The notes beneath the pieces are model-generated. The model made no database searches, had not been told where the DNA came from, and saw nothing but the letters and a program-made list of their open reading frames with translations. Positions 1 to 50,546 of a DNA stretch of 50,546 bases are shown here, piece by piece. The translations under genes and the position numbers were made by a program. The first letter of the stretch is position 1, and the number at the start of each line of letters is the position of its first letter. This stretch comes from Hydrogenophilus sp. (GTDB lineage: Bacteria > Pseudomonadota > Gammaproteobacteria > Burkholderiales > Thiobacillaceae): assembly GCA_020692235.1 (NCBI GenBank), contig JAIMKU010000001.1:71481-122026 (forward strand), in the 5' to 3' direction.

Positions 1-1
1 C

Positions 2-157
2 AACATCTCCCTGTTCATCGACCTGATGTTCGTGGTCAAGGCCATCGAGCGGATCGGCGACCATGCCAAGAACATCTCCGAGTACGTGGTTTACATGGTC
101 AAGGGCAAGGACGTCCGCCACACCACCCTGGAACAACTCGAAAAAGAACTCGAATAA
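2..157 (+). CDS. phoU: PhoU phosphate signalling regulator, C-terminal end (truncated by window start)
   Basis: Frame 2 reads [51 protein letters not shown], the typical PhoU C-terminus. Confidence 0.85.
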
Positions 158-207
158 TCCTTGAGCCGGCAGTTGCGCTGCGCCCCGAAGCGACCCACCC
201 AGTACTG

Positions 208-582
208 GACTTGAAACTGGCGGCGGAATCGGGCCTGGGCCTGATCGGCCCGCTCAAGGCGCTACACCCCGAGATGCGCATCCTGCTGTTGACCGGCTAT
301 GCCAGCATCGCCGCGGCGGTCGAGGCGATCAAACTAGGCGCCACGTATTACCTGGCCAAGCCGGCCGATGCCGACGAGATTCTGGCCGCATTGGGCCGGG
401 ATGTCGGCGACGCGGCCATCCTGCCCCCGGATGAGCCGATGTCGGTTGGCCGGCTGGAATGGGAACACATCCAGAGGGTGCTGAGCGAAAATGACGACAA
501 CATCTCGGCCACGGCGCGGGCGCTCAAGATGCACCGGCGGACGCTGCAACGTAAACTGATGAAAAGGCCGGTCAAGGAGTGA
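208..582 (+). pseudogene. 5'-truncated RegA/ActR/PrrA-type response regulator (receiver C-terminal half plus Fis-type HTH)
   Basis: DLKLAAESGLGLIGPLKALHPEMRILLLTGYASIAAAVEAIKLGATYYLAKPADADEIL...ISATARALKMHRRTLQRKL resembles RegA-type regulators from the phospho-Asp onward. The N-terminal half is missing; the open frame runs back into phoU with no homologous N-terminus. Confidence 0.7.
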
Positions 583-589
583 GAGAGGG

Positions 590-632
590 AGATTCAAGAC
601 GCAAGGCAAGTCACATTCCTTGAATCTTGAAT
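590..632. terminator. Inverted repeat between the convergent regulator remnant and hslV
   Basis: GATTCAAGA ... TCTTGAATC perfect 9-bp inverted repeat between convergent genes. Confidence 0.45.
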
Positions 633-1172
633 CTAACCCAGCGTCTCGATGGTGAAGTTGTGGTTGGTGTAGATACAGATGTCGCTGGCGATGCCAAGCG
701 CTTCCCGGACGATCTGTTCAGGCGCCAGCTCGGTGTGTTCCAGCAAGGCGCGTGCCGCCGCCTGGGCATAGGCGCCGCCGCTGCCGATGGCGCCCAGGCC
801 CTGCTCCGGTTCGAGTACATCGCCGGAGCCGGTGATAATCAGCGTGGTACTGGCATCGGCCACGATCAGCATCGCTTCCAGGCGGCGCAGGATGCGGTCG
901 GTGCGCCAGTCCTTGGCCAGTTCGACCGCGCTGCGCAGCAGATTACCCTGATGTTTTTCCAACTTGGCCTCGAACCGCTCGAACAAGGTGAATGCGTCGG
1001 CCGTGCCGCCGGCAAAGCCGGCCAGTATCCGGTCCTGATAAAGCCTCCGCACCTTGCGCGCCGTGGCCTTGATGACGATGTTGCCGAGCGTGACCTGGCC
1101 GTCGCCGCCGAGGGCGACCTGGTCACCGCTGCGGACGCTGAGTATGGTGGTGCCGCGCCATTGTTCGGTCAT
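633..1172 (-). CDS. hslV: ATP-dependent protease subunit HslV (ClpQ)
   Basis: [14 protein letters not shown]...[13 protein letters not shown]...[33 protein letters not shown]; HslV throughout. Confidence 0.95.
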
Positions 1173-2335
1173 TCCCTGGCCTCGTGTCGAATCGCCGCAA
1201 ATTGGCCGACGCCGATCAATTGCAGGAGCAGATTGACCATGCCGTTGCCGCCTTCGAAGGTGATCTGCTTGCCGGCCATGGCCAGGGCCATGACGCTGTC
1301 CATGAGCAGGCCGACAACCGCGAAGTCGATGCGCGTAACCTGACTGAGGTCGATCTCGACGCGCTTCAGCGGCGCGGCGAAGGCACGCAGACTATTGAAT
1401 ATGCTCGTCGAACTGGCACCCAGCAGACCGCGCATGGAGAAGCGCTCACCAGTCGGGGCGGGCTCGATAATGGCCCCGGTCGTTTCGCTGGAGACCTGTT
1501 TGGGCGGGCTGTAGGATGGCGGCGATATCTCGAAGTGAACCGCGTATTCCAGTGCGACCTGGTCGAATTCATTGCCCTTGGCTTGTAATTGCAGCAACAG
1601 CAGCAGCAATAGCCAGGTTGACTCGGTCAGGCGCCCTGCCGTCCGTGAGGCATTGAGACGCACCACGAAGGCCTCGCCGTCGAGCAGGCGCACCTGCTTG
1701 GCCGTAGCCACGAGACCGGAGAGCGTTTTCAGCATCAGCAGGGCATATGCATCGTCGTCGGGCACCGACGTCTTGCTGAAATCCAGCACCACCGTGTCGG
1801 CGGTTTCGCATTCCTGACGGAAGTGCGCCAGCCTCGGCTTGTCCTGCGGCGACAGGTTGGGGCCGAAGGCGAAGGTCGGGTACTGAGCGGCTTTTTTTTC
1901 GGCCCCGGATTGTCGAATCGGGCGCCAGGTGGGTGGCGAGCTTTCAAAACGAACCGCATAGTCCATGGCCAGGTCTTCGAAGGGCCGGCGCTGCCCGGTA
2001 ACCTCATATAGATCGAACAGCAGGCGCCAGGCTAGGCTATCCGGGCTATCCGGATGATCCAGGATGAAGCGATTCAGCGCCGCGCAGGCCTCGCCGGCAC
2101 GGTCATTGGCATAGAGCATGACCGCTTCCTCGATCTCCGGCGCCAGTTGCAGGCCCATCTCATAGACCTGGATGCCGTTGTTGGCGGGCGGTTTGGGCGG
2201 TTGCGGCGGGGCTGTGACGGCCGGGCTCGCACTGTGCCTGGCCTCGGGCCGGGGCGCGATGGATTGGGTCGGTTCGGCAGTGTGCGGAATGGCCGGTTTG
2301 GCGCTGGCCTGGCCCTTACGAAAGAATGGAAGCAT
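1169..2335 (-). CDS. STAS-domain-containing hypothetical protein
   Basis: 389-codon ORF overlapping the hslV start; C-terminal [39 protein letters not shown] resembles STAS anti-anti-sigma folds. Confidence 0.7.
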
Positions 2336-2433
2336 GGTCGTAATACTGTACCCGTAAGAACTGAATCAAGTGTACTCCGAAGCCTCGGCCAGACCGAGAT
2401 ATTTCGCGCCGCGACAACGACAGGCTCCTAGGT

Positions 2434-3186
2434 TCAACCCTCCAGCCTCATCCCCAGTATGACCACGCAGATGCCGGCGAGGAGCAGACCCAGTTGCACC
2501 GGAAAGTCATGGGGACGGCGATGTTCCTGTAACTCGGGGATCAGATCGGCCATCGCGATATAGACGAAGCTGGCGACCGCCAGCGCCATCACGTAAGGGA
2601 TGACGCCGCTGACGCCCTGCAAGGTCGACCAGCCGATGACCCCGCCCAGCATGGCGGCGGAGCCTGCGAGCACGTTCAGCCAGAGCGCTTCCTTGCGGCT
2701 GTGGCCGGCTGCGAGCAGGACAACGAAGTCGCCGATCTCGTGCGGAATCTCGTGGGCGATGACGGCGATGGCCGTAGCCAGGCCCAGTTTGACGTCCTGG
2801 ATAAAGCTCGCGGCGATCAGCACGCCATCGACGAAGTTGTGCATGGCACTGCCCAGCACGATCATCATGCCAGTGGCCGAATGGCCCTGCTCATGGCTGT
2901 GGCCACCCTGCTCATGGACATGATCGTGGCGCCACAAAGCGGTCTTCTCCAGGATGAAGAACAGCAGGATACCGACGACGATGGCGGTCCCTACCGACTT
3001 GATCTCAAGGTCCTTGGCGGCCTCCGGCAACAGGTCGATAAAGGCGACGGCGAGCAGAATACCGACTGAAAGCGCCACCAGTCGATGGGCCAGATTGGCC
3101 AGAATGGTCAGCGACAGGGTGGCTGCGGCGAATACCGAAAGCACACCACCGGCAAAGGTGGCAAGCAGGATATAGACGAGCGTCAT
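2434..3186 (-). CDS. ZIP family metal transporter
   Basis: MTLVYILLATFAGGVLSVFAAATLSLT...His-rich HDHVHEQGGHSHEQGHS loop...HNFVDGVLIAASF...AHEIPHEIGDFVVLL. Confidence 0.9.
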   Translation of the reverse strand: MTLVYILLATFAGGVLSVFAAATLSLTILANLAHRLVALSVGILLAVAFIDLLPEAAKDLEIKSVGTAIVVGILLFFILEKTALWRHDHVHEQGGHSHEQGHSATGMMIVLGSAMHNFVDGVLIAASFIQDVKLGLATAIAVIAHEIPHEIGDFVVLLAAGHSRKEALWLNVLAGSAAMLGGVIGWSTLQGVSGVIPYVMALAVASFVYIAMADLIPELQEHRRPHDFPVQLGLLLAGICVVILGMRLEG

Positions 3187-3221
3187 GGGGCTGATTCCTG
3201 GGATATATTAGGATGTTACCG

Positions 3222-3273
3222 TGCAACAGAGTTGCATGATACGGGGTGGCTGACCGGATCGCAACCTTGTTGC
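3222..3273. promoter_or_regulatory. Two tandem palindromes GCAAC-N3-GTTGC (candidate Fur-family operator)
   Basis: TGCAACAGAGTTGCA (3222-3236) and GCAACCTTGTTGC (3261-3273), upstream of the ZIP gene and downstream of the Fur-family gene. Confidence 0.55.
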
Positions 3274-3282
3274 ATCGGGCTA

Positions 3283-3744
3283 TTAGCCGGCGGTGGTTCT
3301 TTTATTGCGTGGCCGCGCCGCTTTCGCGCAGCCCGGACAGATGCCCTGGATGGTGAGTTCGGCCCGTTCGAACTGGAAGCCTTTGGGCAGGTTGAAGCCC
3401 AGCGCCGGGTGCAGGTCGTTGAGGCAAAAGACCTGGCCGCACTGGGTACAGCGGAAGTGGGCGTGGCCGTGCGCCTCGGGACCGGCGGCATTGAAGCGCC
3501 AGACCCGGTCCTCGCCGGCGATGCGGTGGGCATGGCGGCGCGCCACCAGCCAGTCCAGGACCCGGTAAAGCGTTACCCGGTCGGCGCTGATGCCTCGCTC
3601 CCGTGCATTCTGCTCGATCTCCTGGTGGGTCAGGGCGCTGGCGGCATCGAGCAGGATGTCGAGCACAACCTCACGCGCCGGAGTGGCCCTCTCGCCGGCA
3701 TTGCGCAGAATGTCGTGGGCCGGGATGTCGAATCGCTTACTCAT
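3283..3744 (-). CDS. Fur family transcriptional regulator (Zur-like by context)
   Basis: MSKRFDIPAHDILRNAGERATPAREVVLDILLDA...VTLYRVLDWLV...HAHFRCTQCGQVFCL...C-terminal CPGC. Confidence 0.85.
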   Translation of the reverse strand: MSKRFDIPAHDILRNAGERATPAREVVLDILLDAASALTHQEIEQNARERGISADRVTLYRVLDWLVARRHAHRIAGEDRVWRFNAAGPEAHGHAHFRCTQCGQVFCLNDLHPALGFNLPKGFQFERAELTIQGICPGCAKAARPRNKRTTAG

Positions 3745-3745
3745 G

Positions 3746-3964
3746 TCACGGCACCGGGTCATGCCCGCCAGGGTGATAAGGATGGCAGCGACCGATGCGC
3801 CGGATCGCCAGCCAACCGCCCTTCAAGGCGCCGTATCGAACCACGGCCTGCCGGGCATATTCCGAGCAGGTTGGGGTGAAACGGCACTGACTGCCAAAGT
3901 AAGGCGACAAGGCGATTTGGTACAGACGGATCGCCCCGACCAGCAGTCGTTGCAGAGGGTTCAT
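3746..3964 (-). CDS. yidD: Membrane protein insertion efficiency factor YidD
   Basis: [72 protein letters not shown]. Confidence 0.95.
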
Positions 3965-4021
3965 GGCGCGCCCGGAGACAAGCCGACGCCCTGGGAGTCG
4001 ATAAACAATAAACTTGAGCCG

Positions 4022-4831
4022 TTAGTCGGCGTACAGTTTTTCCAGCCGCTCGTGTTTTTCCTGGGCATCGATGGATAGATCGGCGGTCGGCCGAGCCAAT
4101 AGCCGCGCCAGCCCGATTGACTCGCCGGTCTCCAGGCAGTAGCCATATTCGCCGTCCTCGATGCGGCGCAGGGCGGAGTTGATCTTTTTCAGCAGCTTGC
4201 GTTCGCGGTCGCGGACTCGCTGCTCCAGCACGTTTTCCTCTTCCACGGTAGCGCGGTCGTTGGGGTCGGCGAAGATCTCGTTTTCTCTCAGGTGCTCGCC
4301 GGTTTCCCGTGCGCTGTCGAGCATCTCATCCTTCATGGCTTGCAGGCGATGCTTGAAAAAGGCCAACTGAACATCGTTCATGTAGTCCTTATCCGACATC
4401 TTGAGCAGCATCGCTTCACTAATGATATTAGCGTCGGTTTTATGTTTGACGGGCTTCTTGACGGTGGTTTTAGTCGCTTGGCTGGTTACGGGCATTGGTC
4501 TATTTACAGTTTTCCGGATCAGAGCCGGCTTGGCCGGCTTGGTGATGGGTTTAGGGGCGGCCTTGGCGGCCGCGACGGGCTTGGCGGCTGGCTTGGGTGC
4601 TGGCCGTTTCGGGATCGCAAGCGTCTTTGCTGCGACCTTTTTAATCGTTGGCGCAACGGTCTTTTTGGGCCGCGCGGCGGGTTTGGTAACTGGCCTGGCA
4701 GCCTGTTTCGGCGCTAACCTTTTGGCTGCCGCACGGGGCCTTACCACCGGCATTTTTGGGGCGGGTTTAACAGCCGTTTTTTTTGCCGCGGTCTTGGGCT
4801 TCACGGCGGATTGCTTAGTTGCAGTGGCCAC
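4022..4831 (-). CDS. dksA: DksA-family RNA polymerase-binding protein with long K/A/P-rich N-terminal extension
   Basis: GTG start at 4831 preceded by AGGAG; repetitive KPAxK N-terminus followed by a DksA coiled coil and zinc-finger region (EEENVLEQRVRDRERKLLKKINSALRRIEDGEYGYCLETGESIGLARLLARPTADLSIDAQEKHE). Confidence 0.88.
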   Translation of the reverse strand: MATATKQSAVKPKTAAKKTAVKPAPKMPVVRPRAAAKRLAPKQAARPVTKPAARPKKTVAPTIKKVAAKTLAIPKRPAPKPAAKPVAAAKAAPKPITKPAKPALIRKTVNRPMPVTSQATKTTVKKPVKHKTDANIISEAMLLKMSDKDYMNDVQLAFFKHRLQAMKDEMLDSARETGEHLRENEIFADPNDRATVEEENVLEQRVRDRERKLLKKINSALRRIEDGEYGYCLETGESIGLARLLARPTADLSIDAQEKHERLEKLYAD

Positions 4832-5459
4832 GCCTTGACTCCTCGAATGGTTATTGGAGATGAAAGTTAGTGGCGGATTATGCCATGCCTCGGACGCTTG
4901 GCTAGCGTCGCCTCGTCGCCTGGGCAAAATTCATCGCCGGCCTGGCGATAAAAGCCTCACTCGAAGGTCGATGATGAGCACAAATTGCCCGCCATCCTCT
5001 TTCGCTTTTTGCTCCGGGGGGCCGGTTTATCAAGCGCCACAAGCACATGTAAGAAAGGCATTTCTTGCAACCTGTTCCCTTGTGCATGGGAATAACAATG
5101 ACTAGGCTGAGCGGGTAAAAGTGTTGGGCCGACCAGCAGGTTGCGGGCGGTGGCCCGGTCGTCGACGATGAATACCGCGCCATGGCCGGGCTGTTGAGCA
5201 ATGCCCGACGGCGCATCGGCCGGTTGGGCGATGCTGGTCACTAATTTCAACCGCTTGGCGTTCATTTCACCCTCCTGCCAGGCCATGGACGGGGCTGGGA
5301 TTTCATCTTAACGCTTTATTTTCACTTGATTTATGACCATGCTTCAAATTCGGACGCAGCCGCCACCCGGCGCATTGCCGTGATCCTATATTGGCAAACT
5401 GGTAGCGAACTTTAACAGAAGCGATAATCCAGCCAGAATCAAGGCATTTTTAGGCAACC

Positions 5460-6809
5460 ATGCACATCCATATACTCGGCATCTGCGGCACCTTCATGGG
5501 CGGTATCGCGGTCATCGCCAAACAGGCCGGCCACCAGGTCACCGGCTGCGACGCCCAGGTCTATCCGCCCATGAGCACGCAACTGGAGGCCCAGGGCATT
5601 GCCCTGATCGAGGGCTTCGGCGCGGAGCAGGCCGCAATCGGCGCCGACGTATTCGTGATTGGCAACGTGGTCAGCCGGGGCAAACAGCCTTTGATGGAAG
5701 AGATACTCAATCGCGGCTTGCCCTATATCTCCGGCCCGCAATGGCTGTACGAGAAGGTGTTGCGGGACAAATGGGTGCTGGCGGTGGCCGGCACCCACGG
5801 CAAGACCACCACCTCGGCCATGCTGGCCTGGATACTGGAGGACGCCAAGCTGAATCCCAGCTATCTGGTCGGCGGCGTGCCGCTGAACTTTGCCGTCTCG
5901 GCCCGGCTGACCGACTCGCCCTTCTTCGTCATCGAGGCCGACGAGTACGACACCGCCTTCTTCGACAAGCGCTCCAAGTTCGTTCATTACCGGCCGCGCA
6001 CGGCGATCCTGAACAACCTGGAATATGACCACGCCGACATCTTCCCCGACCTCGCCGCCATCGAGACCCAGTTCCATCACCTGGTCCGTACCGTGCCGGG
6101 CAATGGTCTGGTGGTGGCCAACGGCGGCGACCACAACATCCTGCGCGTGCTTGGCCGTGGCTGCTGGAGCGGCGTCGAGTATTTCGCTGGACCGGGCTTC
6201 GGCTGGAAGGCCAGGGCCATCGATGCGGCGAGCTTCGAGGTAACGCTGGACGACCGGCCGGTTGGTCGCGTGACCTGGGAACTGGTCGGCGAGCACAACC
6301 GCCATAACGCGCTGGCGGCCATCGCCGCCGCCCGCCATGTCGGGGTGCCGCCGCTGGCCGCCATCGATGCGCTGTCCCGGTTCAAGAACGTCAGGCGCAG
6401 GCTGGAGCTGCGCGGCACGGTCGCCGGCATCACCGTCTACGACGACTTCGCCCATCACCCGACCGCCATCGCCACCACCCTGGCCGGGCTGCGCTCGCGG
6501 GTCGGCGCGGCGCGCATCCTGGCGGTGCTGGAGCCGCGCTCCAACACCATGAAACTGGGCACGCTGAAGGACCAACTGGCCGACAGCCTGAAGGACGCGC
6601 AGCAGGTGTTTTGCTATGCCAGGGACCTGGGCTGGGACGCCGCCGATGCGCTGCGGCCGTTGTCCGAGCGGGCGGCGGTGTACGACGACCTCGATGCCCT
6701 GGTCGAGGCCGTGGCCGGCGCGGCCCGGCCCGGCGACCAGATACTGGTGATGAGCAACGGCGGCTTCGGTGGCATCCACGCCAAGCTGCTGGCGCGGCTG
6801 GCCCGATGA
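5460..6809 (+). CDS. mpl: UDP-N-acetylmuramate:L-alanyl-gamma-D-glutamyl-meso-diaminopimelate ligase
   Basis: MHIHILGICGTFMGGIAVIAKQAGHQVTGCD...VAGTHGKTTTSAMLAW...EADEYDTAFFDKRSKFVHYRP. Confidence 0.95.
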   Translation: MHIHILGICGTFMGGIAVIAKQAGHQVTGCDAQVYPPMSTQLEAQGIALIEGFGAEQAAIGADVFVIGNVVSRGKQPLMEEILNRGLPYISGPQWLYEKVLRDKWVLAVAGTHGKTTTSAMLAWILEDAKLNPSYLVGGVPLNFAVSARLTDSPFFVIEADEYDTAFFDKRSKFVHYRPRTAILNNLEYDHADIFPDLAAIETQFHHLVRTVPGNGLVVANGGDHNILRVLGRGCWSGVEYFAGPGFGWKARAIDAASFEVTLDDRPVGRVTWELVGEHNRHNALAAIAAARHVGVPPLAAIDALSRFKNVRRRLELRGTVAGITVYDDFAHHPTAIATTLAGLRSRVGAARILAVLEPRSNTMKLGTLKDQLADSLKDAQQVFCYARDLGWDAADALRPLSERAAVYDDLDALVEAVAGAARPGDQILVMSNGGFGGIHAKLLARLAR

Positions 6810-7927
6810 CCATGACCGATCGCCGGCCGTTTACCCTGGAGCCGACCGAGGCGGGCGGGGTGGTGCGACTGGCTGGAGAGTGGCGGCTGGCCGATCTGGT
6901 TGAACTGGACCGGGTGCTGGCCGGCGCGGTCTGGCCGAAGGGCCGCTTGACTGTCGATGGCGCGGCGCTAACCGGCCTGGACAGCGCCGGCGTCATGCTG
7001 CTGTACCGCCGCTTGCAAGCCGCCGGTGTCCCCTGGTCGCGGGTCGATCTGACCGGTTTCGATGCCGATTGTTTACCCTTGGTCGAACTGGTTGCCGATC
7101 GCCTGGCCGCGCTCGGGCCGCCGCCACCGCCGCAGTTCGGCTGGCTGGCCCGGCTCGGCCGGCGCGTGAGCTCGGCGCTTGGGGCGCTACCGAACTGGCT
7201 GTATTTCCTGGGCCAGGTGAGTGCCGCGCTGTTGGAATCGCTCCGCCTGCCGACCGGTTTTCGCGCTCGGGAAACGGTTGTGCAACTGGAAGCCGTCGGC
7301 CTGCGCGCCGTGCCTATCGTGGCCCTGATGACCTTCCTGATCGGCGTGGTGTTCGCCTATCTGCTGGGTATCCAGATCAAGAAATACGGCGCCAACATAT
7401 TCATTGTCGACGGGGTGTCGATGGCCATGGCCCGCGAGCTGTCGCCGTTGTTGGTGGCTATCCTGATGGCCGGCCGTTCCGGCGCCGCCTTTACCGCCCA
7501 GATCGGGGCCATGAAGGTGACCGAGGAGATCGACGCCATCACTACCCTGGGTCTGTCGCCGATGCAGGTACTGGTGCTGCCGCGTCTGATCGCCATCATC
7601 GTGGCCATGCCGCTCTTGACCTTTTTCGGTGACCTGGTCGGCATCGCCGGCTCAGCCGTGGTGGCGGCCAGTCAACTGGACATCACCTTGGTGACCTTCG
7701 TCAACCGGCTGAAGGACGTGTTGCCGCTCGACATGGTCGTCTACGGGTTGTACAAGGCCCCGGTGTTCGCCGCCGCCATCGCCTTGATCGCCTGCCGCAA
7801 CGGCTTCGCCGTCAGTCGTGACGCGCGCAGCGTCGGCGAGCGCACCACCTCGACGGTGGTGACCAGCCTGGTGGCGGTCATCCTCATCAATGCCCTGTTC
7901 GCCATATTGCACACGGAGAGCACATGA
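6806..7927 (+). CDS. mlaE: MlaE-family lipid ABC transporter permease with N-terminal STAS domain
   Basis: ATGA overlap with mpl; N-terminal STAS-like GGVVRLAGEWRLADLVELD...LTGLDSAGVMLLYRRL, then VALMTFLIGVVFAYLLGIQIKKYGANIFIVDGVSMAMARELSPLLVAILMAGRSGAAFTAQIGAMKVTEEIDAITTLG. Confidence 0.93.
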   Translation: MTMTDRRPFTLEPTEAGGVVRLAGEWRLADLVELDRVLAGAVWPKGRLTVDGAALTGLDSAGVMLLYRRLQAAGVPWSRVDLTGFDADCLPLVELVADRLAALGPPPPPQFGWLARLGRRVSSALGALPNWLYFLGQVSAALLESLRLPTGFRARETVVQLEAVGLRAVPIVALMTFLIGVVFAYLLGIQIKKYGANIFIVDGVSMAMARELSPLLVAILMAGRSGAAFTAQIGAMKVTEEIDAITTLGLSPMQVLVLPRLIAIIVAMPLLTFFGDLVGIAGSAVVAASQLDITLVTFVNRLKDVLPLDMVVYGLYKAPVFAAAIALIACRNGFAVSRDARSVGERTTSTVVTSLVAVILINALFAILHTEST

Positions 7928-8688
7928 GTGCCGTGCTGGAACTGGAAGGGGTCCGCACCCGGCTGGCCGGCCAGTGGCTGCACGACGGCGTGAGCTTTAG
8001 CGTGAACAAGGGCGAGGTGGTGGCCCTGATCGGCGCCAGCGGCTCCGGCAAGACGGTCCTGCTGCGAGAATGCGTCGGCCTGCTACGGCCTGACGGCGGC
8101 ACCATCAAGCTGCTGGGACAAGACCTTTTGCGGCTATCACCCCAGGGCCTGAACCAGGTGCGGCGACGGTTTGGCATGTTGTTCCAGGAAGGCGCGCTGT
8201 TCTCCTCGCTGACCGTGGCGGAAAACGTCGCCGCGCCGCTACGCGAGCACACCGATCTGCCGGCCCGATTGCGCGACCAGGTGGTCGCCCTCGATATCCG
8301 CCTGGCCGGCCTGCCGCCGGATGCCGCCGGCAAACGGCCGGCCGAACTGTCCGGTGGCATGAAGAAACGCGCGGCACTGGCCCGCGCCCTGGCGCTGCAA
8401 CCGGAGATGCTGCTCCTGGACGAGCCAACCTCGGGCCTCGACCCCATCAGCGCGCGCGAATTCGACCGCCTGTTGCGTACCCTGTGCGACAGCCTCGGCC
8501 TGACCGCGTTGCTGACCACCCACGATCTCGATACTCTATGGGGCATGGTGGATCGGGTGGTGGTCCTGCACGGCGGCAAGGTCATTGCCGAGGGACCGGT
8601 GGCCGAGGTGGCCAAGGTCGATCAGCCATGGATACAGTCCTATTTTTCCGTCCGGAGACAATCGAAGGGGACCTTGGATGGAATCTGA
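7924..8688 (+). CDS. mlaF: MlaF-family ABC transporter ATP-binding protein
   Basis: Walker A GASGSGKT, signature LSGGMKKRAALARAL, Walker B LLLDEPTSGLDP. Confidence 0.93.
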   Translation: MSAVLELEGVRTRLAGQWLHDGVSFSVNKGEVVALIGASGSGKTVLLRECVGLLRPDGGTIKLLGQDLLRLSPQGLNQVRRRFGMLFQEGALFSSLTVAENVAAPLREHTDLPARLRDQVVALDIRLAGLPPDAAGKRPAELSGGMKKRAALARALALQPEMLLLDEPTSGLDPISAREFDRLLRTLCDSLGLTALLTTHDLDTLWGMVDRVVVLHGGKVIAEGPVAEVAKVDQPWIQSYFSVRRQSKGTLDGI

Positions 8689-9628
8689 AGCGAGGTATAT
8701 ACAGGTCGGGCTGGTCACCCTGCTGCTGATCGCGCTGCTGGTCGGCGGCCTCGCCTGGCTGGCCGGCCGGACCGGACAAACGGCGCAGGATCGTTACCTG
8801 GTCTATTTCCGCGAACAGTCGCTGGAAGGCTTGCAGATCAACAGCGACGTGCGTATGCAAGGGGTCAAGGTGGGCAAGGTGGTCGACTATGCCATCCTGC
8901 CCGGCGAGGCCCACAAGGTGCGAGTGCTGTTGCAGGTCGATGACCGTACGCCGGTGATGGTTGGGGCCAAGGCCATTGTTTCCCGTCATTTGGTGACCGG
9001 CCTGGCGGCTATCGACCTGGAAAATCCGCCTCAGGCCACTGAAGCGCTGATCCAGGCCCCCGCAGGCGAGAAATACCCGGTCATTCCCGAGGGCGTTTCG
9101 CGCCTGGACAAGGTGACCAATTCCCTGGAAGAACTGGGCAAGTCCAGCCAGGAGTCGTTCAGCCGCTTCAATGCCTTGCTGTCTGACCGCAATCAGCGGG
9201 CGATCGCCAATACCCTGGCCAACCTCAACCGCGCGACCGACGACCTGAACAAGGCACTGCCTGAAATCCAGGCCACGGCGGTCAGCGTGCATCGAGCCGC
9301 GAACCAGATCGACGGTCTGGGGGCCGAGGCCCGGGTAGCGCTTAAAGATGCGGCCGGGCAATTGAGCAAGGTGGCGGGCGAGACCTCGGCCACCCTGGTT
9401 TCGACCCGCGCCACGCTGGACCGGATGGACCGTGAGATGACCGGCCTGTCGGGGCAAATAAAACTGACCACCGATCTGGCCGGCCAGGATATCCAGTCCA
9501 TGGCCCAGTCGCTACGCGAGGCCGGCGATGCCCTGAAGGATAGCGGCCGCGCCCTGTCCGATCCGGCTCAGGTGCTGTTCGGCCCCAACCCGAAACAACT
9601 GGGGCCGGGCGAGGAGATCAATAGATGA
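8678..9628 (+). CDS. mlaD: MlaD/MCE-domain substrate-binding protein
   Basis: MESEARYIQVGLVTLLLIALLVGGLAWLAG...YLVYFREQSLEGLQINSDVRMQGVKVGKVVDYAIL. Confidence 0.9.
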   Translation: MESEARYIQVGLVTLLLIALLVGGLAWLAGRTGQTAQDRYLVYFREQSLEGLQINSDVRMQGVKVGKVVDYAILPGEAHKVRVLLQVDDRTPVMVGAKAIVSRHLVTGLAAIDLENPPQATEALIQAPAGEKYPVIPEGVSRLDKVTNSLEELGKSSQESFSRFNALLSDRNQRAIANTLANLNRATDDLNKALPEIQATAVSVHRAANQIDGLGAEARVALKDAAGQLSKVAGETSATLVSTRATLDRMDREMTGLSGQIKLTTDLAGQDIQSMAQSLREAGDALKDSGRALSDPAQVLFGPNPKQLGPGEEINR

Positions 9629-10218
9629 AGCGCATACAGTCGTTCACCCTGATCCTGCTGTTGGCCGGCTGTGCCAGTCTGCCAGGCCCGTCGCAGCCGG
9701 TTACCCATTATGTTTTGAGCGATCCGGGGCCGGCCCTGCACCTGCCGCACAGCCAGCCCGGTGTGCTTTTGCTGCGCGAGATGGATACCCCGGCCTTTTA
9801 CCAGGAACCCGGACTGGCTTACAGCCGCGAACCGGGCACCCGGTCTCGCTATGCCTTCGCCCAGTGGGCCGAACTGCCGGGCAAGCGCCTGACCTGGCTG
9901 TTACGCCAGCGGCTGGAGACGGCTGGTGTCTTCGCGGCGGTCGCGCCCATGGCCTCGGGCGTGGTTGGCGACTATCAACTCAATACCCGGCTGATCGATT
10001 TCTATCATGACGCCTCGACCCCGCCGGGCTCGGCCTTTCTGCTGGTCGAGGCGGAACTGGTGCGGCGCGCTAAGGGCGAATTGGTGGCCCGACAAGCTTT
10101 CGTCGCCCAATTGCCGGTTGCCGCCTATGACGCTGCCGGCGCCGCCGCGGCCATGGATAGTGCGGCGACTCGAATCATCGACGAAATCACCTTATGGCTG
10201 GCGCGGGTGAGCGGTTAA
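9625..10218 (+). CDS. ABC-type transport auxiliary lipoprotein (PqiC-like)
   Basis: Lipobox LLLAGCASLPGPSQPVTHYVLSDPG; ATGA overlap with the MCE gene. Confidence 0.82.
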   Translation: MKRIQSFTLILLLAGCASLPGPSQPVTHYVLSDPGPALHLPHSQPGVLLLREMDTPAFYQEPGLAYSREPGTRSRYAFAQWAELPGKRLTWLLRQRLETAGVFAAVAPMASGVVGDYQLNTRLIDFYHDASTPPGSAFLLVEAELVRRAKGELVARQAFVAQLPVAAYDAAGAAAAMDSAATRIIDEITLWLARVSG

Positions 10219-10251
10219 AATTGTCGTTTTTCGGACCCATCCGGGCGCGGC

Positions 10252-10809
10252 ATGCTGATCTACATCCATGGTTTCAACAGTTCTTCCCAGTCGAACAAGG
10301 CGTGCGAGCTCGCGGCCTGGATGGCGGCGCGCGGCCTGGCCGAGGCATTCGTCTGTCCCGACCTGCCACCTCGGCCGGCCGAGGCCATCGCCCTGCTGGA
10401 GGGGCTGATCGTCGCCAGTCGCGGCACGGCCAAACTGGCGGGTAGTTCGCTGGGTGGTTATTACGCCGCCTGGCTGGCTGAGAAGCATGGCCTGAAGGCG
10501 GCGTTCGTCAACCCCTGCGTCGGTTGTGACGTCAAGCTGGCATCGGAGGTCGGCAAGGCGCAAAAGAATTGGTACAGCGGTGACGAATATACCCTCACCG
10601 CGCAACATGTTGCCGAACTCGCGGCCCTGCGGGTCGAGCGCCTGAGCCGGCCGGAAAATTACCTGCTGCTGGTCGAGACCGGCGACGCGGTGCTCGACTA
10701 CCGTGAGGCCGTCGCCTATTTCGCCGGCGCGAAACAGATCGTGCTGCCAGGCGGCGAGCACGGTTTCAGCCGGTTCACCGATTACATTCCCACCCTACTG
10801 GAGTTCTAG
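10252..10809 (+). CDS. YqiA/YcfP family alpha/beta fold esterase
   Basis: MLIYIHGFNSSSQSNKACELAAWMA...LAGSSLGGYYAAWLAEKHGLKAAFVNPCV. Confidence 0.9.
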   Translation: MLIYIHGFNSSSQSNKACELAAWMAARGLAEAFVCPDLPPRPAEAIALLEGLIVASRGTAKLAGSSLGGYYAAWLAEKHGLKAAFVNPCVGCDVKLASEVGKAQKNWYSGDEYTLTAQHVAELAALRVERLSRPENYLLLVETGDAVLDYREAVAYFAGAKQIVLPGGEHGFSRFTDYIPTLLEF

Positions 10810-10812
10810 GCG

Positions 10813-12657
10813 GTGTTCGCTTACTACGAAGAAGACGGCGACATCAAGGTTGGCACCATCCTGACCGACAATGACAGCTCGGTACAGATGGAATCCCGGT
10901 TTGGCAAACGGACCAAGGTGAAGGCCGCCCACATCCTGCTCCGCTTCGCCGCCCCCGGACCCGGCGAGGCGATGGAGACGGCCCGCCGGCTGGCCGCCGG
11001 GATCGACGCGGATTTCATCTGGGAGGCCGCCGGCGCGGACGAGTTCGGCTTCGCCGATCTGGCCCTGGATTATTACGGCAAACCGCCATCCGGGCCGGAG
11101 GCCGGCGCCGTCCTGCTCTGTCTGCACAGCGCCCCGATCTACTTCTACAAGAAGGGCAAGGGTCGCTACAAGGCCGCGCCGGCCGATGCCCTGGCCGCCG
11201 CCAAGGCCGGACTGGAGCGCAAGGCCCGAGAGGCCGAGTTGCGCGCCGAATGGGCCGACCAGTTGAGCTCCGCTGGCCTGCCGGAGCCGTTCCGGGCCAA
11301 GGTCTATGAACTGGCTCACAAGCCGGACAAGAACAGTCTGGAATACAAGGCACTGATCGATGCCTGCAACGAAACCGGGCTTTCGCCGGCGCGGCTATTG
11401 GATAAATGCGGCGCCATCCCGTCCAGCCAGGAATTCCACCTGCAAGCCTTTCTGCTGGAATACTTTCCCAGGGGCAAGGGTTTTCCCACCCTGGCCCCGC
11501 CGCCGCCGCCGCCCGAATTGCTGGCCGGCGACGCGCCGGCATTCAGCATCGACGATGCCGCCACCACCGAGATCGACGACGCCTTTTCGGTGGTCTTCCG
11601 GCCGGATGGCAGCGTCCGGGTCGGCATCCACATTGCCGCCCCGGCCCTCGGCATCACCCCCGGCAGCGACCTCGACCGCATCGCGGCGGCCCGGCTGTCC
11701 ACGGTCTATATGCCCGGCGACAAGATCACCATGCTGCCCGAGGCCCTGGTCAATCAGTACGCCCTGGCCGAAAACCGCGACTGCGCGGCGCTGTCGCTGT
11801 ATGTCGAGGCAGGCTCCGATTTCAGTATCCTGGGGCTCGAAACTCAGGTCGACAGCGTGCGCATCGCCGCCAACCTGCGTCACGAGACGCTGGAGCCGCT
11901 GTTCAACGAAGACACCATCAAGAATCCGGCCGCCCCGGACTATGCCTTCCGGCGCGAACTGGAATGGCTCTGGGGCTTCGCCTGTCATCTCGAAGCGGCG
12001 CGCGGCAAGGCCGATCAGGTCCAGCGCGACGATTACCTGTTCAAGGTGGTCGACGACCGGGTGCAGATATCGACCCGCCAGCGCGGCAATCCGATCGACA
12101 AGCTGGTGTCCGAGCTGATGATCCTGGCCAACAGCTGCTGGGGCAAACTACTGGCCGACCATAACGTCGCCGGCATGTATCGGGCGCAAACCGTCGGCAA
12201 GGTACGCATGACCCTGAGGCCGGCGCCGCATGAGGGCCTGGGGCTGGAATGCTATGCCTGGAGCACCTCGCCGCTGCGCCGTTATGTAGACCTGATTAAC
12301 CAGCGTCAGATACTGGCCGTGGCCCGCGGGGAAAAACCGCCCTACAGCAACAGCGACCCATTGCTGTTCGCTGCACTGCGCGATTTTGAACTGGCCTACG
12401 ACGCCTATAACGACTTTCAGCGCAGGATGGAACGCTACTGGTGCCTGCGCTGGTTGATTCAGGAAGGGGTGCAGGAGTTGAACGCCGCCGTGCTGAAGGA
12501 AAACCTGGTGCGCTTCGAAGGGCTGCCCTTTGTCGCCCGCGTGACCGGTGCGCCGGCGCTCAATCAGGGTGACCATATCCGGGTGGCTGTGGCCGATTTT
12601 GATCTGCTGGATGTCGAGTTGTCATGCCGCTACCTGGCGACCTTGCCCGCCGCCTGA
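10813..12657 (+). CDS. RNB-domain (RNase II/R family) exoribonuclease
   Basis: FSIDDAATTEIDDAFSV...VGIHIAAPALGI...VYMPGDKITMLPEALVNQYAL...AWSTSPLRRYVDLINQRQIL. Confidence 0.9.
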   Translation: MFAYYEEDGDIKVGTILTDNDSSVQMESRFGKRTKVKAAHILLRFAAPGPGEAMETARRLAAGIDADFIWEAAGADEFGFADLALDYYGKPPSGPEAGAVLLCLHSAPIYFYKKGKGRYKAAPADALAAAKAGLERKAREAELRAEWADQLSSAGLPEPFRAKVYELAHKPDKNSLEYKALIDACNETGLSPARLLDKCGAIPSSQEFHLQAFLLEYFPRGKGFPTLAPPPPPPELLAGDAPAFSIDDAATTEIDDAFSVVFRPDGSVRVGIHIAAPALGITPGSDLDRIAAARLSTVYMPGDKITMLPEALVNQYALAENRDCAALSLYVEAGSDFSILGLETQVDSVRIAANLRHETLEPLFNEDTIKNPAAPDYAFRRELEWLWGFACHLEAARGKADQVQRDDYLFKVVDDRVQISTRQRGNPIDKLVSELMILANSCWGKLLADHNVAGMYRAQTVGKVRMTLRPAPHEGLGLECYAWSTSPLRRYVDLINQRQILAVARGEKPPYSNSDPLLFAALRDFELAYDAYNDFQRRMERYWCLRWLIQEGVQELNAAVLKENLVRFEGLPFVARVTGAPALNQGDHIRVAVADFDLLDVELSCRYLATLPAA

Positions 12658-12659
12658 AG

Positions 12660-13562
12660 ATGGCCGGTTTCCTGCCGGGCGGCGCGGCATCGTATCGGCC
12701 GTTGACCGCCAACGACATGAACCAGCGTTTCGATACGGCGCTGATCGCTTCACTCATCGCCCACATCATTCTGATCTTCGGCCTGACTTTCAAGGCCGCC
12801 AACCCGGCCCTGTTCCAGCACGACAAGCCGCTGGAGGTGGCGCTGGTCAACGCCCGTAGCGACGCCAAGCCACTCAAGCCCGAAGTGCTGGCCCAGCACA
12901 ACCTGGACGGTGGCGGCAATGTCGACGAGGCGCGTCGGGCCAAGAGCCCGCTGGCGGCCAGCGAGACCGAAAGCCCGGCCTCGTCGGCCAGCCTCAGCCA
13001 ACGGATCAAGGCGCAGGAGGAGCGGGCCCGGCAGTTGACGGTTCAGGCTAAATCGACCTATTCAACGGCCGTCGATCAACCCGATAACGCCCCCCGGCCC
13101 AGGTCGCCGGCGCCCCTCGATCTGGCCACCGACAGCGTCGAATTGGCCCATTTGCAGGCCCGCATCGACCGTGAATACGACGCCTACCAGAAGCGGCCGC
13201 GCCGGGTCTTCGTCGGGGCCAGGGCGCAGGAATACAGCTATGCCCGCTATGTCGAAGACTGGCGTATCAAGGTTGAGCGGGTCGGCAACCTGAACTATCC
13301 CGAGGCGGCCAAGCGCGGCCACATCTACGGTCAAGTCGTGTTGACCGTGAACATCAAGGCCGATGGCAGCCTGGAAGACGTCCAGATCGACCGCCCATCC
13401 GGGTCCAGGGTACTCGACGCCGCGGCACTCAAGATCGTCCGGATGTCGGCGCCGTTCGCGCCGTTCTCGACCGATATGCGCAAGACCGTCGATGTCCTGG
13501 GCATCACCCGGGTCTGGAATTTCACCAACGACCTGCAGACCAGCCAGACCCAGAAGCAGTAA
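12660..13562 (+). CDS. tonB: TonB-family energy transducer
   Basis: N-terminal TM segment and C-terminal RVGNLNYPEAAKRGHIYGQVVLTVNIKADGSLEDVQIDRPSGSRVLDAAALKIV. Confidence 0.82.
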   Translation: MAGFLPGGAASYRPLTANDMNQRFDTALIASLIAHIILIFGLTFKAANPALFQHDKPLEVALVNARSDAKPLKPEVLAQHNLDGGGNVDEARRAKSPLAASETESPASSASLSQRIKAQEERARQLTVQAKSTYSTAVDQPDNAPRPRSPAPLDLATDSVELAHLQARIDREYDAYQKRPRRVFVGARAQEYSYARYVEDWRIKVERVGNLNYPEAAKRGHIYGQVVLTVNIKADGSLEDVQIDRPSGSRVLDAAALKIVRMSAPFAPFSTDMRKTVDVLGITRVWNFTNDLQTSQTQKQ

Positions 13563-13696
13563 GGTATTTCAACTTGGGAGTCCGACAGACGCTCAGGAGC
13601 GCCTCGGAATACGGAAAATAAAGCACGGTACGCAATCGCGCACCGCCCTTGGTATGTAGTAACAACGCTACTACAATCAAACCCCTGAAACCTTCA

Positions 13697-13975
13697 ATGG
13701 AAGTCACCATGAGCACCGCCGATACCTATGTCCGCGCTCGCATTGACACCAACACCAAGGAACGCGCTGCCGATGCGCTCGAAGCAATGGGTTTGTCCAT
13801 CTCGGACGCCATTCGCTTGCTGATGCTGCGCGTGGCGGATGAACGCCGTTTGCCTTTTGAGGTAAAGGTGCCCAATGCCACCACGCACAAGGCCATTGCC
13901 GAGCTTGAGGCAGGGAAGGGCAAGCGGTTCGCCAACGTTGACGACCTGATGGCCGACCTGCATGAGGACGATTGA
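13697..13975 (+). CDS. dinJ: RelB/DinJ family antitoxin
   Basis: MEVTMSTADTYVRARIDTNTKERAADALEAMGLSISDAIRLLMLRVADERRLPFEVKVPN. Confidence 0.9.
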   Translation: MEVTMSTADTYVRARIDTNTKERAADALEAMGLSISDAIRLLMLRVADERRLPFEVKVPNATTHKAIAELEAGKGKRFANVDDLMADLHEDD

Positions 13976-14242
13976 TCGCGCCTCCGCCTTCAAGCACGAT
14001 TACAAGCGGAGGCCAAGGGTCAGCACCGGGTCACCCTGGATAGTGAACTGATGCCCGTTCTCGTGGCGCTGGCGACCGACCGGCCGCTTGATGCCAAATA
14101 CCGCGACCATGACCTGAGCGGCGATTGGGCAGGCTACCGTGAATGCCACGTCAAACCGGACTTGCTGCTGATCTATCGCAAGTCGGATGCCGACACGCTC
14201 AGACTTGCGCGGCTTGGCTCCCACAGTGAGCTTTTCGGTTGA
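13962..14242 (+). pseudogene. yafQ: YafQ-family mRNA interferase toxin interrupted by a single-base frameshift
   Basis: ATG at 13962 gives MRTIDRASAFKHDYKR then runs out of frame; a -1 shift near 14007-14012 restores EAKGQHRVTLDSELMPVLVALATDRPLDAKYRDHDLSGDWAGYRECHVKPDLLLIYRKSDADTLRLARLGSHSELFG. Confidence 0.85.
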
Positions 14243-14342
14243 GCCCGTCCGGTTGGAGTACGCCTCAATCTGGCGTCAGGTGAACGCCGGAATCACGTCA
14301 GACCAGGGCCGTCCCCATTGAGTATCGTCACCCGCAACGGGG

Positions 14343-15179
14343 CTATTTTTTGCCGCCGCCGACCCGGGTCTGCCCGGCCAGGTCGCGCGCCGTAAAGACC
14401 TCTCCGAAGCCGGCCTCGGCCAGCCGCCGGGCGACGGCCGGGCCTTGATCCCAACCATGTTCCAGTAACAGCCAGGCGCCGGGTTCGAGGTGAGCGGGCG
14501 CTTGCTTTATGAGCCGGCCAAGGGTGTCCAGGCCAGCCACGCCGGAGCGCAGCGCGGCGCTCGGTTCGAAGCGGCAATCGCCCTGGCTCAGGTGCGGGTC
14601 GGCCTCGGCGACGTAGGGCGGGTTGCTGACGATCAGGTCGAAGGTACGGCCGGGCAAGGCGCCGAACAGATCGCTCTCCAGCCATTCGACCGGCGCATCG
14701 AGCCGGGCGCCGTTGTCCTGCGCAATCGCCAGGGCGGCGGGGCTCAGGTCTACGGCGGTGACCTGGCAATCGGGTCGTTGCCGTTTCAGGGTAATGGCGA
14801 TGCAGCCGCTGCCGGTGCCGACGTCGAGCACTCGGGCATTGGCCGGCGCGCGGGCCAGGGCGGCGTCGATCAGGTGTTCGGTCTCTGGGCGGGGGATCAG
14901 GGTGGCGGGGGTGACCCGGAAGGCGCGGCCATAAAATTCGCGTTCGCCGAGGATATAGGCCACCGGCTCGCCAGTCAGCCGGCGGCAAACGAGGGCCTCA
15001 AGGGCGGCGGCCTGCGCGCCGTCAAGCGTATCCGTGTCGTGGGCCAGCAACCAGACCGTTTCGACCGTCAGGGCGTGGCCGGCCAGTATCCGGGCCTCCA
15101 GCCGGGCCTCGCGCGGGCTGAGACCGAGTTGCCCGGCCAGGCGGGCGGCGGCGTCGGCCAGGAGGGCCGCGACGGTCAT
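14343..15179 (-). CDS. prmC: Release factor glutamine methyltransferase PrmC (HemK)
   Basis: [37 protein letters not shown]...[16 protein letters not shown]...[14 protein letters not shown] overlaps the prfA stop. Confidence 0.95.
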
Positions 15180-16261
15180 TCGCCGGTGCCGGCCAGGTGG
15201 GCCAGCAGTTCGGCCTGGTGTTCGGCGGTCAGGCCGGCGATCAGCTCGTTCAGGTCGCCGTCCATAATGGCGTCGATCTTGTACAGGGTCAGGTTGATGC
15301 GGTGGTCGGTGATTCGACCCTGGGGAAAATTGTAGGTGCGGATGCGGTCGGAACGGTCGCCGGTGCCGACCAGCGACTTGCGGGTGCTGGCCTCCTCCGC
15401 GTGCGCCGCGCGTTCCTGCCGGTCCTTCAGCCGCGCCGCCAGGACCTGCAAGGCCCGGGCCTTGTTCTGGTGTTGCGAGCGGCCGTCCTGACACTCCACC
15501 ACCAGGCCGCTGGGCAGGTGGGTGAGGCGCACCGCCGAGTCGGTCTTGTTGATGTGCTGGCCGCCGGCGCCCGAGGCCCGGAAGGTGTCGACGCGCAGGT
15601 CGGCCGGGTTGATGGCGATCTCCTCCAGTTCGTCCGCCTCCGGCATCACCGCGACGGTGCAGGCCGAGGTGTGGATGCGGCCTTGCGATTCGGTTTCCGG
15701 CACCCGCTGGACGCGGTGCCCGCCGGACTCGAACTTGAGTTTGGAATAGGCGCCCTGGCCGACGATGCGACAGACGATCTCCTTGTAGCCGCCGACCTCG
15801 CCCGGACTTTCCGAGATGATTTCCAGCTTCCAGTGCTGACGCTCGACATAGCGCGCGTACATGCGAAACAGGGCGCCGGCGAACAAGGCCGATTCGTTGC
15901 CGCCGGTGCCGGCGCGAATCTCCAGGAACAGGTTGCGTTCGTCGTTGGGGTCGCGCGGCAGCAGCAGGCATTGCAGCTCGTCCTCGAATTGGGCCAGACG
16001 GGCCTTGCCGTCGGCCAATTCGGCCTCGGCCAGCGCCTTCATTTCCGGGTCGGCCAGCATCTCGCGGGCCGCTGCCAGGTCGGCCTCGGTCTGGCGATAG
16101 GCGCGGTAACGCCGGACCACCGGCTCGATCTCGGCATGTTCCCGGCTGAGCTTGCGGTATTGGTCCAGATCGGCCGTGGCCTCGGCGCTGGCCAGGAAAC
16201 GGTTGATCTCTTCCAGGCGCTGGTCGAGTTGGTCGAGCTTGGCTAGCAGGGACGGCTTCAT
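15176..16261 (-). CDS. prfA: Peptide chain release factor 1
   Basis: GGQ motif ([45 protein letters not shown]). Confidence 0.97.
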
Positions 16262-16271
16262 GAGACGCTTT

Positions 16272-16303
16272 TCGTGGGTCGGCCTTCAGACCGACAGGCC
16301 CGA
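16272..16303. repeat. REP-like palindrome between prfA and hemA
   Basis: GTGGGTCGGCCTTCAGACCGACAGGCCCGAG; related to the GTCGGACT palindromes at 30.98-31.12 kb. Confidence 0.5.
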
Positions 16304-16304
16304 G

Positions 16305-17573
16305 CTACTGGTCGTTATGCAGGTTATACAGGCGAGTGACCCATTGTTGCAGCTCATCCCGTTCGTTGCCGCTGGCCTCGTTGATGGCGTGGCTGGGGTC
16401 GTGCAGCAACTTGTTCATCAGGCCCTGGCTCAAGGCCTCCAGCACGGCCTGCGGTTCGTCGCCCATGGCCAGCCGTTTGTGGGCCTTGTCCATCTCGTGC
16501 CGGCGCAGGCGTTCGGCGTGGTCGCGCAGTGCGCGCAGGGTGGGTACCGCCTTACGGCCTTCCAGCCAGTGCATGAACTGGCCGACGTTTGCCCCGACGA
16601 TGACCTCGGCCTGTTCCACCTTACCGTGGCGGGCATCGTGACCGGCCTGGACGACCTCGCCCAGGTCATCGACCGTGTAAAGATAGACATCGTCAAGTTC
16701 GCCGACCTCGGCCTCGACATCGCGCGGCACGGCCAGGTCGACCATGAACATGGGGCTGTGCTTGCGGGCCTTGAGCGCCCGCTCGACCAGACCCAGGCCG
16801 ACGATGGGCAGCGGGCTGGCGGTCGAGGTGACCACGATGTCGAACTCGTGCAGCACTTCGGACAGGCTGGACAGCGAGGCGGCCTCGCCGCCGAACTTGT
16901 TGGCCACTTCCCGCGCCCGTTCGACGGTGCGGTTGATGACCATGAGCCGGCGCGGCTTGCGGGCGGCGAAGTGAGTGGCCACCAGGTCGATCATCTCGCC
17001 GGCGCCGATGAACAGCACCGATTGCTGGCCGATGGAGGGAAAGATGCGCTCGGCCAGGGTGACTGCGGCGGCCGACATGGAGACCGTGCTGGCGCCGATC
17101 TCGGTGGCGGTACGGACCTCCTTGGCGACCGAGAAGGTGCGTTGAAACAGCTTGTTCAGCAGCAGGCCCAGGGTGCCGGCCTCCTGCGCGGATTCGACCG
17201 CGTTTTTCATCTGGCCCAGTATCTGGGTCTCGCCCAGGACCATGGAGTCGAGGCCCGACGCGACCCGGAAGGCGTGCTTGACGGCCTGGTCCTGAGGCAG
17301 CAGGTAGAGGTAGGGGCGTACCTCATGGGGTTCCATGCTGTGGAAATTGGCCATCCATTGCACCACGCCCTCGGGCTCGGCGGTGTTGCAGTAGAGCTCG
17401 GTGCGATTGCAGGTGGACAGGATGGCGACCTCGTGCGCCACGCCGTTGCCGGTTACGTCGGCCAGCGCGCGGGACAGGATGTCGGCGGGAAATGCCACCC
17501 GCTCCCGTATCGCGACTGGGGCGGTATGGTGGTTGACGCCACAGGCGAGCAGGACCTGCTTCGAGTCGCTCAC
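16305..17573 (-). CDS. hemA: Glutamyl-tRNA reductase
   Basis: [29 protein letters not shown]...[12 protein letters not shown]...[11 protein letters not shown]; probable GTG start at 17573 inside the longer ORF. Confidence 0.95.
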
Positions 17574-17683
17574 TTGCGGCACCTGTGTGAAACCGGGCAA
17601 TAACTTTGGGGTGACATCTGCTTGAACCTGGAAATGACTTGAGCAAACAAGGGTGCATTGTACTGCTAACCCGGACATTCCAA

Positions 17684-20600
17684 TCAATCGATGAGTCTGA
17701 AGCCTTCGCCCGGCGCCGAAAGGGCGGGGTCGAACTTGTCCGCCGGCGATTTTTTCGGCGCGGCGGGCGGTGCCGGCGGTGCGGGCCTGGCCATTAGCTT
17801 GGTCGCCATGGCCGCCGCCGGCGTGCTCGCGGGTTTTGTCGGCGTCGGTTCGTTGTGGCCCTTGCCGTCTTTCGCCCTGACCACGATTGGCGTCGGTGGC
17901 AGTGCCATGGCGGGCGCTTTGGGCGCTATGACCGGTGCTGGTTTGCGCATCGGTTTGACTGGCATCGGTGCGCCGCGATCCTTGTCGTCTTTGGCCTTGG
18001 CGGCGGGTGGTGTGGTTGTGGCCTCGAACTCGGTGAGGTCTTCCTGCCAGCCCAACGATCGGCCCTTGCCGGCGACCACCGTGGCTTGCAGGATCGGCGC
18101 CATGGCCTTAAGCACCTGTACCGGCAATGCACTGGTGAAGCCGTAGTCGCCGGCGGCCTCGCCCGGCACATAGGCGGTGATGACGCCATAGAAGTGACGG
18201 CCGAGGAAGAATACGAAGGTGGCGACCCGGTTGACGACCCGCGATTTGACCACCGCGCCGTTGGCGGCATAGGTATCGAAGCGGTTGTCGCCGGTGCCGG
18301 TCTTGCCGCCGACGACCAGCTTGCCCCGCGGCGTGACGAAGGCGCCGTTGAGTCGGCCGGCGGTACCGCTGGCGACCACGTTGACCAGCGCTTCGCGCAC
18401 CACCTGGGTCAGCTCGGCGGGCAGAACTTGCCGGGCCGGCGATTCGGCATGGGCGAACAGGCTGTGATAGGGCGTGTCGGCGGCGAAGTCCAGCCGCTTG
18501 ATGGTCGCGGATGACTGTCTGGCGCCCTCGTTGAGGAGGATGCCCATCAGTTCGGCCAGGGCGGCCGGGCGGTCGGCCGAGGCGCCGATGGCCGTGGCAT
18601 AGGAGGGCGTCAGGCTGGCAAAGGGATAACCCAGTCGCTGCCAGCGACGCTGGACTTCCTGGAATGCCTCGATCTCCAGCAGCGATAGGATGCGGATGTC
18701 CTGGGCATTCTTTCGGCTGGTCTTGAATAGCCAGTCGTAGCCGTCTATGCGGGCCTGGGTGCTGGCCTTTACCAGTTCGTCCCAGCGGGCCCGGGGATGT
18801 TTGCGGATATAGGCTACCAGCCACAGTTCCAGCGGATGGACCTGGGCGACATAGGCACGGTCGGCCAGGTTGAACTTGCCCGGCGCATAGGTTGCATAGA
18901 GTGCGGCTAGATCGCCTTCGCTATAGCTGTCCGGCGCCTCCAGGCGGGCCTTCATCAAGCGGCTGAAGGTCGCCGGATCGGCGTCGGGTTCCAGGTAGCG
19001 GAGCACCGCCGCCAGGCGCCGGGGGTGCGGCGTCATGTGGCTGAACAACAGGTCGGTGCTTTGATTGGGGTCGAGCCCGCGATATTTCTTGTGGAACTGG
19101 AGCAGGAAGGTCTTGCCTTCCTGGTCGGCAAACTTGAGTAGATAGGTTTGCCGGCGCGGTTCCCCGGCGTCTTCCAGGATGTGGCTGGCGGTGCTCGGCG
19201 CGCGGTACATGAAATGGCGGACAATGTCCCGCATCAGGCGGACAAAGGGCAGGTTGACCGAATTGCGGGTGGCCTCCCACAGGTCCATGACGCGGCCGTT
19301 GTCGGCCTGGTGAAAGTTGGAAAAATAATGCAGCCCGCCGCCGGTGTAAAAACCCTCGCCGGTGTTGGCCGAATAACGTCGGCTCATGGCCGCGCGCAGC
19401 ATGGCGGTCAGGTTCCGATCCGGCGTGGCGCGCAGATAGTCCAGCGCCCATAGGCTCAGTACGTCTTTTTCCGGAACCTGAACTTGAGCCAGCGCCTTCT
19501 GGTCGAGTTTTCCATACTGGTTGTGCAACTCGGCGACGATTTCGAGATAACTGACCAGGGTGCGTAGCTTGGCCGACGAGCCCATGCCCAGCTTGGCGCC
19601 CTGGTTGATGTCGAAGGGTTGGTTCAGGCTGTCGGCCTGGACCCGCAATGCCGAGCCCTCGGCGGTCCGCTGGTAAAGGGTGAAGCTATAGATGATCTTG
19701 CCTGGATCGTTTTCGGGGCCGATCAGTCGCGCGCCGTATAGACCGGCGCGCTGGGCGGCATCGGGCTCTTTCAGGGTGGCCAGAAAGTCGCTGACCGCCT
19801 GCTGTGCGGAGTTGTCGAACGAGGTCGCGACGGTCAGGTCGAGCCGGTCCAGGTCATATAAACGATCGATGCCCAGCATGGCGGCAAGCTGGTTGCGGGT
19901 GGCGGTGGCCGCCTTTTGCTGGCTGAAATGGGCGTCGCCAGCCGACTGGCGGACATCCCGAAAGACGATGTGTTGCCGGCGGGCGAGGTCCCTGAAGGCT
20001 GGCGTGACGATCCCTGCCTGGGCCAAAAGGCCGAGGTGGACATTGGCCTGGGCATCCAGTTGGGCGCGGCCGGTAAGCAGATACCAGGACGGCTTGCGCT
20101 GGGCGATCAGCAAGGCCACCACGTGCTTGTAGGCGAGCGCCGCCTCGGCGGTTGGCTCGGGCTTAGCCAAGAGGCGATTGACCTGGTCGAAGTCCTCGCC
20201 GAACCAGGCGGCCAGACCATCGGCCAGACCATCGACCTCGCCGAAACCGGGCGCGCCCGAGAGCGGCACGGTGTTCAGATAGTCGAGCACGATGCGCCGG
20301 CGGGTGACCCGGGTATCCGGGCCGTCGAGATAGGTACGGACCGAGGCCGAGGCCATCTGGCGCAGCTTGTCGCCGGGGGTCAGGGTCAGGCCGCCATTGG
20401 CATGACGGTATTTCTCCAGTTGCGTGGCCAGGGTCGAGCCGCCGGGCACATGGCGGCCGGGCTGTACCACCTGGACCATCTTTTCCAGCACCGCCTCGCC
20501 GAAACGGTCCCATTCCACCGCCGGGTTGCGATGCGGATGGTTGGGGTCGAGCAGCTCACGGTTTTCGATGAACAACAGGGTGTTGGCCACCACCGCCGGG

Positions 20601-21025
20601 ATCGCGGCAAAGTCGGGGTAGGCACGCCGGGGTTGGCGGAAACGGTAATAGGGTGTGCCGGAGTAGTCTTCCAGGGTTAGGCCGGCCACGGATTTTTCGT
20701 GGTACGGCAAAAACAGGCCGAAATGGTCCAGGTTGGCCATTTCCTCGGTGATATGGGCCTGGCGGACGATGACAAAGCCCTGTTTCTCCAGGCGCTTGGC
20801 GAATTCCGGCAACTGGACGTAGCCGAGCCTCAGATCGTGGGGACCATACTTGGGAAAGCGGATGCGCTCGCTGGCCCCGGCCATGTCCCGATAATTCAAC
20901 CGCCTGGCATAGTCGGCCAGAAACATGGCCTGCATCGGCGAGGCGATCAACTCATAGGCGGCGATCAGTGCTGCGGTACCGAAGACCAGGCCGAACAACA
21001 GCCAGTGCAAGGCTCGGTGTGCCAT
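17684..21025 (-). CDS. Transglycosylase (GT51-like) plus transpeptidase-like domain penicillin-binding protein with Ala/Pro/Lys-rich C-terminal tail
   Basis: [18 protein letters not shown] (GT51-like), [12 protein letters not shown] (SxxK), NSVNLPF (SxN), [11 protein letters not shown] (KTG); low-complexity C-terminus. Confidence 0.82.
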
Positions 21026-21032
21026 CGACCGG

Positions 21033-21954
<922 letters not shown>

Positions 21955-22241
21955 TTTTTTTCATCGTGAGTCGATTGCCGCATTCTATCGCAGCTACCCC
22001 GTGGCTCACCTGGAATGTGGTGATTCAGCAGGGTCCCGGTGACAAAGGGTCGTGCGGCAATTTGTCGCATTTCCGGCCACCCTGCCCATACTCCCTGCCG
22101 CTGGGCGGCGCCTATGCCGGTCAGGGGACGACCATGGCGATCAACGGCATTCCATGGGGCATTGCCGTGCGGCCATCGGCATTCCTGCGCAGACCTATTT
22201 GTCTGGCGAAAGGAACGGTTACCGCGTCCATGTCGGTTTCC

Positions 22242-22784
22242 TTATGCGCGCAGCAGGCGGCCGCTGGTCGGATCGACGATGGTCGACGGCCGCCGGCGGT
22301 CGCCGATGCGGCCGGCCAATACCCAGACCGACTGAGCAAACGCAGCGCGACATTGGGCCGCCGTTTGCAGAGTGCGCTGGCCATAACGATTGGCGCTGGT
22401 CGAGACCAGCGCCATGCCGAGCGCCCGACACAGGCGGGCGGCCTCCGGGTGGGCGGTGACCCGCACGGCGAGCTTTGTGTGGCGGCCCGTCAACCAACGC
22501 GGACAACGGCGCCCAGCCGGCAGCAGCAACGTAGTCGGACCGGGCCAGTATTGCGGCCAGGCGGCCGCTGCTTCGGCCAGGTAGGGCGTGAATTGTTCCG
22601 GCGCGCTGCCGATCAGGATCAGCCCTTTGCTTTTGGGCCGGCCTTTGAGCCGTAGGAGGGTCGCCACGGCGCGGGTGTTCATCGGGTCGCAGCCCAGGCC
22701 GTAGCAGGACTCGGTCGGGTAGGCGATGAGGCCGCCCGTGGCCAGGTGACGGCGCAGGGCGGTGATGTCGGGCAGCGGGGTCAC
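22242..22784 (-). CDS. tsaC: Sua5/YciO/YrdC family threonylcarbamoyl-AMP synthase
   Basis: LRRHLATGGLIAYPTESCYGLGCDPMNTRAVATLLRLKGRPKSKGLILIGS...; start overlaps the purD end. Confidence 0.92.
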   Translation of the reverse strand: MTPLPDITALRRHLATGGLIAYPTESCYGLGCDPMNTRAVATLLRLKGRPKSKGLILIGSAPEQFTPYLAEAAAAWPQYWPGPTTLLLPAGRRCPRWLTGRHTKLAVRVTAHPEAARLCRALGMALVSTSANRYGQRTLQTAAQCRAAFAQSVWVLAGRIGDRRRPSTIVDPTSGRLLRA

Positions 22785-24052
22785 CGCCGCTTGATGGCTC
22801 GCCAGCCGATGTCGCAGCGCATCTGGCGGCCGGCGAAATTGATCTGCTCGGCTACTTCATAGGCACGGCCCTGGGCGATCTTTACGGTGTCGCCCAGCGC
22901 CGTCACGCACAGTACCCGACCGCCACTGGTGACCACCTGGTCGCCCTGGATGGCGGTGCCGGCATGGAAGATGTGGAAGTCATCGCCCTTGATGCCCAGG
23001 CCGGTGATGGCATCGCCCTTGCGGGGCGAGTCGGGGTAATTGGCGGCGGCCAGCACCACGCCCAGTGCCACCCGGCGATCCCACTCGGCCTCGACCTGGT
23101 CCAGCCGGCCGTCGATGGCGGCCTCGATCAGCACGGTAAGGTCGCTCTTCATGCGCAGCATGATCGGCTGGGTCTCCGGGTCGCCCATGCGGCAGTTGAA
23201 TTCCAGCACGCCGATCTTGCCGCTCGGGTCGATCATCACGCCGGCATAGAGAAAGCCGGTGTAGGGCGTGCCCTCGGCCTTCATGCCCTGGACCACCGGG
23301 CGGATCACCTTGCGCAGGATGCGGGCGTGCAGCTCCGGGGTAACCACGGGGGCGGGCGAATAGGCGCCCATGCCGCCGGTGTTGGGGCCCTTGTCCTCGT
23401 CGAGCAGGCGCTTGTGGTCCTGGGACGTGGCCATGGCCAGCACGTGTTCGCCATCGACCATGACGATGAAACTGGTCTCCTCGCCTTGCAGGCACTCCTC
23501 GATCACCACCCTGGCGCCGGCGGCGCCAAATGAGTTGTCGGCCAGCATCGTATCGACCGCCGCATGGGCTTCTTCATTGCTTGTCGCCACCACCACGCCC
23601 TTGCCGGCGGCCAGGCCGTCGGCCTTGATGACGATGGGCGCGCCCTCGGCATCGATGTAGGCGTGGGCGGCGGCGGCATCGGTGAAGGTCGCGTACTTGG
23701 CGGTCGGGATGTGGTGCCGGACCATGAACTGCTTGGCGAAGTCCTTCGACGATTCCAACTGCGCGGCGGCCTGGGTGGGCCCGAATATCTTCAGATGAGC
23801 AGCCCGGAAGGCATCGACGATGCCGGCCGCCAGCGGCGCCTCCGGCCCGACCACGGTGTAGGCGATGTTTTCCTGCCGGGCAAATTCGATCAGCTCCGGG
23901 ATGGTCGTCAGCGCGATATTTTCCAGGCCCTCCTCGCGCGCCGTGCCGCCGTTGCCGGGGGCGACGTAGACCTTCTGGATGCGCGGGCCCTGCGCCAGCC
24001 GCCAGGCCAGGGCGTGTTCGCGGCCGCCGGAACCGATCAGCAACAATTTCAT
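22781..24052 (-). CDS. purD: Phosphoribosylamine-glycine ligase
   Basis: MKLLLIGSGGREHALAWRLAQG...VVGPEAPLAAGIVDAF...VIKADGLAAGKGVVVA. Confidence 0.97.
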   Translation of the reverse strand: MKLLLIGSGGREHALAWRLAQGPRIQKVYVAPGNGGTAREEGLENIALTTIPELIEFARQENIAYTVVGPEAPLAAGIVDAFRAAHLKIFGPTQAAAQLESSKDFAKQFMVRHHIPTAKYATFTDAAAAHAYIDAEGAPIVIKADGLAAGKGVVVATSNEEAHAAVDTMLADNSFGAAGARVVIEECLQGEETSFIVMVDGEHVLAMATSQDHKRLLDEDKGPNTGGMGAYSPAPVVTPELHARILRKVIRPVVQGMKAEGTPYTGFLYAGVMIDPSGKIGVLEFNCRMGDPETQPIMLRMKSDLTVLIEAAIDGRLDQVEAEWDRRVALGVVLAAANYPDSPRKGDAITGLGIKGDDFHIFHAGTAIQGDQVVTSGGRVLCVTALGDTVKIAQGRAYEVAEQINFAGRQMRCDIGWRAIKRR

Positions 24053-24053
24053 A

Positions 24054-24332
24054 TCAGGCGGCCTCCGCCAGTTTCTGGTGTCTGGCCGGACCACCGTGGA
24101 GCATACCGGCCACGCTGATGTCTTCGTCGATCTCGGACCAGTGTGCGCCAAGGCCGGACCCGATCAACTCATAGTGGTTGCGTTGAGCCTGGGTGGCCTC
24201 GGACAACCGCCAGGACCAGGCCAGGGGTACGCTGACCGTGCGACCATCGCTCAAGTCGGCGATGATGGCGTTGTCGGTCACGCGCAGTGCGAGTATGCGC
24301 GGTGTGTTGTATTCAATCACCACAGTGCTCAT
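24054..24332 (-). CDS. DUF2442 domain-containing protein
   Basis: ILALRVTDNAIIADLSDGRTVSVPLAWSWRLSEATQAQRNHYELIGSGLGAHWSEIDEDISVAGML. Confidence 0.85.
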   Translation of the reverse strand: MSTVVIEYNTPRILALRVTDNAIIADLSDGRTVSVPLAWSWRLSEATQAQRNHYELIGSGLGAHWSEIDEDISVAGMLHGGPARHQKLAEAA

Positions 24333-24552
24333 GCCATGCCTCCATCAGTAAATTGTGGTGCGCCACGACCAGCCGGCGAATCTGGCTTAACTCATGGGCC
24401 GAAAAGCCATCGTTGCCGGCAAAGTTCACCGGATTGAGCCAAAACTTGCAAGTCATGTCTTCGCGTTTGATGTGGACATGCGCCGCTTCGTTACAGTCGA
24501 AACTGTAGAAGAAAAAACGTTAGGCGCCTGTTATTCCGCGAACCGTCGGCAT
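24313..24552 (-). pseudogene. DUF4160-family gene with in-frame TAA at codon 11
   Basis: [78 protein letters not shown]; the stop is at 24520-24522 (minus strand), and the rest is one open frame overlapping DUF2442. Confidence 0.75.
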
Positions 24553-24557
24553 GTCGA

Positions 24558-26123
24558 TCAGTGTCTGAAGTGCCGCATACCGGTAAACACCATGGCCATG
24601 CCGCGTTCGTCGGCGGCGGCGATGACCTCCGCGTCGCGCATCGAGCCGCCGGGCTGGATCACCGCCCGGATGCCGGCCTCACCGGCGTTGTCGATGCCGT
24701 CGCGGAACGGGAAGAAGGCGTCGGAGGCCATCACCGATCCGGGCACTTTGAGGCCGGCGTGTTTGGCCTTGATGGCGGCGATGCGGGCCGAGTTGACCCG
24801 GCTCATCTGGCCGGCGCCGACGCCGATGGTCATGTTGTCCCGGGCGTAGACGATGGCGTTGGACTTGACGAACTTGGCCACCCGCCAGGCGAATAACAGG
24901 TCGCGCAGCTCGGCTTCGGTCGGCGCGCGCCGGGTGACCACCTTGATCTCGTGGTTGAGCAGGAGGTCGGCGTCCTGCACCAGCAGGCCGCCGTTGACCC
25001 GCTTGTAGTCCAGGCGCTGGCCTGGCTGGGTCGGCCACTGGCCGCATTCGAGCAGACGTACATTCTTCTTGGTGGCGCAGATGGCGATGGCGGCCTGGGA
25101 AATTTTTGGCGCGATGATGATCTCGACGAACTGGCGCTCGACGATGGCGGCGGCGGTGGCGCCGTCCAGCTCGCCGTTGCAGGCGACGATGCCGCCGAAG
25201 GCCGATTCGGGATCGGTCTGGTAGGCACGGTCGTAGGCTTCGAGTAGCGTTGCGCCATAGGCGACGCCGCATGGGTTGGCGTGCTTGACGATGACGCAGG
25301 CTGGGGCGGCATCGAACTGCTTGACGCATTCCAGGGCGGCATCGGCGTCGCCGATGTTGTTGTAACTGAGTTCCTTACCCTGCAACTGGCGGGCAGTGGC
25401 GATGCTCGCCTCCCTGGCCCCGGCCTCGACATAGAAGGCGGCATTCTGGTGCGGGTTCTCGCCGTAGCGCATGGCCTGCCGCTTACTGAATTGCAGGTTG
25501 ATGGTGCGCGGAAATTCGGAGTCTTCAACCAGCTTGCCGAAGTGGTTGGCGATGGCGCCGTCGTAGGCGGCGGTGTGCTCGAAGGCCTTGATGGCCAGCG
25601 AGAAGCGGGTCTGGTCACTGACCGCGCCGCCGTTGGCCTTCATCTCTTCAATGACTTTCGCGTAGTCGGCCGGGTCGGTGACGATGGTGACAAAGGCGTG
25701 GTTCTTGGCCGCAGAGCGGACCATGGCCGGGCCGCCGATGTCGATGTTCTCGATGGCCTCCGCCAGGGTGCAGCCGGGCTTGGCCACGGTGGTGACGAAC
25801 GGGTACAGGTTGACGCAGACCAGGTCGATGTTGCCGATGTTGCTGCGGTTCATCGCCGCGACGTGCTCGGGCAGATCGCGGCGGCCCAGTATGCCGCCGT
25901 GGATCTTCGGGTGCAGGGTCTTGACCCGGCCGTCCAGCATCTCCGGGAAGCCGGTGTAGTCGGCCACCTCGATGACCGGGATGGCGGCCTCGCGGAGGGC
26001 CTTGGCGGTGCCGCCGGTGGAGAGCAACTCGACGCCCTGGGCGTGGAGGACGCGGGCGAGGTCGATGAGACCGGTCTTGTCGGATACGGAGAGCAGTGCG
26101 CGTTTAATCATTTGCTGGGCCAA
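24558..26123 (-). CDS. purH: Bifunctional AICAR transformylase/IMP cyclohydrolase
   Basis: [38 protein letters not shown]...[22 protein letters not shown]. Confidence 0.97.
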
Positions 26124-26162
26124 AGTGGATAGAGGGACGGTAGGAGCGGCCTTGGCCGCGAT

Positions 26163-26414
26163 TTATTTGATTCCGTGTTGCAGCATCTTCTTGCGCAGGG
26201 TGTTGCGGTTGATGCCCAGTATGTCGGCGGCGCGGCTCTGGTTGTTGCCGGCCTGGTCGAGCACGATCCGCAACAGCGGCCTCTCGACGCAGTTCATCAC
26301 CATCTCGTGGACGTTCGCGGCGACCTCGCCATCGAGGTCCTTGAAATACTGGGTCAATACCTTTCTCACGCAAACGCTGAGTTCGTTTTCATCCACCGCC
26401 AACATTGTTATCAA
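26163..26414 (-). CDS. fis: Fis family DNA-binding protein
   Basis: C-terminal RPLLRIVLDQAGNNQSRAADILGINRNTLRKKMLQHGIK; between dusB and purH. Confidence 0.92.
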   Translation of the reverse strand: MITMLAVDENELSVCVRKVLTQYFKDLDGEVAANVHEMVMNCVERPLLRIVLDQAGNNQSRAADILGINRNTLRKKMLQHGIK

Positions 26415-26440
26415 TCCCCTTGTCGTCGTTTCGGTCGTGC

Positions 26441-27466
26441 TCAGGCGGCTCGCCGGTCCAGCAGTTGGTCTTGCCGGTACAGCAGCCGGCAGCTCCTTTC
26501 GGCCGCGCGGCTGAAAAATTCATTGGCCGCCTGCATCTGTTCCCGGGTGGTTTCCAGCCGGTTCATGGCATGGCGGAAACCGGCCGAATCGGTCAGACCA
26601 CGGGTGTACCATGCAATGTGTTTGCGCGCCATGAGCACGCCAGTGTATTCGCCATAGAAACGATATAGATCGTCCAGATGTTCCAGCATGATCCGGTGGA
26701 TTTCGACCACCTCGGGTGCCGGCAGGCGTTCGCCGCTGGCCAGGTAATGGGCGATCTCGCGAAACAGCCAGGGCCGTCCCATCGCGGCGCGGCCGATCAT
26801 GATGGCGTCGGCGCCGGTGTAGTCGAGCACATGCTTCGCCTTTTCCGGCGTGGTGATGTCGCCGTTGGCGATGACCGGAATCCTGGCCGCGGCCTTCACC
26901 GCCCGGATGGTGTCGTACTCGGCCTCGCCGGTGTAGGCGCAGGCGCGGGTGCGGCCGTGCAGGGCCAGGGCCTGGATGCCGGATTCCTGGGCGATCCTGA
27001 GTATGGTCAGGGCGTTGCGGGCGGACTTGTCCCAGCCGGTGCGGGTCTTCAGGGTCACCGGCACCTCGGGCACCGCGTTCACCACCGCCTCCAGGATGCG
27101 GCCGACCAGCGCCTCGTCCTTGAGCAGGGCTGAACCGGCCATCACGTTGCACACCTTCTTGGCCGGGCAGCCCATGTTGATGTCGATGATCTGGGCGCCG
27201 TTGTCAACGTTGTGGCGGGCGGCCTGGGCCAGCATGGCCGGGTCGGCGCCGGCGATCTGGACGCTGATCGGCGCCGTCTCGCCCTCGTGATTGGCCCGCC
27301 GCCGGGTCTTCTCGGAACCGTACAGGAGCGAATTCGAGGTCACCATCTCGGACACCGCCATGCCCGCGCCCAGGCGCTTGCAGAGCTGACGGAACGGCCG
27401 GTCTGTGACGCCCGCCATGGGCGCGACGATCAGGTTGTTCCGTAGGATGTGGGGGCCGATGTGCAT
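26441..27466 (-). CDS. dusB: tRNA-dihydrouridine synthase B
   Basis: NNLIVAPMAGVTDRPFRQLCKRLGAGMAVSEMVTSNSLLYG...INMGCPAKKVCNVMAGSALL. Confidence 0.95.
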   Translation of the reverse strand: MHIGPHILRNNLIVAPMAGVTDRPFRQLCKRLGAGMAVSEMVTSNSLLYGSEKTRRRANHEGETAPISVQIAGADPAMLAQAARHNVDNGAQIIDINMGCPAKKVCNVMAGSALLKDEALVGRILEAVVNAVPEVPVTLKTRTGWDKSARNALTILRIAQESGIQALALHGRTRACAYTGEAEYDTIRAVKAAARIPVIANGDITTPEKAKHVLDYTGADAIMIGRAAMGRPWLFREIAHYLASGERLPAPEVVEIHRIMLEHLDDLYRFYGEYTGVLMARKHIAWYTRGLTDSAGFRHAMNRLETTREQMQAANEFFSRAAERSCRLLYRQDQLLDRRAA

Positions 27467-27612
27467 GACATTCTGGTGACGCGGGAGGGCCCGGATTCTA
27501 CCCTCTAGAGTGCCGATACGAAAGCCGATTTGCTGAAAAATTGGGCACGTTTTAAGTGCATGGCAGACAAAGGATGGCGCGATCCGGCAGGATTGGGCAT
27601 CATCGCCCGGCT

Positions 27613-29088
27613 ATGAAAAAAACCGACCCGCGCAGATTCGTTTTGACCTGGATAGTCCCCGCATTGCTGGGCGGCGTCACGGTGTTCGGTTTCGCGCCGT
27701 TTTATCTCTTTCCCATTCCTATCGTCGCCCTGGCACTGTTTTACCGCAGCCTGACCGGCCTCGGCCCGGGCGAGGCCTTTCGGCGTGGCTACGTCTTCGG
27801 CCTGGGCTGGTTCCTGGCCGGGGTGTCCTGGGTCTACGTCAGCATGCACGATGTCGGCGAGCTGAGCCTGCCGCTGGCCGGGCTGGTGACCGTGCTGTTT
27901 GCGTCCGTGCTGGCCTTCTTCCCGGCCCTGGCCGGCGGGTTGTCGGCCCAATTGCGGGTCTCCGGCAACCTGCGTGCCCTGCTCGGGTTTCCGGCGCTTT
28001 GGGCGTTGGCCGAATGGTTGCGCGGCTGGGTATTGACCGGTCTGCCGTGGCAGTCGCTGGGGTATTCGCAAGTGCCATATGGACCGCTGGTCGGCTTTGC
28101 CCCGATCCTGGGCGTCTATGGGGTGACCTGGCTGGCGGCCCTGTCGGCGGTCGGCATCGGCCGCTGGCGGCCCTGGCCGCTGGCGCTGGTGGTGGCGCTC
28201 TGGGCAGCCGGTTTGGGCCTGCAAACGCTGGAATGGACCCAACCCGCAGGCGAGCCGGTCAGCGTCAGCCTGCTCCAGGGCAATGTTCAGCAGGACCTCA
28301 AGTTCCGTCCTGAGCGTTTGGCCGCGACCCTGGAGCTTTACGGCCAGCAGGCGATGGCTAGCCAGTCACGCCTGACCGTCCTGCCGGAGACGGCCTTGCC
28401 GTTGTTCCGCGAGGATGTGCCGCCGGACTATTTGCAGCGCCTGGCCGACCATGCCAGGGCCCAGGGCGGCGACCTGCTCTATGGCGTGCCGGACCGGGAC
28501 GCCGACGGCCGCTATTACAACAGCGTGATGTCGATCGGCGTATCGGCCGCGCAGACCTACCGCAAGGTGCATCTGGTGCCGTTCGGCGAGTTTGTGCCGC
28601 TCGGCTTCAGGTGGCTGGTCGATGCCATGAAGGTGCCGCTGTCGGACTTCAGCCGGGGCCGGCCCAATCAGCCGCCGCTTGATGTCGCCGGTCAGCGGCT
28701 GGCCATGAACGTCTGTTACGAGGACGTCTTCGGCGAGGAGTTGATCGATGCCCTGCCGGCCGCGACGCTGATGGCCAACGTCAGCAACGATGCCTGGTTT
28801 GGCGATTCCTTCGCGCCCTGGCAGCACCTGCAGATCGCCCAGATGCGGGCGCTGGAGACCGGCCGCTGGTGGCTCAAGGACAACAACACCGGCATCACCG
28901 CCGTGCTTGACCATAAGGGCCGGGTGGTGGCCAGCCTGCAACCGTTCACCGCCGGCACGCTCGACAGCCAGGTCCAAGGCATGACCGGCGCGACGCCCTT
29001 CGTCCGCTGGGGTAATCGTGCGTTCCTGGCACTGGCGGCCCTCAGCCTGCTGGTGGCGGCCGGCCTGGGCCGCCGGGAGACCGCTTGA
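27613..29088 (+). CDS. lnt: Apolipoprotein N-acyltransferase
   Basis: FGFAPFYLFPIPIVALALFYRSL...LPWQSLGYSQ...LPETALPLF...NVSNDAWFGDSFAPWQHLQIAQMRALETGRW. Confidence 0.95.
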   Translation: MKKTDPRRFVLTWIVPALLGGVTVFGFAPFYLFPIPIVALALFYRSLTGLGPGEAFRRGYVFGLGWFLAGVSWVYVSMHDVGELSLPLAGLVTVLFASVLAFFPALAGGLSAQLRVSGNLRALLGFPALWALAEWLRGWVLTGLPWQSLGYSQVPYGPLVGFAPILGVYGVTWLAALSAVGIGRWRPWPLALVVALWAAGLGLQTLEWTQPAGEPVSVSLLQGNVQQDLKFRPERLAATLELYGQQAMASQSRLTVLPETALPLFREDVPPDYLQRLADHARAQGGDLLYGVPDRDADGRYYNSVMSIGVSAAQTYRKVHLVPFGEFVPLGFRWLVDAMKVPLSDFSRGRPNQPPLDVAGQRLAMNVCYEDVFGEELIDALPAATLMANVSNDAWFGDSFAPWQHLQIAQMRALETGRWWLKDNNTGITAVLDHKGRVVASLQPFTAGTLDSQVQGMTGATPFVRWGNRAFLALAALSLLVAAGLGRRETA

Positions 29089-29112
29089 TGCCATAAAGCA
29101 CACGGGCGTATC

Positions 29113-29400
29113 ATGAAAAATATGAAGCCTGTGAACTGGAATTCCGAAAAGAGCATCCGTCTCAAGGCAGAACGAGGCGTCTCCTTCGAGGAGGTGCTAT
29201 CAGCCATGTCGCATGGTGGGCTTCTCGATGTTCAAGACCATCCAAATATGGGCCAGTATCCGAACCAACGTATGCTGGTGGTTCGGATTCGCGGCTATGC
29301 CTATCTGGTGCCGTTTGTGGAAACCGAAACCGAAGTCTTCCTGAAGACGATCATTCCGAGCAGGAAGGCTACCCGCAACTATTTGACTGAGGGCTGTTGA
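29113..29400 (+). CDS. brnT: BrnT-family type II toxin
   Basis: NWNSEKSIRLKAERGVSFEEVLSAMSHGGLLDVQDHPNMGQYPNQRMLVVRIRGYAYLVPFVETETEVFLKTIIPSRKATRNYL. Confidence 0.78.
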   Translation: MKNMKPVNWNSEKSIRLKAERGVSFEEVLSAMSHGGLLDVQDHPNMGQYPNQRMLVVRIRGYAYLVPFVETETEVFLKTIIPSRKATRNYLTEGC

Positions 29401-29401
29401 A

Positions 29402-29725
29402 ATGGATAAAGAACGTAGACTTGAGGAGGAGATTTTGGCCTCCTTTGAAAGGGGCGAATGGCAGTCCGTGCCAAATCTCAGCGCTGAAATTGCTCGCTTT
29501 TCCTCAATGGCATCAGCCTCGCTCGTCAAGGATAAGCGCGTCAACATTCGCATTTCTTCCCGCGATCTCGAAGATATTCAAGCTAGGGCTGCCGAGGAAG
29601 CCATTCCATATCAAACGCTCATGGCTAGCGTACTTCACAAATTCGTTACCGGACGCCTTGTCGAGCCGTCACTCAGTCCGGCGAATAAAGTTCGATCGTG
29701 CAAGCGAGGCGCCAGCACGATCTGA
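29402..29725 (+). CDS. Cognate antitoxin (CopG/RHH or BrnA-like)
   Basis: Immediately downstream of the toxin; KRVNIRISSRDLEDIQARAAEEAIPYQTLMASVLHKFVTGRLVE. Confidence 0.8.
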   Translation: MDKERRLEEEILASFERGEWQSVPNLSAEIARFSSMASASLVKDKRVNIRISSRDLEDIQARAAEEAIPYQTLMASVLHKFVTGRLVEPSLSPANKVRSCKRGASTI

Positions 29726-29868
29726 GCCGTTTGTTGGATGCGCCCGGTTCGACGTATCACCGGGAGAACGGGTGCCTGACCGCCCGTTCATGCGTGTTGT
29801 TGCGGCGGCCGGCCTGGGCCGCAGGGCAAGGTAAAATTCAGCCTGTTCGATTCACAAGGTAGATCGCG

Positions 29869-30933
29869 ATGTCCGAACCCGTCCCTATCCGTCTCACCCA
29901 CCTTTCCCATGGCGGCGGCTGCGGCTGCAAGATCGCGCCGGCGGTACTGGAGAAAATCCTGGCCGATACGCCGTTCGCAAAAGGCGTCCTGAGCCAGTTT
30001 CCCGACCTGTTGGTGGGCATCGAGTCGGGCGACGATGCCGCCGTGTGGCGGTTGAACGATCAGCAGGCCATCGTTGCCACCACTGATTTCTTTATGCCTA
30101 TCGTCGACGATCCATTCGTGTTCGGCCAGATCGCGGCGACCAATGCCCTCTCCGATGTCTACGCCATGGGCGGCCGGCCGTTGTTCGCCCTGGCCCTGGT
30201 CGGTATGCCCATCGACAAACTGCCTCACGACACCATTCGCCAGATACTGGCGGGTGGCGCGGCCGCGGCGAAAGATGCCGGCATCCCCATCGCCGGCGGC
30301 CACTCCATCGACTCGCAGGAACCGATCTATGGCCTGGTGGCCATCGGCGTGGTGGACCCGGCCAAGTTCAAGAAGAACAACGCGGCCCGGCCCGATGATG
30401 TGCTGATTCTGGGCAAGGGCCTGGGCGTGGGTATCTATTTGGCGGCCTTGAAAAAGGACGCCCTGCCGGCGGCGGGTTACGCGGCGATGGTGGCCTCAAC
30501 CACCCAGCTCAATACCCCGGGTATTGCACTGAGCGAGCTGGAGGGCGTCCATGCCATGACCGATGTAACCGGCTTTGGCCTGTTGGGCCACGCCCTGGAA
30601 CTGGCGCGCGGCTCCAGCCTGAACGCACATGTGGCGTTCGGCCGGCTGCCGGTCTTGCCGGGCGTGGCGGCGCTGGCCCAGGCCGGTCTGGTCACCGGCG
30701 CCAGCGGCCGTAACTGGACCAGCTACGGCGCCAGCGTCAATCTGTTCGAGGGCTGCCAGGACTGGCAGCAGGCGATACTCACCGATCCGCAGACCAGCGG
30801 CGGTCTGCTGGTGGCCTGCGCGGCCGACAGGGTCGAGGTGGTGCTGGATATTTTTCGCCGTCAGGGGTGCGAACAGGCGGCGGTCATCGGCGAGTTGACC
30901 GCCGCCGAGCCGGGGGTAACCGTGACGGCTTGA
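29869..30933 (+). CDS. selD: Selenide, water dikinase (Cys form)
   Basis: LTHLSHGGGCGCKIAPAVLEKIL...VGIESGDDAAVWRLNDQQAIVATTDFFMPIVDDPFVFGQIAATNALSDVYAMGG. Confidence 0.95.
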   Translation: MSEPVPIRLTHLSHGGGCGCKIAPAVLEKILADTPFAKGVLSQFPDLLVGIESGDDAAVWRLNDQQAIVATTDFFMPIVDDPFVFGQIAATNALSDVYAMGGRPLFALALVGMPIDKLPHDTIRQILAGGAAAAKDAGIPIAGGHSIDSQEPIYGLVAIGVVDPAKFKKNNAARPDDVLILGKGLGVGIYLAALKKDALPAAGYAAMVASTTQLNTPGIALSELEGVHAMTDVTGFGLLGHALELARGSSLNAHVAFGRLPVLPGVAALAQAGLVTGASGRNWTSYGASVNLFEGCQDWQQAILTDPQTSGGLLVACAADRVEVVLDIFRRQGCEQAAVIGELTAAEPGVTVTA

Positions 30934-30980
30934 TGGGCAAGCCCGGTCGATACAAGGCCCGGTTGTCAGGCAAGGTCGGT

Positions 30981-31120
30981 CGTAGGTCGGGATTCTCCCC
31001 GACAACCCACGCCCATGGGACCCGCAACGTCGGGATAAATCCCGACCTACCACACCGCCGGTTGGGATTGAAACCCCGTGCAAGCTTGCCGGGCGTAGGT
31101 CGGACTTTAGTCCGACAAAC
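30981..31120. repeat. Cluster of three REP-like palindromes downstream of selD
   Basis: GTAGGTCGGGATTCTCCCCGACAAC (about 30982-31006), GTCGGGATAAATCCCGACCTAC (about 31029-31050), GTAGGTCGGACTTTAGTCCGACAAAC (31095-31120). Confidence 0.75.
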
Positions 31121-31122
31121 CA

Positions 31123-31671
31123 TCAGCGGCCGTAGTTCGCGCCGCTGTTGCCGCCGCGCACCAGCATGACCGGATGCAAGGTGGCGCGGCCCTGGCCATA
31201 GAAGGAATAGCCGGTCGAGAAGTCGACGTACCAGACGGTGTTTTGCTCCAGGTAGGTGGGTGTGCTGGACCAGACGATGGCGGAGGGGGCGTTCGGGAAA
31301 ACGGCGGTGTTGAGCGCCGGTTTGGTGCGGCATTCCTCCACCAGGGTGAACAATTCCTTGACGTTCGGCAGGCGCCAGTCGTTGTTGCCGGCGTAGGCGG
31401 TACCGGCTTGCGCCAGCGCATCGGTCCATTTGAAGGATTGGGCCGAGCCGGTGCAGGTTGCGCCGTCCCAGGTCATACCCTCGGCGCAATGTTTCCACAT
31501 TAGTTGCGTGCGGCTGTCGGTCACCGTGCCGTCGCCGTTGTCGGTGTAGGCGGCATCGGGATTCCGGGCCGGGATGGTGGTGTCGGTACAGCTTACCGCG
31601 AGGGCCTGGCCGGCAAGCCCGCCGCCCAGCAAAAGAAGGGTGGCCGTGTTCCGGAGGGTGAGGTTTTTCAT
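31123..31671 (-). CDS. DUF1566 (Lcl-like) domain-containing secreted protein
   Basis: Signal peptide MKNLTLRNTATLLLLGGGLAGQALAVS; YTDNGDGTVTDSRTQLMWKHCAEG...WRLPNVKELFTLVE...VWSSTPTY...YFYGQGRATLHPVMLVRGG. Confidence 0.85.
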   Translation of the reverse strand: MKNLTLRNTATLLLLGGGLAGQALAVSCTDTTIPARNPDAAYTDNGDGTVTDSRTQLMWKHCAEGMTWDGATCTGSAQSFKWTDALAQAGTAYAGNNDWRLPNVKELFTLVEECRTKPALNTAVFPNAPSAIVWSSTPTYLEQNTVWYVDFSTGYSFYGQGRATLHPVMLVRGGNSGANYGR

Positions 31672-31699
31672 GGTCGGTTCCTTGGCGATGGTTTCCGGC

Positions 31700-31980
31700 T
31701 TATGGCGCGCTGCGCACCAGAAGCACGGCGTAGTTGTTGCTGCGATAGCCATAACTGGCCAGGCCGTAAACGAAGCTGACATAACGGGCGAGATTGGCCT
31801 GTCCGGCATAGCCGGAACCGGACCAGTAGTTGAGGCTAAGCGTATTGGGGACACTGGTGGTGTCGATGGTCGGTGTGGTCGAGCCGAGCAGGGTCAGTCC
31901 GACCAGTTCCTGCTGGTTGGGCAGCCGCCAGTCAGCATGGCCGCAAAGCCCTTGAGCGTTGACGTCCTGAACGTATTTCT
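31700..31980 (-). pseudogene. C-terminal fragment of a second DUF1566 paralog
   Basis: Reads KYVQDVNAQGLCGHADWRLPNQQELVGLTLLGSTTPTIDTTSVPNTLSLNYWSGSGYAGQANLARYVSFVYGLASYGYRSNNYAVLLVRSAP*; 5' part missing where the IS-like end begins. Confidence 0.75.
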
Positions 31981-32104
31981 GAGCCTGTCATAAATTTTGT
32001 GTTTGAGGCATAACTTGTCACCAAGGGACATGTATGCCAAGCAAACCCAGCAAGAAGCAACCGTCGGCGCTGCCGATCCTCCCGAAAGAACTCATTGACC
32101 AGGT
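31981..32104 (+). mobile_element. IS256-family-like left-end remnant with transposase N-terminus
   Basis: GAGCCTGTCATAAATTTTGTGTTTGAGGCATAAC then MPSKPSKKQPSALPILPKELIDQ, which resembles IS256-family transposase N-termini; abruptly replaced by antisense mgtA sequence. Confidence 0.55.
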
Positions 32105-32940
32105 CCGCGAACAGGGACTCGATCCGGGTTCGCGCCGCCTGGTCGAGCACGATGGCGGCGCCGGTCGTGTCCTCGTAATGGCTGCACAGGCGCAGTATGT
32201 CTTCCGGCGCGCCCTTGACCGCCAGCATCCGGGAGTTCGCCCGCTCTACCAGCACCGAAACCCGCCGCCGTTCGAAATCGAAATGCACCTCGTCAATCTT
32301 TTCCCAGCCGGTAACGTCGATCTCGCCATGTTGCAGGATGGCGTCGTCGAGCGGGCTTTTCAGGCCGCTCTCGAAGTAACTGTTGAGATAGGCCAGCTCC
32401 AGCACCCGCGCGCTTTCCCGCCCCAGGGCGTCGATGTGGCGTTCCAGGCGGATGCGGGCCTCGGTCAGGGTGCTGGTCTTGTCGGTGCAGAGCACGTCCA
32501 TCGCCCCCATGTCCTGGATCGCCGAAGGCCGTTTGACGATGACCCGCCAGGCCGCCATGCGCAACGCGCCGCGCGCCAGGGTCACCGACACCACCATGGG
32601 CAGCAGCTCCGGCGTCAGCCCCACCGCCAGCGCTACGGCGAACAGGAACGACTCCAGCAAGGGACGGTGGAAGGCCACGTTGACCAGCAGCGTGAACAGC
32701 ACCAGCAGCAGGGTCAGACGCATGATGAGCAGGCCGAAATGGCGCGTGCCGCGCTCAAAGGCGGTCGGCGGCGGCGCCAGCGCCAGGCTGTCCGCAATCT
32801 GGCCGAGGGCGGTTCCGCTGCCGGTACGGCCGAGCAGGACCTGGGCCGAGCCGCTCACCACCGTGCTGCCCATGAATACAGCGTGGTCCGCCTCGGGCGC
32901 CCAGTCGTCGGCACTGGCCGCCGTTCCGGCGTTATGCAGC
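32105..32940 (-). pseudogene. Internal fragment of a magnesium-translocating P-type ATPase (MgtA/MgtB-like)
   Basis: DHAVFMGSTVVSGSAQVLLGRTGSGTALGQIAD...ALAVGLTPELLPMVVSVTLARGALRMA...VLCTDKTSTLTEARIRLERHID...VHFDFERRRVSVLVER; both ends missing and DKTGTLT changed to DKTSTLT. Confidence 0.8.
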
Positions 32941-33050
32941 AGAAACTGCTCGCACAGGGCTTCACGCAGGTCTATTCGGTCAAGGGCGGTATGGCCGGCA
33001 GCGGCGAAGGGACGGGCTGGCTCGCGCAAGGCCTGCCGGTGGTTCGCTGA
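32937..33050 (+). pseudogene. C-terminal fragment of a rhodanese-like protein
   Basis: QQKLLAQGFTQVYSVKGGMAGSGEGTGWLAQGLPVVR* resembles a rhodanese-domain C-terminus; fused to antisense ATPase sequence upstream. Confidence 0.55.
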
Positions 33051-33118
33051 TTAGAAAAGGAACCTCTGATTAAGTCCAATTCGGCGTTCCCGCGCTGGCG
33101 GGAATCCAGCAGCCTACC

Positions 33119-33186
33119 GGACCTGAAGGGTAATCGGCTGCAAAAGTGGCGGAACGGTCCATTTCCCGCCGCTTACTTGGGCAATT
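33119..33186 (-). repeat. Partial/degenerate third copy of the 160-bp MITE-like element
   Basis: GGACCTGAAGGGTAATCGGCTGCAAAAGTGGCGGAACGGTCCATTTCCCGCCGCTTACTTGGGCAAT parallels GGACTTAAAGGAAATCGGCTGCAAAATCGTCGGAACGGTCCATATTCCGCCGCTTTCTTGGGCAAT in the copy at 40.7 kb. Confidence 0.75.
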
Positions 33187-33253
33187 GCTGAGGCGGGTGG
33201 CTTTCGAAACGGAAAAAATCGTTCGCTAAGCATGGTCGCGCAATTCGCGATGG

Positions 33254-33529
33254 CTACCGATTTTCGCGCGTGTGCCATAGCCGCAGCACGTAGATGATTG
33301 ATTCCTGAATTTCGTAGCGCACCTCATAGTGCCCAACGAGAATTCGTCGAACGTCGCGGGGATCAAACTCTTCGAGTCTTTTGCCGATGTGTGGGTTGCC
33401 TAACAGGTTGGTCGGTGCCGCCGCAAGCGATTGCACGGTGCGCGCCGCAGCTATCTTGTTAACCGGGGCCAGAAACTCATGTAGCCGCGCCAAGTCAGAT
33501 AGTGCCTTGTTCGTCCACTTCAGTTCCAT
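33254..33529 (-). CDS. parE: RelE/ParE-family toxin
   Basis: MELKWTNKALSDLARLHEFLAPVNKIAAARTVQSLAAAPTNLLGNPHIGKRLEEFDPRDVRRILVGHYEVRYEIQESIIYVLRLWHTRENR. Confidence 0.9.
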   Translation of the reverse strand: MELKWTNKALSDLARLHEFLAPVNKIAAARTVQSLAAAPTNLLGNPHIGKRLEEFDPRDVRRILVGHYEVRYEIQESIIYVLRLWHTRENR

Positions 33530-33798
33530 TAGCGCGGCACTGGCAACGGGGTATCGGTGTTTAGGCTATCGGCCCACGCTTGTACGGCTTGATGGTCAAT
33601 GATGCGGCCGGCATCCACCTCGGCTAATGCCTCACGGGTCAGGCGGTTACGCTCCTCTTCCTGGTCGATCCAGGCCGATAGTGCCTGTTTCATGATCCAG
33701 CCGCGGGAGCGCTCAAGACGTGCTGCCATCCGATCGATTTTCTCGGCCAGTGGCAGCGGCACGTGTGCGGTGAGAACTTTTGTCTCGGTATGTACCAC
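33529..33798 (-). CDS. CopG/ParD-type RHH antitoxin
   Basis: KVLTAHVPLPLAEKIDRMAARLERSRGWIMKQALSAWIDQEEERNRLTREALAEVDAGRIIDHQAVQAWADSL. Confidence 0.88.
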   Translation of the reverse strand: MVHTETKVLTAHVPLPLAEKIDRMAARLERSRGWIMKQALSAWIDQEEERNRLTREALAEVDAGRIIDHQAVQAWADSLNTDTPLPVPR

Positions 33799-33840
33799 CC
33801 TTTTTCCCTTTTACAGTTGAGTCGTTTTTAATCATAGAGA

Positions 33841-34329
33841 TTAACAATGATTTAAACAAGGCGCAGCCTTGTCCAACGCGCCTTGTTGACCATCGGCGCC
33901 GAGATCAAAAAGGAGAAGGTCACGCCCCGCGCCCCCCAACCTGCAGAAAGCCGATAAAGAGAGCGGCATCGCAGAGCATGAACAGAACGGTGTGACGATG
34001 CCCTGCGTGGCCGCCATCATGTTGCCCACGCCTAGCCGCCGTCCGGCGAGCATGGCGCGGGTGCGTTCCGGCGAGACGAAGGTGTGAACGATGCCCATGA
34101 CGAAAACGATGCCGGTCAAGAGCAGCAACACCTTGGGCGTGTCATAGAAGAAGAATTGCAGCGCCCCGCCCAGATGGCTGTCGCGCGCCACCGGCAAGGC
34201 CGCGACCAGCGCGTCGGCGGCGGGAACCAGGGCTTGGTAAAGGACGAACCACAGCGCGCTCGCCAGCAGCAGGAAAAACCGCGGCTGACGCGCGGGCCAG
34301 TGTTTCAGGCGGATGACAAGTGCTTGCAT
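33841..34329 (-). pseudogene. Permease (YraQ/ArsP-like, DUF318) remnant, frameshifted and 3'-truncated
   Basis: MQALVIRLKHWPARQPRFFLL...VSPERTRAMLAGRRLGVGNMMAATQGIVTPFCSCSAMPL, then shifted; another frame reads FIGFLQ and GVTFSFLISAPMVNKA before the end. Confidence 0.75.
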
Positions 34330-34407
34330 GTAGGCATCTCCAGGAAGGTTGGCCAGGCTGTCCACGGCGACCCGGTCATCAGGCAATTCATGGGTGTTTT
34401 CGAGGCC

Positions 34408-35202
34408 TTAATCCAACTTGATCGCCTCGATGCTGGCCGCGGCAATGTAGTGCTCGACACCGCGCCCCGGCGCCCACTGGCTGATGTAATCCGCGCTGGC
34501 GTCCTTGGGCGCGATGCGGATGTCGGCGAAGCCGGCAGCTTTGAGCATGGCGGTCAACGCGGGCACATCGGCGGCACCGGCGACGCAGCCGGTGTAGAGC
34601 GCGATCTCGGCGTGCATGTCGGCCGGCAGTTCGGCGCTGAGGACGATGTCGGAGATGGCCAGGCGCCCGCCCGGCTTCAGCACCCGCAGGCAGTCGCGGA
34701 ACACCTGGGCCTTGTCGGGCGACAGGTTGATGACGCAGTTGGAAATAATGACGTCGACCGTGGCATCGGCCACCGGCAGGTGCTCGATCTCGCCGAGGCG
34801 GAATTCGCAGTTGGCATAACCGCCCTTGACTGCGTGGGCGCGTGCCTTGGCGAGCATGTCCGGAGTCATGTCGACACCGATCACCCGGCCCGTTTCGCCG
34901 ACCGCGCGGGCGGCGAGGAAGGCATCAAAGCCGGCGCCGCTGCCCAGGTCGAGCACGGTCTCACCCGGCTTGAGCGCGGCGATGGCCTGCGGGTTGCCGC
35001 AGCCGAGGCCGAGGTTGGCGCCTTCAGGGACGTTGGCGGTGTCCTCGGCGCTGTAGCCGATGCCCTGCGAGAGGATGTTGGCGCCGGTGGCTTCGCCCGG
35101 CGTGCAGCAGCTCGGGCCGCAGCCACAGCCGTTGTTGCGGGCGATGGCGGCGTAGGCGTCGCGGACCTGTTGGCGGATAGCGTCGTGTTCCGTGATGGAC
35201 AT
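34408..35202 (-). CDS. arsM: Arsenite S-adenosylmethionine methyltransferase ArsM
   Basis: [15 protein letters not shown]...[54 protein letters not shown]...[33 protein letters not shown]. Confidence 0.95.
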
Positions 35203-35212
35203 GGACACCCTC

Positions 35213-35542
35213 TCAGCAGCAGGACTGACCCGACTTGGTCGGCGTGCAGCATGAACCGCCGCTTTCAACCACGGCGATGTTGGCGAACGGGTCGGGCTTG
35301 ATATTTGGCTTGACCGGCTGCATGGCCTCGGCGTAGGCCTCGGCGAATTTCGCATCCATCTTTTCGCCGGCCTCGTCGCGGATGTGGCGGGCGATCTCGA
35401 TCACGGTGTCGATCTGTTCCTTGGCGACGCCGTATTGCTTTAGCCGGTCAACCTGGCACAGACCCTGTTTGGGGTGGTTGGAGGCGATATTGGCGGCCAG
35501 GGAGACCAGGGCCACGATGGAAGGGTGCAGGTCGGTAGTCAT
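35213..35542 (-). CDS. Small AhpD/carboxymuconolactone-decarboxylase-like protein with Cys-rich C-terminal tail
   Basis: MTTDLHPSIVALVSLAANIASNHPKQGLCQVDRLKQYGVAKEQIDTVIEIARHIRDEAGEK...ESGGSCCTPTKSGQSCC, within the ars operon. Confidence 0.65.
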   Translation of the reverse strand: MTTDLHPSIVALVSLAANIASNHPKQGLCQVDRLKQYGVAKEQIDTVIEIARHIRDEAGEKMDAKFAEAYAEAMQPVKPNIKPDPFANIAVVESGGSCCTPTKSGQSCC

Positions 35543-35564
35543 GTGAGTCCTCTCAGGGAAATAA

Positions 35565-36494
35565 TCATTCGTTCATGAGTTCGGTGTAGGCCCGGTTCAT
35601 GTTGGCCCGGTGCAGGCCATCGTAATTTTTCAGGTGCCGGAAGGCGGGCAGATCGGCATAGCGGTTCAGAGTTTCCTGCATGTCCTCCATGTCGTGTGCT
35701 GCCGGTCCGATCTTCTCGACCAAGAAATCCTCGTAATCGCCGGAGTCCGCTTTGGCCTTGGCCAGGTCGCAAACCCGACCATGGCCCGGAACGATGATTT
35801 TCGGGTTCAATTTTTCCATGGCACGGAAGGCGCGCTGACCATTCCTGACGCTGGACCAGGGGAGCACGCCCAGCATGCGATCGACATAGACCAGGTCGCC
35901 GGTGAAGACGACGTTGCGCTTGGGCAGCCAGACCCAGGCGTCGCCGGGGAAGTGGGCGTCGGTGTAGTGGAGGATCAGTGATTCACCGCCCAGCTCCAGT
36001 CTGCCCTCATCGCCGGATAAGGTGTGGCTGGCTGGCAGTGGTTGGGTACCGTGCAAATGATCGCCCAGCAAGGTCTTGAGGCTTTGAATTTCTTGATTGG
36101 CGTATTCGGACTGGGTCGCAGCAGTGCGGGTCATGGCGATAATCTCAGATCCCTTTGATGCGAAATACGCGTTGCCCAGCCAACGGTGATCCTGGCTGCC
36201 GGTGTTAAGCACCCAGCGAACCGGCTTGTCGGTGACGTTGGCGACGGCGGCGGCCAGTTTCTCCGCGCCCAGCTTGCTGGCGCCGGAGTCGATCAGGATC
36301 ACGCCTTCCGGGGTGACGATGAAACCGTAGTTGGCGTTGAGGCCGTCGTTGTCGGCACTGCGCTGGCCCAAGGGGCCGACGATGGCGTAGACATTGTCGA
36401 CCACCGGCTCGGCCTTGGGTTGGTAGTCCGCCAGGGCTGGCAGGGCGAGCAGGGTGGCGAACAGGGTGGCGAACAGGGCCAGGAATTTGCGCAT
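35565..36494 (-). CDS. Secreted MBL-fold metallohydrolase (SoxH/quinoprotein-relay-like)
   Basis: Signal peptide MRKFLALFATLFATLLALPALA; YGFIVTPEGVILIDSGAS...VLNTGSQDHRWLGNAYF...DAHFPGDAWVWLPKRNVVFTGDLVYVDRMLGVLPWSS...IVPGHG. Confidence 0.82.
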   Translation of the reverse strand: MRKFLALFATLFATLLALPALADYQPKAEPVVDNVYAIVGPLGQRSADNDGLNANYGFIVTPEGVILIDSGASKLGAEKLAAAVANVTDKPVRWVLNTGSQDHRWLGNAYFASKGSEIIAMTRTAATQSEYANQEIQSLKTLLGDHLHGTQPLPASHTLSGDEGRLELGGESLILHYTDAHFPGDAWVWLPKRNVVFTGDLVYVDRMLGVLPWSSVRNGQRAFRAMEKLNPKIIVPGHGRVCDLAKAKADSGDYEDFLVEKIGPAAHDMEDMQETLNRYADLPAFRHLKNYDGLHRANMNRAYTELMNE

Positions 36495-36503
36495 CGGGGT
36501 TCC

Positions 36504-37583
36504 TTAACGGATAGTCAGGCCGGCTTCATACCAGCCTTTGCTGCGGTTGACGAGTTTTACTACCAGCAGCATTACCGGCACCTCGATCAGCACGCCGACC
36601 ACGGTGGCCAGTGCGGCGCCCGACTCGAAGCCGAATAATGAGATCGCCGCCGCCACCGCCAGCTCGAAAAAGTTGGAAGCGCCGATCAAGGCGGACGGAC
36701 AGGCCACGCTGTGTTTTTCGCCGACCTGGCGGTTTAGCCAGTAGGCCAGGGCCGAGTTGAAGAACACCTGAATCAGGATCGGTACGGCGAGCAACGCGAT
36801 GATCAGCGGTTGATTGATGATGGCCTCGCCCTGGAAGGCAAACAGCAGCACCAGGGTAGCGAGCAAGGCCAGGATGGAAAGATGGCCGAGCGTGGCCAGC
36901 ATGGCGTCGAACCGCGCCTGCCCCTGCTTGAGCAGCGCCTTGCGCCAGACCTGCGCGAGGATCACCGGGATGACGATGTACAGCAGCACCGAGGTGAACA
37001 GCGTCGCCCAGGGCACCGTGATCGCCGACAGCCCGAGCAGCAGGCCGACGATGGGCGCGAAGGCAAAGATCATGATGGTGTCGTTGAGCGCCACCTGCGA
37101 CAGGGTGAAATACGGGTCGCCGTTGGTCAGGCGGCTCCAGACGAAGACCATGGCGGTGCAGGGCGCGGCGGCCAGCAGGATGAGACCGGCGACGTAGCTG
37201 TCGATCTGGTCCGCCGGCAGGTACGGGGCGAACCACTGGCGGATGAACAGCCAGGCCAGCAGCGCCATCGAGAAGGGCTTCACCGCCCAATTGACGAACA
37301 GGGTGACGGCGATGCCGCGCCAGTGTTCTTTGACCTGGTGCAGGGCGGCAAAGTTGATCTTCATCAGCATGGGGATGATCATCACCCAGATCAGCAGGCC
37401 GACCGGCAGGTTGACCTGCGCCACTTCCATGCGGCCGAGGGCCTGGAACGGCGCCGGGAACAACTGGCCCAGCGCCACCCCGGCGACGATGCAGAGGAAT
37501 ACCCAGAGCGTCAGCCAGCGCTCGAACAGGCTCATCGGCGCGCCGGCGACACGCTTGGCGGTGACTTCGCACTGGGCCGACAT
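36504..37583 (-). CDS. acr3: ACR3 family arsenite efflux transporter
   Basis: MSLFERWLTLWVFLCIVAGVALGQLFP...LLIWVMIIPMLMKINFAAL...GLILLAAAPCTAMVFVWSRLTNGDPYFTLSQVALNDTIM. Confidence 0.95.
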   Translation of the reverse strand: MSAQCEVTAKRVAGAPMSLFERWLTLWVFLCIVAGVALGQLFPAPFQALGRMEVAQVNLPVGLLIWVMIIPMLMKINFAALHQVKEHWRGIAVTLFVNWAVKPFSMALLAWLFIRQWFAPYLPADQIDSYVAGLILLAAAPCTAMVFVWSRLTNGDPYFTLSQVALNDTIMIFAFAPIVGLLLGLSAITVPWATLFTSVLLYIVIPVILAQVWRKALLKQGQARFDAMLATLGHLSILALLATLVLLFAFQGEAIINQPLIIALLAVPILIQVFFNSALAYWLNRQVGEKHSVACPSALIGASNFFELAVAAAISLFGFESGAALATVVGVLIEVPVMLLVVKLVNRSKGWYEAGLTIR

Positions 37584-37585
37584 CG

Positions 37586-37999
37586 TTACAACCCCAGTGC
37601 TTCTTTGACCGCCGGCACCAGTCGGGCGCGGATCGCGTCGCGCACGGCGATGAACGATTCCACGGGTTCGCCGTGCGGGTCGTGGAAGGGCAGATGGATG
37701 CTGCGTACCGGCTTGGGAAAGATCGGGCAGGTTTCCTTGGCGTTGTCGCAGACGGTGATGACCAGGTCGATGTCCTGGTCCAGGAAGACCTCGACATCTT
37801 TCGGATAAAGACCGTCGGTGGCCAGGCCGATCTGTTTCAGCGCCGCGATGGCGCCGTCGGCCACCTTGGGTTGCGGCCGGGTACCGGCCGACACGGCGCG
37901 CGCCTTGTCGGCCAGGTCGTGGTTGACCAGGGCCTCGGCCATCTGGGACCGGCAGGAGTTGCCGGTGCAAAGGATCAGTACGGTTTTGGTCGGGCTCAT
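37586..37999 (-). CDS. arsC: Arsenate reductase, low-molecular-weight phosphatase type
   Basis: TVLILCTGNSCRSQMAEALVNHDL...SAGTRPQPKVADGAIAALKQIGL. Confidence 0.95.
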   Translation of the reverse strand: MSPTKTVLILCTGNSCRSQMAEALVNHDLADKARAVSAGTRPQPKVADGAIAALKQIGLATDGLYPKDVEVFLDQDIDLVITVCDNAKETCPIFPKPVRSIHLPFHDPHGEPVESFIAVRDAIRARLVPAVKEALGL

Positions 38000-38073
38000 G
38001 GCGTAATCCCGGTAGTGGGAAAGCGCGGACAGCCTGGACTTTTTCCATTAAATATATGTGACATAGAATATAT

Positions 38074-38418
38074 TCAAGCGCAGCAATGGCCCGGCCTGTC
38101 CACCATCCCGGCCAGGCGTTTGCGATCTGCGTCGCCGAACGCATCCGGGGTATCGCGGGCCAGCGTTTCCAGAATACGGTAGGCCCAGAGTGGAAGCTGC
38201 GGGTCGAGTCGGTAGAAAATCCAGGTGCCTTCGCGGCGCACCGCCAATAGCCCAGTCTCGCGCAGGACGGCCAGGTGCCTGGATATTTTTGGTTGGGATA
38301 TATCGAGCGCGGCGGTCAATTCGCAGACGCACAACTCACCCTGGATCAGCAACATGGACAGCAGCCGGCGACGGGTTGCGTCGGAGAGTGCGTCGAAGAA
38401 TTTCTGGATCTCCAACAT
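38074..38418 (-). CDS. arsR: ArsR family transcriptional regulator
   Basis: FFDALSDATRRRLLSMLLIQGELCVCELTAALDISQPKISRHLAVLRETGLLAVRREGTWIFYRL, with the ELCVCEL metal-binding motif. Confidence 0.96.
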   Translation of the reverse strand: MLEIQKFFDALSDATRRRLLSMLLIQGELCVCELTAALDISQPKISRHLAVLRETGLLAVRREGTWIFYRLDPQLPLWAYRILETLARDTPDAFGDADRKRLAGMVDRPGHCCA

Positions 38419-38469
38419 GGCGTCAATAATATACGCCTAATCGAATATAGCAAGTGGCCGACTGGCCGT

Positions 38470-39178
38470 TTATGGCATCAAGGCCAGGGCCAACAGGGCG
38501 GTCAGGGTGAAACCGAAATGGAGCCAGACCCGCAATCGGTAGCGACCGGCCAGTTGTCGCGGCGGAAAGCTGGCGATGAGGAACGGGCGGCCGCTGCGCG
38601 GCCTGGTGAGTAGATGACTGGCGGGGGTTTCCAGGGCGGCCTCCTGGCGGGCAGCTACTTCTCGTTGGGCGGCGGTTTGGGCGAGTTGCCATTCTTGCCG
38701 ATCGATCTCGTCGTTGCCGTCCAGATCAAACCGATGGTGCAACGAGTCCCGATCCTGCTTCCAGTCCTACAGCACGTTGCCCAGTTCGGCGCGTTGGTCG
38801 AACAGACGCTGGCTGCCGAATTCGCCCAGGGCATAGATCGGCGCGTCGATCAGCAATAGTTCCTCTTCGAGCTGATAGTCGCCGTCCCGGTAGCGCTCTT
38901 GCCGGTCGGTCAGGATTTCCGCGCCGGCCGGGTCGATCTGGCAGCGACCGGCGCTGTCGTCCAGGATGAACGGGCTATCGCTGGCGCCGGATTCGATCTG
39001 CCGCCATTTACCGTCGCTGAGTTTGAAGCGGCGATAGCGGTACCACAGGCAAGGCAGGTACGGCCGATTTTTCCTCCGTGGCCGAGGCCCATCAAGCCCT
39101 GGTCGACCAGCAGGACTTTGCGGCACGGACAAAGTCCATCAGACTCATAGGGTGCTCGGGGTGGAAGGTGTTGTACAT
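38470..39178 (-). pseudogene. EF-hand-containing GIDE/E3-ligase-like membrane protein, disrupted by in-frame TAG and a frame change in the N-terminal part
   Basis: Same-frame ORFs join across TAG at 38767-38769: ...YALGEFGSQRLFDQRAELGNVL*DWKQDRDSLHHRFDLDGNDEIDRQEWQLA...; MYNTFHPEHPMSLMDFVRAAK upstream is in another frame. Confidence 0.6.
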
Positions 39179-39261
39179 CGGTCGGGCTCCAAGGGGTAAT
39201 GAATCGGTAGCCGAAAATATCACATTGCGCGATTATCCTGTCTCGTTAACATGACGGCTAG

Positions 39262-39421
39262 GAGCCTGTCGGACTTGAAGAATCGAAGCGAAAAATTGTC
39301 TGAACGAGGACAGATTTCGACGATTTCGCTGGGCGATAGTCATTCTATTGCCCAAGAAGGCGGCGGAATATGGACCGTTCCGACGGTTTTGCAGCCGGTT
39401 TCATTTAAGTCCGACAGGCTC
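39262..39421 (+). mobile_element. 160-bp MITE-like long-hairpin element, copy A, flanked by CTAG
   Basis: GAGCCTGTCGGACTT...AAGTCCGACAGGCTC perfect 15-bp terminal inverted repeats; CTAG at 39258-39261 and 39422-39425. Confidence 0.88.
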
Positions 39422-39452
39422 CTAGTGATTGAAACACGGCTAAGGGAGCGAG

Positions 39453-39896
39453 ATGGAACTGGCTTGGTGGCATTGGATGGTGTTGGGCATGACCCTGGTG
39501 GCGCTGGAGATGCTGGTCACCACGTTTTTTTTGATCTGGTTTGGTATGGCCGCCTTGCTGGTCGGCGTGCTCATGCTATTTGCGGCGCCGGGGTTTGCGG
39601 CTCAAATGGTCTTGTGGGCGATCCTGTCGGTGGCCATGACCGGCGCCTGGCTGAAATTCTTCAAGAATCCGGATCGCACCCGACTTGGCCAGGCCAAGGA
39701 TGGGGTCAAGGGCCTCAGCGGCCTGATGACCAAACCGGTGACTGAGACCGAGTCTGGCGAGATGATGTTCCGGCGCCCGGTGCTGGGTGCTGACCGCTGG
39801 CCAGTGGTGGCGGACGAGCCAATCGCCGCCGGTGGGCGAGCGCGGGTGGTCGATGTCCTTGGCCAGACTTTGAAAGTTGAAAAGATAGGAGGTTAA
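39453..39896 (+). CDS. NfeD family membrane protein
   Basis: MELAWWHWMVLGMTLVALEMLVTTFFLIWFGMAALLVGVL...RARVVDVLGQTLKVEKI. Confidence 0.88.
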   Translation: MELAWWHWMVLGMTLVALEMLVTTFFLIWFGMAALLVGVLMLFAAPGFAAQMVLWAILSVAMTGAWLKFFKNPDRTRLGQAKDGVKGLSGLMTKPVTETESGEMMFRRPVLGADRWPVVADEPIAAGGRARVVDVLGQTLKVEKIGG

Positions 39897-39898
39897 TC

Positions 39899-40753
39899 AT
39901 GGGCGGCCAGATCGTTTCCCTGGTGTTGATAGGTTTATTGTTCCTGACCCTGTGGAAGGGCGTGCGCATCGTCCCCCAGGGCGAAGAATGGGTGGTCGAG
40001 CGGCTGGGCAAGTACCGGGATACGCTGTTGCCGGGCCTGCATATCCTGGTGCCTTACATTGATGACGTGTCCTACAAGGTCACTACCAAGGACCTGATCC
40101 TGGACATCCCCCAGCAGGAGGTCATTACCCGCGACAATGCGGTGCTGGTGACCAACGCCATCGCCTTCGTCAAGGTCACCGACACCCAGAGCGCGGTCTA
40201 CGGCGTCACCAATTTTCAGCTCGGGGTGACCAACCTGGTGCAGACCACCTTGCGAGCGATCATCGGCGACATGGACCTCGACCAGGCACTGTCCAGCCGC
40301 GACCAGATCAAGGCCCGGCTGAAGGCATCCATTGCCGATGAGGTCACCGATTGGGGGCTGACCCTCAAGTCGGTCGAGATACAGGACATTTCGCCGTCGG
40401 CGACGATGCAGAAATCGATGGAATTGCAGGCCGCCGCCGAGCGTGAGCGGAAGGCGACGGTCACCCGTGCGGAGGGCGACAAACAGGCCGCCATCCTGGA
40501 GGCCGAGGCCCGACTGGAATCGGCCAGGCGCGATGCCGAGGCTCAGGTACTACTGGCCAATGCCTCGGCCGAGGCCATCCGGCGCATTGCCGCCGCCATT
40601 CCGGACCGGGAACTGCCGGCCATGTACATGCTCGGGGAAAAGTACATAACGGCGTTGAAGGCGATGGCGTCCTCCAGCGGTAGCAAGACGGTCATGTTGC
40701 CGGGCGATCTGGTCAAGAGCATTGAGGGTCTGCTAGGAGCCTGTCGGACTTAA
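39899..40753 (+). CDS. SPFH/Band 7 stomatin-like protein
   Basis: VRIVPQGEEWVVERLGKYRDTLLPGLHILVPYIDDVSYKVTTKDLILDIPQQEVITRDNAVL...; stop codon lies inside MITE copy B. Confidence 0.94.
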   Translation: MGGQIVSLVLIGLLFLTLWKGVRIVPQGEEWVVERLGKYRDTLLPGLHILVPYIDDVSYKVTTKDLILDIPQQEVITRDNAVLVTNAIAFVKVTDTQSAVYGVTNFQLGVTNLVQTTLRAIIGDMDLDQALSSRDQIKARLKASIADEVTDWGLTLKSVEIQDISPSATMQKSMELQAAAERERKATVTRAEGDKQAAILEAEARLESARRDAEAQVLLANASAEAIRRIAAAIPDRELPAMYMLGEKYITALKAMASSSGSKTVMLPGDLVKSIEGLLGACRT

Positions 40754-40896
40754 AGGAAATCGGCTGCAAAATCGTCGGAACGGTCCATATTCCGCCGCTT
40801 TCTTGGGCAATAGAACGGCTATTGCCCAGCGAAATCGACAAAATCTGTCCTCGTTCAGACAATTTTTCGCTTCGATTCTTCAAGTCCGACAGGCCC
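40737..40896 (-). mobile_element. 160-bp MITE-like long-hairpin element, copy B (inverted relative to copy A), flanked by CTAG
   Basis: The reverse complement aligns over its full length to copy A with few substitutions; CTAG at 40733-40736 and 40897-40900. Confidence 0.88.
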
Positions 40897-41042
40897 CTAG
40901 GTCGGCACGCTTAATTTCTGGCGCGGCCCGGCGCGCCGCGCATGTTAAAATGGCCTTGCGCACAGTTAAACCTTTTTCTAAAGTATCAAGCGTAACTGTC
41001 GATATTGTCGATGTAATGAATTAGGTTCGATTGGGGTTCTCA

Positions 41043-42260
41043 ATGCAAAAGTGGTTGCTTGTGCTATTAGCGGTTCTGGTTGCTACGACCATGCCATTGG
41101 CCGAGGCGGCCGGCAAAAAACACGACAAGGTCGGCACGTCGGCCCAGGCCGCCAAGGCAACCAAATCAGTGGTGGCCACCGCCAAACACCGCAAACAGGC
41201 CCACAAACGGCATACCAAGCAGTTAGCCCAGGCCCACAAACGGCATACCAAACAGCTAGCCCAAGGCCACAAGCAGCACAGCAAGCAGGCAGCCAAGAGC
41301 CACAAACGTGTGGCTCGTCACGGCCATCGTCACCATGCCGCCGTGGCCCGCGTTGCCGCCTCGGCCATTGCCGTCCCGGTCGCCGGCAATGGCCTGAAGC
41401 CCCGCCAGAGCGTCGATCCGCTGGTCGCGAGTGTCGCGCAAGAGACCCCAGCCGGGACCAATCTGGATCTCCGCTCCGCCGCCGTGCTGGTGGTTGACCA
41501 GAAAACCGGCGAGGCGCTCTATGCCAAGAACGCTGACGTACAAACCCCCATCGCCTCAATCACCAAGTTGATGACCTCGCTGGTCGTGCTGGATAAAGGC
41601 CAGTCCCTATCGGAACCGATTACCATCAGCGTGCAGGATGTCGATCGCGTCAAGGGCACCCGTTCCCGCCTGCCGGTCGGCGCCACGCTAAGCCGTGGCG
41701 AATTGATGAATCTGGCGCTCATCGCCTCGGAAAACCGCGCGGCGGCGGCGCTGGCGCGCTCCTATCCGGGTGGCGCCGATGCCTGCATCAAGGCCATGAA
41801 CCGCAAGGCAGCCGAATTGGCCATGGCCAGTACCCATTATGTCGATGGCACCGGGCTGAATAGCGGCAATCGGTCCACTGCCGCAGATTTGGCCAAGCTG
41901 GTTAATGTGGCCTCGGCAAACCCGAACATCCGCCAGATCACCAGTACCGGCGAGTACGGCATCGATCTGCCGGGCTACAGGACCGTGCGGGTACGGAAAC
42001 ACGGCAAGACCCGTCGGGTTTCCCGTGAGGTGGAGCGGCGGGTGGCCTTTCACAACACCAATGTGCTGACCCGCGACCCGGATTGGGAGATTGGCCTGTC
42101 CAAGACCGGGTTTATCAATGAGGCTGGCCATTGTCTGGTGATGCAGACCCGGATCGCCGACCGCAAGGTCATCATGGTGTTGCTCGACTCCGAAGGCAAG
42201 ATGTCCCGGATCGGTGATGCCAACCGGGTCCGTCGCTGGCTGCAAGGCGCGGCCGGCTGA
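41043..42260 (+). CDS. pbpG: D-alanyl-D-alanine endopeptidase (PBP7/DacD-like) with His/Lys-rich N-terminal repeat
   Basis: Signal peptide MQKWLLVLLAVLVATTMPLAEA; PIASITKLMTSLVVLD (SxxK), SENRAAAALARSYPGG (SxN), LSKTGFINEAGHCLVMQ (KTG). Confidence 0.92.
   Translation: MQKWLLVLLAVLVATTMPLAEAAGKKHDKVGTSAQAAKATKSVVATAKHRKQAHKRHTKQLAQAHKRHTKQLAQGHKQHSKQAAKSHKRVARHGHRHHAAVARVAASAIAVPVAGNGLKPRQSVDPLVASVAQETPAGTNLDLRSAAVLVVDQKTGEALYAKNADVQTPIASITKLMTSLVVLDKGQSLSEPITISVQDVDRVKGTRSRLPVGATLSRGELMNLALIASENRAAAALARSYPGGADACIKAMNRKAAELAMASTHYVDGTGLNSGNRSTAADLAKLVNVASANPNIRQITSTGEYGIDLPGYRTVRVRKHGKTRRVSREVERRVAFHNTNVLTRDPDWEIGLSKTGFINEAGHCLVMQTRIADRKVIMVLLDSEGKMSRIGDANRVRRWLQGAAG
41196..41294 (+). repeat. 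33-bp coding tandem repeat (2 near-identical units and 1 degenerate)
   Basis: CAGGCCCACAAACGGCATACCAAGCAGTTAGCC at 41196 and near-identical at 41229; degenerate unit at 41262; encodes QAHKRHTKQLA. Confidence 0.9.
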
Positions 42261-42388
42261 ATCTTTGGCCGGGTGGTGTGGGCGGTGTTCGAACCCGGCC
42301 ATAAATTTACCGAGTAGCCAGGAGCCTGTCGGGTTTTGCCGGAAACGGTTTTATCGGTATCCTCCGCTGCCTGAAGAAAACCGAAGTT

Positions 42389-43042
42389 ATGTCCGATACC
42401 CCTTATCTTTCTGTCCATGAGCTTGCCTGCGCCCGCGGCGAGCGGACGCTATTCTCCGCCATGAATTTCCAACTGGGGACCGGCCAACTGCTATTGGTCC
42501 TGGGCGGTAACGGCCGAGGCAAGACCAGTCTGCTCAGGTTGCTGTGCGGCCTGGCCCAGCCGCTGGCGGGCGAGGTGCGCTGGCGCGGCCAGGCGATTGG
42601 CGCCGCGCGCGAGGAATACCATCGCAGCATGGCCTATATCGGCCACGTCAACGGCATCAAGGACGACCTGACGCCGATGGAAAATCTGCGCCTGAGCGCC
42701 GCCCTGGCGGGCCGCAACCTGGACGAGGCGACGGCCACGCAGTCGCTTATCAAACTGGGCCTGGAACGCTGTCTCGACCTGCCGGCGCGGGTTTTGTCCT
42801 TCGGCCAACGCCGGCGCGTGACCCTGGCCGGACTAATGACCGCCGGCGCGCTGCTCTGGATACTGGACGAGCCGCTAACCGGCCTTGATATCCATGGTGT
42901 CGCCCTGGTTGAAGGGCTGCTGCGCGATCAAGTGACTGGTGGCGGCATGGTGGTGATGACCACCCATCAGCCGCTTTCGCTCGACGGAGTGGCCACCGTG
43001 CCATTGCAAGTCGGCCCACTGCTTCAACCCGACGAGGACTGA
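42389..43042 (+). CDS. ccmA: Heme exporter ATP-binding protein CcmA
   Basis: LGGNGRGKTSLLRLLCGL...LSFGQRRRVTLAGLM...LWILDEPLTGLD, followed by ccmB. Confidence 0.95.
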   Translation: MSDTPYLSVHELACARGERTLFSAMNFQLGTGQLLLVLGGNGRGKTSLLRLLCGLAQPLAGEVRWRGQAIGAAREEYHRSMAYIGHVNGIKDDLTPMENLRLSAALAGRNLDEATATQSLIKLGLERCLDLPARVLSFGQRRRVTLAGLMTAGALLWILDEPLTGLDIHGVALVEGLLRDQVTGGGMVVMTTHQPLSLDGVATVPLQVGPLLQPDED

Positions 43043-43048
43043 GCCGCC

Positions 43049-43717
43049 ATGTTGCACTTCCTGCTCACCGTCATTCGCCGCGATCTATTGCTGGCCGCCC
43101 GGCGCAAGGGTGACTGGCTGACGTCGCAATTCTTTTTCGTCATGGTGGTGAGTATGTTCCCGCTGGGCATCGGCCCGGAACCGGAGATGCTGCGCCGAGT
43201 GGCGCCGGGCGTGATGTGGGTGGCCGCGCTGTTGGCCTCCCTGCTGTCGCTGTCCCGCTTGTTCGCCGAAGATTACCGTGACGGCAGCCTGGAGCAGATG
43301 CTGCTATCGCCGGAGCCGCCGGTCCTGCTGGCGCTGGGCAAGGCCCTGGCGCATTGGCTGATCTACGGTATTCCGTTGCTGCTGATTGCGCCGGTGCTGG
43401 GCCTCCAGTTCGGTCTGCCGGCCGATGTCATCGGCGTGCTGATGCTGTCGCTGCTGATCGGTACGCCGGTGCTTTCGCTGCTCGGGGGCGTCGGCGCGGC
43501 GCTGACCTTGGGCCTGCGTGGCGGAGGGGTATTGTTGACGTTATTGATCCTTCCCTTGTATGTTCCTGCCTTGATCTTCGGCGCCGGCGCGGTGGACTCC
43601 GCCTTGTCCGGTCTGGGGCCGGAGGCCAATTTGTCGTTGCTGGCCGCCTTCGAGGTATTGACCCTGATGGTGGCGCCCTGGGTGGCTGCGGCCGCCCTGA
43701 AAATTTCGATCGAGTGA
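43049..43717 (+). CDS. ccmB: Heme exporter protein CcmB
   Basis: RRDLLLAARRKGDWLTSQFFFVMVVSMFPLGIGPEPEMLRRVAPGVMWVAALLASLLSLSRLF. Confidence 0.95.
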   Translation: MLHFLLTVIRRDLLLAARRKGDWLTSQFFFVMVVSMFPLGIGPEPEMLRRVAPGVMWVAALLASLLSLSRLFAEDYRDGSLEQMLLSPEPPVLLALGKALAHWLIYGIPLLLIAPVLGLQFGLPADVIGVLMLSLLIGTPVLSLLGGVGAALTLGLRGGGVLLTLLILPLYVPALIFGAGAVDSALSGLGPEANLSLLAAFEVLTLMVAPWVAAAALKISIE

Positions 43718-43719
43718 AT

Positions 43720-44457
43720 ATGGCTTTCTCAATTTACAAATATGCCTCGCCGATGACCTTTTACGGCCTGGCCGGCAAGCTGATCCCCTGGTTCGCTTGG
43801 GGCGCCGCCATCCTGACCGTGCTGGGTTTGTACATCGCTTTTTTCATGGCCCCCACCGATTTTCAGCAGGGCGAGGCCTACCGGATCATCTTCATCCATG
43901 TGCCCGCCGCCTGGATGTCGATGTTCATCTACATAATCATGGCCTTCTGGTCGGCCGTCGGCCTGGCCTGGAATACCCGGTTGTCGTTCATGATGTCGCG
44001 GGCCTTGGCGCCCACCGGCGCGGTATTCGCCTTCTTGTCGCTGTGGACCGGCGCCTTGTGGGGTAAACCCATGTGGGGCGCGTGGTGGGTGTGGGATGCC
44101 CGGCTGACGTCGTCCCTGATACTGTTTTTCCTGTATGTCGGTATCATGGCCCTGTGGTCGGCCATCGACGACCGCCGGCGCAGCGATAGGGCCGGGGCCT
44201 TGCTGATCCTGGTCGGCGCGATCAATGTGCCGATCATCTATTTCTCGGTGAAGTGGTGGAACACCCTGCACCAGGGGGCGTCGGTCAGCCTGATGAAGTC
44301 GCCCTCCATGGCCAGCATCATGCTGATCGGTATGCTGGTACTGGCCATCGCCGCCTGGTTCTATGCCATCGCCACCGCCTTGACCCGGGTGCGCGGCATC
44401 ATCCTGGAGCGGGAACGGCAGACCGAGTGGGTCAAAGAATTGTTGGAGAAAATCTGA
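43720..44457 (+). CDS. ccmC: Heme transporter CcmC
   Basis: [26 protein letters not shown]...[31 protein letters not shown]. Confidence 0.96.
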
Positions 44458-44630
44458 TGCAATGGGCGAGCTGGAGCGCATTCTGGGACATGGGCGGCTA
44501 TGGCCTATATGTGTGGGGTTCCTACGGGGCCTTGTTTTTTCTCATCCTGGCGGAAACGTTTTTCCTGGTGCGCGGTCGGAAACGGACATTGCAACAAATC
44601 CGCCGCATGAAAAACTGGGAACAACAATGA
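44457..44630 (+). CDS. ccmD: Heme exporter protein CcmD
   Basis: [57 protein letters not shown]. Confidence 0.93.
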
Positions 44631-45082
44631 AGTCACGCAACAAGAAACTACTGGCCATCGGCCTGGCGGTGGTCGGTCTGGCCATTGTCGCCGCCCTGGT
44701 CCTCAACGCATTCCGCAACAACCTGGTGTTCTTTTTTACCCCAACCCAGGTGGCCAATGGCGATGCGCCCAAGGATAGGGCCTTCCGGATCGGCGGTCTG
44801 GTCGTGGCCGGCACGATCAAGCGCTCGGCCGATGGCATGAACGCGATCTTCGTCGTCACCGATACCGCCAAGACCATGCCGGTCAGTTACAGCGTCAAGG
44901 ACAACGGTCCGTTGCCCGACCTGTTCAAGGAAGGCAAGGGCATGGTGGCCGAAGGCAAGCTGGGCGCGAACGGCGTTTTCGCCGCGACCCAGGTGCTGAC
45001 CAAGCACGACGAAAACTACATGCCGCCCGAAGCCGCCAGTGCCATCGCCCAGGCGCAGAAGGCCCAGACCCTGGTCAAATAA
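44627..45082 (+). CDS. ccmE: Cytochrome c maturation heme chaperone CcmE
   Basis: [27 protein letters not shown]...[17 protein letters not shown]...[16 protein letters not shown] (heme-binding His). Confidence 0.96.
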
Positions 45083-45121
45083 TTGCGTGGCAGATCCCCG
45101 CCACGGTAGAGGAGAAATCCA

Positions 45122-47098
45122 ATGATTCCTGAAATCGGCCATTTCGCACTAATCCTCGCCCTGTTGCTGGCGTTGGTCCAGGGCATCCCACCCTTGATCG
45201 GGGCGCATCGTGGCAACGCCACATTGATGGCCGTCGCGCGGCCAGCCGCTCAGGGCCAGTTCCTGTTCGTGGCAATCGCCTACGGCTGTCTGGCCTACTC
45301 CTTCCTGGTCAACGACTTTTCGGTGGCGAACGTGGCGCGCAACTCGTTCTCCCAGTTGCCGCCGGTCTATCGCTTCGCTGCCTCCTGGGGTTCCCACGAG
45401 GGCTCCATCCTGCTCTGGGCACTGATCCTGGCCTTGTGGACCACGGCGGTCACGATCTGGAGCCGACATTTGCCCGAGGATATGTCCGCCCGGGTGATCG
45501 GCGTCATGGGTCTGGTCAGCTTCGGCTTCCTGCTCTTCATCCTGGTGGCTTCCAACCCCTTCGTGCGCTTGTCTCCTGCGCCGATGGACGGCAGCGACCT
45601 CAATCCCCTGCTGCAAGACCCCGGCATGGTCTTCCATCCGCCCATGCTCTACATGGGCTATGTTGGCTTCTCGGTGGCCTTCGCCTTCGCCATTGCCGCC
45701 TTGCTGTCCGGCAAGATGGACGTCGCCTGGGCGCGCTGGTCGCGGCCCTGGACCGCCGTCGCCTGGGTGTTCCTGTCGATCGGTATCACCGGCGGTAGTT
45801 GGTGGGCCTATAACGAGCTGGGTTGGGGCGGCTGGTGGTTCTGGGACCCGACCGAGAACGCCTCCTTCATGCCCTGGTTGGCCGGCACGGCGCTGCTTCA
45901 TTCCCTGGTGGCGACGGAAAAGCGCGGGGCGTTCAAAAACTGGACGGTGCTACTCGCCATCCTCGCCTTCTCCATGAGTCTGGTGGGCACCTTCCTGGTC
46001 CGTTCCGGCGTCCTGTCGTCGGTCCATGCCTTTGCCACCGACCCGACTCGCGGCATCTTCATGCTCGCCTTCCTGGGTGTGGTGATCGGCGGCTCGTTGG
46101 CCTTGTTCGCCTTTCGCGCCGCCAAGATGCCTACCGGCGGCAGCTTTACCTGGTTCTCGCGCGAATCGCTGCTGCTGGCCAATAACGTGGTACTGGTCGC
46201 CGCGCTCGGCGCGGTGCTGCTGGGCACGCTTTACCCGTTGTTCATGGATGCCTTGGGCATGGGCAAGATATCGGTCGGCCCACCCTATTTCAATTCGGTA
46301 TTCGTGCCGCTGATAACGCCGCTGCTGTTTCTGATGGGGGTTGGCCCATTGGCCCGCTGGAAGCAGGCCAGCCTGCCCGCCATGGCCAAACAGTTGCGCG
46401 TCGCCCTGGCCATTGCGGCGACCACCGGTGTGCTGGTCTCGCTGGCCTCGGGCAGCTTCAAGCCGATGGTTGGTTTCGGCGTGGCACTGGCGGTGTGGAT
46501 CGTGGTTACCATCTATCTCGGCTTTGCCCAGCGCCTGAAATATATCGGCGGGCCGACGCTGCCGGCATTGCTGAAGATTCCGCGTGGCTTCTGGGGTATG
46601 CAGATGGCTCACTTGGGCCTGGCCTGGGTGGTGGCCGGCATCACCCTGGTATCCGGACTTGAGACCGAGCGCAACGTCAAGATGAACATCGGCGACACCA
46701 CTCACCTGGCCGGCTACGATTTCACCTTCCAGGGCGTAAGCCCGCACGAAGGCCCCAACTACCGCGCCGCAAGCGGCAACGTCGAGGTTGCTGCCGGCGG
46801 CAAGCAGCTCTTTGTCCTGCACCCACAGAAACGGATCTACAACGCCTCCGGTATGCCCATGACCGAGGCCGCCATCGACTACGGCTTCACTCGCGATGTC
46901 TATGTCGCACTGGGCGATGAACTGGACAACGGCGCCTGGACGGTCCGGGTATTCCACAAGCCATTCATCAACTGGTTGTGGATTGGCGGTTTATTCCTGG
47001 CCCTGGGCGGCGTGTTGGCGGCATCCGACCGGCGCTATCGCATCGCCCTGCGGGCGGCCGAAGCGCCTGCGGTCGCGCCTCAGGGAGCGCAAGCATGA
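45122..47098 (+). CDS. ccmF: Heme lyase CcmF
   Basis: IPEIGHFALILALLLALVQGIPPL...WGSHEGSILLW...HPPMLYMGYVGFSVAFAFAIAALL...WWAYNELGWGGWWFWDPTENASFMPWL. Confidence 0.97.
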   Translation: MIPEIGHFALILALLLALVQGIPPLIGAHRGNATLMAVARPAAQGQFLFVAIAYGCLAYSFLVNDFSVANVARNSFSQLPPVYRFAASWGSHEGSILLWALILALWTTAVTIWSRHLPEDMSARVIGVMGLVSFGFLLFILVASNPFVRLSPAPMDGSDLNPLLQDPGMVFHPPMLYMGYVGFSVAFAFAIAALLSGKMDVAWARWSRPWTAVAWVFLSIGITGGSWWAYNELGWGGWWFWDPTENASFMPWLAGTALLHSLVATEKRGAFKNWTVLLAILAFSMSLVGTFLVRSGVLSSVHAFATDPTRGIFMLAFLGVVIGGSLALFAFRAAKMPTGGSFTWFSRESLLLANNVVLVAALGAVLLGTLYPLFMDALGMGKISVGPPYFNSVFVPLITPLLFLMGVGPLARWKQASLPAMAKQLRVALAIAATTGVLVSLASGSFKPMVGFGVALAVWIVVTIYLGFAQRLKYIGGPTLPALLKIPRGFWGMQMAHLGLAWVVAGITLVSGLETERNVKMNIGDTTHLAGYDFTFQGVSPHEGPNYRAASGNVEVAAGGKQLFVLHPQKRIYNASGMPMTEAAIDYGFTRDVYVALGDELDNGAWTVRVFHKPFINWLWIGGLFLALGGVLAASDRRYRIALRAAEAPAVAPQGAQA

Positions 47099-47616
47099 AA
47101 CGCTGGATACCGCTGCTGATCTTTGTCGCGCTGGCCGGTTTTCTGTATGTCGGTCTGCATCGTGACCCAAGGGAAGTGCCCTCGCCCTTCATCGGCAAGC
47201 CGGCGCCCGCCTTCACCCTGCCGGTGGTGGGTCAGCCGGGTATGACCTTCTCGCCGGCGGATAACAAGGGCAAGGTCTGGCTGCTCAATGTCTGGGCGCC
47301 CTGGTGCGTATCCTGCCGCCAGGAACATCCGGTACTGATGCAGTTGGCTCAAGCGGGCATCGTCCCTATCGTCGGCCTGAACTGGAAGGACAAGGACCGC
47401 GAGGCCGAGGCCCTGCTGGCTCGCCTGGGCAGCCCATATACCGCAGTGGCGGACGACGTCAGCGGCCAGACCGGCATCGATTACGGCGTCACCGGAACCC
47501 CGGAGACCTACGTCATCGACAAGAATGGCATCATCCGGATGAAGCATATCGGAATCATCAACGAAGAGGCGTGGCAGACCAAGTTCGTGCCGCTGCTCAA
47601 GGAGTTGAACCAATGA
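47095..47616 (+). CDS. ccmG: Thiol:disulfide interchange protein CcmG/DsbE
   Basis: FIGKPAPAFTLPVV...WLLNVWAPWCVSCRQEHPVLMQLAQ...YGVTGTPETYVIDKNGIIRMKHIG. Confidence 0.95.
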   Translation: MKRWIPLLIFVALAGFLYVGLHRDPREVPSPFIGKPAPAFTLPVVGQPGMTFSPADNKGKVWLLNVWAPWCVSCRQEHPVLMQLAQAGIVPIVGLNWKDKDREAEALLARLGSPYTAVADDVSGQTGIDYGVTGTPETYVIDKNGIIRMKHIGIINEEAWQTKFVPLLKELNQ

Positions 47617-48068
47617 AACGCTGGCTACTCGCTATGACAATGTTACTGGCCGCGCCGCTGTGGGCGGCCGAGGCCGTGCCGGTCGGTGAAGACCCGGCTA
47701 TCGAACAGCGTATGGTGAACCTGGCTCAGGACCTGCGCTGCCTGGTCTGCCAGAACGAAACCCTGGCCGGCTCCCACGCCGAACTGGCGGAAGACCTGCG
47801 CAAGGATATCCGCCAGCAGATGAAGTTGGGCAAGAGCGACCCGGAGGTCATCCAGTACCTGACCGACCGCTATGGCGACTTCGTCCTCTACAAGCCACCC
47901 TTCCGCAGCTACACCCTGCTGCTTTGGTTCGGACCCTTCATCTTCCTGCTGGGCGGCGCGGCGATCTGGTACTTCACCCTGAAAAGACGGCGCGCCATGA
48001 AACCCGCCAACCAGGCTGGCTCGGAAGCGCTCAAGCAAGCCGTCGACCTGCTGGAAAAAAACAACTAA
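47613..48068 (+). CDS. ccmH: Cytochrome c-type biogenesis protein CcmH
   Basis: LRCLVCQNETLAGSHAELAEDLRKDIRQQMKLGKSDPEVIQYLTDRYGDFVLYKPPF. Confidence 0.95.
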   Translation: MKRWLLAMTMLLAAPLWAAEAVPVGEDPAIEQRMVNLAQDLRCLVCQNETLAGSHAELAEDLRKDIRQQMKLGKSDPEVIQYLTDRYGDFVLYKPPFRSYTLLLWFGPFIFLLGGAAIWYFTLKRRRAMKPANQAGSEALKQAVDLLEKNN

Positions 48069-48207
48069 GGCGATACTCATTCATTTCGTCGTCCCGGCGC
48101 TGGCTCTTGGTTTAAATAAAGGCCCCGGTAGCAGCCCTCGTCCCTTTTCCACCCCGAGGGTTGCGCGATGTCCGCCGCAAAATCTGTAAGCAGTTGCCCC
48201 CGCCGCT

Positions 48208-48257
48208 AAATGACAAGGTGACACAAATCGTCACATTACGCCGTTATTGTGTCATTT
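48208..48257. promoter_or_regulatory. Nested inverted repeats with TGTC half-sites upstream of pilA (candidate PilR enhancer)
   Basis: TGACACAA (48219-48226) and TTGTGTCA (48247-48254), with AAATGACA/TGTCATTT outside. Confidence 0.4.
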
Positions 48258-48353
48258 CCCCTTCCGCAGATGAGTGGGCCGATGCGCAGCCATAGCGCCA
48301 CGAGCAGGCGCATCAGCCCGATATGCCAGGCCAGAACCAGGGCATGAAGCAAC

Positions 48354-48369
48354 CGGCACGCGCTTTGCA
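48354..48369 (+). promoter_or_regulatory. Sigma-54 (-24/-12) promoter of pilA
   Basis: CGGCACGCGCTTTGCA: GG at 48355-48356 and GC at 48367-48368, 12 bp apart, upstream of pilA. Confidence 0.8.
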
Positions 48370-48430
48370 TATATAAATACCAAACACCTAGTGTGTTTGT
48401 TTTGACCTAACTGAATCAAGGAGATTTATC

Positions 48431-48865
48431 ATGAAAAAGATACAACAAGGTTTCACCCTCATCGAACTGATGATCGTCGTGGCTATCATCGGTATCCTGG
48501 CTGCGGTCGCGTTGCCGGCGTACAAGGACTACACGACTCGAGCAAAGGTATCTGAAGTCGTTCTCGCCGCTTCGGGCTTGCGGACATCGATTTCAGAGGC
48601 CTATCAGACGCTTGGCCGTATGCCGACTAAGGCTGAACTGCCGACTTCGGGCCAAGTATCGAAATATGTTGCCAGCGTGGTGTATACAAGAGCCGGCCCC
48701 ACGGTGGGTTTGAGTACCGCAACGGCTCAAGGATTTAATGATGGGGCGATCGACGGCAAAACCATTGTGCTGATAGGCACGGCCAACGTCGCCACGGGTG
48801 TCGTGGACTGGGTATGCAATGGCACCATCCCTTTGCAATACAAGCCTACCAACTGCCGCCATTAA
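48431..48865 (+). CDS. pilA: Type IV pilin
   Basis: [42 protein letters not shown]; two C-terminal cysteines. Confidence 0.96.
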
Positions 48866-48893
48866 TGCTATCAGCGTTAGTCAGTCGAGCAAG

Positions 48894-48925
48894 AAAAAGC
48901 CCCGCAGTTGCGGGGCTTTTTCTTT
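48894..48925 (+). terminator. Rho-independent terminator after pilA
   Basis: AAAAAGCCCCGCAGTTGCGGGGCTTTTT hairpin with U-tract. Confidence 0.92.
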
Positions 48926-49041
48926 AACCCTACTTAGCTTCACTTTGGCATTCGCATACTCACGGTGATTATCATTATTAGGGACTAATTCCCATCCACG
49001 CTTTCGGACTTTTGCAACTTCATCAATGATCAGGTGAGAAA

Positions 49042-49323
49042 TTGAAATTTGCTCACGCCTTGGCAGCCGGTCTGCTATTTGTCCTGCTGTTGCTGACCGG
49101 AGCAATCTATTGGTCTGGTCTGTCAGGTGGTTTCGCTTTCGACGACCACACAAACATTGTCGATAACGCCGCGCTGGAGCTATTCGACGGCTCGTTTTCC
49201 AGCCTTATCGATGCCAGTTCAACGGGTACCGCCAGCCCACTGGGGCGCCCCCTCAGCATGGCAAGCTTCGCCATCGACCGTTATTTCTGGGGATACCAGC
49301 CTTTCTATTTCAAGTTGGTCAAT
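49042..49323 (+). pseudogene. 5' fragment of a TfpW/PilO-like pilin O-glycosyltransferase gene
   Basis: MKFAHALAAGLLFVLLLLTGAIYWSGLSGGFAFDDHTNIVDNAALELFDGSFSSLIDASSTGTASPLGRPLSMASFAIDRYFWGYQPFYFKLVN, then abrupt loss of homology; directly behind pilA. Confidence 0.7.
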
Positions 49324-49408
49324 CCCCAAGACCTCCATCAAGGAACTACGCGGCATCGCCCGTGGCGCGAATCCCGCGAAATACCGTGACCGGAAAGATC
49401 GCGTCTGA
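49324..49408 (+). pseudogene. C-terminal fragment of a VapB-like antitoxin
   Basis: PKTSIKELRGIARGANPAKYRDRKDRV* ends overlapping the ATG of a PIN-domain-like ORF. Confidence 0.5.
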
Positions 49409-49512
49409 TGTTTTTGGTTGATACCTGCGGCTGGATCGAATGGATGACCGATGCGCCGTTGTCGAACGGGTTTGAACAGTTCTATTACAATCTATCCATA
49501 GCTATTCTCTAA
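49408..49512 (+). pseudogene. N-terminal fragment of a VapC-like PIN-domain toxin
   Basis: [37 protein letters not shown]-type VDT(C/S) start, truncated beside an IS607 element. Confidence 0.65.
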
Positions 49513-49522
49513 TATATACATT

Positions 49523-49963
49523 ATGGAGAGAATCGTAAGCATAGGCGAGGCATCCGAGGCGCTGGGCGTGTCAATCACGACCCTGCGCCGCTGGGAAGCG
49601 GCGGGCAAACTGGTGGCTGAGCACACGGCGGGCGGTCATCGTCGCTACGATCTGGGCAAGCTGCGACCGGAGATGTTCCGCGCCGAAGACGCGGCCAGTC
49701 GCCAGACTATCGCCTATGCTCGGGTGTCGAGCCAGGACCAGAAGCTGCTCGACGAATTGCCGCTGTCGGTGCGTGAGTGGGTGTGTCCGGTCTGTGGCAG
49801 CACCCACGACCGCGACGTGAACGCGGCGATCAACCTGAAGAACATGGCCGTGAGTTCCACGGTCGCCGCCTGTGGAGAGGAAGGCGCTGGCCTTCGTCGC
49901 AAGACGAAGACGAAACCGGCCTCGGCGAAGCAGGAAGTCAGCGGCAGGTTTGCTCAGCGATGA
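49523..49963 (+). mobile_element. Internally deleted IS607-family element: in-frame TnpA (MerR-HTH + YARVSS) - TnpB (zinc finger/RuvC-III) fusion ORF
   Basis: [47 protein letters not shown]...[13 protein letters not shown] joined to [36 protein letters not shown]. Confidence 0.88.
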
Positions 49964-49996
49964 GCGGATTTGCATGGGTCTGACGGAACGGCTACA

Positions 49997-50023
49997 TTAT
50001 CACTTGGTATCACCAAGTGATAA
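49997..50023. promoter_or_regulatory. Perfect 11-bp-arm palindrome upstream of a CopG antitoxin (candidate autoregulatory operator)
   Basis: TTATCACTTGG-TATCA-CCAAGTGATAA, 10 bp before the antitoxin ATG. Confidence 0.75.
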
Positions 50024-50033
50024 GAGGTTCACT

Positions 50034-50306
50034 ATGGCAACGTCTCTCAAGATCGACGACACTCTGAAAAGCCGTGTCCATCACCTCGCAAGCCAGCGCC
50101 GCCGCTCGCCGCACTGGCTCATGCTCGAAGCCATCCAGCAGTACGTCGAGCGAGAAGAATCCCGCGAGAGCTTCAAGCAGGAAGCCTTGGCCTCCTGGGC
50201 GGCCTACAAGGAAACCGGCCGGCACCTGACCGGCCAGGAAGTGCGCGCCTGGTTGAGCACTTGGGGCACCGATGACGAAAAGGCGGTGCCTGAGTGCCAC
50301 GAGTAA
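50034..50306 (+). CDS. CopG/RHH family antitoxin
   Basis: MATSLKIDDTLKSRVHHLASQRRRSPHWLMLEAIQQYVEREESRESFKQEALASWAAYKETGRHLTGQEVRAWLSTWG. Confidence 0.9.
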   Translation: MATSLKIDDTLKSRVHHLASQRRRSPHWLMLEAIQQYVEREESRESFKQEALASWAAYKETGRHLTGQEVRAWLSTWGTDDEKAVPECHE

Positions 50307-50546
50307 TCGTTACCGAAGGCGCAGCGGAAGGCTTGGAACGCTGCCGGCGGTTCCTGGCGGCCAAGGCCCCGGAAGCCGCCAGGCGGGCCGGCCAGATCAT
50401 CGAACAGCAATTCTTGCCGCTGGAAACGGCTCCCGACATTGGCCGCCCGTTGCCCGAACTGCCCGAGCTGCGCGAGCTGGTGATTGCCTTCGGGGATTCC
50501 GGCTATGTGGCCTTGTACCGCCACGAGCCGGCCGACGATGCAGTGT
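50294..50546 (+). CDS. RelE/ParE-family toxin (truncated by window end)
   Basis: GTG start overlapping the antitoxin: VPRVIVTEGAAEGLERCRRFLAAKAPEAARRAGQIIEQQFLPLETAPDIGRPLPELPELRELVIAFGDSGYVALYRHEP. Confidence 0.85.
   Translation, partial: MPRVIVTEGAAEGLERCRRFLAAKAPEAARRAGQIIEQQFLPLETAPDIGRPLPELPELRELVIAFGDSGYVALYRHEPADDAV

Follow-up and report, generated by a model that had tools for sequence, protein, structure and literature searches.

A family of IS1182-associated MITEs with a hairpin of fixed length conserved on one strand

MITEs are usually regarded as decayed insertion sequences, the interior of which is unimportant. The YPAL / RU-2 repeats of Yersinia are mobile, are about 168 bp long and form a stable RNA hairpin, and they are said to be co-transcribed with upstream genes (PMC2229807, PMC2759123). 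According to PMC2229807, they are without terminal inverted repeats and their target duplications range from 3 to 26 bp. In this study, we analyzed a stretch of 50,546 nucleotides from Hydrogenophilus sp. (assembly GCA_020692235.1, contig JAIMKU010000001.1, positions 71,481 to 122,026), hereafter called the window, in which two MITE copies flank an nfeD-like and a stomatin-like gene.

Two copies of a multi-copy MITE with a CTAG target duplication

A repeat search of the window found two inverted arms of 168 nt (39258-39425 and 40733-40900), which include CTAG at both ends and are 94% complementary. Within the arms lie two MITEs of 160 bp, copy A (39262-39421) and copy B (40737-40896). The strand with the kept pairing (see below) is the + strand in copy A (covariance model, 151 bits on + versus 73 bits on -) and the - strand in copy B (153.8 bits on - versus 74.9 bits on +). 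The initial annotation had described two near-identical 160-bp hairpin elements in inverted orientation around the nfeD and stomatin genes; this description, including its coordinates, was borne out, and the ORF list confirmed that neither copy contains a transposase gene. All four element ends are flanked by CTAG (39258-39261 and 39422-39425 for copy A; 40733-40736 and 40897-40900 for copy B). This tetranucleotide occurs 19 times in the window, whereas base composition predicts 171 occurrences; the flanks of the two copies make up four of the 19. The terminal inverted repeats were located by repeat search at 39262-39279 (+; GAGCCTGTCGGACTT and three more nucleotides) and 39404-39421 (-) in copy A, and at 40737-40755 (+) and 40878-40896 (-) in copy B. 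The 15-bp repeats annotated initially are exact at three of the four ends, the right end of copy B deviating at one position (GGGCC), and the true match is longer (about 18 bp plus CTAG). When up to two mismatches were allowed, the 15-mer end occurred five times in the window versus 0.11 times by chance. Each copy is itself an inverted repeat (arms of 22 nt and 95% in copy A, 23 nt and 91% in copy B), and copy A folds as DNA far better than its dinucleotide shuffles (z = -9.0). Elsewhere in the window, there is a third, degenerate copy at 33108-33185 (G000:C18:104588-104665), which is 79-83% identical over about 77 bp. An intergenic 15-mer, GAGCCTGTCGGGTTT (42322-42336), has two mismatches to the MITE end, with no partner end visible.

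The nfeD-like gene (39453-39896, + strand, 147 aa) is an ORF conserved in congeners; its name comes from the initial annotation and from inspection. Copy A is located in its leader, between the start of nfeD and a box, GAAAATATCACAT (39213-39225, + strand), which is similar in six aligned congeners; the box may be a promoter or an operator. The stomatin/SPFH-like ORF (39899-40753, + strand, 284 aa) takes its last codons and its stop codon (TAA, 40751-40753) from copy B. The C-terminus reads GLLGACRT here, its final residues coming from copy B, versus GLLSRRA in the orthologue from the closest congener, G004. By inspection, ORFs resembling an arsenic cluster (ACR3-like transporter, arsenate reductase and ArsR-like regulator) are encoded on the - strand at 36504-38418. 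At 41182-41308, 33-bp tandem repeats encode a stretch rich in Lys, His and Gln close to the N-terminus of the peptidase-like gene downstream.

The host assembly is a MAG of 1.82 Mb (63 contigs, 97% complete). It contains 16 full-length copies, which are 92-100% identical to copy A, together with one 143-bp copy and several fragments. In genomes of the same family or order, the MITE was found in 17 of the 61 searched, the host counted. Empty sites were found in G004. At the site of copy A, the host sequence ACGG-CTAG[A]CTAG-TGATTG corresponds to ATGG-GCAG-GTGTTG; at that of copy B, TCTG-CTAG[B]CTAG-GTCGGC corresponds to GCTG-CTGA-GCCGGC. The joined flanks of five further host copies (L003, L005, L008, L012 and L015) align to G004 across the junction, and the single sites are CTAG, CTAG, CTGG, CTCG and CCAG. 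Two other candidates (L011 and L013) were left out because they gave no clean alignment. Accordingly, seven empty sites share one 4-bp register, two of them being exactly CTAG and the others differing by one or two bases. Because a single 4-bp site is present in each empty locus, one site becomes two on insertion. Thus, the further copies and the empty sites that the initial annotation had proposed to look for are both present, and its assignment of a MITE with a 4-bp CTAG target duplication holds.

Fixed length and one-strand pairing of the hairpin

We scanned GTDB genomes for perfect 19-bp ends at an allowed spacing of 153-183 bp and obtained at least 122 elements. Because perfect ends were demanded, conservation of the outer 19 bp is a product of sample selection; the length and the interior are not. 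Among the matches listed, 117 of 122 elements are 167-169 bp long (58 at 168, 46 at 169 and 13 at 167). The record titles among these matches include Endozoicomonas, Pseudomonas, Massilia, Acidovorax, Extensimonas, Thioalkalivibrio, Sulfuricella, Nitrosomonas, Nitrospirales and Desulfobulbaceae. The elements listed thus range over Beta- and Gammaproteobacteria, Nitrospirota, Desulfobulbaceae and others, and MAG contamination could be the source of single odd titles. A covariance model, which was built from 31 non-redundant members and applied with no length rule, recovered members of the family from 52 of 299 genomes in the phylum, and nearly all matches were 165-169 bp. The interiors of the members are strongly diverged.

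Searches of Rfam 15 gave no match for the element in the window at E values up to 1 and none at seven other loci at E values up to 0.05. Distant blastn searches of plasmid and phage collections gave no MITE match, and our literature search found no published description of this MITE family. This is a previously unlisted family of IS1182 MITEs, the hairpin of which is locked in length and conserved on one of its strands. Our search of bacterial papers for the end sequence found only a primer for the omcE region of Geobacter sulfurreducens, GAGCCTGTCGGACTTGGAAAT, which starts with an exact MITE end (PMC11077965), and, on the strength of this primer sequence, a MITE copy may adjoin omcE in this species. 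The main text of a paper on multicopy sequences in Geobacter (PMC2700814) prints no matching sequence.

RNAalifold predicts a single uninterrupted hairpin with 65 pairs, 43 of which show compensatory changes. The covariation score of the alignment is 0.512 versus 0.165 (sd 0.008) for shuffled alignments, none of 500 reaching it, and a slid alignment gives at most 0.129. Internal-loop motifs (TCGnAGCGA, CGAG, AGGCG and GCAG) recur. The members were oriented by sequence homology and independently of their folds. In 30 of 31 members, the homologous strand gives the more stable RNA fold (mean -101.8 versus -88.1 kcal/mol). In 46 independent close pairs of elements, changes between Watson-Crick and G-U pairs outnumber those between Watson-Crick and A-C pairs by 111 to 23 (p = 5e-15); when the paired positions were defined without regard to G-U, the counts were 105 and 31 (p = 1e-10). 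The opposite strand, given its own best structure, shows 23 G-U and 82 A-C changes. The excess of G-U over A-C changes therefore marks one strand as that on which pairs are kept, the pattern of a structured RNA or of single-stranded DNA. Because the strand preference is the same under DNA energy rules (31 of 31 members), RNA and single-stranded DNA are indistinguishable here. Within the host genome, recent changes comprise 13 G-U and 7 A-C, with no significant strand preference; these small numbers look as if selection acts on spreading lineages and not on resident copies.

MITEs with the same ends and CTAG were also seen in another genome (G007, L328-L334). They are modular (56, 188, 194, 272 and 274 bp) and fold end to end, but their interiors, made of one or two hairpin modules, are unrelated to that of the present family, and they show no consistent strand preference. 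A full hairpin may be favoured generally for MITEs of this IS group, whereas the conserved 168-bp interior is peculiar to the present family.

The folded strand might act as an RNA in host transcripts, where co-transcribed hairpins would insulate adjacent mRNAs or make them more stable, a function proposed for YPAL and similar repeats. The tolerance of G-U pairs on one strand agrees with this idea, and so does the frequent placement of insertions at the 3′-ends of genes. With neighbour genes called by a simple ORF rule, the TAG of the flanking CTAG is the stop codon of the incoming gene in 35 of 168 non-intragenic sides versus 8.6% at other CTAG sites (p = 4.5e-5). Since a CTAG stop is restored when the element inserts there, landings of this kind would do no harm. 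Insertions lie in convergent gaps more often than in divergent gaps (40 to 18, p = 0.005). However, the orientation relative to co-directional neighbour genes is unbiased (20 sense and 27 antisense, p = 0.38), which counts against a one-orientation role in host mRNAs, and there is neither a promoter nor host-level conservation of single insertions. We therefore consider a role in host transcripts rather unlikely.

A strand preference without function is less probable again. The hairpin and its G-U excess might have been inherited from one ancestor or have arisen by mutation bias: all elements are homologous, and the changes within the host genome are not significantly biased. Against this, the G-U excess was counted in 46 close pairs of elements that do not overlap; it arises whether the starting pair is G-C or A-U, and no matching bias is present at unpaired sites (C/T 35, A/G 51).

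The transposase partner and the nfeD-stomatin gene pair

In MITE-bearing genomes of Extensimonas (three species), Endozoicomonas (two) and Massilia glaciei, we found IS1182 transposases (NF033551) in elements with CTAG and [C/G]AGCCTGTCGGACTT-type ends; in SKS4.bin47, an IS1182 ORF with one such end was seen. The same CTAG and ends are present in ISAzo1 of Aromatoleum, several Pseudomonas plasmid elements and one Methylobacter element annotated as IS1182. The 15-bp ends of the MITE are identical, or nearly so, to those of IS1182 elements in Extensimonas, Endozoicomonas and Pseudomonas plasmids. In two Extensimonas species (L260 and L286), a MITE and an IS1182 element adjoin with one CTAG common to both, as would follow if the two elements target CTAG alike. 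Thus, the search for an autonomous IS with the same ends, which had been suggested from the window, led to IS1182 in at least six other MITE-bearing genomes. The host MAG yielded no IS1182 gene, which makes present mobility in this genome doubtful, and the host copies look orphaned. Partner transposases are often lost, and a partner in the same genome is supportive rather than strictly defining.

The initial annotation had instead considered that an IS5-like transposase could mobilise the copies in trans; such enzymes duplicate YTAR sites, a rule with which the 4-bp CTAG duplication agrees. A 1.16-kb element with these ends (G026), which carries an internally deleted IS1182-family transposase, also gives a weak NCBIfam match to an IS5 model, 47 bits against a cut-off of 140. 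However, the full-length elements with the MITE ends score above the cut-off for IS1182 and are named IS1182 or ISAzo1-like in RefSeq, and no IS5 element is among those recovered by these ends. An IS5-group origin is therefore very improbable, and the proposal of an IS5-like partner gives way to IS1182.

The further suggestion that the inverted pair lets the nfeD-stomatin cassette invert, or move as a composite unit, is scarcely tenable: two inverted copies of 94% identity do flank the genes, but the order and orientation of the two genes are as in the window in the congeners whose locus was found, the cassette stands at the same locus in G004 with the sites of both copies separately empty, and, by simple arithmetic, about 20 copies in 1.8 Mb give a probability near 0.27 for a pair within 1.5 kb. 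Copies A and B were inserted independently of each other and came to lie around the gene pair by chance, and neither makes the genes mobile; the local inverted pair is real but ordinary.

A proposed mode of spread and comparison with known elements

The best explanation overall, which we hold with good confidence, is that two MITEs were inserted independently by IS1182 acting in trans and that their hairpin has been preserved on one strand. An IS1182-family transposase would recognise the 15-18 bp ends; the ends, the partner and the duplication are read from sequence, and transposition by this enzyme is what we propose. The MITE would be inserted at CTAG, with the same 4 bp duplicated. Beyond the ends, the element is a hairpin with a fixed length of about 168 nt, the pairing of which is preserved by compensatory changes on one strand. 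The likeliest reason would be that this strand, either RNA from read-through or transient single-stranded DNA, has to fold for spread or tolerance of the element. We favour a role of the folded strand in the element's own spread. The chances seem to us evenly balanced for the broader claim that IS1182-type ends have spread a mobile hairpin of fixed length (about 168 nt) through several bacterial phyla, that selection acts on one of its strands, be it as RNA or as single-stranded DNA, and that this folded strand helps in its own mobilisation or in having its insertion tolerated.

In this family, length and fold of the interior are the same in different phyla despite sequence change, and the substitutions point to the strand that has to fold; these features go beyond the initial annotation. 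The family therefore provides a testable case of a bacterial MITE carrying a functional single-stranded hairpin. It also connects IS1182 with a repeat family that had been an orphan, and the covariance model is usable for annotation. The excess of insertions at TAG stops within CTAG suggests a simple way of landing with little coding damage.

The closest relatives by ends are the IS1182 / ISAzo1-like elements, which have the same CTAG flank and near-identical 15-bp ends. They differ from the MITE in that they encode a transposase of about 440-520 aa within 1.5-1.6 kb. The MITE covariance model has no match in their interiors, and a simple origin by internal deletion from IS1182 is unsupported. 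Among MITEs, Correia/NEMIS, ERIC and RUP, as listed in a table of PMC2229807, are likewise small non-autonomous hairpins with terminal repeats and target duplication. They have TA at the termini and other lengths, and it is by description that we set them apart. YPAL / RU-2 is like the present MITE in length (about 168 bp), mobility and hairpin. However, the two are not the same family: their ends differ, and an nhmmer search of the published RU-2 sequence with our family model gives no hit.
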